From Spirochaetota bacterium (lineage in GTDB: Bacteria > Spirochaetota > Spirochaetia > SPDA01 > JAJSAL01), in contig JAJSAL010000008.1 in the NCBI GenBank assembly GCA_024274705.1, positions 62,001-126,000 on the forward strand: a stretch of 64,000 nt of DNA, read 5' to 3'. A program made the translations under genes and the position numbers. The notes below the pieces were generated by a model, which saw nothing but the letters and a program-made list of their open reading frames with translations, did no database searches and was not told the origin of the DNA. Below are positions 1-64,000 of the stretch, in pieces. How positions within the stretch are numbered: the first letter of the stretch is position 1; each line of letters opens with the position of its first letter.

Positions 1-920
1 CGCAACCAAAACGACCGTAGACGGCGTGAAGTTCGAACCTTATCACACTCAGAAATGAGGTCAATCCGCAACTAACAGTAGCAGTCGGATATGATACAGC
101 AGACCTTATCACACTCAGAAATGAGGTCAATCCGCAACCTGCTTAATCATTTTATGTACAAATGCTTCACCTTATCACACTCAGAAATGAGGTCAATCCG
201 CAACACAGCACAAATACAAACACTGTTGACACAGACCTTATCACACTCAGAAATGAGGTCAATCCGCAACATTTTTGATCAGTAATGTCCGTTTAGGTTC
301 ACCTTATCACACTCAGAAATGAGGTCAATCCGCAACTATATGTACCTACTCCGTTATCATCGATGAACCTTATCACACTCAGAAATGAGGTCAATCCGCA
401 ACCGCGATGAAGAGGGACCGATCTGTAAATGGACCTTATCACACTCAGAAATGAGGTCAATCCGCAACTGCAATTTGTGTTTTCGAATCAACTTTCAGAC
501 CTTATCACACTCAGAAATGAGGTCAATCCGCAACCAACAACGGTAGATTTGGATAGCGACGCATACCTTATCACACTCAGAAATGAGGTCAATCCGCAAC
601 TAAATTCCTCTACCTATTCTATCACTATAAACCTTATCACACTCAGAAATGAGGTCAATCCGCAACTAGGAATTGTCTCGGGTAATCAGGAGCTCGACCT
701 TATCACACTCAGAAATGAGGTCAATCCGCAACTGGGAACTTGTTGCGCGTATCCAGGGCCTACCTTATCACACTCAGAAATGAGGTCAATCCGCAACCAT
801 AAACATTTGGTTGAAAACATGGTCCGAACCTTATCACACTCAGAAATGAGGTCAATCCGCAACGGAATACCCGCTTACAACCTCTTTGCCAAACCTTATC
901 ACACTCAGAATGAATGGAAT
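1..920 (-). CRISPR. CRISPR array, type II-C-like repeat
   Basis: Thirteen complete 36-bp repeats start at 37, 103, 169, 235, 301, 367, 433, 499, 565, 631, 697, 762 and 828. The last 6 bases of another repeat lie at 1-6 and a degenerate copy starts at 893. The 14 visible spacers are all different and are 30 bp long, except two of 29 bp (733-761 and 864-892). The + strand repeat begins ACCTTATCACACTCAG and ends CAATCCGCAAC. The 36/30 geometry, a GTTG start on the minus strand and the AGAAATGAGG core resemble type II-C repeats such as that of Neisseria meningitidis, from memory. By that analogy crRNAs would be read from the minus strand. The array runs off the left edge, so total length and cas genes are unknown. 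Short open frames inside it are artefacts. Confidence 0.97.
893..920. repeat. Degenerate terminal CRISPR repeat
   Basis: The first 18 bases match the consensus repeat exactly. After that one A is missing and the rest diverges (TGAATGGAAT in place of ATGAGGTCAAT). This marks the right end of the array. It could be an ordinary decayed terminal repeat. Its + strand also has the form expected of a tracrRNA anti-repeat, identical at the 5' half and divergent after it, but no terminator was found to support that reading. Confidence 0.85.
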
Positions 921-1007
921 TAAAAACAACGACAAGAGTCAGTTGATACAAACCACTATATGGAAAATAAACAAGACATGCCTTCAGGAATTTGAACAAG
1001 ATTTACT

Positions 1008-1067
1008 TTATCTGTAGGTACCGCCGCGTATCCTGCCGCGGCCAAATATGAATAAACCTACAGATAA
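1008..1067. other. Large two-part stem-loop beside the CRISPR array
   Basis: A perfect 12-bp outer stem pairs 1008-1019 (TTATCTGTAGGT) with 1056-1067 (ACCTACAGATAA). Inside it a 6-bp GC stem pairs 1023-1028 (GCCGCG) with 1037-1042 (CGCGGC) around an 8-base loop. A 13-base bulge lies on the 3' side. No run of T follows on either strand, so it is not a typical terminator. It sits in the 180 bp without genes between the array and the GxxExxY gene. It may be a structured RNA, an end structure of a lost element or a cruciform site. Confidence 0.6.
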
Positions 1068-1101
1068 CAGCGATGAGGACAGTACTTCTCATTCGAATTG
1101 T

Positions 1102-1470
1102 TCACCCCGGTAGTACTAACCGTTTGAATTCCATTTTCGAGTTCTGGAAATTAATAAGGTATCCCAGCCTGAATCCTGAAATATGCAGGTAATTAAGCAG
1201 CTGAGCCATATGTTCGTTTCCCAGTACTTTTACCGATTTAAGCTCCAAAATGACTTTCCCGTTTACAACAAGATCCGCCAAATACTCTCCTACTACATTG
1301 CCTTTAAATGCAACAGTAAAGGGTACATTGTAACTGACTGCCAAACCTAAGCTTTTCAGTTCGTAAAACAAAGCGTTGTGATAGCACCGCTCAAGCAGTC
1401 CAGGACCCAATTCCCGGTGAACCGTAAACACGGCGTCCAGAATTTGAACTGATAATTCGTGATAAATCAT
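1102..1470 (-). CDS. GxxExxY protein (PD-(D/E)XK nuclease-like fold)
   Basis: This 122-residue protein carries the family signature Gly-Leu-Leu-Glu-x-x-Tyr near residues 24-30 (ELGPGLLERCY), then Ala-Asp-Leu-Val-Val and Leu-Glu-Leu-Lys. The last two fit the Asp and Glu-x-Lys positions of a PD-(D/E)XK nuclease core. The family is short and common in spirochaetes and Bacteroidetes; its physiological role is not established. The start is an ATG 7 bases after a clear AGGAGG site (minus strand, near 1478-1483). It is a single gene, not part of an operon. Its position next to the CRISPR array may be chance. Confidence 0.85.
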   Translation of the reverse strand: MIYHELSVQILDAVFTVHRELGPGLLERCYHNALFYELKSLGLAVSYNVPFTVAFKGNVVGEYLADLVVNGKVILELKSVKVLGNEHMAQLLNYLHISGFRLGYLINFQNSKMEFKRLVLPG

Positions 1471-1836
1471 AACAGCCTCCTAAACGGTTTTTCTGTTTTT
1501 AGAAGCTGTTCACTTTTGGGGCTGTCAAGGCTGGGCCTTCAGGTCCACTTGTATTGGCCTTTACTGCCCCAAAATGAACGGTACAATGAAAAAACCCGTG
1601 AAGGAGGACGAAATGTGCATCCATCCCTGTCGTGTCCTGTCGTGTAAGTCGTGGCAACCATTGAACAAAGCCACGACATGGGAACATTTTTTTTGCAAAA
1701 CCACTCTATGAAATCCCACCCACTTGCCGGCAGCCTTCCATAAACCTGTCATTAGGTATATAGTAGAGGAAAATCCCCTCTCTTACTGTTTTAAAGAACG
1801 GCCTTTTAACACCTAAGTGAGAAACAGAGCAGTGAT
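1471..1836. other. Gene-free region with two hairpins
   Basis: No convincing gene is seen. There is an inverted repeat TTTTGGGGC (1514-1522) / GCCCCAAAA (1566-1574). A perfect 8-bp stem GTCGTGGC (1648-1655) / GCCACGAC (1670-1677) is followed nine bases later by a run of eight T (1687-1694), so it could be a weak + strand terminator. TGTCGTGTCC is partly repeated in tandem just before it. The promoter of the downstream helicase should lie in the last 100 bases. Confidence 0.5.
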
Positions 1837-3039
1837 ATGAAATTCAGCGACTTTTCAATTCCTTCCACTATCCTGAATACCCTTAAACGAATGGGATTCG
1901 ACGAGATGACGCCGATTCAGGAAGAAACATACCCGATTATATCCCAGGGACACGATCTCTGTGCCCTCGCCCAGACAGGTTCCGGTAAAACGGCAGCCTG
2001 TGCAATTCCCCTGGTCGAGAAGATCGATCCGGAAAAGAATACGATTCAGGGACTGGTGGTAGTTCCCACCAGGGAGCTGTGTATTCAGTATGCCGACGAA
2101 ATTCACCGGATAGCCGAAAACACCAGCGTCGTTGCCTTCGCCGTATACGGCGGTTTCGACAAGGGTATCCAGGTGGCTAAGATCAAGCACCAGGTACACA
2201 TCCTGGTTGCAACACCGGGACGGCTGATCGACATGATTTACAGCGGTGATGTGTCTCTCTCCCACGTGAAATGCGTAATCTTAGACGAAGCGGATGAACT
2301 GTTAAAAGAAGGGTTTTTCGAAGATATCGAATTCATCATGTCCTGTATCCGTCACGATCATCAGACCCTCCTTTTTGCGGCGACCATGGCGGATGATATA
2401 AAGAAACTGGCTGATGACTGCCTTAAGGATCCAAAAAACATTTCCCTGATAAAAAGGAAACCCACTCCGGCCAGTATCGAGCACTGTTTCATGTACACCC
2501 ATCCGAAAGAGAAGGAAGAGAAACTGATCTCGTTCCTCAATAATGAAGATGTGACCCAGGTAATCATGTTTTGTAATACCAGGCAGCTGGTGGATAAAGT
2601 GTTTCATTCCATCAGGAAGAAACTCAGGAATGTGGAGTATATCCATGCCGGCCTTCCCCAGGGAAAACGAACATCCATCATCACCCAGTTTCGGAGCCTG
2701 AAAATCAAGTATCTCCTTGCCAGTGACGTTGCAGGGAGGGGTCTCGATTTTACACATGTGTCCCATGTAATCAACTGGGATTACCCGAAAGGGCTGGAAC
2801 AGTATACCCACAGGACAGGCAGGGCAGGAAGGATGGGAAGGACAGGGAAAGCTCTCACCTTTGTATCCCGGGGAGACTTAAGCCGCCTGCAGAAACTGTT
2901 TCGGATAAAGCAGATCAATCCTGTATGGATCGGGTCGAATCCTTTACAGGACGGAAATATCACTTCCGGAGACAGGACATTCCGAAACAAAAAGAAACCC
3001 TACAGAAAAAACCGTCCCAGAAGACGGCCCGAACAGTAA
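1837..3039 (+). CDS. DEAD-box ATP-dependent RNA helicase
   Basis: A 400-residue protein with a complete set of DEAD-box motifs: a Q-motif ending PIQ (residues 26-28), motif I AQTGSGKT (45-52), Ia PTREL, Ib TPGR, motif II DEAD (150-153), motif V DVAGRGLD and motif VI HRTGRAGR. Motif III reads Ala-Ala-Thr (181-183) instead of the usual Ser-Ala-Thr. A short basic tail rich in Lys and Arg probably binds RNA. Such enzymes unwind short RNA duplexes in ribosome assembly or mRNA turnover and help growth in the cold. No DbpA-type or other named C-terminal domain is visible, so the subfamily is left open. It stands alone and faces the minus-strand operon tail-to-tail. Confidence 0.93.
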   Translation: MKFSDFSIPSTILNTLKRMGFDEMTPIQEETYPIISQGHDLCALAQTGSGKTAACAIPLVEKIDPEKNTIQGLVVVPTRELCIQYADEIHRIAENTSVVAFAVYGGFDKGIQVAKIKHQVHILVATPGRLIDMIYSGDVSLSHVKCVILDEADELLKEGFFEDIEFIMSCIRHDHQTLLFAATMADDIKKLADDCLKDPKNISLIKRKPTPASIEHCFMYTHPKEKEEKLISFLNNEDVTQVIMFCNTRQLVDKVFHSIRKKLRNVEYIHAGLPQGKRTSIITQFRSLKIKYLLASDVAGRGLDFTHVSHVINWDYPKGLEQYTHRTGRAGRMGRTGKALTFVSRGDLSRLQKLFRIKQINPVWIGSNPLQDGNITSGDRTFRNKKKPYRKNRPRRRPEQ

Positions 3040-3079
3040 GGACCCTGAAGGGACGATGGGACGATCTTTCTACATCACA

Positions 3080-3301
3080 TCACCTTGGTATAATGATCGA
3101 AAAAACCGTCCGTTTCTCCGGAATCGATTCCAGTGTCACCTTCCAGTTGTGAGCTTCCACAACAGATTTGACTGACGAAAGACCCAGGCCGAATCCTTTT
3201 TCGTTCCTCTCATGGCTGCCGCGGTAAAAGGGTTCGAAAATCACTTTATGCTCCTCCGGTTTGATCCCCCTTCCCCTGTTGGATACGGACAGGATGATGT
3301 T
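3080..3301 (-). pseudogene. Sensor kinase C-terminal part, beyond an in-frame amber codon
   Basis: Translation of the minus strand straight through the TAG at 3304-3302 stays open for 73 codons and ends at a TGA (3080-3082). The product has the missing half of a histidine kinase ATPase domain: a G1 box (SNRGRGI), an F box (IFEPFYRG), a G2 box (GFGLGLS) and VKSVVEAH. The frame is the same as that of the upstream part, so only one base separates an intact kinase from this state. A CAG to TAG change is the simplest cause, because the preceding codon is also CAG. Confidence 0.88.
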
Positions 3302-4414
3302 CTACTGTTCAGCTTTCGCTGTCAGGCCGGCCCGCTGTTCCCCTTCATTGGAATAACGCACGGCATTCTGCAGCAGGTTGTCGAACACTCTTCGAACCAG
3401 GTCCTCATCCATATCCACGAAGATGTCTTCCGGAATGTCTATTTCGTAGTTGAAATCATACCCCAGAATAGCACTCTCATCCTTGTATATTTCAGCAAGG
3501 GAGGTGATGAACTCCGACAGGTTGACTTTTTTAAGATGAAATTTCCATTCCCCTGTTTCCATATTGACGAATTCGATAAGCTGGATGATTCTCTGCTCCA
3601 GAAGGACCGACTTTTCTTTGATGATGCCCAGATAGTTGTACAGTTCTTCATCCGAGTTTGCATGCCCGTCCAGGATCGCATCTGCATATCCTTCGATAAG
3701 GGCGAGGGGTGTTTTCAGATCATGGGAAACCCCCAGGATAAACCGGGACCGCCGTGCCAGTTCCTCCTTCAGCTGTTCCCGCATGATGTTGTATGACCTG
3801 GTAAGGGATGAGAATGCATCGTTTCCCTGCGGCGCAAGTGCAAAATCCAGATTCCCCGATGCGATTTCCCGGGTGGCGGATTCCAGGGTTTTAATGGACC
3901 GGTTGATACTACGTATAATCAGAAGGGATATGAAACTCGCAACGAGCAGGATGGAAACGGGGAATATGGTAAAACCGAATTTAAACACTCCTCCGCCTTC
4001 GCCTGTGTACACCCTTTCCCGAAGGACCAGTAAGCCATCCTTTCCCTCTCTCACATACGGGTATGCCAGGTACACGTGTCCAGGATCGGTAACGATCATC
4101 TCTCCCACAGCATCTCTTCCCCCTGTGCCCCTGGTGAACGGTTCGAAATCGTCTTTCCCGTAGACCGGGAGGCCGTTCTCAATGAGAAGGGTGGAGATTC
4201 CACGCTTCCCGAGTTCGTCGAAACCGCGGGTAATTCCGGTTTTTAGATACTCCGGCAGAATGTGCTGCAATGCTTTCTGAATGAATACCATACCGTTCGG
4301 GGAACCGCCTTCGCCGGCGAGCCTGGCAGGAACCATGAATGTAACAGCGATAAGGAGCGGCGGAAGTATCGTAACACCAATAACGAGCAATATGAACTTA
4401 GTGCGGAGGTTCAC
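3302..4414 (-). CDS. Sensor histidine kinase, truncated by an amber codon
   Basis: The 370 residues contain an N-terminal membrane segment (about 7-30), an extracytoplasmic sensor region, a second membrane segment (about 148-168), a HAMP linker, and a HisKA domain with phospho-acceptor His in VSHDLKTP (His231). The N box (DNLLQNAVRYSN) is present. The frame then stops at TAG (3304-3302), before the G boxes, so as written the ATP-binding domain is incomplete and autophosphorylation is unlikely. The start is a GTG that overlaps the TGA of the response regulator gene, so the two are translationally coupled. It is the last gene of the envelope export operon and probably senses an envelope signal. 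Confidence 0.9.
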   Translation of the reverse strand: MNLRTKFILLVIGVTILPPLLIAVTFMVPARLAGEGGSPNGMVFIQKALQHILPEYLKTGITRGFDELGKRGISTLLIENGLPVYGKDDFEPFTRGTGGRDAVGEMIVTDPGHVYLAYPYVREGKDGLLVLRERVYTGEGGGVFKFGFTIFPVSILLVASFISLLIIRSINRSIKTLESATREIASGNLDFALAPQGNDAFSSLTRSYNIMREQLKEELARRSRFILGVSHDLKTPLALIEGYADAILDGHANSDEELYNYLGIIKEKSVLLEQRIIQLIEFVNMETGEWKFHLKKVNLSEFITSLAEIYKDESAILGYDFNYEIDIPEDIFVDMDEDLVRRVFDNLLQNAVRYSNEGEQRAGLTAKAEQ

Positions 4415-5115
4415 TCTGAATTCCCCACCGGGATGGTATCCGGATTGAATCGATATCCCATTCCGTGGACGGTCTGGATGTATTCGGGATTCCGGTGGTC
4501 CCTTTCTATCTTTTTTCTTATCCTCTGAATGTACACGGCAACTATCGTTGTATCACCGTACCGGTTCCCCCACACATTCTCAAAGATAGTATCCGGTTTC
4601 AATGCTTTACCGGCGGAACCGGCGAGATAATACAGTATCTCGAACTCCTTCAGGGAAAGGGGGACCCGGGTCTTTCCCTGCCATAATATGAAAGCCTCCG
4701 GATCCAGCCGGAAAGGGCCGAATAGGATACTATCCTTCCCGCTGCCGGCTGAACGCATCCTCCGGAGCAGTGCCCTTACCCGCGCAGTCAGGACTTTCGG
4801 TGAAAAGGGCTTTGTTACGAACTCATCTGCACCGATTCCCAGCCCTAAGATGACGTCCTCATCGGACTGCCTTGCCGAAACAATGATAACCGGAATATCC
4901 TTTTCCCGGCGGAATTGCTGAATAAATTCGAAACCGTCCATACCGGGGAGGTTGATGTCCAGGGTTACAAGATCATAGTTACCCCTTTGTACTTCCTTAA
5001 GAGCCTCCTCGGCATCTGCACATATCCGGGTGCTGATACCGTCATCCTCCAGGTACATCCGGATAAGCCGTGCCAGATCCGGTTCGTCTTCGATAATAAG
5101 AACATTTCCTTTCAT
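4411..5115 (-). CDS. OmpR-type response regulator
   Basis: This 234-residue protein has a receiver domain with acidic residues Glu9/Asp10, phospho-acceptor Asp53 (TLDINLPG) and a conserved Lys in FVTKPF. A winged-helix DNA-binding domain follows (LSLKEFEILYYLA ... GDTTIVAVYIQRIRKK). I chose the ATG at 5115 because GGGGATCGGA precedes it at a good distance; an in-frame TTG at 5127 lies inside that site. It partners the kinase encoded just downstream (1-base stop-start overlap). Its position at the end of the Lol-like operon suggests it controls that operon or other envelope genes. Confidence 0.93.
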   Translation of the reverse strand: MKGNVLIIEDEPDLARLIRMYLEDDGISTRICADAEEALKEVQRGNYDLVTLDINLPGMDGFEFIQQFRREKDIPVIIVSARQSDEDVILGLGIGADEFVTKPFSPKVLTARVRALLRRMRSAGSGKDSILFGPFRLDPEAFILWQGKTRVPLSLKEFEILYYLAGSAGKALKPDTIFENVWGNRYGDTTIVAVYIQRIRKKIERDHRNPEYIQTVHGMGYRFNPDTIPVGNSE

Positions 5116-5154
5116 TCCGATCCCCAAGTATACAATACCATTAAAAAAGTCTCA

Positions 5155-6528
5155 TCAGAATTTTCCGCTCCCCAGGGTTGCTCCGAGGGTCAGGATGGTC
5201 TTCCCGCCGTCAGGTGTAAATTCCGCTCCTTCGCTGCCGTAACTCCGGTTCAGTCCCAGTGAAAATGAGAAATATGTATTTAAGGCAAATGAGACCGATG
5301 ATGTGAATCTCCCTGAAGCATCGGCAAAACTCCCCATCCAGAACGTACTCAGGGAGAAGTCGGTATCCAGGATATCGTTCCATGCCAGGGAAGCAGCCCC
5401 ATAGTGCCGGGACGGTTCTACCAGGTCCGTCGTTGACATTTCTCCTTCTGCAGCCAGGTAGGCCAGGGCCTGCTTATTATCGGTGATAACCGCCGGGTCC
5501 CTATATCCTTCACCGTTATAATAGTATTGACCGGCTAACGAGATGTTGCACCTGTTGTCTGCATCGGAGTACATATACTGGATACCGGCGGTCCCGCTGA
5601 AAAAGAAGGTGTCATCATAATGTACCGGCGCCCATCCCGGGGGATACGCTGCCAGGTCTTCGGTTTCCTCGACAAACACCTTGTCGGACCCGTAGGAGCC
5701 GACAAGTTCTCCGAAGAAAGAGAACTCCTTCCACGGGCGGGTGAAGGTTACCATACCTGCAGGGGGAGCATCGTATAAGTAGTATCCGCCGATCCCGAGT
5801 TCCAGAAACCCAAGGAGAAACTCGGCCTTGGGAGCAACTGCGGGCATTTTGCTTTCTTCAAAATCTTCCAGAATAAGGTAGAGATACCCGTTATGGACTG
5901 AAAACGGAATGTGGATTTTAAGACTTACAGGGCCTGTCCGTTCTGCTCCCGGCTCTTCCGGGTCTATTCTGCTTAAGTTTATGATGTCCCCGGGGCTGAA
6001 GAAATAGCCCACGCCCCAGGAAATCGTCTGTTTTCCCGCCCTGAAGAAGACGGTATCTCCCAGCTGGAAATCGGAGAAGAGCTCCTTTACCCCGAAAACA
6101 TCCGAGGTCCCGCGATTTTTATCCTGGTCGAAAGGATAGGTCACACTTCCTTTAAAAAACACACGAAAATCTTCAGCAGGGCGGGCATCGAGAAACACAT
6201 CCGCCTTAAGATCAAGATCGGTGGAGACTTCCTTCAATGCAGAGACATCCCCACTGGTAAGGGTGGAAACCGAGATCCTGCCGCCGATATCAACCGCCTC
6301 GGAGGTAAGGAGCAGATCATCCGGTTCCGTTACGCCTGCCTCATCGGTCATATCGACGAGAATGGTATCTTCAAACAGGCCATCTTCCTGAACCGGTTCT
6401 TCCCTGAAGAGATCTTCTCCGCTTCCTCCGAACAGGGCATCCTCATCGGTCACGATACCTGAATCCTGGGCAGATACGGTACCTGTCAACAACAAAGCCA
6501 ATACTATAGTTACAATCCCTTGTTTCAT
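5155..6528 (-). CDS. Predicted outer-membrane beta-barrel protein
   Basis: A 457-residue protein with a signal peptide (MKQGIVTIVLALLLTGTVSA, then Gln). An acidic low-complexity stretch follows (about 21-75), then many alternating amphipathic strands rich in Gly, Tyr and Phe. No membrane helix occurs after the signal. This fits a barrel of the kind encoded beside LolA-like proteins in RND or ABC export loci (DUF1302-like), but I cannot name the family with certainty. The SD site AGGGAGG overlaps the stop of the preceding gene. It likely receives, or is the outer-membrane part of, whatever the upstream ABC system moves. Confidence 0.75.
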   Translation of the reverse strand: MKQGIVTIVLALLLTGTVSAQDSGIVTDEDALFGGSGEDLFREEPVQEDGLFEDTILVDMTDEAGVTEPDDLLLTSEAVDIGGRISVSTLTSGDVSALKEVSTDLDLKADVFLDARPAEDFRVFFKGSVTYPFDQDKNRGTSDVFGVKELFSDFQLGDTVFFRAGKQTISWGVGYFFSPGDIINLSRIDPEEPGAERTGPVSLKIHIPFSVHNGYLYLILEDFEESKMPAVAPKAEFLLGFLELGIGGYYLYDAPPAGMVTFTRPWKEFSFFGELVGSYGSDKVFVEETEDLAAYPPGWAPVHYDDTFFFSGTAGIQYMYSDADNRCNISLAGQYYYNGEGYRDPAVITDNKQALAYLAAEGEMSTTDLVEPSRHYGAASLAWNDILDTDFSLSTFWMGSFADASGRFTSSVSFALNTYFSFSLGLNRSYGSEGAEFTPDGGKTILTLGATLGSGKF

Positions 6529-6537
6529 GCCGCCTCC

Positions 6538-7290
6538 CTACCGGTTTACCCGTTCTATATATGCCTTGGTAAAAATCGAATCCGGAAGCGGACTTATGGA
6601 AAGGCCGGTAAGGGAAATCTGGGTCTTCTTCCCTTCCACGAGTTCATCGATAAAGATGAGCTTCACCGGCGTCATGGAATCCCCCAGCTTCGCATAACTC
6701 GGGTAAAAGCTCGTCCGCATAAGCCTTCCGGTAAGGCTGTAATCCTCGGCTTTCAAGAGCAGGGAGTTTTCCTTTGTGACCCACACTTTTTTTTCCGGAT
6801 AGGTAACCTCATCGTGCTTCGCTGCCAGGTCGAGTATGTAGACCTGGTAGGATCCGAGCTTCCCCTGGGTCCATCCTGCAACGGAATAGTCCCCGGCGTA
6901 TGTAGACATTCTGAAGTCCGAGTTTTTTGCATCCGTATCCGAGAAATTTTCTTTCATGGAAGAATGGGAAAACTTCCTGCTTTCAGGATCATAGAACCAG
7001 AGATTATCCTCATAACGAAGGTATCCCTGCCCTTTTTGAACTTCCGGCTCTTTTATAATCATCACGAATTTATCTTCCCTGTCCCGGCGGAAGGAATGGA
7101 CTACCATTTTTTCAACACCCTTTTCGGGATCTTCGGTGATCATCGTCATGACCGCTGAAAAGTCGTATGCCTCAAAGGTCGATTGGAAATCCATCTTAAC
7201 CAGGATTTCCTCGAAATCCGGCGGTGTCTCTGCAAAAAGGGACAGTGCAATACTCAACAGAACGAACAAAGGAACAAGTGTTTTTTTCAT
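6538..7290 (-). CDS. LolA-like outer-membrane lipoprotein-sorting protein
   Basis: 250 residues with a signal peptide (MKKTLVPLFVLLSIALSLFA). The mature part matches the LolA-like family often annotated as outer membrane lipoprotein-sorting protein: paired strands such as DKFVMIIKEPEVQKGQGYLRY and LWFYDPESRKFSH, and a VWVTKENSLLLKAEDY segment. The family has an open barrel that carries a lipid or lipoprotein across the periplasm. A strong AGGAGG site precedes the ATG. Placed between two FtsX-like permeases and an outer-membrane barrel, it is the probable periplasmic shuttle of this operon. Confidence 0.85.
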   Translation of the reverse strand: MKKTLVPLFVLLSIALSLFAETPPDFEEILVKMDFQSTFEAYDFSAVMTMITEDPEKGVEKMVVHSFRRDREDKFVMIIKEPEVQKGQGYLRYEDNLWFYDPESRKFSHSSMKENFSDTDAKNSDFRMSTYAGDYSVAGWTQGKLGSYQVYILDLAAKHDEVTYPEKKVWVTKENSLLLKAEDYSLTGRLMRTSFYPSYAKLGDSMTPVKLIFIDELVEGKKTQISLTGLSISPLPDSIFTKAYIERVNR

Positions 7291-7299
7291 ACGATCCTC

Positions 7300-8652
7300 C
7301 TAATACTCGGTTCTCAGCGCCTCAGCCGGTTCCAGTTTTGACGCTGCCCGTGCAGGCAGAAACGCGGCAACCAGGCTTAAAATGATGAGAATCATAAAAT
7401 TGGTTATTACTTCTTTGGGGAGAACGGAAAAATAGATACTCCTTTCCCGCAGGAAGAAGGAAAGAGCCGCAACATCGGAAAAGGAGATAAAGCTCAAGAC
7501 AAGCATAATAATAAGTGAGATGATAAATCCTGCAGCCGCCCCGAAGGCCGCAATGATCCCGGCTTCCCAGACGAAGATCGAGAGAATCCCCCCCTTCTGG
7601 ACACCCATGGCCCGCATGGTGCCGATCTCATTTGTACGTTCGATGAGAATCATCCTGAAGGTGTTCAGGATCCCCACCATGGTGATGACGATGAGGATAA
7701 CGAATACCACCTGGCTTATCGTCTTGAGTACGTTTACCAGGGACATAAGAGGACTCATCATTTCATTAAGGGTCACGAAACGGTATTTAGTTCCATCCCA
7801 GGGATCTTCCGCCTGGGGAAGAGAAAAACCTTGAAACATCCCCCCTTGGGCGAAGCCGGGACGGTGAGGGTTTTCGGTGTCCCCGGAATCTTTATCATTC
7901 TCCCTGGGTGCGACTTCCGCCTTCTGCCGTAATGCGGCATATATCTCGTCCCCTACCCTGTCCATATCTTCCATTGAATAGAGATACAGGTTATAGCTGA
8001 TAAATCCTTCAGGGGTCAGCCCGATAAGATTATTCACATCTGCGATGGGAGCGTAAGCCGAAGAGATGCCGAAGGATTCCTGCCCTTTTAAAACCCCCTG
8101 TAGTACAAACTCTCCCACATTTTTCTGCCCGGTAATGGTTGTCGTACTGAACAGGACCGATTCTCCCACCCGGACACCAAGCTTGTCGGCTGTCGAATCC
8201 GGAATGATGATTGATCCCGGTTTTACCGCATCCTTAGGGTTGCCTTCGATAAACTCTATGTTGCTGAAAAAGCCTGTTTCATCGGAATAATCGATTCCGT
8301 CGACACTGAGAAACGTTTTCTTCGATCCGAAAATCAGATCGCCGTTCATACCGGATCGCCGGATAACCCGGAGGATATCCTCATCAAAGGATTCCGCAAT
8401 TTCATCGAGAACATCCGCATTCGAAATCTTTCCTACGATTGATCCCCGCTCAGTTATCTCTTCGCCGGTGATGAAGAGGTGCCCTCCGAAGATACCGGAA
8501 AAATTCTCCTTCACACTTACCACCAGCCCGGAGGTAAATCCGTTCAGGAGAGTAATAATCAGGAAGCCGAAGGCAATGGCACCTCCAAGGAAAAAACTCC
8601 GTTTTTTCTGACGTACAGTATTTCTAAAAGCGATTTTTATCCATTCTTTCAT
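7300..8652 (-). CDS. ABC transporter permease, FtsX/LolCE-like (second)
   Basis: About 450 residues with the MacB/FtsX layout: one N-terminal membrane helix (IAFRNTVRQKKRSFFLGGAI...), a large periplasmic domain (about 45-320), then three C-terminal helices, with the conserved IGTMRAMG motif after the second helix. It is partner to the next permease gene and to the ATPase encoded upstream. Two ATGs lie six bases apart. The inner one (8652) has GGGAG at better spacing, so I chose it; the outer start at 8658 is possible. The system probably extracts lipoproteins or another hydrophobic substrate from the inner membrane. Confidence 0.88.
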   Translation of the reverse strand: MKEWIKIAFRNTVRQKKRSFFLGGAIAFGFLIITLLNGFTSGLVVSVKENFSGIFGGHLFITGEEITERGSIVGKISNADVLDEIAESFDEDILRVIRRSGMNGDLIFGSKKTFLSVDGIDYSDETGFFSNIEFIEGNPKDAVKPGSIIIPDSTADKLGVRVGESVLFSTTTITGQKNVGEFVLQGVLKGQESFGISSAYAPIADVNNLIGLTPEGFISYNLYLYSMEDMDRVGDEIYAALRQKAEVAPRENDKDSGDTENPHRPGFAQGGMFQGFSLPQAEDPWDGTKYRFVTLNEMMSPLMSLVNVLKTISQVVFVILIVITMVGILNTFRMILIERTNEIGTMRAMGVQKGGILSIFVWEAGIIAAFGAAAGFIISLIIMLVLSFISFSDVAALSFFLRERSIYFSVLPKEVITNFMILIILSLVAAFLPARAASKLEPAEALRTEY

Positions 8653-8663
8653 GTTCATTCTCC

Positions 8664-10139
8664 CTATCTTCTGCTCATGGCCTGTACAGGCTTGATCTTC
8701 AGGGCAATCATGGTGGGATAAAGGCTGGATATAACGCCGATTGCCAGGATGACGATAAGTGAAGTTCCGATGGCTTGAAGGGACACTACGGGCCTTAAGA
8801 TTTTTCCACCAAAAATGATCCGGAGGAACATGTTCGATGCCTCGATACCCGTGGCATTCAGAATTCCCAGTATAAGGGTACCACCGGCAATACCGATAAG
8901 ACCGAAGATTCCCGAAACTATAAGTGTTTCCCAGATAATCATTCCCCGGACAAAGCTCTTCTGACCTCCCACTGCACGGATCGTTCCTATTTCAGGGATC
9001 CTTTCCGTTACGGAGATTACCAGGGTATTCATAATGATGATGACAGCTACGACAGCAATAATAAGAATAATGATATTAAAAAGAGTCTGAATTCCGAAGG
9101 ACATGTCCGCCGTCATTCCCGCCCCGTCCCTCCAGAGGGAAACCGCAAGGGGTATTCCTTCTCCTTCTGCAAATGTTGTAATCCCCTGAACAAACCGGTC
9201 CGTGTTTACCCCGTCCTCAAGGGATACGAGTATATAGTGCCACGAATTCCCGGTTCTTGCGCCTTCAGGGTCCTCCAGGGTTTGATCGTCGAATAGGGCG
9301 GTCAGGTCTTGCTCCCCCTCTGCTGTAACGGGTTTGGAAAAGAGATCACTGGAAAACAGGTCATCTTCTTCCACTTCTCCCAGCATTGCCCTTTCCGATT
9401 CTGAAAGGTTTGCTTCAGTCACTTTACTGACGCTCAACCCGCTTAAAGCCATGGCCGTAACGGGATCGACAAAAGAGACCATGTCCAGCTGAACATTCGA
9501 TTCAAAGAAGGAAAAAATACCGGAAACAGTTACTTCCCTGATTTTCGTACCCGCCGTTCCGGTCATGCTTGTAATAAGCACCGTGTCCCCGGGAACTACC
9601 GGAATACCGGTCTCTTCCTCCAGGGAACGGGCAGCTTCCGCAGACAAAAATATTTCCGGCTTATCTCCTGAAATAAATGTACCATCCAGGGTATCTATAT
9701 TGTCCGGGAACATACGCAAGTACTCTTCCGGATCAACACCCCATACGAGGGTAAACCCCCTTCCCTTCTGCTCCCCTCCTTCGTCGACATAGGCGAGGAG
9801 TCCAAAACCCACGATTTGAGGAGAATACGCCTCTACCTTACCGCTTGAATCAAGGTACCCGGTTATCTTTTCATATCCCTTCATTCCGTCGATACTGATG
9901 TCTCCCATGTCTGGTCCCATGGCTCCGAACAGGGTCAATTGTTTTTCCGACGGCATGTGCAGAAAAAGATCACCTGTATAATTCTCGATGTACATCTTTT
10001 CAATCCCTCTCTGGGCGGTATCCATGAGGGAGTTTCCCACGACAAGGAACAGGATCCCTAACGCAATAATCGACCCGATGATAAGTGTTTTGGACCTGTG
10101 CTGCCTCACGTTACGCATTGCGATTTTCCACAGTATCAT
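8664..10139 (-). CDS. ABC transporter permease, FtsX/LolCE-like (first)
   Basis: 491 residues with the same topology as the downstream paralogue: an N-terminal helix after IAMRNVRQHRSKT, a long periplasmic domain, and C-terminal helices with IGTIRAVGGQ and PVQAMSRR at the end. Its ATG overlaps the TGA of the ATPase gene by four bases (ATGA at 10139-10136), a strong sign of coupled translation. With one ATPase and two unlike permeases the set has LolCDE stoichiometry. Confidence 0.9.
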   Translation of the reverse strand: MILWKIAMRNVRQHRSKTLIIGSIIALGILFLVVGNSLMDTAQRGIEKMYIENYTGDLFLHMPSEKQLTLFGAMGPDMGDISIDGMKGYEKITGYLDSSGKVEAYSPQIVGFGLLAYVDEGGEQKGRGFTLVWGVDPEEYLRMFPDNIDTLDGTFISGDKPEIFLSAEAARSLEEETGIPVVPGDTVLITSMTGTAGTKIREVTVSGIFSFFESNVQLDMVSFVDPVTAMALSGLSVSKVTEANLSESERAMLGEVEEDDLFSSDLFSKPVTAEGEQDLTALFDDQTLEDPEGARTGNSWHYILVSLEDGVNTDRFVQGITTFAEGEGIPLAVSLWRDGAGMTADMSFGIQTLFNIIILIIAVVAVIIIMNTLVISVTERIPEIGTIRAVGGQKSFVRGMIIWETLIVSGIFGLIGIAGGTLILGILNATGIEASNMFLRIIFGGKILRPVVSLQAIGTSLIVILAIGVISSLYPTMIALKIKPVQAMSRR

Positions 10140-10846
10140 GCCGGGTCCCCCTTCAGCTCGCCCCGGGAGTCCTGTGTAATAAGGCCGTCTTTCAGTTTAA
10201 TAACATGGTCTGCAATCCGGACGATCATCATATCGTGGGTGGAAAAAATAAAAGTAGTGGATAATTCGGTGTTCATCTTTTTCATGAGAGAGATAATAGT
10301 TTCGCCGGTAGCGGAATCCAGGTTCGCCGTCGGTTCGTCTGCCAGGACAATGTCCGGCTTTGTTACAAGCGCCCGGGCTATGGCAACCCGCTGCCGCTGG
10401 CCTCCGGACAGCTCATTCGGCTTATGCAGTGTCCACTGGGAAAGATCCACTTCATCGATGAGATACCGGATCCAATCATCCTTTTCCTTTTTGCTCATAC
10501 TGTTCTTTCCGATAAGAAGGGGGAATTCGATATTTTCATATACATTGAGCACCGGGATAAGGTTGAAGGACTGGAAAATAAACCCTATTACCTGGTGCCG
10601 TAGACTCGTTATCTCTCTGTCATTCAGCGTTGCCGTATCAGTGCCGCCTATCAGGACCTGTCCGGATGTCGGAGTATCGATACATCCAATCAGGTTCAGG
10701 ATCGTCGATTTCCCGGACCCGGACGGACCTGCTATAGAGATAAAATCCCCTTTTTCGATATGAAAAGAAATCCCTTTTACCGCATGTACCTCGGTTTTAC
10801 CGAGGGGATACGTTTTTACCACGTTATTCAGTTCTACTATCGCCAT
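10136..10846 (-). CDS. ABC transporter ATPase, LolD/MacB-type
   Basis: 236 residues with Walker A GPSGSGKS, a Q-loop (FIFQSFNLIP), the signature LSGGQRQRVAIARAL, Walker B VLADEPTANLD and an H-loop (FSTHDMM). The short length and the LxSGGQxQR form are typical of LolD/MacB ATPases that drive FtsX-type permeases. I chose the ATG at 10846 because AGGAGGTG lies just before it; an in-frame start 24 bases upstream has no site. It is the first gene of a seven-gene minus-strand operon, and its promoter should lie in 10847-10949. Confidence 0.93.
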   Translation of the reverse strand: MAIVELNNVVKTYPLGKTEVHAVKGISFHIEKGDFISIAGPSGSGKSTILNLIGCIDTPTSGQVLIGGTDTATLNDREITSLRHQVIGFIFQSFNLIPVLNVYENIEFPLLIGKNSMSKKEKDDWIRYLIDEVDLSQWTLHKPNELSGGQRQRVAIARALVTKPDIVLADEPTANLDSATGETIISLMKKMNTELSTTFIFSTHDMMIVRIADHVIKLKDGLITQDSRGELKGDPA

Positions 10847-10949
10847 AATACACCTCCTCACGGTATGCACTAAAATAATACAGTATCCGGGGAAAGAACA
10901 TGTACAGGGGATAAAAAGAAAATAACAATGTGTTATAGAGGAGGGTGCA

Positions 10950-12185
10950 TTACTTCATTTTCAGGGTTATGGAAAAAAGCGATCCGGAAAACGCAACGAT
11001 TCCTGCAAGCACAAAAGCAACGGTGAGAGACCCGGTACTGTCCGCGATCCTGCCGGCGGTATATGGTCCCACGGCCTGGCCGATACCGAAGAGAAGGGTG
11101 ATGAAGCCTAAGACGGCAGGAGCGATCCGGCTGCCTGCGACATCACCTGAAGACGCGGCGATGATAGCAGGAACGCTCCAGGCGGTAAGAGCGAAGAGAC
11201 CCGCAGAAAAATAAAATCCCGGTATGGATGAAGAAACTCCGAATAATACGTAGCCGAATGCCTGCAGAATAAACACCAGCGCCAGGGTATGCTTCCGGCC
11301 CATCCGGTCCGACAGGGCGCCCCACATAATCCCGCTTAAAATGCTCACGATCCCTACAAAGGACCAGAGGGCTCCGGCATTCCCTGGAGAAAAGCCCTGC
11401 TCCAGTATCAGGTACTGGGCGAAAAAGGTTGTGTAGATGATGTAGGAAAAACCGAACATGCTATAGATCAGCCCCAGGTGCCAGACTTTCCCGGAAGCGT
11501 ACACGGAACCTATGTTCTTTCCACCTGATTCCATGGCAGCCTCTCCCGGTGTCTGCTTTCCCACAGGCGCCAGGTTTTTCTCCGATGGATGATTGCTCAA
11601 AAAGAAATACGCAAACACGGCTATCACCACACTTATGCCGGCTATAACGAACCAGGCGACCTTCCACCCCGTTTCGGCGAACCGGCCCAGGATGGCCGGG
11701 ACCATAATACCCGCAGCGGCGATACCGATACTGGATCCTCCCATGATGATGCCCGAGGCAAGCCCCCGTCTCCCGGATGTAAACCATGCAGACAGAAGGC
11801 TCATCATCGGAATGTTTGCGCCGCTGCTGCCGATGCCGGTGAGGATACTGAAGATGACGGCAGTACTGAAGCTTCGGCTTATGCCGAGGCAGAAGAGGGA
11901 AACACCGATAAGAACCAGGGAGAGGGAAATAAGCCGTTTCGAACCTACCGAAGATATAAGGAATCCGCAGACACACGACATAAACAGGTACCCGGTCATA
12001 CTCACCGCGACAAGGATCCCGGCTTGTGTACTGGTCAGGGAAAGACCGGCTTTCATCTCCGGCAGGATCATGGTAAACCCGAACCGGGCAAAGCCGATGC
12101 AAGCAAGGCTTACAAAAACCCCGATAATGATGATAACCCAGCTGTAGTGTATCCCGCCGGACTGTCCGCTGTTTTTCTTTCTCAT
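10950..12185 (-). CDS. MFS transporter, YbfB/YjiJ-like
   Basis: About 411 residues with twelve predicted membrane helices. The N-terminal CIGFARFGFTMILPEM resembles the YbfB/YjiJ (MFS_4) group, whose substrates are poorly known. A loop motif SDRMGRKH follows helix 8. I chose the ATG at 12185, which has GAAGG eight bases upstream; an earlier in-frame ATG (12218) is possible but lies within the repeated upstream sequence. The gene is followed by the Lol-like operon in the same direction and diverges from the DUF4143 ATPase gene. Confidence 0.85.
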   Translation of the reverse strand: MRKKNSGQSGGIHYSWVIIIIGVFVSLACIGFARFGFTMILPEMKAGLSLTSTQAGILVAVSMTGYLFMSCVCGFLISSVGSKRLISLSLVLIGVSLFCLGISRSFSTAVIFSILTGIGSSGANIPMMSLLSAWFTSGRRGLASGIIMGGSSIGIAAAGIMVPAILGRFAETGWKVAWFVIAGISVVIAVFAYFFLSNHPSEKNLAPVGKQTPGEAAMESGGKNIGSVYASGKVWHLGLIYSMFGFSYIIYTTFFAQYLILEQGFSPGNAGALWSFVGIVSILSGIMWGALSDRMGRKHTLALVFILQAFGYVLFGVSSSIPGFYFSAGLFALTAWSVPAIIAASSGDVAGSRIAPAVLGFITLLFGIGQAVGPYTAGRIADSTGSLTVAFVLAGIVAFSGSLFSITLKMK

Positions 12186-12217
12186 AATACTAACCTTCGA
12201 CATCTTATGGCATTTCA

Positions 12218-12313
12218 AGCCAAGATGCTACCCTTGCTTTTGTCCTTTTATTGGCTCAAATTACTCTTATTTTTAGCCACTTATTAGCTATTAATACCCT
12301 TGTTTTCAGCCAA
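12218..12313. promoter_or_regulatory. Repeated AGCCA/TTGGCT elements between divergent genes
   Basis: Short copies of AGCCA occur at 12218, 12275 and 12308 and the inverse TTGGCT at 12251. GCTA...CCCTTG.TTT appears twice (12227-12240 and 12287-12306). The block is AT-rich and lies directly before the DUF4143 ATPase start. A repressor site or slipped-strand structure is possible; no known operator was recognised. Confidence 0.4.
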
Positions 12314-12334
12314 TTTATCGATTATACTGTCCTG

Positions 12335-13687
12335 ATGTACAGAAAAGCCCTGGATTATCTGACCGAATGGAAGAATAGAAAAAACAGAAAGCCACTAGTC
12401 ATTCGCGGAGCACGACAGACAGGGAAATCAACTCTCGTAAGGTTGTTTACCAAAACCAGCAATATTGATCTGATCGAAATTAACTTTGAAGAACATCCTG
12501 AATACAAAGACATATTCAGTACACATGATATAGAAAAGATCATACAGCTGATAGAAATACGTATTCGGAAAAAGATAAGGAAAAATAAATCATGCATTTT
12601 CCTCGATGAAATTCAAAACCATCCCCGGGCTCTTATCACATTACGCTATTTTTTTGAACGGCGGCCGGATTTGATAGTTATAGCTGCAGGATCTCTACTC
12701 GATTTTTTGCTGGAGGATCACTCTTTCTCCATGCCCGTGGGAAGGATTGAATATCTTTTTCTCGGGCCCATGACCTTTGAAGAATTTCTTATAGCCGAAG
12801 ACAATGCGCAGCTTCTCGAATACATTTCCAATGTAAAACCGGAAGAAGAAATCCCCGGACCGATACACGCTATGGCCAGCGAAGCACTCGGTAGGTATTG
12901 TGTGTTAGGAGGTATGCCTGAAGTTGTTAAGGTTTGGCTCCAGGAGAAATCGTTCCTGGAAGTAGAGAAAGTGAAACATGCAATCATCAATACGTTCAGG
13001 GATGATTTTAATAAATATAAGACCAGGGCAAATACGAACCGTTTACAGAAAACATTCGATCGTTTCCCTCGTTTCATCGGAAAGAAGATAGTGTATTCAC
13101 AGATTGATAATACAGAGAAATCCAGAGAACTGGAAGGAGCATTGCACCTCCTCGAACAGGCGAGGATCATATATCGGGTAAATCACAGCAGTGGCAACGG
13201 TGTACCTTTAGGCGCAGAGAAACAGAAGAAAAAGAATAAAGGACTCTTTCTCGATGTCGGTTTATTATGCGGAATCAATGGGCTGACGATACATGAATGT
13301 AACAATTCGGAAGACGTCATGCATATCAACGCAGGAGAAATTGCTGAGCAGTACATAGGGCAGCATCTGCTCTATATGAACGATTTTTACCGTCAGCCTG
13401 AACTATATTACTGGGCACGGGAAAAACCCCAATCACATGCAGAAGTTGACTATCTGGTGTCTCGTGGACCTTCGGTTATTCCCATAGAGGTTAAGGCAGG
13501 AAAATCCGGAACGCTACGTTCTCTCCACGTGTTCATGCAGCAGAAAAAGTATAATGCAGCACTTCGGTTCAATGCGGAGCCCCCCAGTATTTTGGATGTA
13601 ACCACTTCTATAGCGGGACCAAAACATTCCTTTACCTTAATTTCTCTTCCTCTCTATATGATCGAACAGTGGAAAAGATTTATATGA
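12335..13687 (+). CDS. AAA ATPase with C-terminal DUF4143
   Basis: 450 residues from the ATG at 12335 (MYRKALDYLTEW). An AAA_14-type ATPase domain has Walker A GARQTGKS (25-32) and Walker B CIFLDEIQ. A DUF4143 domain of nuclease-like fold occupies the C-terminal half, including AEVDYLVS and PIEVKAGKSG, which resembles the Asp and Glu-x-Lys of a PD-(D/E)XK site. The family is widespread, often variable between strains, and without proven function. No clear SD site precedes the chosen start, and the frame is open a further 28 codons upstream. It is AT-richer than the genes on either side, which suggests recent acquisition. Confidence 0.85.
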   Translation: MYRKALDYLTEWKNRKNRKPLVIRGARQTGKSTLVRLFTKTSNIDLIEINFEEHPEYKDIFSTHDIEKIIQLIEIRIRKKIRKNKSCIFLDEIQNHPRALITLRYFFERRPDLIVIAAGSLLDFLLEDHSFSMPVGRIEYLFLGPMTFEEFLIAEDNAQLLEYISNVKPEEEIPGPIHAMASEALGRYCVLGGMPEVVKVWLQEKSFLEVEKVKHAIINTFRDDFNKYKTRANTNRLQKTFDRFPRFIGKKIVYSQIDNTEKSRELEGALHLLEQARIIYRVNHSSGNGVPLGAEKQKKKNKGLFLDVGLLCGINGLTIHECNNSEDVMHINAGEIAEQYIGQHLLYMNDFYRQPELYYWAREKPQSHAEVDYLVSRGPSVIPIEVKAGKSGTLRSLHVFMQQKKYNAALRFNAEPPSILDVTTSIAGPKHSFTLISLPLYMIEQWKRFI

Positions 13688-13708
13688 ACTAAATACCAGG
13701 AGGCAACC

Positions 13709-14986
13709 GTGAAAACAGAAACAGTATTGACCATGGGTTCGGCAAACATCAAATATGGTTTCGGAGCGACCCGTGAAACCGGATTCGATATGAAGGAACA
13801 GGGAGCAAAGCGGGTACTGGTTGTAACCGACAGCCGGCTTGCCCGGGAAAATCCGGCGGCTGTCGTTCTGGAATCGCTTTCGGCGGAAGGCATCGACGCC
13901 GTACTGTACAGCAACGTAAGGATAGAGCCCACAGACACTTCTCTCAGGGAAGCCATCAAATTTGCGGCTGAAGGAAGGTTTGACGGGTTTATCGGAATCG
14001 GCGGCGGATCCAGTATGGATACAGCCAAGGCGGCAAACCTCTATTCCACCTACCCGGCGGATTTCCTCGACTACGTGAACGCTCCCATAGGCAGAGCACG
14101 ACCGGTGCCGGGCCCCCTTAAACCGATGATATGCATCCCTACAACTGCCGGAACAGGGAGCGAAACCACGGGGGTGATTATTTTCGACCTGGAAGAGATG
14201 CATACAAAAACCGGAATCGCCCACCGCTTCGTGAAACCTCATCTCGGTATCGTGGATCCTGATAATACCGGGACCCTCCCAAGAACCGTGGTTGCCAGTA
14301 CCGGTTTCGATGTCCTGGTCCATGCCCTGGAATCGTACACGAATCTGCCTTTCAACCGGAGGGCCGCACCGAAGCACCCGTCGGAAAGGCCCGCTTACCA
14401 GGGCTCCAATCCCATAAGCGACGTGTGGGCCCGGAGAGCCATCGAAATAGTCAGCTGCAGAATGCTGAAAGCGGTGGAAGACAACACCGACGATGAGGCC
14501 AGGAGCGAAATGATCATTGCCGCCACCTTTGCAGGCATCGGCTTCGGCAACGCCGGGCTCCACCTCCCCCACGGCATGTCCTACCCGGTTTCGGGAATGG
14601 TGAAGGACTATATACCGGAAGGATACCCGGAAGACAACCCCATAGTGCCCCACGGCATGGCGGTTGTCTTAAATGCTCCGGCGGCATTCCGGTTTACCGG
14701 TCCGGCACGACCGGAGCGTCACCTTGAAGCCGCCGCCCTTATGGGTGTCGATACCAGTGCCGGCAGGAAAGAGGATGCCGGGGACATCCTGGCTTCCGCG
14801 GTTATCGATCTTATGAAGAAAACCGGTATGCCCAACGGTCTTTCCGCGGTAGGCTATACCGAAGCCGATGTGGACGCCCTGGTGGAAGGCACCCTCCCTC
14901 AGCACCGGGTAACGAAACTGTGTCCCCGGCCGTTCACGCCTGACGATTTGAAAAAGATGTTTCTTGATTCACTCCGGTTGTGGTAA
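13709..14986 (+). CDS. Hydroxyacid-oxoacid transhydrogenase (iron-type alcohol dehydrogenase family)
   Basis: 425 residues of the Fe-dependent alcohol dehydrogenase fold. The nucleotide-binding GGGSSMDTAKAA motif, PTTAGTGSE, and the metal-site segments FDVLVHALESYT and LPHGMSYPVSG are present. The insert RRAAPKHPSERPAYQGSNP is typical of the HOT subgroup (ADHFE1-like), which couples oxidation of 4-hydroxybutyrate or similar hydroxyacids to reduction of 2-oxoglutarate. A GTG start follows a perfect AGGAGG site, 21 bases after the preceding gene. Substrate choice is inferred from the subgroup only. Confidence 0.88.
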   Translation: MKTETVLTMGSANIKYGFGATRETGFDMKEQGAKRVLVVTDSRLARENPAAVVLESLSAEGIDAVLYSNVRIEPTDTSLREAIKFAAEGRFDGFIGIGGGSSMDTAKAANLYSTYPADFLDYVNAPIGRARPVPGPLKPMICIPTTAGTGSETTGVIIFDLEEMHTKTGIAHRFVKPHLGIVDPDNTGTLPRTVVASTGFDVLVHALESYTNLPFNRRAAPKHPSERPAYQGSNPISDVWARRAIEIVSCRMLKAVEDNTDDEARSEMIIAATFAGIGFGNAGLHLPHGMSYPVSGMVKDYIPEGYPEDNPIVPHGMAVVLNAPAAFRFTGPARPERHLEAAALMGVDTSAGRKEDAGDILASAVIDLMKKTGMPNGLSAVGYTEADVDALVEGTLPQHRVTKLCPRPFTPDDLKKMFLDSLRLW

Positions 14987-15103
14987 CCCACGAAAACGAA
15001 AGCGCATCTTTTAGAACCGGATACCCGGCAATTGCATGGCTTAGAGTACCGTAACACAATATAGTTAACAAACTTTTATAACCTTCCGATATCAGAAGGG
15101 AGG

Positions 15104-16387
15104 ATGACTCTTAACATCATTTTTCTTTCGATATGTATACCATTGCTTATACTCAGTACTTTTCCAGCTATAGCCCAGGAAGAAGAACTCCAGGAGGATC
15201 CTTTATCCATTATCCTGGATCATCCTGAACCGGGAATTCTCACCCAGTATTTTAATGAACGGTCTGGAGATCCTGAGTACAGAACGGTGGAAAACATCGC
15301 AGTTAACAAGGCAAAAGGGTACATCATAAAAAATGATTACCCATCAGCCCTGATTATACTGGAGGCTGTCCTCCGGGTTAATATCAATAATATAGAGGCA
15401 CAGGATATCTACCTCACGGTGAAAAAAATCCAGAAAGGGGAACAGAAACTGGCCTTAGCCGCTAAGGAGAAGGAAGAGGCGGAAAAACTGCAGCCCCGGG
15501 TTGAACAGCCGGAAAAATCCACAGAAACAATCAAATTGGAAGAGCCGGAAGTTGCCATAGAGGAATCAGTCCAGCCGTCTCCGAATGAAACCGCTGAAAG
15601 CGGCTCCACGATTAGTGCAGTCCCGGAACTTTCGGAACCGGAAAAAGAACCCCGGGAAGAGCATGCTGCCGAAACTACGGAAGTTGCTACAGAAGTTGCC
15701 GAAGTCAGAATTCCCGAAACGGCTGAACCAGGCCAGGTTGAACCGCAGAGACCGGGTTTCACACCTGCATGGTCTGCAGCAGTGGGCCTGATGGATATTC
15801 TTCTCAATTACTCACAGATCAATACCGATTACTCCGGTGAATCCATGGTTAATCTATCATATGGCTTGTCCCTGGAGACGGAAGTATTCCTGCCCCTTCC
15901 GAGGGCAACAATCGGGGCCGGATTCTTTTTCGATGCCTTTTTCTGGGACTGGGCAAATGAGCCGGGAACCCATTTTACCTACAAGGTTTTCATATCCGGA
16001 GCCCTTCCTCATGTTATTAAACTACCTCTCTCCATCCATCTTGGGTATGGGAAATATATTTTCCGGTTCAAGGAAGACGAAGACCCTAATGTTCTCATTT
16101 TGTCTTTTCCTTCCCCCCTCCTGGGTGCCGGGCTGAAAGGGGTGTCCATTACTCCCCGGCTGGATCTGGGTTTTTCCCTGGCTTATTATCTTATTTCGTT
16201 TTTCACATCACATATCAGCGCAGCTTTCGACGCATCTGCAACAGTCGCCTATGTACTGCCATCTTCAGGGAAACTCAGCAGGTACGTTAAATTCGAAATC
16301 CTGCCGTTTTTATTATTCAGCTACGGAAGTGTAGAAACCAATATGAAATTCAAAATCAGTTTTGGGGTTGGTTCAAATGATACGTAA
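15104..16387 (+). CDS. Envelope protein with TPR-like N-terminus and C-terminal barrel-like domain
   Basis: 427 residues, not assigned to a named family. There is a signal peptide (cleavage near AIAQEEE), a helical region of repeat type (about 60-120, NKAKGYIIKNDYPSALIILEAVL), a long Glu/Pro/Thr-rich linker (about 120-220), and a C-terminal part (about 225-427) of alternating hydrophobic strands, probably a small outer-membrane or periplasmic barrel. The SD site AAGGGAGG is close to the ATG. It overlaps the next gene by 11 bases. The shared NDYP segment in both products suggests related N-terminal repeats. Confidence 0.7.
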   Translation: MTLNIIFLSICIPLLILSTFPAIAQEEELQEDPLSIILDHPEPGILTQYFNERSGDPEYRTVENIAVNKAKGYIIKNDYPSALIILEAVLRVNINNIEAQDIYLTVKKIQKGEQKLALAAKEKEEAEKLQPRVEQPEKSTETIKLEEPEVAIEESVQPSPNETAESGSTISAVPELSEPEKEPREEHAAETTEVATEVAEVRIPETAEPGQVEPQRPGFTPAWSAAVGLMDILLNYSQINTDYSGESMVNLSYGLSLETEVFLPLPRATIGAGFFFDAFFWDWANEPGTHFTYKVFISGALPHVIKLPLSIHLGYGKYIFRFKEDEDPNVLILSFPSPLLGAGLKGVSITPRLDLGFSLAYYLISFFTSHISAAFDASATVAYVLPSSGKLSRYVKFEILPFLLFSYGSVETNMKFKISFGVGSNDT

Positions 16388-17897
16388 CCGGGTAATACTC
16401 ACTGGATTTCTCTTCTTTGCAATGTACACGGGGATTAACGCACAATCGCTGGAGGAAACGTATTTAATCAATGCCAGGAATTATTTTGCCATTAACGATT
16501 ACCCAAAAGCGTATGACTACATCAACTTTGTTCTAAAACTACAGGGGCCGGATGAACTTACAGACACATCGATAACATTAGCTGAAAACATCTACTTCGA
16601 CTACATTGGTGATCTTGTGAGCAACAGGAAACTCGAAATTCTCGACCAGGTCAAGCTTAACCTGCTCCACTACCCGGCAATACGATCTGAACGGATCGAC
16701 CAGTTGTTAAAGCAGACGGAAGAACAGATTGCCCTGGAAAAACAGCGTCAAATTGAAGAAGAACAACGCAGACAGAGGATCGAGGAAGAGCGTGAAAAAG
16801 CCGCGGAACAGGCGAAATGGCGCCTGTTGGAACTCGAAGAAGAAAAAGCCCAGGCTCAGGAACAGGCACGCCTTAAAAGTCTGGAGATAGAAAATCAACA
16901 TAAATTGAACGAACAGATGCTTGAAATGAAACGCCTGGAACTGGAGGAGCTGGCCCGCCGGGAGGCTCTTCGGCAACAGGAACTAAAGCAGGAAGCGCAG
17001 GCAGAAGCCTCTACGAAAGAGGAACGTGATCAGTTCAACCGCACGCTCCTGGCACTCATCGCACAATCCAGCCAGAAAGAGGACAGGAGTTTAAGCCCGG
17101 CTGCTATTGCAGGGATAATCACAGGAGGCGTGCTCTTCCTTATCGTACTGGTAATCCTCGTAATAGTGTTCATGCGTAATTCCCAGCAGCAGCAGCAGTT
17201 CTTCGAATACACGCTCCATCAGAATCAGCCGGTAAGAGAAGTCATTTCGATCCCCATGTTCACAGCTCCGGCAAGTGACAAGGCACACATGATCGAGCAC
17301 AGACAGGAGCGAATGCTGCCGCCCCCGGTAGACCGGGATATGGAAGGGATCAAAGTCCTTCTGGAGGATTGCCGGAATTATGCATTTAAAATAGATGCAA
17401 TAACAGACAGAAAGAACACCATAATGAATGTCGCGGAACTGGTATTCAAAGTTTCCAAGTACATGGGTTATAACGACTATGAGGCTATGGTCTTCCTTGC
17501 AGCAGCCCTTGTCTATGACATCGGTTTTCTCGCTCTCGATCCATCCCTGTTTCAGACCAATAATCTTACTGAGGAGCAGTACGGTATCATCAAAACACAT
17601 CCCAAAAGGGGCCTCGAGATGATTGATTTTGTAAATCCCGAATACAAGCAGATTTTCCGGGAAGGTATTCTCAAACATCATGAAGCTCTCGATGGCTCCG
17701 GATACCCCTCCGGACTGACCGGGGAAGATATTCCCTTTATCGCCCGGCTCATTCACGCAGCAGAGAGCTATGAAGCTATGACGAGTTACCGTGAGTTCAA
17801 GGAGATCATGACTAAAACCGAGGCTATGAATATCCTGTTTAAACAGACTGAGATTTATGACATCGAAATTTTAAAGGCGATCGACAACGTAACATAA
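16377..17897 (+). CDS. Membrane-anchored coiled-coil protein with degenerate HD-GYP domain
   Basis: 506 residues from the ATG at 16377, which follows GGGGTTGG; a TTG at 16362 is the alternative. The order is: signal peptide, helical repeat region (SLEETYLINARNYFAINDYP), long charged coiled coil (about 110-225), one membrane helix (about 245-268), then an HD-GYP-like domain. The His-Asp motif is replaced by Tyr-Asp (LVYDIGF), the following Lys is lost, and the usual DxxDALTS segment reads AAESYEAMTS. The KHHEALDGSGYP motif is kept. HD-GYP enzymes hydrolyse cyclic di-GMP; loss of metal ligands suggests binding rather than catalysis. Confidence 0.8.
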   Translation: MIRNRVILTGFLFFAMYTGINAQSLEETYLINARNYFAINDYPKAYDYINFVLKLQGPDELTDTSITLAENIYFDYIGDLVSNRKLEILDQVKLNLLHYPAIRSERIDQLLKQTEEQIALEKQRQIEEEQRRQRIEEEREKAAEQAKWRLLELEEEKAQAQEQARLKSLEIENQHKLNEQMLEMKRLELEELARREALRQQELKQEAQAEASTKEERDQFNRTLLALIAQSSQKEDRSLSPAAIAGIITGGVLFLIVLVILVIVFMRNSQQQQQFFEYTLHQNQPVREVISIPMFTAPASDKAHMIEHRQERMLPPPVDRDMEGIKVLLEDCRNYAFKIDAITDRKNTIMNVAELVFKVSKYMGYNDYEAMVFLAAALVYDIGFLALDPSLFQTNNLTEEQYGIIKTHPKRGLEMIDFVNPEYKQIFREGILKHHEALDGSGYPSGLTGEDIPFIARLIHAAESYEAMTSYREFKEIMTKTEAMNILFKQTEIYDIEILKAIDNVT

Positions 17898-17900
17898 ACC

Positions 17901-19940
17901 ATGAAAGCAGCGAATACTTTTCGTAATCGACTTACCACATGTTGCATCGTCTTTCTCATTCTGACCCTTTTCACATCATGCAGAGCCGCAAATGATCTTA
18001 TCGGCGTATACCTCCCTTTTATTCCGGGAAACAGGCTTGAGGCTCCTACCATCTCCTTAGGTTCCGAGAGCGTGCTTCCCGGAGGCACTGTCACCCTCAC
18101 ATCCAGTACTTCCCTGGAAGACGTAGTTTTCTACTGGAGTATAATCGAGGGAGAAGGAACAATCGGGGAAACCGGGGATTCCGTTGTTTACACGGCAGGC
18201 ACTTCACCTGGAATAACGGTTATCTCCTGTTATGCTTCCAAGGAAGGATATCCGGATTCCGAAACAGCCGAGGCTTCCGTTACGGTAACCGAAGCACCGG
18301 CGCTTCCGGCACCGGTCATCACACCCTCTGACGGTATAAACACCGTATTCACCGGCAGGACATCCGGATTCTCCGCCTCCGGTTCCGGGTCCGGTGTGAC
18401 ATACCACTGGTCTGTAAGCGGTTCGGGATCCATCACATCCTCGGGAACTTCCGTTTCCTACACTGCACCTTCTACAGAGGAAGCTGCGGTTATTTCCTGC
18501 TATGCTTCCGCAGACGGGTACACCGATTCAAATACAACGACCCTTGCGATTTCCGTTAAGGCGAACTACTACGCATCACTCACTTCGACGACGGGTACAG
18601 TAAGCGGTTCAAACATCAACCAGGCATCACCCACTTCGCTCACCTGGAGCAGCAGTTCCTTTAACTCCGATTATTTCGACCATTCCGTTTCGGTCAACCC
18701 GGAGAGGTTAATCGTCAAGCAGGACGGTAACTATTTTATTGCCCTCACCATTCCTATGAGCTCCGCCCTGGAACGTTCCTGCGTAAAAGCCGAGGTGTAT
18801 GTACACGGCACCGCGGTAAACGGCTCCGTTGCGGAATCCTCATATATCCGTAACAATGTCGGCGATCACAGCGAGTCCTCCGACCATCTTGCACTCCTCC
18901 TGGACAACCTGTCGGCAAACGACTACATCGAAGTCAAGGTAAGCGCCGCTGCAATTGCAGGGACCGTATCCATTTCAGGCAGGGCCACCCTCTATGCTGA
19001 ATATATCGAGTCCTCCCAGACCGTCTTCAGCGCCTCTGCTACCGGGACGACGAGCAGCACGAACCTCAACCAGGATACAGCCTACCCCCTGGAATGGACG
19101 GAAAAGGTGAAAACCACCGGTTATACCCACAGCAATGCAGCCAGCCCGGAAAACATTACCCTCGATGAGGCGGGGTATTACCTCGTGTTTGTTAATGTTC
19201 CTCTGAACACCGTTACACTTACCTACAGATTCAACGTGAAACTTCTCGTCCAGCTTAATGGTACGGTTGTCCCGGGGGGTGAGGGGAAACAGGGCTATAT
19301 CCGGGGAGAATCGGGACACCAGGACTCATCCATACACTGGTCCGGCATGATATACAGTTCCGGATCCGGCGGAACCCTTAATATACTAACCCAGAAAGAG
19401 ACAAATACTTCTACCGGAACGGTTACAACCGGCGCGGAAGAAGCCTCTCTGTTTATCCTGAAGATAGATACGTCCTCCCTGGTGCTGTTCAGCCAGGCCA
19501 CAGAACTGACCGGCGGGACAAACTGGAACCCGGTAACAGAGCAAGCCGTAAAATGGAGTACCGATTCGGTAATCGATACAAACCTGTACAGCCACAGTAC
19601 GGCCTCCTCCCCGGAAGAAATCGTAATCAACCGGACCGGGGACTACCTTCTCATCTACAACGACTCTCTTCAATACAGCGCCCCGGTGGACCCATACAGG
19701 TACAACCCGAAGATCACTGTAAAGCTCGGGGGGGTCTCTGTATCCGGGGCTGAAACAAAATCACATTATTTACGGGTCGAGACTACTACAGGCAACTTCG
19801 AATCTTCAGGGTCCCTGGTCTATTACCTCAAGGACGTCGACGCAGGAGAGACACTCACCGTTACCGTGAGTCAGGAAGCTGCAGCTGCCACTGTACTTGC
19901 AGACCGCAGTGCCCTGCTGGTACTGATCCGCAAACAGTGA
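17901..19940 (+). CDS. Large lipoprotein with Ig-like and three jelly-roll-like repeats (copy 1)
   Basis: 679 residues with a lipoprotein signal (LFTSC, Cys27). Two Ig-like repeats follow (about 35-225, each with a YxWS ... VxYTA ... VISCYAS pattern). Then come three copies of a module of about 150 residues carrying HSxxSPExI, GxYLxxxN, V.L.GT and YIR...ESS motifs. The module looks like a C1q/TNF-type jelly roll, but this is only a guess from pattern. The protein is probably exposed on the cell surface. It starts four bases after the HD-GYP gene with no clear SD site, so it is likely coupled to it. A paralogue of the same plan follows directly. Confidence 0.75.
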   Translation: MKAANTFRNRLTTCCIVFLILTLFTSCRAANDLIGVYLPFIPGNRLEAPTISLGSESVLPGGTVTLTSSTSLEDVVFYWSIIEGEGTIGETGDSVVYTAGTSPGITVISCYASKEGYPDSETAEASVTVTEAPALPAPVITPSDGINTVFTGRTSGFSASGSGSGVTYHWSVSGSGSITSSGTSVSYTAPSTEEAAVISCYASADGYTDSNTTTLAISVKANYYASLTSTTGTVSGSNINQASPTSLTWSSSSFNSDYFDHSVSVNPERLIVKQDGNYFIALTIPMSSALERSCVKAEVYVHGTAVNGSVAESSYIRNNVGDHSESSDHLALLLDNLSANDYIEVKVSAAAIAGTVSISGRATLYAEYIESSQTVFSASATGTTSSTNLNQDTAYPLEWTEKVKTTGYTHSNAASPENITLDEAGYYLVFVNVPLNTVTLTYRFNVKLLVQLNGTVVPGGEGKQGYIRGESGHQDSSIHWSGMIYSSGSGGTLNILTQKETNTSTGTVTTGAEEASLFILKIDTSSLVLFSQATELTGGTNWNPVTEQAVKWSTDSVIDTNLYSHSTASSPEEIVINRTGDYLLIYNDSLQYSAPVDPYRYNPKITVKLGGVSVSGAETKSHYLRVETTTGNFESSGSLVYYLKDVDAGETLTVTVSQEAAAATVLADRSALLVLIRKQ

Positions 19941-19988
19941 AATCCCGGAAAAGGTGATATGTTTTATATATTCCAGTTTGAGGGTAGT

Positions 19989-22013
19989 ATGGTTCTGAAA
20001 AAGGGTATTCTTTCAGTTATTCTTGGTTTTCTTACGGTGCTTCCGGGCCTGTTTATTTCCTGCGGAGCCGCAGATGGTCTCATCGGGCTGAATGCTGATT
20101 TTCTCCCGGAAAACCGGAATCTGGAAATTCCCGTCATTACCCAGACAGATACCGTAATCACCGTAAACACCTCTACTGCATTTTCAGTTTCAGTAACCTG
20201 GGACAATACAGTGTATCACTGGGCTGTATTGCAGGGCGGCGGGTCCATCGAAGAAGAAGGGGAAACCGTTACCTACACTGCATCGGGTACAGCCGAAGAT
20301 GTGATTATATCCTGTTATGCAACCCGTACAGGCTTTACAGACTCAGGCCTTGCCCAGGCGGAACTTACCGTCACGGCTCTCGAGGTACTCCCAACGCCCG
20401 GGATAAGCGGCCTTTCTGCTCTTTTCCCGTCCGGATCGGCGGTATTTACTGCCTCCGGCTCAGGAGCAGGGGTGACGTATTCCTGGTCTGTAACCGGGGG
20501 AGGTGCCATCGGTGCCACAGGGACATCCGTTACTTATACGGCACCTGCCGGAGAAACCACGGCCGTAATCTCCTGTGCAGCTTCACAAGAAGGTTATGCC
20601 GATTCATCACCATCGACATATACCGTGTATGTGAAAAACAATCACTACGCTCTTCTCACATCGACAACCACTACCGCAGGGACGGATTTCAACCCCGCAT
20701 CTGCCACAGCAGTATCATGGACCGGTATAAACATCGATTCGGATTATTTCGATCACAATGGAATCAACCCTGAACGGCTGACAGTGAAGCAGGACGGCGA
20801 CTATTTTCTTGCCCTGACCATACCGTTTCAATCTGCGCTTCTGCGTTCAGCAGTAAGGTCGGAAGTGTACGTAAACGGTACCGTTGTGCCGGGTACAGTG
20901 GCTGAATCTTCCTATATCCGGAATAGCAGCGCCCATTCCGAGTCTTCCGACCACCTTGCCGTCCTGTTGGACGGACTTTCCGCCAACGACTACATAGAAG
21001 TCAAGGTCCTTCAAGGGGGGATACTCGGAACCGTCACTGTAAGCAGCATTGCCACGCTCTACGTGGAGTACGTGGAGCCGGAGAAAGTCATTTTCAGCGG
21101 TACTGCAACTGAAACAACGGGACCTACTCCCGCGAACCTGAATGAGTCAACGGCATATCCCCTCAAATGGACCCATTCGGTGAATGAGTCCGGGTACACC
21201 CACAGCAACAGTGCAAACCCTGAGGATATCATCCTGGACAGCGCAGGCTACTACCTGGTGTTTGTCAATCTTCCCTTAAGCAACGCAGACTACAACATAC
21301 GTTTCAATGTAAAAGCCGTTATCGAACTTGATGGTGCGACCGTCCCCGGCGGGGAAGCCAAACAGGGCTACATCCGGGCATACAGCGGTCACCAGGAATC
21401 TTCGGTTCACTGGTCCGGCCTGGTATACGCTGCAAGCGCCGGCAGCACCCTGCGGGTTAAAACCCAGAGGGAAGCATCCTCGGGAACGGTTACAACAGGG
21501 ACTGGAAGGAGCGCTTCCTTGTATATCGAAAAAGTCGAACCTGCAGCGTTCGTCTTTTCCGGTTCCGGAACCGCCCTTTCCGGAGGAAGCGACTGGAACC
21601 CTCTTCCCGCCCAGGACATCCTCTGGACAACGACCGGGATCATCGATTCCGATACGTATACACATTCGACGGGTGCAAATTCACAGAACGTAGTAATAAC
21701 CCAAGCCGGGGATTATCTGCTTGTGTACAACGATGCTCTCGGATTCACCGGTGCCCCGGATTCCTTTATCCGGATGAACCCCACAATACAGGTACACCTC
21801 GATGGGACCACGGTCACAGGGGCCGAGACGAAAACCCATTACGTCCGGAACTATTCCACAGAAGGAAACTATGAATCGTCGGGATCACTGGTCTTTTATC
21901 TCAGGAGCGTGACATCCGGCCAGGTAGTAACTGTAACAGCCGGGCAGGAGGGGGAAACCGGGACCATGGATGACAGCCACGCTGCCCTGCTTACCCTTAT
22001 TCGTAAAAACTAA
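19989..22013 (+). CDS. Large lipoprotein with Ig-like and three jelly-roll-like repeats (copy 2)
   Basis: About 674 residues with a lipobox (LFISC, Cys25 from the chosen start). The domain plan is that of the preceding gene: two Ig-like repeats (VISC motifs), then three modules with the shared signatures DYFDHNGINPERLTVKQDG, SGYTHSNSANPEDI and YTHSTGANSQNV. I chose the ATG at 19989 (GAGGG four bases before it); the in-frame ATG at 19959 would add ten residues before the signal. It is a tandem duplicate that has diverged. Ligand or matrix binding is possible; no catalytic motif is seen. Confidence 0.75.
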   Translation: MVLKKGILSVILGFLTVLPGLFISCGAADGLIGLNADFLPENRNLEIPVITQTDTVITVNTSTAFSVSVTWDNTVYHWAVLQGGGSIEEEGETVTYTASGTAEDVIISCYATRTGFTDSGLAQAELTVTALEVLPTPGISGLSALFPSGSAVFTASGSGAGVTYSWSVTGGGAIGATGTSVTYTAPAGETTAVISCAASQEGYADSSPSTYTVYVKNNHYALLTSTTTTAGTDFNPASATAVSWTGINIDSDYFDHNGINPERLTVKQDGDYFLALTIPFQSALLRSAVRSEVYVNGTVVPGTVAESSYIRNSSAHSESSDHLAVLLDGLSANDYIEVKVLQGGILGTVTVSSIATLYVEYVEPEKVIFSGTATETTGPTPANLNESTAYPLKWTHSVNESGYTHSNSANPEDIILDSAGYYLVFVNLPLSNADYNIRFNVKAVIELDGATVPGGEAKQGYIRAYSGHQESSVHWSGLVYAASAGSTLRVKTQREASSGTVTTGTGRSASLYIEKVEPAAFVFSGSGTALSGGSDWNPLPAQDILWTTTGIIDSDTYTHSTGANSQNVVITQAGDYLLVYNDALGFTGAPDSFIRMNPTIQVHLDGTTVTGAETKTHYVRNYSTEGNYESSGSLVFYLRSVTSGQVVTVTAGQEGETGTMDDSHAALLTLIRKN

Positions 22014-22070
22014 CATTTCCCTCTGCAGCAGATGACGAAACGGCAAACGCCTATCCATGGAGTGATCAAC

Positions 22071-23351
22071 ATGCAGCAACATACCAACGTATACGGATAC
22101 CGGTGGGTGGTTTTGACCGCATTTATGCTGATCACAGCCGCCGTACAGATCCAGTGGCTCACTCACGCATCTGTTGCCCGGGCCGCTGCCGTATTCTATG
22201 CAGGACAATTCAACCCGGAATCCATCGTGAATATCGATTTTTTTGCCATGCTGTATATGCTGGTCTATCTTGTCGTATGCATCCCTGCTTCTTTTATCAT
22301 CGATACGTATGGAATACGTATAGGTATCGGCATCGGTGCCTTATTAGCAGGAATATGCGGGCTCCTTAAGGGGATATTCGCCGCCAGCTTTACAGGGGTC
22401 CTCATTACCCAGATCGGTCTGTCCATCGCACAGCCGTTTATCCTCAACGCAGTAACCGCTGTTTCAGTCAGGTGGTTTCCCTTAAAAGAGCGGGGGCTTG
22501 CGGCAGGACTTTCAGCCCTTGCCCAGTACCTGGGCATTATCATCGCCATGGGGGTTACCCCCCTTCTCATCGGAACGAATCCGGGGTCCCCGGACTACGG
22601 CACAGGGTTTGAAGCGATGCTCATGCTGTACGGTATCATCACCCTTGCTTCTGCGGCTGCTGCAGTTATTTTTATTAAAGAATCTCCTCCCACACCCCCT
22701 TCGGGAGAAGAACTCACCCATAAACCGTTCTTCGAAGGCGTACAATTTATCTTCCGGAAGAAAGACATGATCATCATGATTTTCCTCTTCCTGATCGGCC
22801 TGGGAATATTCAACGCCATCAGCTCCATGGTGGATTCCATCGCAGCGGACATCGGTGTAAAGGATTCAACCGGGATGATCGGAGTGCTCATGCTTGCAGG
22901 CGGTGTTACCGGTGCCGTTATTCTGCCTGCCCTGTCTGACAGGTTCATGAGGAGGAAGATGTTTCTCGTAATCTGTATGGCTGGAATGGTTCCGGGTATA
23001 GCAGGACTCACGTATGCCGGAAGGATCGGAGGTTCCCCGGAAACGGCTTACACCATCGCACTCACCGCCTCCTTTGTCATGGGATTCTTCGTCATGAGCG
23101 CAGGGCCTATCGGTTTTCAATATGCCGCGGAAGTCAGTTACCCGGCGCCGGAATCCACATCCCAGGGACTCCTTCTCCTGGCCGGCCAGATTACCGGCCT
23201 CCTCTTCGTGGCGGGGATGAGCGTCCGGGACAACGCACTGTTAGGCGGATTCATGAAAGCGTTCACCGTACTTACCGTCGCCGCACTCATCGGCGTGCTG
23301 CTGCTGAAAGAGTCGCCAATGGCGTTGAAGCAGAGGAAGAGTACCCGGTAG
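22071..23351 (+). CDS. MFS transporter, FLVCR/SLC49-like
   Basis: About 426 residues with twelve membrane helices. The N-terminal half has AMLYMLVYLVVCIPASFIID and the loop DTYGIR, which resemble the FLVCR/SLC49 branch (haem, choline or related cations in animals). The bacterial substrate is unknown. I chose the ATG at 22071, preceded by GGAGTG; an in-frame ATG lies 39 bases earlier. It follows the lipoprotein genes in the same direction and may share their transcript. Confidence 0.8.
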   Translation: MQQHTNVYGYRWVVLTAFMLITAAVQIQWLTHASVARAAAVFYAGQFNPESIVNIDFFAMLYMLVYLVVCIPASFIIDTYGIRIGIGIGALLAGICGLLKGIFAASFTGVLITQIGLSIAQPFILNAVTAVSVRWFPLKERGLAAGLSALAQYLGIIIAMGVTPLLIGTNPGSPDYGTGFEAMLMLYGIITLASAAAAVIFIKESPPTPPSGEELTHKPFFEGVQFIFRKKDMIIMIFLFLIGLGIFNAISSMVDSIAADIGVKDSTGMIGVLMLAGGVTGAVILPALSDRFMRRKMFLVICMAGMVPGIAGLTYAGRIGGSPETAYTIALTASFVMGFFVMSAGPIGFQYAAEVSYPAPESTSQGLLLLAGQITGLLFVAGMSVRDNALLGGFMKAFTVLTVAALIGVLLLKESPMALKQRKSTR

Positions 23352-23379
23352 CGGCCTCACCATCCCGTAAGGGCGTATT

Positions 23380-23412
23380 AAAAAAGCCGCCTCCCCTTGA
23401 TGGAGAGACGGC
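23380..23412 (-). terminator. Rho-independent terminator of the binding-protein gene
   Basis: Read on the minus strand, an 11-bp stem (two G-U pairs) with the 5-base loop ATCAA is followed by six T. It lies 31 bases after the stop of the BMP gene (23443). On the + strand the T-run is missing, so it serves the minus-strand gene only. Confidence 0.9.
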
Positions 23413-23442
23413 TCGAATTCATTATCATAATAAATCTACTGA

Positions 23443-24501
23443 TCAGCCTTCGTAGCCTGCTTCCGCGCGTGTCGCAGGAACGGAAATCTTTCCGGCTTTC
23501 ATGTCTTTAATCGCTTTCTCAACCGCTTTTTTAACAGCATGGGGAATTACATCCTCAAACTCATGGAAAGGCGCAATACCGGTCGCTCCTTCATTGATGC
23601 CGAATTCCAGGCTCTTCCCGCCTTCGAACGTGCCGTTTACCACGGATTCGATGGTAAGGAATGCAGCACGGGTAAGCTTCTTCTCCGCAGAAGTGATAAC
23701 CGCTTCCGGAGCTTCCGCATACTGGTCTACATCAACACCGATCGCACAGACGCCCCTTTCCTTGGCCGCCTGGATTGCGCCGAGACCGGTAAGTCCTGCG
23801 ATCTGGAAAATGATATCGGCACCCTGCTCTATCATTGCAATGGCGGCCTCTTTTCCTTTTGCCAGGTCCGTAAAGGAACCGGTTACTACGCTCAATACCT
23901 TACAGTCCGGGTTGACGGATTTTACGCCTGCATAAAATCCTGCCTGAAACTTCTCGACTGGAGGAATATCCATTCCGAGAACCGCCCCTACGACATTGTC
24001 ATCGTTCAGCCTGTCAGAAGTAGAGGCATATTCCTTGGTCATGAGACCTGCGACAATACCGGCGAGGTATCCGGATTCATTTTCCTTGAACAGTATCCCC
24101 AGGGCATTGTCAGGTGCACTGGAAGGATCGACGAAAATATCAATACCGGCATAATAGGTATCCGGATTGTTCCGGGCAGCTTCGATCATGGCATCCGCCA
24201 TGAGAAATCCTACTGCAAACACCAGGTCCGCGCCGTCTTCCGCAAGACCTGTAAGGTTCGGCACGTAATCGGTCATCTGTTTGGATTCTACGACTGCGAT
24301 ATTAACACCCAGCTTTTCCTTTGCCATTTCCAGGCCTGCGTAGCTGCCGTCATTAAAGGATTTGTCCCCCAGCCCGCCGACATCAGTAGCCATGGCTACG
24401 CTTATTCCAGCACCTTTTTCCGATGCACCGCCTGCGAATACCAGGCCCGCTGTAAGAACGAGTACCGTCACAAGCAACAGCACTTTAAAAACATTCTTCA
24501 T
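23443..24501 (-). CDS. BMP-family solute-binding protein (nucleoside-type)
   Basis: 352 residues with a signal peptide ending VFAGGASEK. The mature part has BMP/PnrA family hallmarks: DVGGLGDKSFND near the start, FAVGF, the GAVLGMDIPP segment and IGVDVDQY. PnrA (TmpC) of Treponema binds purine nucleosides; the same is likely here. AGGAGG precedes the ATG. The two permeases and the ATPase for it are encoded directly upstream on the same strand; an 81-base gap with a palindrome separates them, so it may also have its own promoter. Confidence 0.92.
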   Translation of the reverse strand: MKNVFKVLLLVTVLVLTAGLVFAGGASEKGAGISVAMATDVGGLGDKSFNDGSYAGLEMAKEKLGVNIAVVESKQMTDYVPNLTGLAEDGADLVFAVGFLMADAMIEAARNNPDTYYAGIDIFVDPSSAPDNALGILFKENESGYLAGIVAGLMTKEYASTSDRLNDDNVVGAVLGMDIPPVEKFQAGFYAGVKSVNPDCKVLSVVTGSFTDLAKGKEAAIAMIEQGADIIFQIAGLTGLGAIQAAKERGVCAIGVDVDQYAEAPEAVITSAEKKLTRAAFLTIESVVNGTFEGGKSLEFGINEGATGIAPFHEFEDVIPHAVKKAVEKAIKDMKAGKISVPATRAEAGYEG

Positions 24502-24537
24502 TCTGATCCTCCTGAATCTTTATTGTGAAATTCTATT

Positions 24538-24556
24538 ACTTATACGCTGTATAAGT
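24538..24556. promoter_or_regulatory. Palindrome upstream of the binding-protein gene
   Basis: ACTTATAC GCT GTATAAGT is a perfect 8-bp inverted repeat with a 3-base spacer. It lies between the permease stop and the binding-protein start, where a repressor could set binding-protein expression apart from the rest of the operon. It has no T-run and is not a terminator. Confidence 0.5.
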
Positions 24557-24582
24557 CAATGATTTTGTATAACTATTTTCCC

Positions 24583-25539
24583 TCAGTCTTCCCCGCGTTC
24601 GATCATAAAATCGCTCCCCACCGCCTTAGGTGCCCTCGATTTTCGTACCAGGCCGGCCACCGCAACAACCGTTGCAACGTAGGGAAAGATGATAAACACT
24701 TCCGCCGGTACATTGAATACCTTGAACACCTGCATCCGGACCTGAAGCGCGTCTGCAAAGCCGAAGAAGAGGGAGGCTAAAAATGCTCCAACCGGATTCC
24801 ACCCGCCGGAGATGTTCGCCGCCAGGGCGATAAAACCCCGGCCGTTGGTCATCCCCTCGGTAAAGGCGGCGGAATTCTCTATGGAAAGATACGCCCCGGC
24901 CAGCCCGGAAGTGAACCCGGAGATCACAACAGCCAGGTACCTGATCCGCATAACGGATACCCCGATAGTCTCCAGCGCCAGGGGATGCTCACCGGCGGAC
25001 CGGATATGGAGTCCTGTTTTCATCCTGAAAAGGAAAAACCAGAGTACGAATATGAGAACAAAAGACATATATACGATAGGCGTCTGATTAAACAATACAG
25101 GTCCTACAACCGGTATTTCAGACAGCCCCGGAACAGCCCACTGGTACTCACTTAAGGTGACAGGGATCGAATCGGTGGTTCCAGGGTGTCCGATAAAAAG
25201 GATCAGCAGGAACCTCGCTATTCCGAAGGCGAGAATATTCAGTACCGCACCTGATACTACGTGATCCAGGTGGAGAGTAATAGTGGCAAACGCGTGAAGC
25301 AGGGAGAATCCGCCTCCAGCGAGTACACCGACAAGAAGGCCGAACCAGGGGTTCCCCGTGGCAAGAGCGGCAACAGCCGCGCTGAAGGCACCCATAACCA
25401 TGATCCCCTCCATGGCGATGTTCACAATACCTGAGCGTTCACAGATAACCGCACCTATCGCTGCAAGGGTAATCGGAGTAGAGAGACGGATGGTAGCTAT
25501 GAGAAGATCAACGTTCAATATCGAAAGAAAATCACTCAT
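24583..25539 (-). CDS. ABC permease for BMP-type nucleoside importer (second)
   Basis: 318 residues, about eight to nine membrane helices, with the family segments ICERSGIVNIAMEGIMVMGA near the N-terminus and GRGFIALAANISGGWNPVGA in the C-terminal half. It belongs to the branched-chain amino acid/RbsC permease fold (NupQ/YufQ type). It overlaps the upstream permease gene by four bases (ATGA). Confidence 0.92.
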   Translation of the reverse strand: MSDFLSILNVDLLIATIRLSTPITLAAIGAVICERSGIVNIAMEGIMVMGAFSAAVAALATGNPWFGLLVGVLAGGGFSLLHAFATITLHLDHVVSGAVLNILAFGIARFLLILFIGHPGTTDSIPVTLSEYQWAVPGLSEIPVVGPVLFNQTPIVYMSFVLIFVLWFFLFRMKTGLHIRSAGEHPLALETIGVSVMRIRYLAVVISGFTSGLAGAYLSIENSAAFTEGMTNGRGFIALAANISGGWNPVGAFLASLFFGFADALQVRMQVFKVFNVPAEVFIIFPYVATVVAVAGLVRKSRAPKAVGSDFMIERGED

Positions 25540-26801
25540 TTTCCCGCCCCCTTTGCTTCCAAAGACGTAAGATTCTTTTTATGCCTCTGTTTTATCCTGT
25601 TCCCGAAATATGCGTAGATATACCGGGCAACGATAAGGAACAGGATAATCCCCTTGATGATCTCCACTATGGAATTGGGAATCTGCTCGGTCCGGGCCAT
25701 GTACTGCCCGCCGGCATCGAGAGCGCCCCAGAGAATCGCCGTGAAGATGACGCCGATTGGATGGTTCGAAGCTAAGAGGGCGACGGAAATACCGTTCCAC
25801 CCATAACCTGCCTGCAGGTTCTCGAACATCTTGTGGTTGAGTCCCAGGATTTCATTTACCCCGGCCAGGCCTGCCAGGAACCCGGCAAACAGGAGGGCCC
25901 TGAAAATATTCTTACCCACCGAAATTCCCTGGGCCCTGGCTGCATCCCTGTTCTGTCCCACCGCCCGGATCTCGAATCCCCACTTCGTGTAAAACAGCAG
26001 GTAGTAAACGAACATAGCCATCCCGATACCCACCAGAATACCCACATGGAGGCGGTAATTCGCCGATGGAATAAACTGTTTGAACCGGGGGAGCCAGTTC
26101 GATTCCAGGATGGGGTCGGACACGTAAGCATGAGTCGAAGTTGCCGGGTCGCCTCCCATGGAGCGGATGAAAACCGAAGAGAGGTACCGCGCAATGTGGG
26201 CGAACATCATGGTTGTAATCACCTCGTGAGCACCGGTTTTTACCTTCAGAAGGGCCGGGATGTAATTGTACGCCGCTGCCAGCGCGCCGGCTGCCAGGAA
26301 GGTGATAATTATCGAAAAAAACGGAGGCAGCTTTAAGTAAATGCCCAGGAAGGTTGCCACCATGGCACCCACGTAGTACTGGCCCTCGGCGCCGATATTG
26401 AACAGACCGGCATTAAACGCAAAGGCTACTGAAAGACCTGTAAAAATCAAGGGCGCTGCGTTCAGTATGGACACGTGCCAGTTCCGGACAAAAGCACCGT
26501 AAAAGAGCGCCCGGTATGCCAGCAGAGGATTATACCCGGTAAGCAGCATGATAATGGCGCCGATTACAATGGCTGCGAGAATACCAATTCCCGGTACCGC
26601 CAGTTTCTTAAGGGATTCCAGGGTCGCCGCCTTCACCGTTTCCGGATCCACCGTCAGTCGGCGGTACACATAATAGATAACTATTGCCCCGAGGATAAGG
26701 AGAAGACCATAGAATACGGAAGCGAGATAGAGGATGATCCCGGTCAGGGCAAGAGCTCCTATGATGAAGAAAAAGAGGGCTTTTTTATCTTTAGACTTCA
26801 T
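25536..26801 (-). CDS. ABC permease for BMP-type nucleoside importer (first)
   Basis: 421 residues with about ten membrane helices and an extra N-terminal hairpin, as in NupP/YufP. Family motifs include FNAGLFNIGAEGQYYVGAM, TGAHEVITTMM and GYGWNGISVALL. It forms the heteromeric channel with the downstream permease. It overlaps the ATPase gene by four bases at its start and the second permease gene by four bases at its end. Confidence 0.92.
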   Translation of the reverse strand: MKSKDKKALFFFIIGALALTGIILYLASVFYGLLLILGAIVIYYVYRRLTVDPETVKAATLESLKKLAVPGIGILAAIVIGAIIMLLTGYNPLLAYRALFYGAFVRNWHVSILNAAPLIFTGLSVAFAFNAGLFNIGAEGQYYVGAMVATFLGIYLKLPPFFSIIITFLAAGALAAAYNYIPALLKVKTGAHEVITTMMFAHIARYLSSVFIRSMGGDPATSTHAYVSDPILESNWLPRFKQFIPSANYRLHVGILVGIGMAMFVYYLLFYTKWGFEIRAVGQNRDAARAQGISVGKNIFRALLFAGFLAGLAGVNEILGLNHKMFENLQAGYGWNGISVALLASNHPIGVIFTAILWGALDAGGQYMARTEQIPNSIVEIIKGIILFLIVARYIYAYFGNRIKQRHKKNLTSLEAKGAGK

Positions 26802-28342
26802 GATGCCTGCTCCTTATCACCGCCGCCGGTCATGTATAATCCGACTTCCTTGTCGTTGGTTTTTTTCGGATCGAACTCTTTTACAATCTTTCCTTCATAA
26901 AGGACGAGAATGCGGTCGGATAAGGCAAAAATCTCCTCCAGTTCCAGGGAGATCAGGAGAATCGCCACATCCTTTGCACGCATTTTCAGGATCTGGGAGT
27001 GGATATATTCGATGGCGCCCACATCGAGCCCCCGGGTGGGCTGGGAGACCAGGAGAAATTCGGGCTCCCGGGAAAACTCCCGGGCAAGGATCACTTTCTG
27101 CTGGTTTCCTCCGGACAGGGTGGATGTGGGAATATCAACTGCGGGAGTCCGGATATCGAAGTCTTTTACCAGCTTTTTGGAAAAAGCATCGATCTCCGGT
27201 AAGTTGAGGTTTATCCCCCTGACAAACGGTTCTTTGTCATGAAAACCGATGACAATATTCTCCGATATTTTCATGGACATCACCAGTCCGAAGCGCTGCC
27301 TGTCCGCCGGCACATAGGCCATTTTCCGCCGGATCCTCTCCCTGGTGGAAAGCCCGGTTATATCCTTTCCCTTAAACTCGAAGGTGCCGCCGTTTATTTC
27401 ATTCAATCCCCGTACCGCCTGGGCGAGTTCGAACTGGCCGTTTCCATCCACACCGGCTATGCCTACTACTTCACCGGGACGCACTCCCAGAGAAAGGCCC
27501 GCGATTGCATCGATTCCCTTCTCATTTCTTACACGGAGGTCCCTGATGGTAAAAACCGGCTCTGCTTCCACCTTTTTTTCTTCTTTGTGTACCGTGAGTA
27601 CCACGTCTCTTCCTACCATCAGGTTAGCCAGGTCCGCCTTTGTTACATCGGCAGTGTTGCATTCCCCTGCCATTTCTCCCCTGCGCAGGATATATACCCG
27701 GTGGGAGATCTCCTTTACTTCCTCGAGTTTGTGGGTAATAATGATAATCGATACACCTCCCTTCTGCAGTGCTTCAATAACAACGAAGAGTTCGTCCACC
27801 TCCTGGGGTGTGAGCACCGCCGTGGGTTCATCCAGGATGAGCACTTTCGCATTCCTGTAAAGGGCTTTCAGAATTTCCACACGCTGCTGCAGTCCCACGG
27901 AAATGGATTCTATTTTCGCATCAGGGTCGATATGGAGATGATATTTTTCCGCGAGGGCTATTACTTCTTTTCTGGCCTGCTTGTAATCGATAACCCCGCC
28001 CTTCCCCGGTTCGGTCCCCAGGATGATATTCTCCGTTACCGTAAGTGTTTCTACCAGCATGAAATGCTGGTGCACCATTCCCAGGCCGGCGTGGATCGCG
28101 TCCCTGGGAGAATGAAACTCCATCTCTTTCCCTTCCAGGATGATTGTGCCCGAAGTGGGCTTATACAGGCCGTAGAGAATATTCATCAAGGTGGATTTAC
28201 CGGCCCCGTTTTCTCCTAAGAGGGCGAGCATCTCCCTTTTTTTCAGATGAATGGTGATATCGTTGTTCGCAAGAACTTTTGGAAACTGTTTGGTGATATT
28301 TCTCATTTCGAGAATAATTTCATCAGAAGCAGGTTGTGCCAT
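26798..28342 (-). CDS. ABC ATPase for BMP-type nucleoside importer (double NBD)
   Basis: 514 residues with two nucleotide-binding domains, as in RbsA/NupO. The first has Walker A GENGAGKS and Walker B VLILDEPTAVLTP; the second has a reduced P-loop (GIAGVDGNGQFELAQAV), the signature TLSGGNQQKVILAREF and SQPTRGLDVGA in place of the Walker B acid stretch. This asymmetry is normal for the class. The first gene of the importer operon, it diverges from the MarR regulator gene. An AAGGA stretch precedes the ATG. Confidence 0.93.
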   Translation of the reverse strand: MAQPASDEIILEMRNITKQFPKVLANNDITIHLKKREMLALLGENGAGKSTLMNILYGLYKPTSGTIILEGKEMEFHSPRDAIHAGLGMVHQHFMLVETLTVTENIILGTEPGKGGVIDYKQARKEVIALAEKYHLHIDPDAKIESISVGLQQRVEILKALYRNAKVLILDEPTAVLTPQEVDELFVVIEALQKGGVSIIIITHKLEEVKEISHRVYILRRGEMAGECNTADVTKADLANLMVGRDVVLTVHKEEKKVEAEPVFTIRDLRVRNEKGIDAIAGLSLGVRPGEVVGIAGVDGNGQFELAQAVRGLNEINGGTFEFKGKDITGLSTRERIRRKMAYVPADRQRFGLVMSMKISENIVIGFHDKEPFVRGINLNLPEIDAFSKKLVKDFDIRTPAVDIPTSTLSGGNQQKVILAREFSREPEFLLVSQPTRGLDVGAIEYIHSQILKMRAKDVAILLISLELEEIFALSDRILVLYEGKIVKEFDPKKTNDKEVGLYMTGGGDKEQAS

Positions 28343-28507
28343 GTGCTTTTTCCTTTTTCTGCACTATACAGTCTTATGCAAGAGTACTTTAGGTTCAATC
28401 AGGTGTCAAGGAAAGTCATTTTTACAAAACCATGATACACCGCAGGCATCGCCTGTCGTTTTTATCTTCTCCAGAGAATATTTCACTTGCCGTTTTTTAA
28501 AATATTA

Positions 28508-28536
28508 GTTAGATTTCTAACTGTTAGAATTCTAAC
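28508..28536. promoter_or_regulatory. Twin palindromic MarR operators
   Basis: GTTAGATTTCTAAC (28508-28521) and GTTAGAATTCTAAC (28523-28536) are near-identical 14-bp palindromes one base apart, so their centres are 15 bp apart. They sit 15 bases before the MarR start and would overlap its promoter. Self-repression that also governs the MATE pump is the natural reading. Confidence 0.8.
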
Positions 28537-28550
28537 GGATAAATACTTTT

Positions 28551-28994
28551 ATGAATAACAGAGATATAGACCAGGACCTTCTGTTCAAAATCCTCGGAAC
28601 ATTTCCCTTTTTCATGCGCACAATCATGCATGATCCGAAGGACAAACTGTTCCGGGGCATTTCAAAAACCCAGCACAAGACGCTGATGCTTCTTTATTTC
28701 AAAGGACGTCAGCACATGAGCTGTCTGGCGGAGTACCTCAACCTTGAAAGAGGATCTTTTACCCCGGTTGTAGACGGCCTGATCGGTCACGGCCTGGTGA
28801 GAAAAGTGCGGGACAGGAACGACCGGCGGCGATATATCCTGGAACATACACAAAAAGGACAGCGCCTGGTGGAAGAGGCGATACACCGGCTTAAGAACCG
28901 CCTGTCTAAACGGCTGGAAATCCTCTCCAACGATGATTTTAACAGGTTTATCCGGGCAGTTGAGGACCTGGAAGAAATAGCCTCGAAACTGTAA
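28551..28994 (+). CDS. MarR-family transcriptional regulator
   Basis: 147 residues with a winged helix-turn-helix: SKTQHKTLMLLYF, the recognition part MSCLAEYLNLERGSFTPVVDGLIGHGL, and the wing VRDRNDRRRYILEHTQKG. The N- and C-terminal helices should form the dimer interface. It is ten bases upstream of a MATE efflux gene, which it most likely represses together with itself through the palindromes just before it. The inducer is unknown. Confidence 0.92.
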   Translation: MNNRDIDQDLLFKILGTFPFFMRTIMHDPKDKLFRGISKTQHKTLMLLYFKGRQHMSCLAEYLNLERGSFTPVVDGLIGHGLVRKVRDRNDRRRYILEHTQKGQRLVEEAIHRLKNRLSKRLEILSNDDFNRFIRAVEDLEEIASKL

Positions 28995-29004
28995 GGAGCA
29001 TCAC

Positions 29005-30384
29005 ATGACGTCAATGGAAAAGAGGGAAACCCTCCTTGGTCAGGAATCCATCGGAAAACTCCTGGTGAGGTTGTCCGTTCCGGCTACCATCGGGATGATC
29101 GTAGGCGCCCTCTACAATGTAGTAGACACGATATTCATCGGCCGGGGTGTCGGCGCCCTTGCCATAGGCGGGCTTACCATCGCATTTCCCATACAGATCT
29201 TTATGATGGGCCTGGCCCTCATGATCGGGCTCGGTTCCGCCTCAGTGGTGTCCCGGAATCTCGGCGCCGGGAACAAAGAAAGGGCATACCACACCGCAGG
29301 CAACGCCATGAGTATATCAATCGTGTTCGGCCTTCTTATCATGCTCTTCGGAAGAATTTTTCTTCAGCCCCTTATTTACCTCTTCGGCGCCACAGACACA
29401 CTGGCTGTGTATGCCCGGGAATACATGTCTGTCATTCTCCTTGGTTCGGTTTTCATTACGTTTGCCATGGCTGTCAATAACCTGGCAAGGGCCGAGGGTA
29501 ATGCCACGATCGCCATGATCAGTATGGTCCTCGGCACAGGAATGAACATCATCCTGGATCCTATTTTCATCTTTGGCTTCAAGATGGGTATAAGGGGAGC
29601 AGCAATCGCAACGGTTATTTCCCAGGGCCTTTCCTTCTCGTTTCTCATCATCTATTTCATGAGCGGTAAGAGTATCCTGAAGATCAGGCTCAAGCATTTT
29701 ATCCCGAACTTCAAACTCCTGGTGGAGGTCTTCACCCTGGGCGTACCGTCTTTTATCCGCCACTTAGGATCCGTAGTGTTCATGACTGTACTGAACAATA
29801 CCTTAAAAGTGTACGGCGGAGATATGTATATCGCTGCTGCAGGAGTGATGAACCGTCTACTTTCATTCGCCATGATGCCTGTATTCGGACTTGCCCAGGG
29901 ATTTCAGCCGATTGCCGGTTTCAACTACGGAGCAAAAAATCTCTCAAGGGTTAAGCAGAGCCTCAAGATATCTCTCCTTGCAAGCGTAATAACAGGCACC
30001 TTCTTCTTCCTTATCATGATGATCTTTCCGGGGTCGCTGATGAAATTGTTCACGAATGACCAGACAATGATAGACATCGGGAAAACAGCACTCCGAATCG
30101 TGGTGTTTGCCTTACCGGCGATCGGAGTACAGGTAATCGGGGCTACCTATTTTCAGGCGGTAGGCAAGGCGGTCCCCTCGCTGTTCCTCGGCATGTCCAG
30201 GCAGGTGCTGTTTCTTATCCCGTTAGCCCTCCTTCTCCCCCTCCTGTTCGGTTTAAACGGCGTGTTCCTGGCGTTTCCGTCGGCGGATATCTTTGCTACC
30301 ATACTAACCGTTACCTGGCTGGTTAAAGGCGTGAGGGGACTGGAAAAAGACTTCACTTCGCAACCGGTGGAGGCAGCTACCTGA
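29005..30384 (+). CDS. MATE-family multidrug efflux pump
   Basis: 459 residues with twelve membrane helices and the two-fold MatE repeat. Typical segments are PATIGMIVGALYNVVDTIFIG in the first half and FGLAQGFQPIAGFNYGA at the start of the second. It expels drugs or metabolites in exchange for Na+ or H+. GGAGCAT before the ATG is a fair SD site, and the gene is co-transcribed with marR. Confidence 0.93.
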   Translation: MTSMEKRETLLGQESIGKLLVRLSVPATIGMIVGALYNVVDTIFIGRGVGALAIGGLTIAFPIQIFMMGLALMIGLGSASVVSRNLGAGNKERAYHTAGNAMSISIVFGLLIMLFGRIFLQPLIYLFGATDTLAVYAREYMSVILLGSVFITFAMAVNNLARAEGNATIAMISMVLGTGMNIILDPIFIFGFKMGIRGAAIATVISQGLSFSFLIIYFMSGKSILKIRLKHFIPNFKLLVEVFTLGVPSFIRHLGSVVFMTVLNNTLKVYGGDMYIAAAGVMNRLLSFAMMPVFGLAQGFQPIAGFNYGAKNLSRVKQSLKISLLASVITGTFFFLIMMIFPGSLMKLFTNDQTMIDIGKTALRIVVFALPAIGVQVIGATYFQAVGKAVPSLFLGMSRQVLFLIPLALLLPLLFGLNGVFLAFPSADIFATILTVTWLVKGVRGLEKDFTSQPVEAAT

Positions 30385-30500
30385 TCCGGAGAATATAATT
30401 CTTAAAACCGCTGATAAAGATGGCAGGAACTAAAGGGAAAAAAAGTTCACCTGTTTTCGGGATAATGGTCTATACTTACTGCTATAAGGAAACATAAATA

Positions 30501-31446
30501 CCTAAATTGAGCGATTCGGACGAGTCTTGAAGAAAGGCGCCTTTACACGCCGAAATTTATCGCTCCCCCACTGCCAAGATGGGTATGAGGTCAGCGATGA
30601 GTCGGATGTAGAGCTTGCGAACGGGTCTTTCGCCGACGAAGTCCTTTAAGCCCCGGTTCACCAATTCAATCCCGGCCACGCCGGTGACAGGTGGTGATGA
30701 TCGCCTGAAGGCTTATGTGAGAGCGCTTTTCATCGTGGCGAGCGAGAATCGATCTGGTAATTTCATTGTCCAGCCCTATATTCGTATAGATTATCATCTC
30801 CGGACGCGCAAAGTCAAAAAGAACTTGGCTGCAGTCGTCGGCAATGGGTTTGGTGTAGATGACCCGGTAAAACCTGTCCCAACTCTTGCGGCGTCCGCCA
30901 CATTCAGTGAAAATCCAGGTATTTCCAGCCCCTGTATACCCTTCGAAGCGCTCATCGGGCGTCGCACTGATGAATTCCTTGATGTCATCATACATCTTTC
31001 CGCTAACGATGATTCCTATCCGCAGTTTCTCGCAGTATGCAAGCAACTTCTGATCGAAAAAACCGCTGTCGGCTACCAGTACAATCGGCACATTCTGCCG
31101 GTAGGATCGACGTATGAGCCCCACAATCGTGGCTATCATCCGAATCACACGAGTGCCGTAATTGCTGTGCGCTTTGCCATTGCGAAAGATCGCGTCAATC
31201 AGATAGCGGCCTTAAGTACAGCTGTAACGGCTGGAACCCTTTCACTTTCTTGTAGGTCGGCTCCACCCCCTCCCGTTTTTTCGCTTCGTCGTTGTCCATC
31301 ACCATCGTGTCGGTCCCGAGGGTTATCAGCTCAGGCTGCTCCACCGACAAGCGCCACACGGCTGTTTTTCGAATTACTGTGTATGCATAAACGTACTTGA
31401 CAATGCATACAGGTATGCATATACTATTAGCGTATTTGGAAATCAA
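30501..31446 (-). mobile_element. IS1380-family insertion sequence relic
   Basis: Minus-strand frames carry pieces of an IS1380-type DDE transposase: TLGTDTMVMDNDEAKKREG and KKVKGFQPLQLYL (31446-31195), then PIVLVADSGFFDQKLLAYC (31148-30666), then a C-terminal ELVNRGLKDFVGERPVRK ending at a TAA (30557-30559). At least two frameshifts and a shortened length show it is dead. The 16-bp end CCTAAATTGAGCGATT (30501-30516) matches, inverted and with one mismatch, the end of a second relic at 50075-50090, so it is the likely terminal repeat. Confidence 0.85.
31397..31425 (+). promoter_or_regulatory. vapBC promoter with operator in the spacer
   Basis: TTGACA (31397-31402) and TATACT (31420-31425) are 17 bp apart, close to the ideal sigma-70 promoter. 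The spacer is filled by the palindrome ATGCATAC AG GTATGCAT (31403-31420). A further half-site GTATGCAT lies at 31381-31388. Binding of the VapBC complex here would block RNA polymerase. Confidence 0.8.
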
Positions 31447-31489
31447 TTAACAACCGGAAAATTCTACGTGAAAAGTGCGGGGGTGGAAT

Positions 31490-31681
31490 ATGAGAACTAC
31501 ACTAGATTTGCCTAAAGATTTAGTGGAACGAGCAATGACAATAACAAAAGCAAAAACAAAAACGGAAGTCATTACTAAAGCTCTGGAAAACATCATAAGA
31601 CAGGAAAAGTTGAACAAGCTCATTAGTTTTCATGGCAAAGTTGTTTTGGATGTGGATTTAGATGTACTAAGAAAAAGATGA
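31490..31681 (+). CDS. vapB: VapB-type antitoxin
   Basis: 63 residues. The N-terminal MRTTLDLPKDLVERAM and the TKTEVITKALENII helix form the ribbon-helix-helix DNA-binding domain of the VapB family; the C-terminal HGKVVLDVDLDVLRKR segment is of the kind that blocks the toxin. I chose the ATG at 31490 with GGGTGG before it; a GTG 15 bases earlier is in frame. It overlaps vapC by four bases. Confidence 0.88.
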   Translation: MRTTLDLPKDLVERAMTITKAKTKTEVITKALENIIRQEKLNKLISFHGKVVLDVDLDVLRKR

Positions 31682-32067
31682 AGAAAATATTAGTAGATTC
31701 TTCAGTATGGATATCCTACTTCAAAGATAAAAATGCGCATAAAAAGTTAGATGAGTTAATTAGAAACAATCAAATTTGCATAAACAATTTAATTCTTTCG
31801 GAACTAATACCTTTTCTCAAAATGAAGAACAAAAACGATATTATAGAAATATTATTAGAAATTCCCAATATCACGGTGGCCATCAACTGGGAATTAATAA
31901 TTAACTTACAGATACATAATTTAAAGAATGGAATAAACAAAGTTGGGATACCGGATCTGATTTTAGTTGACAATATAGTAACAAATAACTTGATTCTGTT
32001 CACCGAGGATAAACATTTTTGGCTCATTCAAAGGCATTTCAATTTCGATATATTGGCCTGGAACTGA
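31678..32067 (+). CDS. vapC: VapC-type PIN-domain toxin
   Basis: 129 residues of the PIN ribonuclease fold. Acidic positions of the active site are visible: Asp7 (LVDSSVWI), Glu43 (LSELIPF) and an Asp in GIPDLILVD. VapC toxins cleave tRNA or rRNA. It appears intact. The gene pair is much richer in A+T than the core genes, and lies between two dead insertion sequences, which suggests it arrived with them. Confidence 0.9.
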   Translation: MKKILVDSSVWISYFKDKNAHKKLDELIRNNQICINNLILSELIPFLKMKNKNDIIEILLEIPNITVAINWELIINLQIHNLKNGINKVGIPDLILVDNIVTNNLILFTEDKHFWLIQRHFNFDILAWN

Positions 32068-32113
32068 AAACATAACAAACGCATGGACGGCGACGCGTCT
32101 ATGAAAGCAAAAG

Positions 32114-32729
32114 TCAAGTGATCCACAAAAAATCTTGACAGGCCCGCACATTATCGCTTATTTCTACCTCCGAATTATACCCTCCCAAGGTCAGATACAG
32201 ATCCGGCGAGGCAACCCGAAGCACCTTCCACATCCTGTTGATTTCTTCCGTCAGTTCTTTGCTCTTACGCTCATACCCACGGGTCAGAAGCCGCAGCGAT
32301 TCATCAGGAAACCATACCCGACGAAACTGCTCCAGCTTCCCCTGTGCCTCCAAAGCCAAAGCATACCGGGCCACCCGATTCAGCATCCTTTTCGTTGTTC
32401 TTGTTCTGACCCAACACCACCTTCCGAAACTTGTACACATCACCGGGTCGAAAGGAATAGAAGATAACATGCTCCTTGCGAAACGCCTCTTCTATGGGCT
32501 TGCTGAGGTCGTTACTGCCTTCAATAGCCACGATGACGTCACCTTCGCTTTTAACCCAGCAGAGCAAACTCTGCAAATCCTTGACAGTCGTTACATAGCC
32601 CTTTCGTGCCTTCTGCTCTTCGCCGGCGTACACAAGACAACAGATATAGCCTCTCGAGTCCGGATCAATCCCAATCGCTTTTCTCATAGCCTTTTCTCTA
32701 ACCTCCTCGTGTAGAAAAATATGGATCAT
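32114..32729 (-). pseudogene. IS110-family transposase relic
   Basis: The N-terminal part (from about 32687) reads KAIGIDPDSRGYICCLVY and VIVAIEGSNDLSKPIEEAF, the DEDD-type start of IS110 transposases. After NEKDAE a frameshift moves the match to another minus frame (RVARYALALEAQGKLEQFR, to 32114). The C-terminal transposase_20 domain is missing. It is inactive. Confidence 0.8.
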
Positions 32730-33146
32730 CCCCTTCCGGCATCCTTGTAACGAGCTACTACTCCACCAAAAGAGCAGGCATGTGTTTTACGTGTCCAGAA
32801 TGGTCCTCGTGGAGTTGGCATTCTGCGGATGAGCTCTCTTATAGAGGCAGTAGAATTGTGAGCAACAACTTCCACAAGGTGTTCTGTAGTCCTATTTTTC
32901 AAAACATTAAAGCTCTCCTTATCCACATATTCACAGGTTGTTAGTCTCCCCCCCTTTGGATCCCCCCCCTCGTTACTACTACCATTCTTCCTTGCTTTCT
33001 ATCTATCTTACAAGTAGTATTTGTAGTGTTGTTCGTAAAAGCGCATAAGGTTCCTCCCCGGGGGGCAGTAATCAGTATCAAATCACTGCACTGGATTGTT
33101 ACTCCGCTGCCTGCCTGTCGGCAGACAGGGCTCTCTGTAAAAACCA
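32730..33146. other. Intergenic debris without a clear gene
   Basis: A short minus-strand open frame (32726-32926, 66 codons) has no recognisable motif. C- and G-runs occur at 32948-33068. A 6-bp hairpin CCTGTC (33114-33119) / GACAGG (33124-33129) lies near the end but has no T-run. I see nothing else. Confidence 0.4.
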
Positions 33147-33215
33147 GTGAGTAAAATCACCGGGCGGTTTCTCCAAAGGATAAGGGCAACCTCGACTAAT
33201 GTGAATGGGTTCTTA

Positions 33216-33962
33216 ATGTTTAAAACTGGATTTCAAACCGAAAAGGTTCATGGCCTTCTCTTCGATGGAGCGACGTTCCTCGGAAACGTCGCCCTTTTCG
33301 GATTCCTACCCAGGCTGGGGGACGAGGTTGACGAATTAACCGCCGGCTTCATGGTGTTGTTGGCAGTATTGACCCAAATTGCGGGAGCCTGGTGGAAAAA
33401 AGGCTTTCTTGCTCAACGTCTGCCCCAGAGGACATTCCCACCGTCGAATGCTCTGGGTAGAGGCTTTATGAGCATTCTGCTGTTTTTTCATTTTCTCCTG
33501 TTTTCGGTTATGACCACCTTCGCCTTTGAATTATTGGGGATATACGAGATCAGCGGCTCGGAGAGTTTCTTCAAAGGTGATGTCTGGATACTTATCGCCT
33601 TTATGGTGGGTGGGTTTGCCACGCATTGTGTAAAGGCAGCGACGCCAAACAAGAAAGTCAGTGTCAGTGCGAAAAACAGGCCGCGCTGGCTCGAATTCGG
33701 GGCAGATGGACTGCTCTGGGTTTCTGTGAGTTTGGTGACACGGATCTTTTGGGATGGCTTGGTGGCGCTGATTGAACCGGCGGGTGGCATTGGGATAAGC
33801 GGTCAAGGAATTATGCTGCTGGTTGCAGTATCCTTCCTCTATGTATTCTTTTATCTACCAAGCCGGTACCTGTTCCTGGTGGAGGATTATCAATCTGTGC
33901 TGACCTGGGTCCAGGTTGGAATAGTAATGGTACCGGTGGTGCGGCTGGTGATAATAGGATGA
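33216..33962 (+). CDS. Predicted multi-pass membrane protein, unknown family
   Basis: About 248 residues with six or seven predicted membrane helices (for instance GFMSILLFFHFLLFSVMTTF and GIMLLVAVSFLYVFFYLP). Loops are short and no catalytic motif is visible. The start is uncertain: the frame is open from a GTG at 33147, and no convincing SD site precedes the ATG at 33216. It stands alone among insertion-sequence relics, so it is probably accessory. I do not recognise it. Confidence 0.6.
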   Translation: MFKTGFQTEKVHGLLFDGATFLGNVALFGFLPRLGDEVDELTAGFMVLLAVLTQIAGAWWKKGFLAQRLPQRTFPPSNALGRGFMSILLFFHFLLFSVMTTFAFELLGIYEISGSESFFKGDVWILIAFMVGGFATHCVKAATPNKKVSVSAKNRPRWLEFGADGLLWVSVSLVTRIFWDGLVALIEPAGGIGISGQGIMLLVAVSFLYVFFYLPSRYLFLVEDYQSVLTWVQVGIVMVPVVRLVIIG

Positions 33963-34054
33963 ATGGGGGCAGCTGCTTAACCCTTCGCTCACCATATTAC
34001 ATACAGCACTGATGATAAAGTGGTACATAAAGAAGTGTTGCCAAAACGCCCACA

Positions 34055-34291
34055 ATGTGCAAGGATACGGGCTTGAAGAAAATTTCGTGGAACACTGAAA
34101 AATATACAAAGTTAAGGCAGAAAGGAGGAATCGGGTTCGAGGATGTGCTTTTTCAAATAAAAAATGGTGAAATCCTGGATATAGTTGATAGTCTAAAGAG
34201 GCGGGAATATCCGCATCAAAGAATATCTGTATTGGAAATAAATGAATATAGAATATACACAGGAAGAATTGGAATTACTCGAAAGTATTGA
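34055..34291 (+). pseudogene. BrnT-like toxin relic, C-terminus lost
   Basis: The first 60 residues follow the small toxin family usually paired with a CopG-type antitoxin: KKISWNTEKYTKLRQ, GIGFEDVLFQIKNGEILDI, RISVLEINEY. The family normally goes on to a VPFV...FLKTIIPSRK strand, which is absent. Instead the frame runs into the antitoxin start, as if a short deletion joined the two. A TTG at 34073 is an alternative start. The product is probably inactive. Confidence 0.65.
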
Positions 34292-34566
34292 AAATGGAGA
34301 CTGGAAAAGCATAAAGGGCATAGAAGAAGAAAAGGAGCGGTATCAAAGGTATGCCAGCCAATACGTTAAGGAAAGATAGAAGAGTAAATATCAGGATGTC
34401 GGAAAGAGACTTAAAGGAGTTACAGGCAATTGCTCTTGAAGAAGGAAGACCGTACCAGATGCTTATTTCGAGCTTGCTACATAAATACATAAACCGTCGG
34501 TTTATAGATGTAAATGTAATTGGGCAATTGAAAAAGGACAGGAAGGATGAAGAAAGGACATTATAA
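34242..34566 (+). pseudogene. CopG-type antitoxin, frameshifted
   Basis: One frame gives MNIEYTQEELELLESIENG to KERYQRYAS and stops at a TAG (34377-34379). The next frame, overlapping from 34351, gives NTLRKDRRVNIRMSERDLKEL and ALEEGRPYQMLISSLLHKY, the DNA-binding part. Joined by one base near 34360 they form a normal antitoxin of about 100 residues. The second frame could still be translated from its own ATG. Confidence 0.7.
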
Positions 34567-36445
34567 TTTCATAGATAAAATCCAGGAACTTGCCGAACTA
34601 CTCGAAAAGTGTCCCGGTTTTCAGTTTGCAGAAAACATTGAACAACTTATTGAATTGTCCTGCGGCAGTGCTGAAAATGATTATTTCGAAGTAAAATATG
34701 ATTTACCGGACAATCGCTCCATTACAGAGGTGACTGTTGCCCGGGTTCGTAATGGTATTGCCGTTAACTACATCGAACCGTACATGAGACGACGTGATCC
34801 TGACTGCATGTTTATTGGTGATGAAGCCCCATCAGACAAACCAAGGTTCAAAGACAGGTTTGAAAAAGACTTTTCAGATTTAAGAGAAGAAACGTTTACC
34901 TGGTTGGCCGAACAGCAACTGGCTGTTTTTGCGTTTCACACAGGCAGTGATGAAACTGGAGACGGAGCCCTTGCCGTTGTTCCGGTAAATGCTGCATTTT
35001 TTGCATTAGCGCTTGCCATGCTCCAGAGTATTATTCCCCCGGCAGAGCTTTCCGATTCTTTTTCACCTAAAAGCATTATCTATGTAGCTCCCACATTCAG
35101 GCATACGCACTTTAACGGAAAACAGATTGTTGTTCATAATAGACGAAAGAGTTTATACGAGATATTTTCATATAATCTTTATCCAGGTCCCAGCGCCAAG
35201 AAAGGCGTCTATGGCGTTCTGATAGATAAAAGTGAAAAGGAAGGTTGGGTTGTTCCCCACTGTTCTACGGTTCAAGCCGTTACTCCGTATGACAACATTA
35301 TAACCTTTATGCATGAAGGAGCCAGCGGCGGCGGTAAGAGTGAAATGCTTGAACAACCCCATCGTTTACCTGATGGTAGAATGCTGAAGGGGCGCAATAT
35401 CGTTACCGGAGAAAAACGGTACATAGAAATTCCACGTACGTGCGAAATACACCCCGTGTGTGATGATATGGCACTATGTTCTCCATCACTTCAAAAAGAT
35501 AATGGTAAGCTATGGCTTGTTGACGCCGAAAATGGCTGGTTTCTAAGAGTTAATCATATATCAGAATATGGTACTGATCCCAAACTTGAAAAATTGACGG
35601 CACAGCCCCCGGCACCGCTGTTTTTTTTGAATATCGACGCTGTGCCGAATAGCCGGGCATTGATCTGGGAGCATATTGATGATGCCCCAGGTAAGCCGTG
35701 TCCCAATCCACGCGTTATTGTACCCCGGTCAATCTATCCTGACGTTGTCACTAAACCTGTATCTGTAGATTACCGCAGTTTTGGTGTCCGTACACCGCCA
35801 TGTACACGGGAAAAGCCCAGCTATGGCATTATTGGATTATTTCATATATTACCTCCGGCATTAGCATGGCTCTGGCGTTTGGTTACACCCCGGGGATTCA
35901 GTAATCCAAGCATTGTTGATGAGGGAGTTATGAGTAGCGAGGGCGTTGGCAGTTACTGGGCGTTTTCTACCGGGCTGAAAATAAACCAGGCAAACTTGCT
36001 TTTCGATCAAATTGAACGAAATACAGAAACACGATACCTTCTTATTCCTAATCAACACATAGGTGCCTGGGAAACCAGCTTTATGCCGCAATGGTTGACA
36101 AGAGATTATCTGGCACGCAGGGGTTCGGCCAATTTTCACAGAGAACAAATAAAAGATGCCCGGTGTTCTCTCTTAGGATATGCACTGAAAACAATGCGGA
36201 TTGAAGGTACCCTTATTGCTCACTGGTTTCTTGAGGTAGATACTCAACCGGAAGTAGGTGAAGACGGATATGACGAAGGGACAAAAATATTAAAAGATTT
36301 TTTTACCGATAATCTATCTCAATTTCTGAAACCGGAGTTAAATGCTTTAGGCCGTCAGATTATTGAGTGTTGCTTAGACAACGGCAATGCCGGTGACTAT
36401 GAACATTTTTTCCCTAATTACGCTCAGTTTATACAAAATGACTGA
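34547..36445 (+). CDS. DUF4914-like protein with HPr-kinase/PEPCK-type P-loop
   Basis: 632 residues, the full length of the family I believe it belongs to (DUF4914, no known function). A glycine-rich loop GASGGGKSE lies at 258-266. It resembles the kinase-type P-loop of HPr kinase and PEP carboxykinase more than a common Walker A. Further conserved-looking blocks are AEIPRT-like EIPRTCEIHP, RVIVPRSIYPD and GRQIIECCLDNG. No signal or membrane helix is seen, so it is cytoplasmic. A phosphotransferase role is inferred. It overlaps the antitoxin relic by 20 bases, and its A+T content is above that of the core genes. Confidence 0.75.
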   Translation: MKKGHYNFIDKIQELAELLEKCPGFQFAENIEQLIELSCGSAENDYFEVKYDLPDNRSITEVTVARVRNGIAVNYIEPYMRRRDPDCMFIGDEAPSDKPRFKDRFEKDFSDLREETFTWLAEQQLAVFAFHTGSDETGDGALAVVPVNAAFFALALAMLQSIIPPAELSDSFSPKSIIYVAPTFRHTHFNGKQIVVHNRRKSLYEIFSYNLYPGPSAKKGVYGVLIDKSEKEGWVVPHCSTVQAVTPYDNIITFMHEGASGGGKSEMLEQPHRLPDGRMLKGRNIVTGEKRYIEIPRTCEIHPVCDDMALCSPSLQKDNGKLWLVDAENGWFLRVNHISEYGTDPKLEKLTAQPPAPLFFLNIDAVPNSRALIWEHIDDAPGKPCPNPRVIVPRSIYPDVVTKPVSVDYRSFGVRTPPCTREKPSYGIIGLFHILPPALAWLWRLVTPRGFSNPSIVDEGVMSSEGVGSYWAFSTGLKINQANLLFDQIERNTETRYLLIPNQHIGAWETSFMPQWLTRDYLARRGSANFHREQIKDARCSLLGYALKTMRIEGTLIAHWFLEVDTQPEVGEDGYDEGTKILKDFFTDNLSQFLKPELNALGRQIIECCLDNGNAGDYEHFFPNYAQFIQND

Positions 36446-36591
36446 CCTGAAGGAAACAGGTACCATAATGGAGTCGTGGTTTCCGGAATAGGCGAGGCTG
36501 TTACCCGGATTATCGGGAAATAGATGATACATATGCATAAACCGGACAGCTCCTACACCACCGGGCCATGCGGTGAAATCCGTCAGTAGAT

Positions 36592-37872
36592 TCACACCAT
36601 CATCATAGTCCCTGCAGAGCGGAATCCCAGAGTGGTCACCGCGCCGGTGCCGAACACGTCTTCCATCGCCGTCACATAGCCCGGCACCCTTAAGTCCGGA
36701 AGAAATACCTGGATGGTACCTGCAAAACCCCCTCCATGCACCCTGCACGCTCCTTCACCTGTCTCCCTGATGTAACGGCCGGTAAGGCCCAGGGCAAGTG
36801 CCAGTTCCTGGTTTTTCGGCTCCGATGGTACCGAGATGTTCTGAAGCAGTTCCCAGGAGGAACGGCCGGATGCACGGACCAGGTGCAGGAAATCCTGAAA
36901 CCTCCCCTCCCGTATTGCCGCTGTCTGTTCCAGGACCCTCCGGTTTTCAGCAAAAAAGTGGAGCGCCCTGAGCACGCTTCTGTCTCCGCAGCTCCTCCTG
37001 AGATCCGGTACGGCTTGCAGCACCTGGTCTTCCTTCACCTGCCGGAGCTGTTCCTTACCGAACAGCCCGGCGATACAGCGCATTTCCCGGGGAATGGCGG
37101 CATACTCGGGCGTTAGATTTGCATGGTTACCCCTGGTATCCACCACCAGGAGGGTGTACTGCTGCTCTCCCAGATCTAAAGAAACCAGCCTGACCTCCGG
37201 ATCATCCTGGTCCTGGAAATCGATGGTGACAATCCCACCGCAGGCGCAGGCCGTCTGATCCATGAGTCCCGAGGGTTTTCCCATGTACCGGTTTTCTGCA
37301 AACTGACCGATCTTTGCAATCTCCAGGGGAGAAACCCGGCTCCCGTTGTACAGCCCGTTCAATATCGAACCGATAAGCACTTCCACCGCCGCGGAAGAGC
37401 TTAAACCGGACCCGGGAAGCACACTACTGTCCAGGTACGCATCGAACCCGCCGAAGGCATATCCTGCCCGGTTCAGCCCGGCAGCTACACCCCGGATCAG
37501 GGATTCCGTTGTTCCTGCTTCAGCCGCTTCCGGCTCCAGCTTTCCCAGATGTACGGTAAAAGGTGAATCGAACCCTTTTGAAATCAACGTGCAGGTAAGA
37601 TCGTCCCGCCGGGAGACCGCGGCAAGGGCGTCCAGGGTTACCGCACCGGCAATAACCCTTCCCAGGTTGTGATCAGTATGATTACCGCCTATCTCTGTCC
37701 GGCCGGGGGTGCTGAACAGGTGCTCCGGAAATGTTTCGAAATGGCTCTGGAATTTCTTTATCACCCGATGACACCTGGATATTCCCTGGTCGATTCTGTG
37801 GGAACCGTAGATATCATCAAAGAGGTCCCTGCACGGTTGGGATGATAGAAATGCCGACAGTACTGAACTCAT
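36592..37872 (-). CDS. galK: Galactokinase (GHMP kinase)
   Basis: 426 residues from the ATG at 37872. Motif 1, GRTEIGGNHTDHN (57-69), and the ATP-binding PGSGLSSSAAVEV motif are typical of galactokinases; the Asn in place of Glu in the first motif is the form seen in a known bacterial subgroup. The third GHMP motif, with GEGACRVHGGGFAGT, is present. It phosphorylates galactose or a related sugar at C1. The frame is open upstream across the end of deoB, but the chosen start lies 25 bases after the deoB stop. The two genes form an operon. Confidence 0.85.
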   Translation of the reverse strand: MSSVLSAFLSSQPCRDLFDDIYGSHRIDQGISRCHRVIKKFQSHFETFPEHLFSTPGRTEIGGNHTDHNLGRVIAGAVTLDALAAVSRRDDLTCTLISKGFDSPFTVHLGKLEPEAAEAGTTESLIRGVAAGLNRAGYAFGGFDAYLDSSVLPGSGLSSSAAVEVLIGSILNGLYNGSRVSPLEIAKIGQFAENRYMGKPSGLMDQTACACGGIVTIDFQDQDDPEVRLVSLDLGEQQYTLLVVDTRGNHANLTPEYAAIPREMRCIAGLFGKEQLRQVKEDQVLQAVPDLRRSCGDRSVLRALHFFAENRRVLEQTAAIREGRFQDFLHLVRASGRSSWELLQNISVPSEPKNQELALALGLTGRYIRETGEGACRVHGGGFAGTIQVFLPDLRVPGYVTAMEDVFGTGAVTTLGFRSAGTMMMV

Positions 37873-37897
37873 CTTCGTCACCTGGATGTTCTGAAAT

Positions 37898-39073
37898 TCA
37901 GAAAAAGGAGGTCCCGTTTCTGTTGGGTTCTGTTTCGAACAACGTGCACAGGCTTTGGGCCACATCGGAAAACCCCTTCCTGATTCCAAGGTCCTTCCCG
38001 GATGAACCTTTCCGGTAAACAAGGAGGGGAACGTATTCCCTGGTATGGTCCGAACCTTTATAGGTGGGATCACAGCCGTGATCCGCGGTGATGATCAACA
38101 CATCCCCTTTGGACAGGGCATCCATCATACCCGGAAGGGCGGTATCGATCTCCTGAACTGCCCGGTAGTATCCTTCCACGTCCCGCCGGTGGCCGTAGAT
38201 CATGTCGGTATCCACCAGGTTTAAGAACACCAACTCCCTTTCGGTCTTTTTCCGGCACATCCGTTCCCGGGTTCTCTCCAGGCATGCGGTGTTTCCTCTA
38301 TCGTGAAAACTTTCGGTCAGGCCCTTCTCGAGAAAAATGTCTCCGATCTTCCCCACCCCCACGGTGTGGACGCCGGATTCCTGAAGGTGTTCCAGGACTG
38401 AGCCATAGGGCATGTCGATCGAAAAATCACGCCTGTTCCTGGTCCGGGTGAAATTTCCGGCAGTGCCGGTAAACGGCCGGGCGATCACCCGGGCAACGTG
38501 ATACGAATCCACCAGTTTCCTCGATATCCGGCAGATCCGGTAGAGTTCTTCGACCGGGATTATCTCCTCATGGGCGGCAATCTGGAACACCGAATCTGCG
38601 GAAGTGTACACGATCGGGAAGCCGGTTTCCAGGTGTTCTTCCCCCAGTTCCTGGATGATTTCCGTACCTGAAGCGGCGACATTCCCAAGCATCTTCCGGC
38701 CGGTCGCCTCCTCGAAGGCCTCTACCAGTTCGGCGGGAAACGAAGGATGTTCCTGGGAAAAGGTATGAAACGCCCTCTTAAGTTCTATCCCGGCGATCTC
38801 CCAGTGGCCTGTGGTGGTGTCCTTCCCCGGCGATTTCTCCGCCATTACCCCCCAGGACGCGGAAGGATGCTCCACTGCTTCACAGCCGGGAAGGTCACCC
38901 TCCACGAGGAAGCTGCAGTTACCGAGACCCAGCTGTTTCAGGGTGGGCCACTTCTTACCCGGGACCTGCTGACAGATGTGGAGAGCTGTATTCGAACCGG
39001 CATCACCGAAAGCCCGGGCATCCGGCAGTGCGCCGATCCCGAAACTGTCTATCACCAGTATTGTTACCTGCAT
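37898..39073 (-). CDS. deoB: Phosphopentomutase
   Basis: 391 residues. The alkaline-phosphatase-fold signatures of DeoB are present: VIDSFGIGALPDA, GKDTTTGHWEIAG with the catalytic Thr, YTSADSVFQIAAHEE, DTDMIYGHRRD and ITADHGCDPTYKGSDHTRE. It converts ribose- or deoxyribose-1-phosphate to the 5-phosphate, so it would salvage the sugar of nucleosides brought in by the importer at 23443-28342. AGGGGGT precedes the ATG. It is the first gene of a two-gene operon with galK. Confidence 0.96.
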   Translation of the reverse strand: MQVTILVIDSFGIGALPDARAFGDAGSNTALHICQQVPGKKWPTLKQLGLGNCSFLVEGDLPGCEAVEHPSASWGVMAEKSPGKDTTTGHWEIAGIELKRAFHTFSQEHPSFPAELVEAFEEATGRKMLGNVAASGTEIIQELGEEHLETGFPIVYTSADSVFQIAAHEEIIPVEELYRICRISRKLVDSYHVARVIARPFTGTAGNFTRTRNRRDFSIDMPYGSVLEHLQESGVHTVGVGKIGDIFLEKGLTESFHDRGNTACLERTRERMCRKKTERELVFLNLVDTDMIYGHRRDVEGYYRAVQEIDTALPGMMDALSKGDVLIITADHGCDPTYKGSDHTREYVPLLVYRKGSSGKDLGIRKGFSDVAQSLCTLFETEPNRNGTSFF

Positions 39074-39337
39074 CCCGGCACCCCCTATTTCCTCCGCATC
39101 ACGATGTCACCGGTCCTATCCGTTCCTCCCGGAGAGGGTGGCAATGACTACCGTAAAAGGGAGAGGTGTTATAAAGAAGGAAAGGATTGCCGGAACGATT
39201 TTACTGCGGATGTTCATCTTAGATGGAGAGTACTGTACGATATCTGCACTGTCAATGCAACCTTATCTCCATAGCCGGATATACTCGTGGAAGAGCGGGT
39301 GGGGAGTACCGGGATAGTGGAACCTGACAGCTCCCGC

Positions 39338-40198
39338 TTACCCTTTTACAGCTCCAAACGTAAGTCCTCTGACAATATATTTCTGGGCGAGCAGCGCCAG
39401 TACTACAGGTGGTGTTATAGCTATTAAGCTCCTTACAGCGACAAACCAAAATTGGATCCCCCGGGTGTCCACTGCGCCTGCCATGTGTACCGGTATTACC
39501 TTTGCTTTTAAACTCCCGATGGTAAGAGCAAAAAGGAATTCATTCCAGGTGAAAGCCAGTACTATTAAAACTACGGCTGCCAGACTGGGCGCAGCCAGGC
39601 GGAGTGAAATATTCCAGAAAATCTTGAAATGGTTAGCCCCATCAACAAGAGCCGCTTCTTCCAGTTCAATCGGTAAATCTATAAACGCCTGGCGCATAAT
39701 AACAACTATAAAGGGCAAACTAAAGGTAACGTTTACCATAATCAAGGCGGACAGGGTATCTATCAGGCCTAAGAACCTGATAATCAGGAAAAAGGGTATT
39801 ACGGTAGCTATCGGGGGAAGAACCCTCTGTGATAAAAACCACACAGTGATGTCGGAGTTTTTAAACCGCTTAAATTTAAAGCGTGCTATTGCGTACGCAG
39901 CCGGTACTCCCAAAATTGACGCCGCTATGGCTGTACCAAGACCTACTATGCAGCTGTTTAACAAGGCCCGTTGGGTTTCACCTACGGAAAGTTCTGTACG
40001 CCAGTTAGACAGAGTTGGTTTATACTGTAAAAAAGGAACAGCGAGTCCTGTTACAGTAAAGGCTTCTATTGGATTCCTGATACTCAAACTTATTGCCCAG
40101 TAAAACGGCATAAAAGTTATCACAGCCACGATTATCGCCAGGATAAAAAAAGTAATAAAACTTATTTTTCGTTTTTTAAAAGACGAGCCAATGTGCAT
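39338..40198 (-). CDS. Sugar ABC permease, MalG-type
   Basis: 286 residues, six membrane helices, with the EAA-loop motif EEAALVDGANHFKIFWNISLRLAAP interacting with an ATPase. CUT1 sugar importer family. It is the last gene of the operon of binding protein, MalF-type permease and this gene. No ATPase gene is present, so a shared MsmK/UgpC-type ATPase encoded elsewhere is expected. Confidence 0.92.
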   Translation of the reverse strand: MHIGSSFKKRKISFITFFILAIIVAVITFMPFYWAISLSIRNPIEAFTVTGLAVPFLQYKPTLSNWRTELSVGETQRALLNSCIVGLGTAIAASILGVPAAYAIARFKFKRFKNSDITVWFLSQRVLPPIATVIPFFLIIRFLGLIDTLSALIMVNVTFSLPFIVVIMRQAFIDLPIELEEAALVDGANHFKIFWNISLRLAAPSLAAVVLIVLAFTWNEFLFALTIGSLKAKVIPVHMAGAVDTRGIQFWFVAVRSLIAITPPVVLALLAQKYIVRGLTFGAVKG

Positions 40199-40210
40199 AT
40201 GCGGCGTCTC

Positions 40211-41059
40211 CTATTGGTAAGTTTGTCTAATGCGTTTAAATATGGTCATGATAAAAAGCATAACTATAATAAAAAGCAAAATTGATATTGCAGATGAATA
40301 GCCGAAATTGAAAAACCTCATACCGACCCGGTAGGCATACATTGTCAAAACCTGGGTAGCCATTCCAGGTCCGCCTGTCGTTAAGGTGAAGGGTATATCA
40401 AAAACCTTAAAAGCCTCAGTAGTTCGCAACAATAGAACGAGAATTATTGTCGGCTGCAATATGGGAAAAGAGATATAACGAAAAACCCGCAGAGAACTGG
40501 ATGTTTCCAGGGCGGCTGCCTCATAAAAATCATCGGGAATACCCTGCAACGCAGCAAGAAAAATCAAAAAGCAGAATGGAGTCCACTGCCAGATATCAAC
40601 AATAATAATTGATACAAGGGCCCAATATGGGTTGGACAGCCAGGGAATTTTTACATTAAAAAGGCCATTAATTAAACCGCCTTCTTCATAAAATATTGTA
40701 AAAAACAGAAACCCGACAGCGATAGGTGTTGCAAAGAGCGGCATTGTAATTATAGTGCGTAACAAACCTCTCGCCGGCATTGGCCGGTTAAAAAGAATGG
40801 CACTGAACAGGCCAAGTACCATCTGTATACAAACACCTGAGATGACAAAGATCAGAGTAATAATTATCGAATACCTGGCCCTGAAATCCGTAAAAAAATG
40901 AATAAAATTTTTAAAACCGATAAACTCGTCGACACCACCGATTTTTACATTAAAAAAAGAAAGCCTGACCCCATAGATCAGCGGGAAGATGGTAAAAGCC
41001 AGGACCCACAGGACTGCAGGCAACAGGAATAACCATTTAATTTTAATATCTTTATACAT
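40211..41059 (-). CDS. Sugar ABC permease, MalF-type
   Basis: 282 residues with six membrane helices and an EAA-like loop (DDFYEAAALETSSSLRVFRYISFPI). N-terminal WLFLLPAVLWVLAFTIFPLIYG is typical of CUT1 permeases. It ends 12 bases before the MalG-type gene. A hairpin separates it from the binding-protein gene. Confidence 0.92.
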   Translation of the reverse strand: MYKDIKIKWLFLLPAVLWVLAFTIFPLIYGVRLSFFNVKIGGVDEFIGFKNFIHFFTDFRARYSIIITLIFVISGVCIQMVLGLFSAILFNRPMPARGLLRTIITMPLFATPIAVGFLFFTIFYEEGGLINGLFNVKIPWLSNPYWALVSIIIVDIWQWTPFCFLIFLAALQGIPDDFYEAAALETSSSLRVFRYISFPILQPTIILVLLLRTTEAFKVFDIPFTLTTGGPGMATQVLTMYAYRVGMRFFNFGYSSAISILLFIIVMLFIMTIFKRIRQTYQ

Positions 41060-41091
41060 TTTCCAACTCTATCATTGCTGTTTAAATAAAT

Positions 41092-41122
41092 TCCGGCAGG
41101 GCTATCGAAAGACCCTGCCGGA
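41092..41122 (-). terminator. Intercistronic hairpin after the binding-protein gene
   Basis: A perfect 10-bp stem TCCGGCAGGG (41092-41101) / CCCTGCCGGA (41113-41122) lies between the binding-protein and permease genes. On the minus strand it is followed by AATTTATTT, a weak T-rich tail. It probably stabilises the upstream message or stops part of transcription, giving more binding protein than permease. Confidence 0.7.
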
Positions 41123-41151
41123 TTATAACATGAATAATTCTTTAAGCTACA

Positions 41152-42822
41152 TTATTTAGAATAGCCGATAGATTGTTGATACTGTTTCAACTGATCTTCC
41201 CGGCCACGGCGATCGGTTATTTCATTCCACTCCTTTGCTGTACGATCCAGCGCTTCTTTAGGTGTGAGCCTCCCGATCATCGTCTCAGAAAGATTCTGAT
41301 CCAATGCTCTCCAGTATTCTTCTGCGCCGTTTATCCTCAGATAGGGGAGCATGGTGTCGGCAAAAAAGTTATCATAGTAAGCATCAAGATAAAACATGAG
41401 GTCACTCTCATTCCATCCTGCTTTGAGGAACCCTTCCAGTTTTGCCGTGCCTTTCGGGGGCAGGAAGTGTATTTTAGTACCCGGGTCTACGCCTGTCCAG
41501 CCGCGGTTTACATTCCAGAGGCTTACCGGTTCAGTCGCCATGAGAGCGTAAAAGCTGTATACAACTTCCGGGTTTTCCGATTTTGAAGAAATTATACCCT
41601 GCCAGGAACCACCGGTTGTGTTGCCTACCACGTTAGGCTTGTCGAGTTTTACCCATTTGTTGTTGTTAATGTCGTAAACCTCGTAACTTCCGGGAATTAT
41701 GGAAGCTCCCATTTTACCTTTAATCTTGGACCGGGTGGTATCCTGAACTAAAGAGCCGACATCACCCCAGGAAAAAACGAAAATGGCTTTCCCACGCAGA
41801 AACCAGTCCCATGCAGTACCAAGGTCCCATGCGGCCTGTGCCGGTGGTCCATACTGGGATAATTTATAAAGTACTTCCAGTGCACGTACATGCCCGGGCT
41901 GGTTAATAAGCGGTTCCATGGTATCCGGATCAAACCAGTAATTATTCCTGCCTCGATCCACCGTGTTTCCGCCCATAACTACATAAGGAGCTGAAAGGGA
42001 CATAAAGTGAAACATACCCTGCTCATTCACCTTGAAGTGCATAACAATCCCGCTGTCAGGGTCTGCATCATTACTATCCCAGTCTTTACCGTTAAAGAAT
42101 GCGGCGATATCAAGAACATCCTGCCATGTTTTAATTGGATAGGGCATATTGCTGCCGGTTTCTGCTTTATACTTATCCTGCCATCCTTTATCGGATAGAA
42201 TATCATCCCTCCAATACAATACCTGGCCATCGCTGTCGTTCATTGTTGCGTACCATTTCCCGTTCCACGTATGTATTTCTTTTAACGAAGGAGGAAGCCA
42301 ATTCGGATCCCAGTATGAAAAACGCTTGTCGGCAATGTATTTATCTATTGGAACAATATATCCGGGAGTGATGTACTCTCCCATGTACCATGCGCCTTCT
42401 ATAAAACCATCAAACTGTCCACCGCCTAATCGCAGATCGTTAATGGTTTTCTGTAGCTGTTCCGCCAACGGTATCTCAACAATGTCCAGTTTTGCCCCGG
42501 TCAGTTCTTCCCAGGCTGGTCGAAGACGATACATCGGCCCGGAAATCCCGCCTTTCGGTCCGCTGTTGTTAACGGTGATGGCAATACGACTGCCGGCAAA
42601 AGGCTGCTTTCCCTTCCCGTACATTGTGCCGAGCTGATCTTTGGTAATGTGGATTACTTCTTTATCTTCGAAGGTTATTAAGTCCACACTACCGTCGTCA
42701 TACCATTTAAGGTACTCATACCCGGCTTTTTCGGTTCCTGCGGCTTCTTTCTGACCTCCTGCAATAGCCTGCATACTGACTGCAAACAGCAGTATGATCA
42801 GAAAGGTAAACAATTTTCTCAT
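41152..42822 (-). CDS. Sugar ABC solute-binding protein (large)
   Basis: 556 residues, long for a CUT1 binding protein. The signal peptide ends AIAGGQKEA, a spirochaete-like site. The mature part has family 1 traits: GGGQFDGFIEGAWYMGEY, an aromatic-rich centre and a WDLGTAWDWFLRGKAIF segment. AGGGGGACT precedes the ATG. It is the first gene of the minus-strand sugar operon, opposite a GntR/LacI-type regulator. The neighbours (aldolase, xylulokinase-like enzymes) suggest a pentose, polyol or similar substrate, but the ligand cannot be read from sequence. Confidence 0.9.
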   Translation of the reverse strand: MRKLFTFLIILLFAVSMQAIAGGQKEAAGTEKAGYEYLKWYDDGSVDLITFEDKEVIHITKDQLGTMYGKGKQPFAGSRIAITVNNSGPKGGISGPMYRLRPAWEELTGAKLDIVEIPLAEQLQKTINDLRLGGGQFDGFIEGAWYMGEYITPGYIVPIDKYIADKRFSYWDPNWLPPSLKEIHTWNGKWYATMNDSDGQVLYWRDDILSDKGWQDKYKAETGSNMPYPIKTWQDVLDIAAFFNGKDWDSNDADPDSGIVMHFKVNEQGMFHFMSLSAPYVVMGGNTVDRGRNNYWFDPDTMEPLINQPGHVRALEVLYKLSQYGPPAQAAWDLGTAWDWFLRGKAIFVFSWGDVGSLVQDTTRSKIKGKMGASIIPGSYEVYDINNNKWVKLDKPNVVGNTTGGSWQGIISSKSENPEVVYSFYALMATEPVSLWNVNRGWTGVDPGTKIHFLPPKGTAKLEGFLKAGWNESDLMFYLDAYYDNFFADTMLPYLRINGAEEYWRALDQNLSETMIGRLTPKEALDRTAKEWNEITDRRGREDQLKQYQQSIGYSK

Positions 42823-42856
42823 ACTAAGTCCCCCTTGAAAAAAAATGTGGTTTATT

Positions 42857-42891
42857 AAATAACAGACAAATTTTACATTTTGTCGTTATTT
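42857..42891. promoter_or_regulatory. Long inverted repeat before the sugar-binding-protein gene
   Basis: AAATAACAGACAAA (42857-42870) and TTTGTCGTTATTT (42879-42891) form a near-perfect inverted repeat, 13 bp with one extra base, around an 8-base loop. It lies 35-70 bases before the start, where a repressor would act. It is a candidate operator for the divergent regulator. Confidence 0.6.
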
Positions 42892-42987
42892 CCAGAATAA
42901 AAGTAACCGATACTGTGCTGTGATACTTTTCGGAAAAGGCAATTGACTTGTCGAATCCTGTTATAATGTTCATTTCTTTTGTAAATC

Positions 42988-43632
42988 ATATGTCATTTAA
43001 ATGTATAGTAATTAAAACACATTGTAATACAGTATGTCAAGTAATTAATACAAATACTGATTGAAGCACATCTTTTCCATAAGAAGATCCATACAAACAT
43101 GAACCTCAAAAGGATAAACGCAAACAGGTTTTAACCGGTACTTTCTTCTTAATACGTTTGATCCCAGCCAGCTGAGAATTGTTTGCCTGCTATGCTTCGT
43201 TTCCGACACTCATCTTCCCTAAAAGGCCTCGCTTACTACCCGGTACAGGAAATTCTCCATAATAACAACACGCCCCCATTATTACCAATATCTCCAGTAA
43301 TTCAAGAATATCGCCGTTATATCGTCTGTTTTTCAACTAACCGTTTTAGCCCGACAGTAAATCCCCCTTTATTACCATAGGCACTGACAACTATTACGTG
43401 CCGGCTTCCAACAGCTTCCATCATACGAAGGGTGTACCGTTTTCCCATCAATATGGAGTAATTCCGGGAATGTTCTTTAGGCCCGTTACCCCTCCTGAGA
43501 AACTATTACCGGAGGATTTTTCTCACAATCGACTACATCCATTCGGCGGACGGCATAGGTATCCGCCCTATCAATTGATAGTATTATATTTGACATTTCC
43601 TGCATTATTTGTTATATATTCATATGTCAAAT
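42988..43632. promoter_or_regulatory. Gene-free divergent region with recurring TATGTCA motifs
   Basis: The 844 bases between the binding-protein and regulator genes hold no clear gene. ATATGTCATTTAAAT (42988-43002), TATGTCAAGTAATTA (43033-43047) and ATGTCAAAT (43624-43632) share a core, and ATTTGACAT (43588-43596) is its exact inverse, so the last two form a 9-bp inverted repeat 27 bases apart. They flank both promoters and are likely sites for the GntR-type regulator. Part of the rest (about 43325-43455, minus strand) reads as a broken frame of unknown origin. Confidence 0.55.
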
Positions 43633-43666
43633 AATATCATCAACACGAGGCAGGTAGCATTTTCAT

Positions 43667-44782
43667 ATGCGGGATGATTTGGCGCGTAATTCCAGATCCA
43701 AAAAGATTTATGATTATTTTCTGCGCGCAATAAAGGAGAACCGCTTCAAATACGGCCAAAAACTGCCTACGGAAGCAGAGCTGTGCAAACACTTTAAAGT
43801 ATCACGGCCCACCGTTGCACGGGCAATGTTTAAATTAAAAAAAGAGAGCCTGATAGAACGAAAAGCCGGTATCGGCAGTTACGTTGTATGGAAACAGCGA
43901 AACGTAAAGGAAGACAAAAAGTTCGGATTGCTTATTCCCGGTTTAAGAGACACCGAGATTTTTCAAGGTATCTGTGCACAGATGGCTTCGCTTTCCAGGG
44001 ACAATAGTTTTACCCTTATATGGGGGGGAGCGATCGCCACCGCGAGTGTCTACGATTCTCTGGTAACAGAACAGGTATGTGAACAGTACATTGACCAGAA
44101 AGTAGACGGTATTTTCTTTGCCCCCTGCGAGTTAACGCCATCCATGCGGAAGGTGAATTTACGAATAACTGAAAAACTGCGTAGAGCAGGAATTCCCATT
44201 GTGTTGATCGATCGGGATATTGTTCCTTTTCCGGAGAGAAGCGGATACGATATTGTCGGTATAGACAATTTTCAAGCCGGCTATCTCGCTGCGAACCATC
44301 TGCTGAAACTCAATTCCAGGAGAATCGATTTTTTTTCCCGTCCCAATTCCGCTCCAACAGTGTCAATGCGCATAAGAGGATACATGGCAGCACTGATAGA
44401 GGCAGGCATAAAACCGGAGGAGGATTGGGTTCACAGTGGTAATCCGGATGATCAGGAGTACATTAAAAGCTTAATTTCAGAGAAAGGAGTTACCTGTTTA
44501 ATCTGCGCCAATGATGTTACAGCAGGGGCTATATTACACAGCCTGGATGAATTAGGAATCAGGGTTCCTCAGAATGTTCGTATTATCGGTTATGATAATA
44601 TTAAAGCTGCTGAACACCTTCGTTCTCCGCTTACTACTTTACGACAACCAATTGAAGAACTTGGAATTTTAGCAATTCAAACTATGTTGAGCCGCCTTGA
44701 TAACCCCGCTATCCCTGTCAGAAATATTCTCCTTAATGCAACATTAGTTATAAGAAAATCGTGCGGCTTTGGACTTTCTTAG
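43667..44782 (+). CDS. GntR-type regulator with LacI-like sugar-binding domain (AraR-like)
   Basis: 371 residues. Residues about 14-72 form a GntR winged helix (KLPTEAELCKHFKVSRPTVARAM, then RKAGIGSYV). The rest is a periplasmic-binding-protein-like ligand domain as in LacI: ILIDRDIVPF-like VLIDRDIV, DNFQAGYLAANHLL, CANDVTAGAI and IIGYDNIK. This is the plan of AraR. It probably represses both the transporter and the catabolic genes until a sugar binds. Confidence 0.9.
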   Translation: MRDDLARNSRSKKIYDYFLRAIKENRFKYGQKLPTEAELCKHFKVSRPTVARAMFKLKKESLIERKAGIGSYVVWKQRNVKEDKKFGLLIPGLRDTEIFQGICAQMASLSRDNSFTLIWGGAIATASVYDSLVTEQVCEQYIDQKVDGIFFAPCELTPSMRKVNLRITEKLRRAGIPIVLIDRDIVPFPERSGYDIVGIDNFQAGYLAANHLLKLNSRRIDFFSRPNSAPTVSMRIRGYMAALIEAGIKPEEDWVHSGNPDDQEYIKSLISEKGVTCLICANDVTAGAILHSLDELGIRVPQNVRIIGYDNIKAAEHLRSPLTTLRQPIEELGILAIQTMLSRLDNPAIPVRNILLNATLVIRKSCGFGLS

Positions 44783-44847
44783 CTGAAATACTAGCAGTAT
44801 TACAATTTAGAATATACTTTTCATTAGTCAATATAAAAGGAGAATGT

Positions 44848-45699
44848 ATGGAGCTGGTAACTTTACACGAATTACTCACTGATGCCCGCCGAAACAAATA
44901 TGCCGTAGGAGGCTTCAATGTGTTTAACGTGGAAGGCGTGAAAAACATCCTGGAAACTGCCGAGGAGCTGGCAGCCCCGGTTATACTGCAAGCTGCCACA
45001 CAGGAAATAGAATACAGCAGCGGTGAATGTTTTATTTCGATGATTAAATCCCTGGGGTCAAACAAGAAAGTAAGAATTGCGATTCACCTTGATCACGGAT
45101 CTGATTTCGCATATGCCGTAAAGTGTATACGCTACGGTTTTACCTCTGTCATGTTTGATGGTTCTCACCTTCCCTTTGAAGAGAATATTAACCAGACAAA
45201 AAAAATAACAGAAGTTGCAAAAGCCGCGGGAATCTCGATAGAGGCGGAACTGGGAACAATCGGGAACACCGATGAAAACGGGGAAAGAATTGAAAATCCA
45301 TACATGACGGATCCGGAAGCGGTAAAAGACTTCGTGAAACGTACCGGTGTTGATTGCCTGGCGGTTTCTTTTGGTACAGTTCACGGACTTTACAAGCATG
45401 AACTCAGTTTAGACCTGGAACGTCTGGAGAGAATTTCAAAAAAAGTGAAAATACCCCTGGTTATGCATGGAGGCTCCGGCGTTCCTGAAAAACTGGTAAA
45501 AGAATCGATAAAACTAGGAATATGTAAGATTAATATAAGCTCAATTCTGCAAAAAAAATTCGCAGATGGACTGAGAACTTTTTTAATGAATAATACGGAA
45601 CTGCCCTGGGGGATAAATCTGTTCAATGCAGCATCAGAAACTACGAGAGATGCTATTAAAAAGCATATGATTATGCTGGGATCTTCAAGTAGAATTTAG
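44848..45699 (+). CDS. Class II fructose-bisphosphate/tagatose aldolase family protein
   Basis: 283 residues from the ATG at 44848, preceded by AAAAGGAG. Catalytic Asp82 and zinc ligand His83 (HLDHG), Glu134 (EAELGTIG), zinc ligands His179 (GTVHGLY) and His207 (MHGGSG) are all present. The family cleaves ketose phosphates such as fructose-1,6-bisphosphate, tagatose-1,6-bisphosphate or keto-pentose phosphates. Beside two FGGY kinases it probably splits the phosphorylated imported sugar. The exact substrate is not set by these motifs. Confidence 0.92.
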   Translation: MELVTLHELLTDARRNKYAVGGFNVFNVEGVKNILETAEELAAPVILQAATQEIEYSSGECFISMIKSLGSNKKVRIAIHLDHGSDFAYAVKCIRYGFTSVMFDGSHLPFEENINQTKKITEVAKAAGISIEAELGTIGNTDENGERIENPYMTDPEAVKDFVKRTGVDCLAVSFGTVHGLYKHELSLDLERLERISKKVKIPLVMHGGSGVPEKLVKESIKLGICKINISSILQKKFADGLRTFLMNNTELPWGINLFNAASETTRDAIKKHMIMLGSSSRI

Positions 45700-45782
45700 A
45701 CAGAAATTTTCCGAATTATTATTTTTTAATATGAGTTGTTTCTGAGTGCAATATAGCTTTTTAAGGATAAGGATTAAAGTAG

Positions 45783-47243
45783 TTGTCTGTGTTAATTGGC
45801 ATTGATTTAGGAACTACAAGTATTAAATCATGCGCTTTCAACGATAAAGGTGATTTACTTTCCAGATCGATACTGCCGACTGTTATCGAACATTCTGAAA
45901 CGGGTGACGGTTTAAATCCTCACAAGTTGTGGGAAAATGTTCTCGAGCTCCTGGAGAAAATGGTAGAATCCGTTTATCCGGAAACGATATATGGTATCGG
46001 TATTACATCCATGGCGGAAACTGTTTTCCCGGTAAGCAAATCCGGGAAAGCATTGGCAAATGGTATCATCTGGTATGATCAATGCTCCCGCAAAGAATAT
46101 GATACCTTTTTAGAACTGGTTTCCCCTGAAAAGATCCGGGAGATTACCGGTTTGAGACCATCCTGGTATTTTTCAGCTTCAAAAATATTGTATTATCGGG
46201 ACCATTTACGTGAAGTGTACAAACAAACAGAGATGTTTCTGGATGTATCCGGGTACATCGCTTTTAAATTGACCGGCGAAAAATATATGGATGTATCCCT
46301 TGCCTCACGCACCATGCTTTTGGATTTATGCAGTGGTTCCTGGTCCCGGTACCTCGTAGAAACCGCCGGGATCGAAATGAGTACATTACCTCCGATAATA
46401 CCTTGCGGGTTTCCATGGGGTGAAGTTTTACCGGCAATACGCAGGAAACTTAGACTTGGTAATAAAACAATTGTCACTACTGCCGGACAGGATCATATTG
46501 CCGCCGCCTATGCCGCGGGAGTAGTTACCAAAGATAAAATTTTAGATTCAGTGGGAACATCAGAATCAGTTTTAAGCAGCACCGATTTACAGACGGTCCA
46601 GTCGGATGCTTTTCAAAAGCAACAGTTCTTTTCCGCCGGTTACCATGCCCAAAAGGATATATTTTATTTACTTGATGGGAATCCAACGGGAGGGTACTGT
46701 ATAGATTGGCTCTTAACAAAGATCCTGGTGACTGATTATCGGGTGCTGGATAATATAAAATGGAAGGAAAATTCCATACTGTTTTTCCCTTATCTCCGTA
46801 ATACTATGCAGGGAACAGGTTCGGCCCGGATGGAAAACCTGACTGACATGGACGACCGGGATTCTTTAATTCAGGGTGTAATTGAAGGAATGGCCTTTGA
46901 GTTTAAGCGTTTTGTAGAAACACTGATGCTTATCTGCGGCCATCTTAACGCTATAAAAGAAATTATTGCTGTAGGCGGCGGAACACGCAATAGAATTCTG
47001 ATGCAGATAAAATCTGAAGTAATAAATAAGCCGATTAAAGTTTTAAAACACGCTGATATTGCTTCGAACCTGGGAGCGGCAATGCTCTCCGGAATAGCCT
47101 CGGGTGTCTTTCAAAAAGGATGGGAAGGGAATTACATACGCACCTATTCTGAAATCTATTATCCCGAAAATCAAGAACGTTTAAAATTTTATCAGAGAAA
47201 ATATGAAAAATATGTAGAGAGTTTTCCCTGTAAAAGTTGGTAA
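45783..47243 (+). CDS. FGGY-family carbohydrate kinase (first)
   Basis: 486 residues with the two FGGY domains: N-terminal LIGIDLGTTSIKSCAFND, and C-terminal EIIAVGGGTRNRILMQIKS with LGAAMLSGIASG. The middle TTAGQDHIAAAYAAGVV replaces the usual GGHDQ-type motif. It differs clearly from the next gene, which is closer to xylulokinase. The start is a TTG at 45783; a GTG two codons on is possible. It ends one base before the next gene's ATG. Confidence 0.9.
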   Translation: MSVLIGIDLGTTSIKSCAFNDKGDLLSRSILPTVIEHSETGDGLNPHKLWENVLELLEKMVESVYPETIYGIGITSMAETVFPVSKSGKALANGIIWYDQCSRKEYDTFLELVSPEKIREITGLRPSWYFSASKILYYRDHLREVYKQTEMFLDVSGYIAFKLTGEKYMDVSLASRTMLLDLCSGSWSRYLVETAGIEMSTLPPIIPCGFPWGEVLPAIRRKLRLGNKTIVTTAGQDHIAAAYAAGVVTKDKILDSVGTSESVLSSTDLQTVQSDAFQKQQFFSAGYHAQKDIFYLLDGNPTGGYCIDWLLTKILVTDYRVLDNIKWKENSILFFPYLRNTMQGTGSARMENLTDMDDRDSLIQGVIEGMAFEFKRFVETLMLICGHLNAIKEIIAVGGGTRNRILMQIKSEVINKPIKVLKHADIASNLGAAMLSGIASGVFQKGWEGNYIRTYSEIYYPENQERLKFYQRKYEKYVESFPCKSW

Positions 47244-47244
47244 T

Positions 47245-48720
47245 ATGTCTGTTTATATCGGTATAGATCTGGGAACTACGAATCTTAAAGTAGCTTTAAT
47301 CAATCTTGATAATAATAGTATCGATACGGAATCGGTTTCTATCCCTGTCAGCTATCCCCGGCCAGGATGGGTTGAACAGCATCCCGAGGATTGGATGGAG
47401 AGTTTAGCAGGATGCATGCGCACATTAATGGCCCGAAATCCGGAAAAACGATGTGAAGTACAGGCCATAGGGTTCGCCGGCCAGATGCACGGCTTGGTTC
47501 CAATAGATTCTTCCGGCAGTGTTGTCAGACCGGCTATTATCTGGTCGGATTACCGTAACATTTCCGAATGCGCGCAGGTAAAAGAAACCATAGATATTCT
47601 ACCCCTTACCGGAAACATAGCCACTACCAGTTTTACATTGCCCAAGATATTGTGGCTTAAAAAAAATGAACCTGGCAATTACAGGAATATGAAAGTATTT
47701 CTCCTTCCTAAAGACTACATCAGGTTTCGCATGGGGAGGGGGGTCCCGGCTACAGATTACAGTGATGCTTCAGCAACCGCGCTTATGGATATTAAAAGGA
47801 AAATCTGGTCGCCTGAAATCCAGCAGGTATTTGGACTGAAGCCCGGCATTTTCCCGGAGATAAAGAAAGCGACTGCCGTAATTGATGTACTGAATAAAGA
47901 GATGGCTGAAAAGATGGGTCTTGTTCCTGACATTCCCTTAGTCACCGGAGCCGGCGACCAGGTCGCCGCCTCTATCGGCATCGGCCTTATTGATCCATCT
48001 GAAAGCTTTCTTTCCTGCGGCACAGCAGGACAAATCTTAAAACCTGTCCGGTCCCCTTTAATTCCTGCGAATGGGAAAGTTCATCTTTTATGCCATATAC
48101 CTGACGGGATGTGGCACATCATGGCTGCAATTCAGAATGCTGGAAATGCCCTGGATTGGGCCTTGAAAATAACAAAACGATCATTTCTACAGATGGAGGA
48201 AATGGTAAAATCTGTGCCTCCGGGATCACAGGGTTTAGTATTTCTCCCCTATCTTACAGGAGAAAGAACTCCGGTTATGGATGGAGCGGCGAGAGGAAGC
48301 TGGATGTCGCTAAGCATACAGCACGATGATCGTCATTTACTCAGATCAGTGATGGAAGGGGTATCCTGTTCACTACGCCATGCATTAAGCTGTTTAGAAA
48401 AAATATCAGGCAAAGCAAAGCGAATCTTCTTTATCGGGGGAGCTACAAAAAGTGAAGAATGGTCTCAGATTATCGCCGATGTTACCGGAAAGTCTCTCCA
48501 CAGATTTATGTACTACGAAGGTTCGGCTTACGGTGCAGCCCTGCTCGGTGCTATTGGTGCAGGAGATATAACAATTGAACAGGTTCCATCGCTGCGTCCG
48601 CCCGTTAAAGATGTCATACATCCTGATAAAAAAAATAAAGAGTTGTATGATGAACTCTTCCATCGATATGAAATCCTGGCAGATCTTGAAAGAGCTTTTC
48701 GTAACAGGATACCCGGTTAA
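47245..48720 (+). CDS. xylB: Xylulokinase-like FGGY kinase (second)
   Basis: 491 residues. IGIDLGTTNLKVALIN, the xylulokinase-type QAIGFAGQMHGLV and IIWSDYRN, then VTGAGDQVAASIGIG and FIGGATKSEEWSQI fit XylB. It phosphorylates D-xylulose or a similar ketose. Two different FGGY kinases in tandem suggest two substrates or two steps. Its stop is followed by insertion-sequence debris. Confidence 0.85.
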   Translation: MSVYIGIDLGTTNLKVALINLDNNSIDTESVSIPVSYPRPGWVEQHPEDWMESLAGCMRTLMARNPEKRCEVQAIGFAGQMHGLVPIDSSGSVVRPAIIWSDYRNISECAQVKETIDILPLTGNIATTSFTLPKILWLKKNEPGNYRNMKVFLLPKDYIRFRMGRGVPATDYSDASATALMDIKRKIWSPEIQQVFGLKPGIFPEIKKATAVIDVLNKEMAEKMGLVPDIPLVTGAGDQVAASIGIGLIDPSESFLSCGTAGQILKPVRSPLIPANGKVHLLCHIPDGMWHIMAAIQNAGNALDWALKITKRSFLQMEEMVKSVPPGSQGLVFLPYLTGERTPVMDGAARGSWMSLSIQHDDRHLLRSVMEGVSCSLRHALSCLEKISGKAKRIFFIGGATKSEEWSQIIADVTGKSLHRFMYYEGSAYGAALLGAIGAGDITIEQVPSLRPPVKDVIHPDKKNKELYDELFHRYEILADLERAFRNRIPG

Positions 48721-48765
48721 ATCTACCTGTAGAAACAGCACACGGGTTAACCGGTCCATAATCCG

Positions 48766-48788
48766 GCACTTTACAGCGGGATTTGGTA
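48766..48788 (+). repeat. 23-bp sequence shared with 63720-63742
   Basis: GCACTTTACAGCGGGATTTG... at 48766 matches the sequence at 63720 at 21 of 23 positions. Both lie 46-90 bases after a gene end and next to broken gene fragments. They may be ends of the same insertion sequence or a chromosomal repeat. Confidence 0.6.
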
Positions 48789-48904
48789 AGACCCATCTTC
48801 TACAGTAAAATCGAATTCTTAAGGGCACGGTGTAAACATTCGCAATCACCATAGAGCTTAACTGCCTAACAGAGCATGGTTTGTAAATTTTTCTGTAAGG
48901 GATA

Positions 48905-49307
48905 CATGAATATTTCTTTCTTAGGCAGTTTTGCTTCTTTTCAAGAAGGAGCGGGCGGTAATTGTACCGCCCGTGCCAATCCGTGACTATCCGTCCGGAA
49001 ACCATGGTCAGGACCTTTGAAGCCGGATTCTTCGAATATACTACCCATGGCAGAATTAAGAATCCGGCATTATTCGCGACCAGGTGCAGATTTTCTTTTC
49101 GTTTCTCATCCGGGCTCCCGGAATCTGCGGAAGGGTTATAAGCCCATCTGCTTCTATTTTAACGAGCACCTGACTCATACCCGGAGTTTTTAGTGTCCCA
49201 TCGGGTCTGTACCACCCCGGCTGCTCGCAGGCAATGCGTGAAATGGTAATACGGTTTCGGCTGGTATCTTCATCGATTAACAGGCGAATGTGCTCAATCT
49301 CCGATTA
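48905..49307 (-). pseudogene. DUF4338-like (DruA-type) relic
   Basis: Two minus-strand frames give EHIRLLIDEDTSRNRITISR, RPDGTLKTPGMSQVLVKIE and GLITLP (stop TAA at 49058-49056), then NNAGFLILPWVVYSKNPASK and DWHGRYNYRPLLLE in a shifted frame. The pattern fits DUF4338, best known from the Druantia component DruA but also common as a mobile-element gene. It is frameshifted and truncated. A 10-bp inverted repeat AACTGCCTAA (48860-48869) / TTAGGCAGTT (48921-48930) lies at its 3' edge. Confidence 0.55.
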
Positions 49308-49538
49308 GCAAAACACTCGTTCGTAATAGACCTGAGTTTTTTCTGTTCGTTCCCTGATGTTCCAGGGGAGATGGGCGGTAATATCCCCAAGCGGCTTTCC
49401 CCGGGCAATAGCACAGGCCCTGAAATAGTCACTGAGCCATTCGATCTGATTTATTTCCCATAGCTTAAGGGTTTCGAACATACTGAACATCATCGCGGTA
49501 AACCGGACGCTCCGGATCGGGTCAATAATATGCGCCAC
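49305..49538 (-). pseudogene. IS66-like transposase C-terminal fragment
   Basis: The 77-codon frame contains TLKLWEINQIEWLSDYFRAC and LGDITAHLPWNI, similar to the C-terminal end of IS66 transposases (…WLxDYLxAC…LPWNM). No catalytic part is present. It abuts the DUF4338 relic. Confidence 0.55.
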
Positions 49539-49585
49539 ACTTTCATTGCTGATACATACCCACAGATACCACCGGAAGGTCGATT

Positions 49586-50090
49586 TTGTTTTTACAGTCT
49601 AAAATACACTCCACCGTGTCTCATCGGCCTGCCACCAGGCTGCTTGCTCACTACGCTCTTCCAGATGCGCGTTACCGGAATCCGGACACAATTCTTCAGT
49701 CTGTTTCCACGCTCCTCACTCAACGGATTTTTAAGTTGTACCGGGGATATGAAGACTTACATGACCATGATGAATGGAGAAAAGCTTTTCTTAAAAGCAC
49801 CACGTCAGGAAAAGGGAAGCGGCAGTTATCGAACATAAGGTACAAGACGAAAACATCCTGGAGCCGAGCCCGGAAGGTGGTTGCAATGGCGGAGTATGTA
49901 CCGAAAGAGGAGTAACCGGTACGGCCGGGGAAACACTCTTCACTTGTCTCAATTTTAGCGATGGCAGATTTGACAACTGCCGCATTTTCGGTCATCATCG
50001 TTTCACCTACTGGGTGATTTGGTTTTTTGGCTAGTTCATTTCACTACATGGAGGTATTTTTTTCTACTAGAAAAAATCGCTCAATTCAGG
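49586..50090 (+). mobile_element. Second IS1380-family relic
   Basis: A + strand frame (49586-49915) joins an N-terminal piece, RIFKLYRGYEDLHDHDEWRK, directly to a C-terminal piece, KTSWSRARKVVAMAEYVPK, so the catalytic middle is deleted. At 50075-50090 AATCGCTCAATTCAGG is the inverse, with one mismatch, of the end at 30501-30516, marking the right terminal repeat. It is dead. Confidence 0.75.
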
Positions 50091-50193
50091 TCTCAATAGT
50101 CGACCTTTTAGGTAAATGCCCAGCTTGAGTAACGGCTTGACGCCGAATAATACGTTTTATATCATGACTTCAGTTAAGAAAGAGATGGGAAAA

Positions 50194-50637
50194 ATGAATA
50201 CACTTGCAGTATTTCTCATATTTATTCTATTTTCTATTCCTATTATCCTCCAGGATATAAAACACTAAAAAATTCCCGATAAATATACGATAACAGGTAT
50301 CACTATAGTGCTTATCGGAGGCCTTTTTAACATTTTTCTTCCTTTTAAACAGACCTTAATTGGAATGTTTTTTGGTTTCAGTTTATTCTTCCTTGTTAGA
50401 ATGGTAACAAACGGCAAACTGGGATTGGGAGATGCAAAATACGCCGCGTTCCTTGGTGGGATCTTAGGTCTTAAGTTGTGGCTCGCTTCAGTGTTGTTCG
50501 CATCGCTTGGCGGGCTTGCTGCTTACTGATTATTATGAAAAGGATGAAAAAAGGCGCCAAGGTCCCCTTCGCCCCTTTCTGGCAGCAGGAACAGCGGTAG
50601 TATTCGTTTATTCCAACTTCGAATGGACGGGCCTGTG
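50194..50637 (+). pseudogene. Prepilin peptidase (A24 family) relic
   Basis: MNTLAVFLIFILFSIP...LQDIKH is followed by an in-frame TAA (50266-50268) and then KIPDKYTITGI, spanning the first catalytic Asp region. GKLGLGDAKYAAFLGGILG has the second (GxGD) Asp. After LGGLAAY the frame is lost again, and VPFAPF / LAAGTAVVFVY occur in different frames. At least three lesions exclude function. It implies that a type IV pilus or Tad system was once encoded here or elsewhere. Confidence 0.75.
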
Positions 50638-50742
50638 AAAAGCGTATTTGTGACATGTTTGCTGTTACTAACCATTTTCTCTGCTTCCGCCCAGCTCATT
50701 GAGGAGATGGAATCCCATTCATGCAGTCCTTCGACAACATGA
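50635..50742 (+). pseudogene. Secreted-protein fragment with signal peptide
   Basis: A GTG overlaps the stop of the previous frame and begins VKSVFVTCLLLLTIFSASAQ, a clear signal peptide, then LIEEM; the frame ends after 35 residues. A shifted frame continues IPFMQSFDNMKELLLLQP and stops. It looks like the start of a secreted protein that was in an operon with the peptidase and is now broken. The remaining 110 bases up to 50852 hold nothing I recognise. Confidence 0.45.
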
Positions 50743-50852
50743 AGGAACTCCTGCTGCTCCAGCCTTGAAGGCTATTGGTACCGCTGTCCTTTTCCACCCA
50801 CATGGCGGAGCAACCGGCACAGCAGGCTTGAACGACCATATATCCGCCTCCT

Positions 50853-51944
50853 TCAGTAGTTCTTGTATCCAAGCCACCCGACCTTGAACCTGGGTTTTTT
50901 ACCCCGTATTATATCATCGAGAAAAAGCAGTACTGCTGCCCCCAACCTGCTCTTAAGCACCCTGAAAAACCAGGGTTTATGATGCGCCCTGTTGAACCAG
51001 GTATCGGGCCGGTTGTAAGGACAGACGGAAATGCAGGTGGAACAATCGTCCCAGCGCTCCTTGTCGGTTCCCCAGAAGCCGAGGCACTTTTTCGGTTCAA
51101 TAACCCATTTCTTCACCCCACGCAGGACCTCTTTTTCCCCTTTTGGAATAGCCCCGCTGGGACAGTTCGAAGCGCATTTTTTGCACACACTGCACATCTT
51201 CTGCACGCCGATGTCAATCGGATCATCCGGTACAAGCGGTAAATCCGTAGTTACCGTTGCAATACGTACCCGGGGACCATAGCCGGGAGTCATCAGTATC
51301 CCCAGTCTCCCCAACTCTCCCGTTCCTGCTTCAACGGCAATCGGTACTTGGAGGACCTGTTCCTCCCGTTCGTGGTGGGCCATGGCATCGAAACCGAGTT
51401 CCCGGATATAAGCCGCCAATTGGCATGCAGTGACAGCGGCTTTATTGTATACGTAACACCCTTCGGCCCCGTCGATAAAGCTGTGCCCCGCTTTAACTAG
51501 ATGGTAATCCCGCCGAAAAATCAGGGATATTGCGAATGCGTGGGTGTTGGTGATAGCCCTGCCGGCCTCCCCGGTACCGGCGGTATATTCGTCTGCACGA
51601 TGACTGGCGACATACGCCTGGTTGAGCAGGGCTACTCCGACGGCATCCGCACCAAAAAAACGGCCAATCCCTTTTATCCTCTCCGTCATCGCTTCCGCAC
51701 CATCGATATTCGTTTTTTTCGGGTTAACCGGCCCATGTACCGCGGGCACCAGGTGAAAAGTGATACAGTTTTCATCCCTGGGAATCCCCATAAGGGTACC
51801 ATAAAAAGGATCGGGAGTATGAACATCCGCCCATTTTCTCACCTTGGGATCTCTTTCCTCTCCCGAGGCCGCCCTTGTGAAAATAGACTCCCGCTGATCG
51901 AACTTGACTTGTGTCCCTACGATTTCCGTAGTTATTTTTTTCAA
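50853..51944 (-). CDS. Reductive-dehalogenase-like corrinoid/Fe-S protein
   Basis: 363 residues. The C-terminal part has two [4Fe-4S] motifs, Cys251-254-257-261 (CSVCKKCASNCP) and Cys287...301-304-308 (ending CSTCISVCP). Before them GELGRLGILMTPGYGPRVR and TTDLPLVPDDPID match the RdhA/QueG superfamily, closest in pattern to reductive dehalogenases. No Tat signal is present, so it is cytoplasmic, unlike respiratory RdhA. Such proteins bind a corrinoid and reduce C-halogen bonds; other reductions or corrinoid chemistry are possible. The start is TTG with GGAGG six bases before it. It diverges from the ribose-type importer operon (244 bases between starts). Confidence 0.85.
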   Translation of the reverse strand: MKKITTEIVGTQVKFDQRESIFTRAASGEERDPKVRKWADVHTPDPFYGTLMGIPRDENCITFHLVPAVHGPVNPKKTNIDGAEAMTERIKGIGRFFGADAVGVALLNQAYVASHRADEYTAGTGEAGRAITNTHAFAISLIFRRDYHLVKAGHSFIDGAEGCYVYNKAAVTACQLAAYIRELGFDAMAHHEREEQVLQVPIAVEAGTGELGRLGILMTPGYGPRVRIATVTTDLPLVPDDPIDIGVQKMCSVCKKCASNCPSGAIPKGEKEVLRGVKKWVIEPKKCLGFWGTDKERWDDCSTCISVCPYNRPDTWFNRAHHKPWFFRVLKSRLGAAVLLFLDDIIRGKKPRFKVGWLGYKNY

Positions 51945-52188
51945 ATCAATCCTCCGGGCTTTTTCCGTTGGTATAGCAAGGATTGCTGCAGCAAGAAAAG
52001 AGGTGAAAGTGAACTAATGATGCCCGATAAAACAACGGTTGTCAATGTTTGATTTCTCATTATATGGAATATGAATCTAAAAATAAACTTTACAAACAGC
52101 ATAAGCTGTAATAGAATACCGTGTCAAATCTGTAATTCTGAACAATTCATAGTTCATAGTTTTATATAGAACCAAAAGGGAATTGTTA

Positions 52189-53727
52189 ATGTCAGGAGAC
52201 AACGGAATTCTTCTTGCCATGCGTGGTATCAGCAAACGCTTTCCAGGTGTCCTCGCCCTTGACGATGTTCGGTTCGATCTCAAGCATGGTGAAGTCCATA
52301 CACTGATAGGCGAAAACGGGGCGGGGAAATCCACCCTGATCAAGATACTTGCCGGTGTATACTCCAAAGACAGTGGATCGGTAATCATCGAGGGTAAAGA
52401 CACCCACATCGTGAATCCCCATCACGCCCAGGAACAGGGAGTTTACACTATCTTCCAGGAAATCAGTACGGTTCCAAACCTGACGGTCTCCGAAAATCTT
52501 TTTCTGGGAAGGGAACTTTTGAAACCGACGGGACTCATCAACCGGTCCCTTCAAAAAGAACAAGCCAGGCAGCTTCTCAAAGATTTCAACTATGAAATAG
52601 ACCCGGATCTCCAGGTATCCACCCTGAACGTGGGTGAACTAAAAATGCTCAGCATAATCAAGGCTCTGAATAATAAGCATCTCCGAATACTTATCCTCGA
52701 CGAACCGACCTCTTCTCTAACAGACCGTGAAAGTGAAATTCTCTTCAATAATGTCACAAGTCTGAAGGAAAGAGGGGTTGGAATCATCTACATATCGCAC
52801 AGGTTGGAAGAACTGAAAAAAATAGGCGACCGGGTTACGGTGCTGAGAAACGGAGCTTATGTCGATACTCTTGCACTGGAAGAGGTAAACCATATCGATG
52901 ACTTAACGCCCCTGATGATCGGTAAGGACATCGCACAGAAATATCCGAAGTGGAAAGCCGAAACCGGCGAACCCCTGCTTCGGGTTAATAAGCTCACCCG
53001 GGAAGGATATTTCTGCGATGTAAGCATTGAAGCGAAGGCCGGTGAAATACTCGGTTTTTTCGGATTGGTAGGGTGCGGGTTCGAAGAGGTTTTCAGGTCG
53101 GTTTTCGGTGCTTCGTCGTACGATTCAGGAACGGTGGAGATCTTCAAGGATGGAAAATTTCATCAAGTCGAAAAATTCAATCCCGGCTCCGCATTGGACC
53201 TGCGAGTATCGTATATTCCGAGGGACCGCCGGTTTGAAGGTCTTGTCCTGAGCATGTCGGTGGCGGAGAATATCGCCTTAGCTTCCTATAAAAGATTATC
53301 CGATAATATGCTCGGGTACATCGACAGGAACCAGTTGGAAAAGGATGTCATAAAGTACAAGGACATGATGTCCATTAAGACACCCAGTATTACAACCGTC
53401 GTCGAAAACTTGAGCGGAGGCAACCAGCAGAAGGTAGTACTGGCCAAAGCCCTCTGTCACGGCGGGAATGTTTTCCTCTTCTGTGAACCTACTGCTGGAA
53501 TCGATGTAGGGACGAAAGTTGAAATCTACCAGTTTATGAACAAACTCACCCAAGAAGGTGCTGCCATCGTACTTGTATCCTATGAATTAACGGAAATCAT
53601 GGGAATGAGCGATCGGATAGCTGTGATGTACAACGGCAGGGTGGTGGGAAAATTCAACAGGGAAGACGCCCGGGAAGATGAAATTCTCCGTTACGCCTTC
53701 GGCAGCGGCGAAAAAGAAAACGAGTAA
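52189..53727 (+). CDS. Ribose-type ABC importer ATPase (RbsA-like)
   Basis: 512 residues with two nucleotide-binding domains. The first has Walker A GENGAGKS and LRILILDEPTSSLTD; the second has the relaxed P-loop GFFGLVGCGFEEVFR, NLSGGNQQKVVLAKAL and CEPTAGIDVGTKVE. This is the CUT2 class. I chose the ATG at 52189 with AAAGGG eight bases before. It is first in the operon with an RbsC-like permease and a binding protein, and lies upstream of the methyltransferase genes, so it may import their substrate. Confidence 0.92.
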   Translation: MSGDNGILLAMRGISKRFPGVLALDDVRFDLKHGEVHTLIGENGAGKSTLIKILAGVYSKDSGSVIIEGKDTHIVNPHHAQEQGVYTIFQEISTVPNLTVSENLFLGRELLKPTGLINRSLQKEQARQLLKDFNYEIDPDLQVSTLNVGELKMLSIIKALNNKHLRILILDEPTSSLTDRESEILFNNVTSLKERGVGIIYISHRLEELKKIGDRVTVLRNGAYVDTLALEEVNHIDDLTPLMIGKDIAQKYPKWKAETGEPLLRVNKLTREGYFCDVSIEAKAGEILGFFGLVGCGFEEVFRSVFGASSYDSGTVEIFKDGKFHQVEKFNPGSALDLRVSYIPRDRRFEGLVLSMSVAENIALASYKRLSDNMLGYIDRNQLEKDVIKYKDMMSIKTPSITTVVENLSGGNQQKVVLAKALCHGGNVFLFCEPTAGIDVGTKVEIYQFMNKLTQEGAAIVLVSYELTEIMGMSDRIAVMYNGRVVGKFNREDAREDEILRYAFGSGEKENE

Positions 53728-53741
53728 AGGGGACGATCGGT

Positions 53742-54719
53742 ATGTCTGATGTTCACAATGAAGCTTCTATAGAAAAAAGACATTTCCTTGACAGTATTAT
53801 CGCATTTTATCATAAAATCGGTCTGCTTTTCTTTGTTCTTGTCGGAGTAATTATCATTATCGGCGTTATTAATCCTCGTTTCCTGACCTTCGGAAATGCC
53901 ATTACCGTAATCAACCAAGCCAGTTTTCTCTGTCTTGTAGCTGCCGGGCAGATGCTCGTAATCCTTACCGCCGGTGTCGATGTGTCCCTTGGATCGATCA
54001 TCGGGCTTTCCAGCGTTATTGCCGCAATCGTGTCCAAGACGATGGGTACAGGGCCGGGATGGATAACCGCCGTACTGGTGGGGGGTGCCATCGGTTTGTT
54101 AAATGGTTTTATCCACGGCTGGTTCGAAATAGACTCTTTCGCGGTAACCCTGGGGACAATGTCCATTGCCCATGGGTTGGCCTTGATCATATCTAAGGGC
54201 CTGACGATATATGAACTGCCCTTTTCATACCAGCTTCTTGCGTACACCTATATCGGGACTATTCCCCTGCCGGTAATCATAACGGTAATGGTGATGATCC
54301 TCCTTTTTTTCATTATGTACCGTATGCGTTTCGGACGGTATGTGTACGCTCTTGGGGGAAATAAAGAGGCCCTGCGTCTTGCCGGGGTGAACGTAAGGGG
54401 TACTGTGCTGTGGGTATTCGGAACCGCGGGAATTTTAACTGGAATTTCCGCCGCAATTCTCTCCGCCCGGATCAATTCCGGCCAGCCGAATCTCGGAGGC
54501 GCTCTCATGCTGGAATCCATCGCCGCTTGTGTAGTCGGCGGGGTAACCTTCAAGGGAGGCGTGGGTAACATGGGAGGGGTGATTATAGGGGTAATTTTCT
54601 TGGCCGTGTTATCCAACGGATTCGACCTTATCGGTGTATCTTCTTTCGTGAAACAGGTTGTCGTGGGAACCATAATAATCATCGCCGTTGTCATTGATAA
54701 ATCAAAGAAAAAATCTTAA
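53742..54719 (+). CDS. Ribose-type ABC importer permease (RbsC-like)
   Basis: 325 residues, about nine membrane helices. CUT2 motifs: LVILTAGVDVSLGSIIGLSS, FAVTLGTMSIAHGLAL, ALGGNKEALRLAGVNV and ESIAACVVGGVTFKGGVG. It starts 14 bases after the ATPase gene. It forms the homodimeric channel. Confidence 0.93.
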   Translation: MSDVHNEASIEKRHFLDSIIAFYHKIGLLFFVLVGVIIIIGVINPRFLTFGNAITVINQASFLCLVAAGQMLVILTAGVDVSLGSIIGLSSVIAAIVSKTMGTGPGWITAVLVGGAIGLLNGFIHGWFEIDSFAVTLGTMSIAHGLALIISKGLTIYELPFSYQLLAYTYIGTIPLPVIITVMVMILLFFIMYRMRFGRYVYALGGNKEALRLAGVNVRGTVLWVFGTAGILTGISAAILSARINSGQPNLGGALMLESIAACVVGGVTFKGGVGNMGGVIIGVIFLAVLSNGFDLIGVSSFVKQVVVGTIIIIAVVIDKSKKKS

Positions 54720-54763
54720 ACACGGGTTTAAGATTTTGATATTTACCAAATCAGGAGGAAGGA

Positions 54764-55855
54764 ATGAAAAGAATGAGAATTATAGTTGCCCTGGTGGTTC
54801 TGCTTACGGCGCTGGCGCCACTAGCAGTATTCGCAACTCCTTACAACGATGACTGGCAGGGAATCAAGGCTGAAAACGTCTATCCCTGGGGTGCCCGTGT
54901 GTATGAGTCATGGGAAAGGACCTATCCTAAGAAGGCATATAACATCGGCATCAGTATCCCCTCCCTGGGGAGCCCTTATTTCGTTAACCAGGTCTACGGC
55001 TTCCTTACCGAGGCGAAAGCCCTGGGAGTCGGGGTAACCATTCTGGCGGCAAAAGGGTACGATGACCTTCAAGGACAGGTCAACCAGATCGAGAACCTCG
55101 TTAACAAGGGCGTGGATGCCCTCATCGTTGGACCCATCAGCGCTGAAGGATTGGCGGCGATTACCGACAGGTTCGCAACGCGGAGGAGAAAACCTGTCCC
55201 GGTCTATTTTATCGGGGAAGCTGCGTTGATCCATTCGCTCAGCGGGTACGTTTGCGAAAACGACTTTGACTTCGGGTTCAAGAGTGTCGACTACATAGGA
55301 AAAAAACTGAATGGAAAGGGCAAGATCGCCATTCTTCCGGGACCTGCAGGAAATACCTACACCGAAACCATCAATATGGGTGCTCATGCCGCGCTGGAAC
55401 GGTATCCCGGCCTTGAGCTCGTTGCCGAACGATGGGGAGACTCGGAAGATCCGGCGCACGGCCAGGCGGTTGCCGAAAATATCCTCAACGCCCACCCCGA
55501 CCTGGACGCATTTTTCGTAGTGGAAGCCCAGTCCCATGGTGTAGCCAATGCTTTGAAGGAGCGAAAACTTACCGATAAAGTAATTCTAACCGTGGCGTAT
55601 CCTTTCCAGGAAACTATTCCATATATTAAGGACGGTTCCATCGATTACGGTGTCACCGGTTACTCTCTCACCAATGCACGGATAATGCTGAACATGGTTG
55701 TCAGAAACTTAAACGGTGAACGGAAGGTTCCCAAGTACGTTTGGACACCCGGACTGGAAATGACAAGAGGCAATATCAGTTCTTTTCCGAGAAGTCACGT
55801 CTGGGCACCGGAAGGATGGAGCCCTCCGTCTTCCATGACCATCAAACCCAGGTAA
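54764..55855 (+). CDS. Periplasmic binding protein, TorT-like (Peripla_BP_4)
   Basis: 363 residues with a signal peptide ending AVFA before TPYNDDW. The fold is that of ribose-binding proteins (IGISIPSLGSPYFVNQVYGF, VDALIVGPISAEGL, DAFFVVEAQSHGVANAL). The N-terminal WxxW/Y-rich segment and overall layout recall TorT, which binds trimethylamine N-oxide; this resemblance is a judgement by eye. Together with downstream methylamine-type methyltransferases it suggests a methylated amine or amine oxide as ligand rather than a sugar. AGGAGG precedes the ATG. Confidence 0.85.
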   Translation: MKRMRIIVALVVLLTALAPLAVFATPYNDDWQGIKAENVYPWGARVYESWERTYPKKAYNIGISIPSLGSPYFVNQVYGFLTEAKALGVGVTILAAKGYDDLQGQVNQIENLVNKGVDALIVGPISAEGLAAITDRFATRRRKPVPVYFIGEAALIHSLSGYVCENDFDFGFKSVDYIGKKLNGKGKIAILPGPAGNTYTETINMGAHAALERYPGLELVAERWGDSEDPAHGQAVAENILNAHPDLDAFFVVEAQSHGVANALKERKLTDKVILTVAYPFQETIPYIKDGSIDYGVTGYSLTNARIMLNMVVRNLNGERKVPKYVWTPGLEMTRGNISSFPRSHVWAPEGWSPPSSMTIKPR

Positions 55856-55936
55856 GGGTAGGGTACCCAGGGTATAAAAACTCACCGGTCTTAGCCGGGG
55901 AACTACTCTCCGGTACTTCCCTGGCCAACCGGTTGT

Positions 55937-56599
55937 CTACTCAACAGATCTCTTTACTAATTGTATCCGCAGCTCTTCGGCGGCTTTTTCGAGGTCGATT
56001 TTTAACCATCTGGCGACAGTCTCTGCATCCCGGTCTTCCATTCCTTTAAGTATTTTTTCATGATACGCATCATGTGGCTTAACATTTTCGATGATCAGGT
56101 ATAGATACATATAATGACTCACACGATACCACAGGTCCTGAATCACTTCGAACAGAACCGGTTTTCCCGCACACTTGTAAATAGTATAATGAAACTCCTG
56201 GTTTTTCTTTATGTATTCTTCGATACCTTCCGTACCATTCATCTCATTCAATACCTTCCGTACTCTTCTTATCGTTTCAACGCTGCATTTTTTTACAGCC
56301 TCTTCAGCCGCCATTTGCTCTAAAACTATCCGAATTCGAAATATTTCATCCAAGTCATTGGTGGAAAGATCCTTGATAATCAGGCGTCTGTTTTTTTGTA
56401 TATGAACAAGCTTCTTCGCTTCCAGAGACTTAAGGGCCTGCCTGACAGGCATTTGGCTTACCCCGAATTGATCGGCCAGTTCTGTAAGTGTAATCTTTGT
56501 TCCGGGTTTGAGTTTGCCGAAAACAATAGCACGAAGTAATTCATTATAAACCCGCTTTTCGAGTGTTACGTTTGTCACAGGTGGTAGATTCTCTATCAT
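55937..56599 (-). CDS. GntR-family regulator, FadR/FCD subfamily
   Basis: 220 residues. A GntR winged helix (PGTKITLTELADQFGVSQMPVRQALKSLEAK) is followed by an all-helical FCD domain with DLDEIFRIRIVLEQMAA and metal/ligand-type His residues (FHYTIYKCAG, HDAYHEKIL). It is transcribed away from the corrinoid-MtmB operon, with 129 bases between starts, and probably controls it and perhaps the importer on its other side. Confidence 0.92.
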   Translation of the reverse strand: MIENLPPVTNVTLEKRVYNELLRAIVFGKLKPGTKITLTELADQFGVSQMPVRQALKSLEAKKLVHIQKNRRLIIKDLSTNDLDEIFRIRIVLEQMAAEEAVKKCSVETIRRVRKVLNEMNGTEGIEEYIKKNQEFHYTIYKCAGKPVLFEVIQDLWYRVSHYMYLYLIIENVKPHDAYHEKILKGMEDRDAETVARWLKIDLEKAAEELRIQLVKRSVE

Positions 56600-56654
56600 A
56601 TTACAGCCTCTCGTTCATTCTAAACGTATTGTAAATATAATCATAGATTGCCCC

Positions 56655-56696
56655 TTGACAACCTACAACAAATATGATCAAATATCAAGTATCATA
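56655..56696 (+). promoter_or_regulatory. Candidate promoter/operator of the corrinoid-MtmB operon
   Basis: A perfect TTGACA lies at 56655-56660; the -10 is unclear. Overlapping it, TATGAT (56673-56678) and ATCATA (56691-56696) form an inverted repeat 12 bases apart. This is a plausible site for the divergent FCD regulator. Confidence 0.4.
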
Positions 56697-56728
56697 AATA
56701 GGGAAATATGCCAAAAGAGGTGTGATGT

Positions 56729-57367
56729 ATGAAAGATGTATACGCTGAATTACGAAACGCGGTTCAAGCCGGAGAAGAGGAAAAGGTCAAGGAGCTAATA
56801 ACCCAAACCCTCGATGGCGGGACCCCTCCCGTTGAGATAATCGAAAAGGGGCTTCGTCCGGCTATGGAGGAAGTGGGAAAAAAGTTTGAAACCCTGGAAA
56901 TCTTCTTGCCGGAAATGATCATGGCTGCGGATACCATGGCCGCCGGGGTCGAATTGCTGCAACCCCATATGTCCGTGGATGATACGTCGAAAAACCTTGG
57001 AACGGTGGTTATCGGCACGGTGCAGGGGGATGTGCACAGGATCGGGAAAGATATCGTCCGTATTATGTTAGAAGGTTCGGGATTCAAAGTATTCGACATG
57101 GGTCACGATGTTCCCGACGAAGCATTCATTCAAAAGATTAAAGAGGTTAAACCCCGGGTGTTGGGATTGTCGACCTTGATGACGACCACCATGCAAAACA
57201 TCCCCAGGGTAATTGAAGGAATCAAGGCGGAGAATATCCGAAAGGATGTCAGGATAATCGTCGGGGGTGCCCCGGTTCTTCCCGAATGGGCTGATGCGGT
57301 CGGTGCCGACGGTTATGGAAAAACCGCGGTCGATGCAGTCAATATTACCAAGAAGTTTTCCCGGTAA
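56729..57367 (+). CDS. Corrinoid protein, MtmC/MttC family
   Basis: 212 residues. The N-terminal helical cap (about 1-90) has EIFLPEMIMAADTM; the Rossmann-like B12 domain has the base-off signature GDVHRIGKD, with His103 as the lower cobalt ligand, GLSTLMTTTM, and IVGGAPVLPEWADAVGADGYG. Such proteins carry a methyl group on Co(III) from a substrate methyltransferase to a methyl acceptor enzyme. It is co-transcribed with the MtmB-like gene 18 bases downstream and is its expected partner. Confidence 0.94.
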   Translation: MKDVYAELRNAVQAGEEEKVKELITQTLDGGTPPVEIIEKGLRPAMEEVGKKFETLEIFLPEMIMAADTMAAGVELLQPHMSVDDTSKNLGTVVIGTVQGDVHRIGKDIVRIMLEGSGFKVFDMGHDVPDEAFIQKIKEVKPRVLGLSTLMTTTMQNIPRVIEGIKAENIRKDVRIIVGGAPVLPEWADAVGADGYGKTAVDAVNITKKFSR

Positions 57368-57385
57368 TGGTAAAAGGAGAGAAAA

Positions 57386-58777
57386 ATGATTGATTTTTAT
57401 GAAGTTGTCCAGCGATCGGAAAATGGAGAAAAAATTTCGGAGGGTGAATTCGATCGCCGTGTCGGTAGAATTTCAGCAGAAGTGGTGAAAAAATTCGATA
57501 TAAAGTATGACCCGGAAGTCGTAGTTCCCTGGGACGATAACCTGGCGGACCGGCTCTTCGATGCGGCTGTCGAATTTTTTCTGAAAACCGGTGTCTACTG
57601 CACCGATACCGGAAGAATTATGACTTTCAGTAAACAGGAGTTGTTCGAATCCCTGGAATCGGCAACCGACCGGATTTCCTGGGGCCAAGGCAGGGACCGG
57701 AGGGTACAACAGGCGAGAAAAGTAGAGGACCCGAAACCGCCGTTTTGCAACTTCACCCTGGTGGGGAACCCCTATTCAGAGGAAACATTCCTGCCGGCCG
57801 CGATAAGCGTGGCAAAGGAACCCCTGGCGGACTGTTTTTCAGCGGGATCTTTATTACACACCTTGGGAGGCCTGGAGGTTCGATCCGGATCGCCTATGGA
57901 AGTCGAAGCGGGCATCTGGGACGTTGGCAAACGGAGAGAAGCGGCGGTCCGTGCAGGATATCCCGGGAAAGGGATGTACACCATGGTTTCAGCCGCGGAA
58001 AGGGCCGATGCGATGATAGCAGCGGCATACCCGGGTTTCGGCGGTCTGCCGAATGACGGCGTCCTTCACGGGGCGGTAGCGGAAATGAAAGTAGATTACG
58101 ACAGGATGAAAAAAATACCGTTCTTTCTTAAAACGCAATATACCATCGGAGGACTCTTCGGACCCCTTATGGGGGGATATGCCGGGGGACCCGAAGGAAC
58201 CAGCATGGTCCTAGTAGCCCACCACTTTCTCGGCCGCCTGGTTTACCAAACCCAATACTCCTGCTGCTTCCCTATTGAAATTCACGAAACCTGTAACACC
58301 ACGCGCAGAATGCTCTGGCTGGTGAGCACGGCCCATCAAGCGTTGTCCCGGAACACCCACCTGCTTCATTTTTCGAACACGTTTATTGCCGCCGGTCCCT
58401 GCACCGATATCGCCTGTTACGAGTTGATAAACTTCGGAGTCGCATCCGCTGTTTCCGGGGCCGATCTGTCACCCGCCGCGGTTGCCCGTAATAAAACCCC
58501 GGAACATTGTACCGGAATGGAAGGCAGAATTTGTGCGGAAGCGGCCCATGGGGCAAGCAGGATGGGAATGAGCAGAAAAGATGCTAATGATTTCGTAAAG
58601 AAAATTCTGCCGAAGTATGAAGACAATATCCACGATGCTCCAATCGGTAAAGCGATAAGCGATTGTTATAACATGGAGAGAGTCGTTCCCACCCAGGAGT
58701 ATATCGATCTGTATGAAAAAATAAAAAAAGAAGCCGGTGATTGTGGCTTGAAGTATCCTTCATTCCACCGGGATTAG
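57386..58777 (+). CDS. MtmB-family methylamine:corrinoid methyltransferase without pyrrolysine
   Basis: 463 residues, against about 458 for methanogen MtmB. From memory of MtmB, the shared segments include TGVYCTDTGRI (68-78), MGGYAGGPEGTSMV (262-275), AAGPCTD (335-341), NKTPEHCTGMEGR (369-381) and ERVVPTQEYIDLYEKIKK to the C-terminus. In methanogens an amber codon near residue 202 encodes pyrrolysine; counting back from the GGYAGG motif, that position falls at about 222-223 here, in LPND. The gene is open throughout with no internal TAG. AAAGGAG precedes the ATG. It likely moves a methyl group from an N-methyl compound to the corrinoid protein encoded upstream. The substrate must differ from, or be handled differently than, plain monomethylamine. 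Confidence 0.88.
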   Translation: MIDFYEVVQRSENGEKISEGEFDRRVGRISAEVVKKFDIKYDPEVVVPWDDNLADRLFDAAVEFFLKTGVYCTDTGRIMTFSKQELFESLESATDRISWGQGRDRRVQQARKVEDPKPPFCNFTLVGNPYSEETFLPAAISVAKEPLADCFSAGSLLHTLGGLEVRSGSPMEVEAGIWDVGKRREAAVRAGYPGKGMYTMVSAAERADAMIAAAYPGFGGLPNDGVLHGAVAEMKVDYDRMKKIPFFLKTQYTIGGLFGPLMGGYAGGPEGTSMVLVAHHFLGRLVYQTQYSCCFPIEIHETCNTTRRMLWLVSTAHQALSRNTHLLHFSNTFIAAGPCTDIACYELINFGVASAVSGADLSPAAVARNKTPEHCTGMEGRICAEAAHGASRMGMSRKDANDFVKKILPKYEDNIHDAPIGKAISDCYNMERVVPTQEYIDLYEKIKKEAGDCGLKYPSFHRD

Positions 58778-58797
58778 CAATAAGAATTTGATCACAC

Positions 58798-58828
58798 AAA
58801 CCGGAGCATACGCGCTCCGGTTTTTTTT
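58798..58828 (+). terminator. Rho-independent terminator after the MtmB-like gene
   Basis: AAACCGGAGC (58798-58807) and GCTCCGGTTT (58814-58823) form a 10-bp stem around ATACGC, followed by T to 58828. It ends the corrinoid-MtmB transcript 21 bases after its stop, so the aminotransferase gene must have its own promoter. Confidence 0.95.
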
Positions 58829-58939
58829 AACCCCGCCGCAGCGGTCTTTCCACTCGAACCGGCCCGGCCGGGGGACGCGGGGAAGACATCTCGTCCCTCC
58901 TATATTCCGTATGTTAAGAATCTGCTTTCACCATTTTTG

Positions 58940-58967
58940 TTGACAGGGTGGAATAACAATATAAAAT
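58940..58967 (+). promoter_or_regulatory. Candidate promoter of the aminotransferase gene
   Basis: TTGACA (58940-58945) and TAAAAT (58962-58967) are 16 bp apart. The pair lies 115 bases before the start codon. The rest of 58829-59082 is GC-rich and shows no gene. Confidence 0.6.
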
Positions 58968-59082
58968 AGTTGCAACGGTTTGATACCACCGGTACCGCGG
59001 GATTGTCAGCACAACATGCCGACGTTGCCGAAAAAATCCGGGGACCCTGAGAACGGGGGTTGACTGAATACAGGAGGAATCC

Positions 59083-60420
59083 ATGACCGAACTATCGGGC
59101 ATTATCGACCAGTATAAAAACAGAACACCGGAATCGGCCCGGATGCACACCAGGGCCTCCGGACTCATCCAGGGGGGAGTTACCAGCCCTTTCCGCTACT
59201 TCGAACCCCATCCCTTTTTCGTCGCCAGGGGAAAAGCGGGAAGAATATGGGATGTGGACGGCAATGAATACATCGACTTCAATAATTCCTACGGGGCGAT
59301 TATCGCAGGGCACGCACACCCGGAGATTATCAAAGCCATCGTGGAGCAGGCCGAGAAGGGTACCATGTTCGGCATACCCGGAGAACTTACCGAGAAGCTA
59401 CTTCAAGAACTCCTCCGGCGTTACCCGTCAATGCGTTACTTCCGTTTGACCAATACTGGAAACGAGGCGACCCTGTATGCCCTGCGACTGGCCAGGGCGT
59501 ATACCGGAAAAGATAAAATCATCAAGATCGAGGGCAGCTACCACGGCTGCCACGACGCGGTGCTGGTCAGTGACAAACCTCTTCACCCGTCCCACATGGG
59601 CCCAGCCTGGGCACCATCGACGATACCTGAATCGGCGGGTATTCTTCCAGACACGGTAAAGAATACCCTCGTGGTTCCCTGGAACAACACCGATGCTTTG
59701 GAACAATGCCTCAACCGTAATCTCGGATGCGTTGCGGGGGTTATCATGGAACCGGTAGTGGCCAATTTCGGCATGTGCCTCCCGGCCGAGGGCTACCTGC
59801 AGGCTGTCCGGGAAATTACCAGGCGCCATAACGTAGCGCTTATTTTCGACGAAGTAAAAGTAGGTGTCCGCCTGGCACCTGGAGGCGGTGTGGAAATAAG
59901 CGGTGTGATACCCGACATAATCTGCCTGTCGAAAGCAATGGGGGGAGGCATGCCCATGGCTGCTTTCGGTGCTACCGAGGATCTTTGGGACATGCTGTAT
60001 CCCCTGGGCGACATGATGCATTATGGAACCTACAATGGAAATCCCATTTCTGTTGCGGCCAGCCTGGCCTGCCTGACCAAGGTGATGACCGACCAAGCAT
60101 ATACACATATGAACAAGATGGGAGAGAAACTCACCGAAGGAATAGAGGATTCCATCAGGCGTCACGGTATCCCCGCGGTAGTGACCGGAAAGGGAGGTAT
60201 GCGAACCGTATTCTTCCAGGAGACGATACCCGTAAATTACCGGGAGACCCTGGGAAATAACAGGGATGCCTGGTACAAGTGGTGGATGCACCTCCTTGCC
60301 AACGGCCTCTATTTTTCCGCACCGTCCCCCTACGAAGAGACCTTCATCTCGGTGGGAACCACCGAAAAAGACGTGGACGAAGCACTGCAGAAAATAGATG
60401 ACGCCTTCAAAGCATTATAA
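59083..60420 (+). CDS. Class III PLP aminotransferase (HemL-like)
   Basis: 445 residues of the fold type I class III family, nearest in pattern to glutamate-1-semialdehyde aminomutase: FRLTNTGNEATLYALRLARA binds the cofactor phosphate, SYHGCHD stacks on the ring, LIFDEVKVG has Asp256, and CLSKAMGGGMP has the Schiff-base Lys284. AGGAGG precedes the ATG. The gene lies between two corrinoid methyltransferase modules, which argues against haem synthesis. It probably transaminates or isomerises the demethylated amine. Confidence 0.9.
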   Translation: MTELSGIIDQYKNRTPESARMHTRASGLIQGGVTSPFRYFEPHPFFVARGKAGRIWDVDGNEYIDFNNSYGAIIAGHAHPEIIKAIVEQAEKGTMFGIPGELTEKLLQELLRRYPSMRYFRLTNTGNEATLYALRLARAYTGKDKIIKIEGSYHGCHDAVLVSDKPLHPSHMGPAWAPSTIPESAGILPDTVKNTLVVPWNNTDALEQCLNRNLGCVAGVIMEPVVANFGMCLPAEGYLQAVREITRRHNVALIFDEVKVGVRLAPGGGVEISGVIPDIICLSKAMGGGMPMAAFGATEDLWDMLYPLGDMMHYGTYNGNPISVAASLACLTKVMTDQAYTHMNKMGEKLTEGIEDSIRRHGIPAVVTGKGGMRTVFFQETIPVNYRETLGNNRDAWYKWWMHLLANGLYFSAPSPYEETFISVGTTEKDVDEALQKIDDAFKAL

Positions 60421-60500
60421 TACATAGTCCCGGGCGGATACACCGTCCGGGATACACTGTCATTGCATGACCGGAGGTCCAGGCCGGGCCGGTCCCGGTC

Positions 60501-61151
60501 TTATGCGTGTTCCAGCAGCTTCCTGACCTTCTTGACACCATCCGCAGCATCGAATCCCACGGCATCGGCCCCGATTTCATCTGCGAACTCCTGGGTCACC
60601 GGGCAGCCGCCGACAATCACCTTGACCTGTTCCCGCAACCCCTCATCCTTCATGGTGTCAATGACTTCGCCCATCACCTGGAGCGGTAACGTAAGCAGGG
60701 TGGACATCCCAAGCACATCCGCACGGGTCTTCTTCACGGTGCCGATGAAATCTTCGACAGTCACATCGATTCCGATATCATTGACATCAATACCGTTCGC
60801 CTGCAGCACCGATGCCACCACCGACTTGCCGATATCGTGGATGTCACCTTTCACCGTGCCTATCACCATCTTACCCAGGGTATCCCGCTTCAGACCGGAC
60901 AAGGCGATCTGCTGGTCCAGCAGCTCGGTACCTGCCTTCATCACGTCCGCCGCCATGATCAGCTCAGGGAGGAACACGACACCGGTGCCGAAATCATCAC
61001 CTACCTTCGAGATCCCCCTTGACAGTCCCCGCTCGATGGTATCCAGGGGGTTCACCCCCCTCTCAATCCCCTCTTGTACCAACCGCGCGCATTCCTCCAC
61101 GTCACCATCAATTACCGTTTGTGCAAGTTTATCGAAATAGTCCTGGTCCAT
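60501..61151 (-). CDS. Corrinoid protein, MttC family (second)
   Basis: 216 residues. Helical cap with VVFLPELIMAADVMKAG, B12 domain with GDIHDIG (His105 as cobalt ligand), GMSTLLTLPLQVM and IVGGCPVTQEFADEIGADAVG. It is clearly a paralogue of the product at 56729. A GGAGG site precedes the ATG, nine bases after the MttB-like gene on the same strand. It is the expected partner of that methyltransferase. Confidence 0.95.
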   Translation of the reverse strand: MDQDYFDKLAQTVIDGDVEECARLVQEGIERGVNPLDTIERGLSRGISKVGDDFGTGVVFLPELIMAADVMKAGTELLDQQIALSGLKRDTLGKMVIGTVKGDIHDIGKSVVASVLQANGIDVNDIGIDVTVEDFIGTVKKTRADVLGMSTLLTLPLQVMGEVIDTMKDEGLREQVKVIVGGCPVTQEFADEIGADAVGFDAADGVKKVRKLLEHA

Positions 61152-61160
61152 GTTTTCCTC

Positions 61161-62648
61161 CTATCCTCGCGTGGGCGGCGTATCTTTCTCACCAACATCC
61201 CGCTTTTTTATAAAAGCCAGGTAATCATTTATCTCTTCCTGTTTTTCAACAGGCACCGGGCAGGAATGAGTATCCAGGATTTTCAAAGCCTTCTGCCTGC
61301 CTTTTTCCAGGAGTTCCGTATGACCCCTTTCCCAGCTTTCGAAGAAATCCCGGTTGCTCAACTCGGGGATGAGAAACTCCTTCCGGTACCAGTCCCGGGT
61401 ATGCCTCTCTTTCAGGTAGCTCCCCGGAAGGGGACCGACTTTCAGAATTTCGTCCACTGCCAGCCTTTCATCATCCACCCGGATGCCTTTCAGGTACTGA
61501 CCGATGAAGGACGCCACTTCGTTGTCCACGCACATATGAGCCCAATCCACATAATTGAATCCCGCCATCCCTCCGATGTCCCATATCAGGCTGATCCCGC
61601 TTAAAGCATACGTGTAATTCTTAAGAGCGCTCTCGTAGGCCGCCTGTTCATCTGTATCGCAGGCGTCATTAATAGTAAAGCCGACACAGGGTACACCGTA
61701 GAACCCCGCCATGGCGGCAACTCCCGCCCCGACCGTTCCGTATTCGGGATTGCCGAATTGCCAGAGACCGGTCCGCATATCCATGGCGGGATTGAAACCG
61801 CAGAAGCACAGGGGATGCCCGGGCTTATAGCTTTGAACCTGTACCACCAGGGCCAGAGTTTCGGCAATGGCCTGAACCAGCATCCCCGCGAGAGTAGCCG
61901 GGCCTGTAGCGCCGCCCATCAGCGCGCTGTACACGGTTACCGGAAGACCGGCGTCACAGAAACCGATAATCCAGCTTGTGTAATTGACATCGATTACCCG
62001 TGGAGGATTTGCGATTACATGTCCCAACACGTGGGGCTTCTTTTTCAGCGCCTCCTCGCCGCCGGCTGCAATCTGCCAAATCTTGACCAGGTCCTGGATC
62101 TCGTGTTCGGCCCCGGTGTTATACACCCAGGTCATGCTTTTCTCGGTGTACTTCATCATCTCTCCCACCAACATCTGGGAGTTGCATATCTTAGGCTCAT
62201 CGTAAAGCCACATTACCGCTTTATATAAACCATGCACATTATCGAGGGCGTCAGCCATGACCGTTCCGTCCACGGCATCGGCCCTTGTTGCTTTACGGCG
62301 CTCCCCGGTCCTGATGTCTCTTAAATAGCGGCCGGTAACAGTGGCAAAATGCACTTCACCACACCCAAGGGAAACATCGTTTTCACCGGTATCATCCCGG
62401 CCGTATATCTTGAACCGGTCTGGACATTTTTTAAAAGCATCCATGATTACTCTTTCCGGAATCTTTACAAGCTCCCCGTTATTCTCGACTTCACAACCCG
62501 CCTTTTTAAACATTTCTGCGGCCCTGGGGTCGTCACAACGCATACCGCCCTCTTCCAACACCCTGACGGCAGCCTCGTGAACCTTCACGCATTCAGCTTC
62601 GGTAATGGGGAAAGTCGAACCAACCAATTTACCTGTGAATCCTTGCAT
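61161..62648 (-). CDS. MttB-family methyltransferase without pyrrolysine
   Basis: 495 residues from the ATG at 62648, which follows AGGAGGAGG; a GTG inside that site is not the start. Family marks are ALMGGATGPATLAGMLVQ (242-259) and YGVPCVG...DEQAAYESALKN (317-344). In true MttB an amber-encoded pyrrolysine precedes the conserved D.QA.YE block; here the same place (about 325-328) is TIND and no TAG occurs. Non-pyrrolysine relatives such as MtgB demethylate glycine betaine or other quaternary amines. This gene and the corrinoid gene after it form a two-gene operon facing the aminotransferase. The substrate is unknown. Confidence 0.93.
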   Translation of the reverse strand: MQGFTGKLVGSTFPITEAECVKVHEAAVRVLEEGGMRCDDPRAAEMFKKAGCEVENNGELVKIPERVIMDAFKKCPDRFKIYGRDDTGENDVSLGCGEVHFATVTGRYLRDIRTGERRKATRADAVDGTVMADALDNVHGLYKAVMWLYDEPKICNSQMLVGEMMKYTEKSMTWVYNTGAEHEIQDLVKIWQIAAGGEEALKKKPHVLGHVIANPPRVIDVNYTSWIIGFCDAGLPVTVYSALMGGATGPATLAGMLVQAIAETLALVVQVQSYKPGHPLCFCGFNPAMDMRTGLWQFGNPEYGTVGAGVAAMAGFYGVPCVGFTINDACDTDEQAAYESALKNYTYALSGISLIWDIGGMAGFNYVDWAHMCVDNEVASFIGQYLKGIRVDDERLAVDEILKVGPLPGSYLKERHTRDWYRKEFLIPELSNRDFFESWERGHTELLEKGRQKALKILDTHSCPVPVEKQEEINDYLAFIKKRDVGEKDTPPTRG

Positions 62649-62704
62649 ATTCGTCCTCCTCCTCACGCAAATACTACAAAATGTATTTTACGAAAGGTCT
62701 GTTT

Positions 62705-62755
62705 ACGCTACCAAATCACTGTCTACTTTGTCAAATTTCAGGTTCCCACTATACG
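62705..62755. promoter_or_regulatory. Overlapping divergent promoters of the MttB-like operon and IclR gene
   Basis: On the minus strand TTGACA (62734-62729) and TAGCGT (62710-62705) are 18 bp apart and would drive the MttB-like gene. On the + strand TTGTCA (62728-62733) and TATACG (62750-62755) are 16 bp apart and would drive the IclR gene. The two -35 boxes share bases, so one bound regulator could control both. GGTTCCC (62741) and GGAATAACC (62755) form a loose inverted repeat there. Confidence 0.5.
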
Positions 62756-62851
62756 GAATAACCCTACTGCAGAATCCACGGTCCCTCTTTACCAAGGTTA
62801 TGACTTTATTTACACTGACGAAAGCAGGCTGGCCCTGCGGCTTTGAGAAAC

Positions 62852-63634
62852 ATGAGTTCTATCGACAAGATACACGCGGTTTTCGAAATCCTCAGGAAAC
62901 ATCATCGGACGGGGCTGACGAACAAGCAGATCTGCGACCGCCTTAATATGCCTGCCTCGACATCCTACCGGATTCTATCAGAGCTTCGAAAGTACGGGTA
63001 TATTCACCAGCGAAAAGAGGATACCTGTTTTTTCCTCGGCTTTAATCTATTACGCCTGGCAGAATCGGTGGTAGAAGGCACCAACGTAGCAGTAGTGTGC
63101 CTTCCGTTTCTGGAAGAGCTTCACTATCAGACGGAAGAAATTATGTTCTTCGCTCTCCGCAGCAGCAACCACTGCGTGGCAATGGAAATCTGCGGTCAGA
63201 TCAACACCCGCATCAATGTGGGCCGGGGTGAAATAATGCCCATGCATTGCACCGCGTCAGGAAAAGTCATCCTTGCATTTCTTCCGGAAAAAGAAAGAGA
63301 ACAAATCATCGACAAAATGGATTTTAAAGCATATACACCCTCCACGAATACCAGTCCTGATTCGTTACGAAAAGAACTGGAAGACATTCGTGTATGCGGA
63401 GTGGCCTACAATCACCAGGGATTGCATAAAGGATTCAGCGCAGTAGCAGCCCCCGTGTTCGACAACAAGGACGGACCGCTTGGCTCAATCGCTCTGGTGG
63501 GCTCTTCCACAGACCTGGACCAGGAGCAGATGGAAGAGTACGCAGAACTGCTGGTGGATGCCTGCAGCAACATATCATCAAGGGTGGGAGGTACGATGCC
63601 CAAATGGATAATCGAACACTGGAACCTGGTTTAA
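62852..63634 (+). CDS. IclR-family transcriptional regulator
   Basis: 260 residues. The N-terminal winged helix reads TGLTNKQICDRLNMPASTSYRILSEL; the C-terminal GAF-like effector domain has NVGRGEIMPMHCTASGKVILA and GVAYNHQGLHKGFSAVAAPVF. The ATG at 62852 was chosen; a TTG three codons earlier is in frame and neither has a strong SD site. It probably controls the divergent MttB-like operon in response to its substrate or product. Confidence 0.92.
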   Translation: MSSIDKIHAVFEILRKHHRTGLTNKQICDRLNMPASTSYRILSELRKYGYIHQRKEDTCFFLGFNLLRLAESVVEGTNVAVVCLPFLEELHYQTEEIMFFALRSSNHCVAMEICGQINTRINVGRGEIMPMHCTASGKVILAFLPEKEREQIIDKMDFKAYTPSTNTSPDSLRKELEDIRVCGVAYNHQGLHKGFSAVAAPVFDNKDGPLGSIALVGSSTDLDQEQMEEYAELLVDACSNISSRVGGTMPKWIIEHWNLV

Positions 63635-63719
63635 GCTTAAGCAATTCCCGCCTGAAGAAAGAAGCAGCCCTGGGAAGAAGCGTTCTGCAACGGGGAACCG
63701 GGTTGTTCCCAATAAATCA

Positions 63720-63742
63720 GCACTTTACAGGTGGATTTGGTA
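63720..63742 (+). repeat. 23-bp sequence shared with 48766-48788
   Basis: Second copy of the short repeat, 21 of 23 bases identical. It lies between the IclR gene and a broken gene at the window edge. Confidence 0.6.
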
Positions 63743-63771
63743 TGATATAATACCCGCACCATCTTATCAGC

Positions 63772-64000
63772 TCAGGAGCCGCATCGGTGCAGAAAGGCAT
63801 CCGGTTTTTTACAACGGTTGTTCTCGTTCTGTATCCCGGCTGGTAATGTTAATACCGTCGGGGAAACAATCTCGAGGCCTAATGCGAAGGCTTCCCGGGA
63901 GGTTTCAGGAGTAATCTTGTTGACAGTGAAAGGTTTCCAGGTACCTGCCGTCAGCCACTCTCACATGGGAATGAATATCATCGGTAAGGATGGCCGGTCC
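63772..64000 (-). pseudogene. C-terminal fragment of a broken gene at the window edge
   Basis: Minus-strand translation gives AILTDDIHSHVRVADGRYLE in one frame, which stops, and NKITPETSREAFALGLEIVS then VLTLPAGIQNENNRCKK in another, ending at a TGA (63772-63774). The reading is coherent enough to be a real gene with one frameshift. I do not recognise the family. Most of it lies outside the window. The stretch 63635-63771 otherwise holds only a weak hairpin and the 23-bp repeat. Confidence 0.45.

Follow-up and report, generated by a model that had tools for sequence, protein, structure and literature searches.

A pyrrolysine-free MtmB-superfamily methyltransferase beside its own corrinoid protein in a Spirochaetota genome

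A 64,000-nucleotide stretch of Spirochaetota DNA, referred to below as the window, carries a real gene for an MtmB-superfamily methyltransferase (Table 1). The protein lacks pyrrolysine (Pyl), the source genome yielded neither PylS nor PylB, and the gene of a corrinoid partner stands directly upstream. The enzyme probably takes a methyl group from a nitrogen compound for use by an oxygen-shunning bacterium and very likely acts on something other than monomethylamine. According to the favoured and fairly probable reading, it would act first, as the MtxB component, in a corrinoid system for N-demethylation that feeds methyl-tetrahydrofolate (methyl-THF) into the Wood–Ljungdahl pathway; candidate genes for each later step are present in the source genome or in the cluster of the orthologue.

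The initial annotation was right in describing an MtmB-family homologue that is open throughout, has no pyrrolysine and is encoded next to its own corrinoid protein. The novelty that it saw in a pyrrolysine-free MtmB no longer holds. MtqB of Methanococcoides methylutens Q3c, a non-Pyl MtmB homologue reported in March 2026, was shown to demethylate tetramethylammonium and choline, and the tree in the same paper contains 1,061 Pyl and non-Pyl MtmBs (PMC13044021). Pyrrolysine-free members are common, and roles outside monomethylamine had already been suggested for a bacterial one from strain DCMF (PMC9768040). The window MtmB is therefore one more uncharacterised example of an established type, and its gene neighbourhood is informative; it may represent a new substrate class.

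The gene and its pyrrolysine column

The open reading frame runs from ATG to stop without interruption and encodes 463 amino acids. The sole Pfam match of the product is PF05369 (MtmB; 305.1 bits, cut-off 25), which is covered from profile position 1 to 450 of 450; PF06253, the MttB superfamily, is matched by a downstream neighbour and not by this protein. The only solved relative is Methanosarcina barkeri MtmB1 (phmmer, E 1.3e-56). In comparison with an 80% identical homologue from the MAG Spirochaetes bacterium RBG_16_67_19, synonymous change is saturated and the non-synonymous difference is 13%, which indicates a real gene under selection. The stop codon is TAG, and read-through of this amber codon was considered and set aside, since a TAA two codons later would leave little added. 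A TIM-barrel fold and a hexameric assembly characterise the superfamily; an AlphaFold model of the window protein made from two sequences has a pLDDT of 31.5, too low for use. Searches of viral contigs and plasmids for relatives that could deepen the alignment returned none.

In the phmmer alignment and in a MAFFT alignment of 48 sequences, Pyl202 of MtmB1 falls in the same column as Tyr198 (GKGM-Y-TMVS) in the window protein. The initial annotation had put LPND at the pyrrolysine site and the pocket at residues 222–223. LPND occupies residues 221–224, which is 23–26 residues past Tyr198, and its Asp224 is a conserved family residue, corresponding to MtmB1 Asp226 and invariant in an 11-sequence alignment; residues 222–223 are therefore the wrong place for the pocket. 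Within the subclade of ten members to which the window protein belongs, the Pyl column is occupied by Tyr or His; elsewhere it is occupied by Val, Ile, Leu, Met or another residue. MtmB1 residues Glu229, Glu259, Gln333 and Tyr335, which are taken here to be the Pyl-contacting residues, align with Leu227, Leu257, Asn331 and Phe333, respectively.

Neither a PylS C-terminal domain nor PylB was found in the source genome (a MAG 96.6% complete), and none of its four MtmB paralogues contains an in-frame amber codon. In the residue at the Pyl position, the residues around it and the genes for Pyl biosynthesis and charging, the window protein thus differs from MtmB proper. Taken with Tyr198, the lack of PylS, PylB and in-frame amber codons means that pyrrolysine is truly missing, but at the Tyr198 column rather than at LPND. 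The aromatic residue at this position and the loss of acidic residues around it would suit a cationic quaternary substrate.

Corrinoid partner and neighbouring genes

The corrinoid gene (CorrA) ends 18 bases before the MtmB start codon, and the gap contains a GGAG/AGGAGA-like ribosome site. In having an adjoining cognate corrinoid gene, the window MtmB conforms to its superfamily. The CorrA product has both B12-binding domains. It scores 219.1 bits with the pyl_corrinoid model (cut-off 215.3) and 210.5 bits with MtbC, below the cut-off of 350 for that model; its best curated model is that of the methylamine-methyltransferase corrinoid group.

Table 1. Features of the window around the MtmB gene
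Feature	Position	Strand	Basis or remark
Cytoplasmic reductive-dehalogenase-like (RDH-like) Fe-S/cobalamin protein, 363 aa	50853..51944	-	TIGR02486 over cut-off; 68% orthologue near L005 MtmB
Sugar-type (RbsA/AraG-like) ABC transporter ATPase	52183..53727	+	66% orthologue in L005
Sugar-type ABC permease	53742..54719	+	72% orthologue in L005
Periplasmic binding protein (Peripla_BP_4)	54764..55855	+	67% orthologue in L005
GntR/FCD regulator	55937..56599	-	Divergent from corrinoid–MtmB pair; 51% orthologue in L005 cluster
Corrinoid protein (CorrA), cognate MtmB partner	56729..57367	+	PF02310 and PF02607; DxHxxG motif is DVHRIG
Non-pyrrolysine MtmB-superfamily methyltransferase	57386..58777	+	PF05369, ORF, alignments; Tyr198 opposite Pyl202
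Intrinsic terminator behind MtmB	58798..58823	+	10-pair stem and T run
Promoter-like site before aminotransferase gene	58940..58967	+	11/12 pattern match, not above regional chance
Class III (GSAM-like) aminotransferase	59083..60420	+	Profile matches; orthologues within MtmB/MttB clusters or at their contig edge
Second corrinoid protein (CorrB), MttB partner	60501..61151	-	Domain search, orthologue comparison
Non-pyrrolysine MttB-superfamily methyltransferase	61161..62666	-	PF06253; nearest solved relatives are glycine betaine methyltransferases
IclR regulator of MttB module	62843..63634	+	Domain search, orthologue comparison

The closest counterpart of this region is locus L005, in a genome of a different family, whose MtmB is an 80% orthologue of that in the window. 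The genes at L005 encode, in order, a GntR regulator, a Liv-type transporter, a corrinoid protein, MtmB, a methyl-THF:corrinoid/Fe-S protein methyltransferase directly behind it (PRK07535; 284.5 bits, cut-off 259), an RDH-like protein and a sugar-type ABC ATPase, permease and binding protein. With the exception of the Liv transporter and the THF methyltransferase, these genes recur at positions 50853–58777 of the window with 51–80% identity, in a different order. Neither an MttB nor an aminotransferase is found near MtmB in L005.

The RDH-like protein has no twin-arginine signal, as judged by inspection. An alignment with PceA showed that the equivalents of Tyr246, Arg305 and Trp376, presumably the active-site residues of PceA, are kept. 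An earlier interpretation, in which the protein had lost catalytic residues that NpRdhA possesses (K488 to R, R552 to W), was dropped after this alignment. Among 395 genomes of the class, orthologues with more than 60% identity occur only in the window genome and that of L005. Genome G486 was removed as a third case: it has the same 47,113-base contig and is the MAG of L005, which leaves two genomes with the cassette.

The genes downstream of MtmB have a different distribution. Orthologues of the aminotransferase with more than 70% identity are present in five of the 395 class genomes (the window genome and four others), all of which carry an MtmB from the ten-member clade of the window protein; those in G516, G507 and G483 lie within an MtmB/MttB cluster or at its contig edge. 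The MttB has 84–86% orthologues beside an MtmB at loci L067, L069 and L078. At L069 and L078 it is accompanied by the aminotransferase (71–72%), CorrB (73–74%), IclR and a different corrinoid/MtmB pair (MtmB 46%). L067 stops at a contig edge, and the remainder of the module (aminotransferase 86%, CorrB 84%) is located at the edge of another contig (L110) in the same genome. The terminator behind MtmB and the separate promoter-like site in front of the aminotransferase gene indicate that the two modules are neighbours and not one operon. As L005 has neither gene, the link of the MttB and the aminotransferase to the window MtmB is drawn from the window itself and from the 46% paralogues.

Relatives, proposed pathway and candidate substrates

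Among the genomes sampled, PF05369 occurs in 9 of 393 for the phylum and in 23 of 395 for the class, frequently as multiple copies, and related spirochaetes have more than 40 MtmB-type genes. In a tree of 48 sequences, constructed without MtqB, the window MtmB pairs with that of L005 (100/100) and nests first in a spirochaetal clade of ten sequences (100/100) and then in one of 16 (99/97); M. barkeri MtmB1 is placed elsewhere, on a long branch. The window MtmB belongs to a spirochaetal subclade with no characterised member.

About 13 of 17 MtmBs (the 16-sequence clade and close copies) have an MttB-family gene within about 5 kb. In the source genome, this applies to three of the four MtmBs, against an expectation of about 2% per locus, calculated from ten MttB genes in 4.59 Mb; P is about 4e-5 for at least three of four, a figure that treats the loci as independent and serves as a guide only. 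Aminotransferases recur in the same clusters as related MtmBs. Such repeated association with aminotransferases and with methyltransferases of the MttB type speaks for N-methylated amino compounds as substrates.

The other paralogues of the source genome have neighbourhoods of their own. The L003 type, also found in G393, G447 and G516, occurs with genes for indolepyruvate ferredoxin oxidoreductase and for a class I aminotransferase, HisC-like or other; such clusters are most simply read as serving the breakdown of an N-methylated aromatic amino acid. MtmB, indolepyruvate ferredoxin oxidoreductase, an aminotransferase and usually MttB occur together at L022 (source genome, C105, 577–9686), L126, L115 and L117, and L022 additionally carries an amino-acid-type binding protein. 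The MtmB of the source genome closest to that of the window (51%; L023, L068) has two molybdopterin oxidoreductases, an M20-type hydrolase, an MttB and a methyl-THF methyltransferase as flanking genes, a set largely conserved in G483. The fourth paralogue (L004, C138, 1612–2865, minus strand) has an early TAA, with PF05369 homology continuing beyond it, and has a methyl-THF methyltransferase-like gene on one side and, on the other, genes encoding a corrinoid protein and a RamA-type activator. In another spirochaete (G016), three tandem MtmB genes with no adjoining corrinoid gene occur on one contig (L028, 1529–5986).

In the proposed mechanism, the window MtmB would confer substrate specificity on a corrinoid methyltransferase system of three components and would act on an amino compound taken up by the cell, probably a quaternary or N-methylated one. 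If it works like MtqB and the quaternary amine enzymes of the MttB type, the substrate would sit in the barrel with its methyl group facing Co(I) of CorrA, and the N-methyl group would pass directly to this corrinoid with no need for pyrrolysine. Transfer of the methyl group to tetrahydrofolate would fall to another methyltransferase, from the methyl-THF:corrinoid-protein family (PRK07535-type), while RamA/RACo-type activators would hold the corrinoid in the reduced state; methyl-THF would then enter the acetyl-CoA (Wood–Ljungdahl) pathway. The nearby aminotransferase and MttB would presumably have a part in this as well. The source genome contains a 68% homologue of the L005 PRK07535-type enzyme, near another MtmB, as well as four RACo-type activators, acsB and FTHFS. 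Counting against this explanation are the transporter, which is of the sugar class and no obvious amine importer, the 7.7% contamination of the MAG, the in-frame TAG of acsB, and L005, where the direct orthologue has no MttB or aminotransferase nearby. The acsB gene (L128, C51, 733–2949, minus strand) has 739 codons, of which codon 474 is the only in-frame TAG; neither PylS nor PylB was found in the genome, and the TAG is perhaps a nonsense change or an assembly consensus error.

As to the compound itself, one tentative proposal is that an N-methylated amino acid or betaine is demethylated in turn by the MttB and the window MtmB, and that the aminotransferase removes the freed amino group. The recurrence of the MttB, CorrB and aminotransferase with an MtmB/corrinoid pair at L069 and L078, and partly at L067/L110, speaks for it, as do the paralogue clusters with indolepyruvate oxidoreductase and an aminotransferase (L022, L126, L115 and L117) and the binding protein of L022. 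However, the MtmB of L069/L078-type clusters is only 46% identical to the window MtmB, the true orthologue cluster L005 lacks both downstream enzymes, and a terminator intervenes in the window. Moreover, without pyrrolysine, a quaternary amine would be chemically easier to demethylate than a tertiary or secondary one; should any member manage the latter, that would inform the question of why pyrrolysine is required in the first place.

It is unlikely that the window MtmB instead serves the cassette shared with L005, degrading, with the RDH-like protein and the transporter, a methylated and possibly halogenated or otherwise reducible compound. The set of seven genes (GntR, corrinoid protein, MtmB, RDH-like protein, ATPase, permease and binding protein) is kept in two genomes of different families, the RDH-like orthologues are confined to these two, and the catalytic Tyr and Arg of PceA are retained; a non-Pyl MtmB also topped the dichloromethane proteome of DCMF (PMC9768040). 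Two genomes are few, though, the gene order differs between the clusters, and proteins of the RDH superfamily have other or unknown roles too. A two-enzyme cobalamin pathway, in which MtmB would demethylate and the co-conserved RDH-like protein would reduce the same compound, taken up by the dedicated transporter, is quite unlikely; if true, the substrate class would be new to both families.

A choline/tetramethylammonium methyltransferase like MtqB, transferred to or shared with bacteria, is improbable. MtqB is the only characterised non-Pyl MtmB and has an MtbC-like corrinoid protein encoded upstream, as in the window; its clade, marked by an active-site Met/Cys signature, includes bacteria (PMC13044021). 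Its activity was demonstrated by proteomics and a cob(I)alamin assay, at 37 nmol/min/mg with tetramethylammonium, 42 with choline and a weak 11 with monomethylamine; trimethylamine and glycine betaine were not used (PMC13044021). In contrast, the window subclade is entirely spirochaetal in the sample treed, and a GSAM-like aminotransferase, a sugar-type transporter and an RDH-like protein are not the neighbours expected for tetramethylammonium or choline. An ordinary monomethylamine methyltransferase managing without pyrrolysine is extremely improbable: family membership and the weak monomethylamine activity of MtqB would allow it, but pyrrolysine and the presumed Pyl contacts of MtmB1 are all replaced, and neither the transporter nor the regulators hint at this substrate.

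Non-pyrrolysine MtmBs are numerous, yet one alone has a demonstrated function. The present analysis adds gene-context leads for several bacterial branches; the recurrent pairing with MttB-type enzymes, aminotransferases or indolepyruvate oxidoreductase suggests N-methylated amino acids or betaines, which are directly testable.

Comparison with known systems

The window MtmB resembles M. barkeri MtmB1 (PDB 1L2Q/1NTH) in its full-length PF05369 match, similar length and corrinoid partner, and differs from it in having Tyr198, Leu227, Leu257, Asn331 and Phe333 in place of Pyl202, Glu229, Glu259, Gln333 and Tyr335. With MtqB it shares the arrangement of a non-Pyl MtmB gene directly after its own MtbC-like corrinoid gene (PMC13044021). 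MtqB, however, is archaeal and passes the methyl group to coenzyme M for methanogenesis, whereas the spirochaetal enzyme has another neighbourhood and would use the methyl-THF route.

The MtmB of 'Ca. Formimonas warabiya' DCMF (Ga0180325_111810), the most strongly induced protein on dichloromethane in a 2022 proteome study (PMC9768040), is, as far as its description allows comparison, likewise bacterial, pyrrolysine-free and suggested to act outside monomethylamine; it differs in its proteomic link to dichloromethane and is about 30% identical to other family members. MtgB, MtpB, MtcB, MtyB and MthB are also pyrrolysine-free B components, which act on quaternary amines and pass the methyl group via a corrinoid protein to THF. 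They belong to a separate family, PF06253, with no significant sequence similarity to MtmB, and it is the MttB neighbour in the window that falls into their non-Pyl MttB superfamily.
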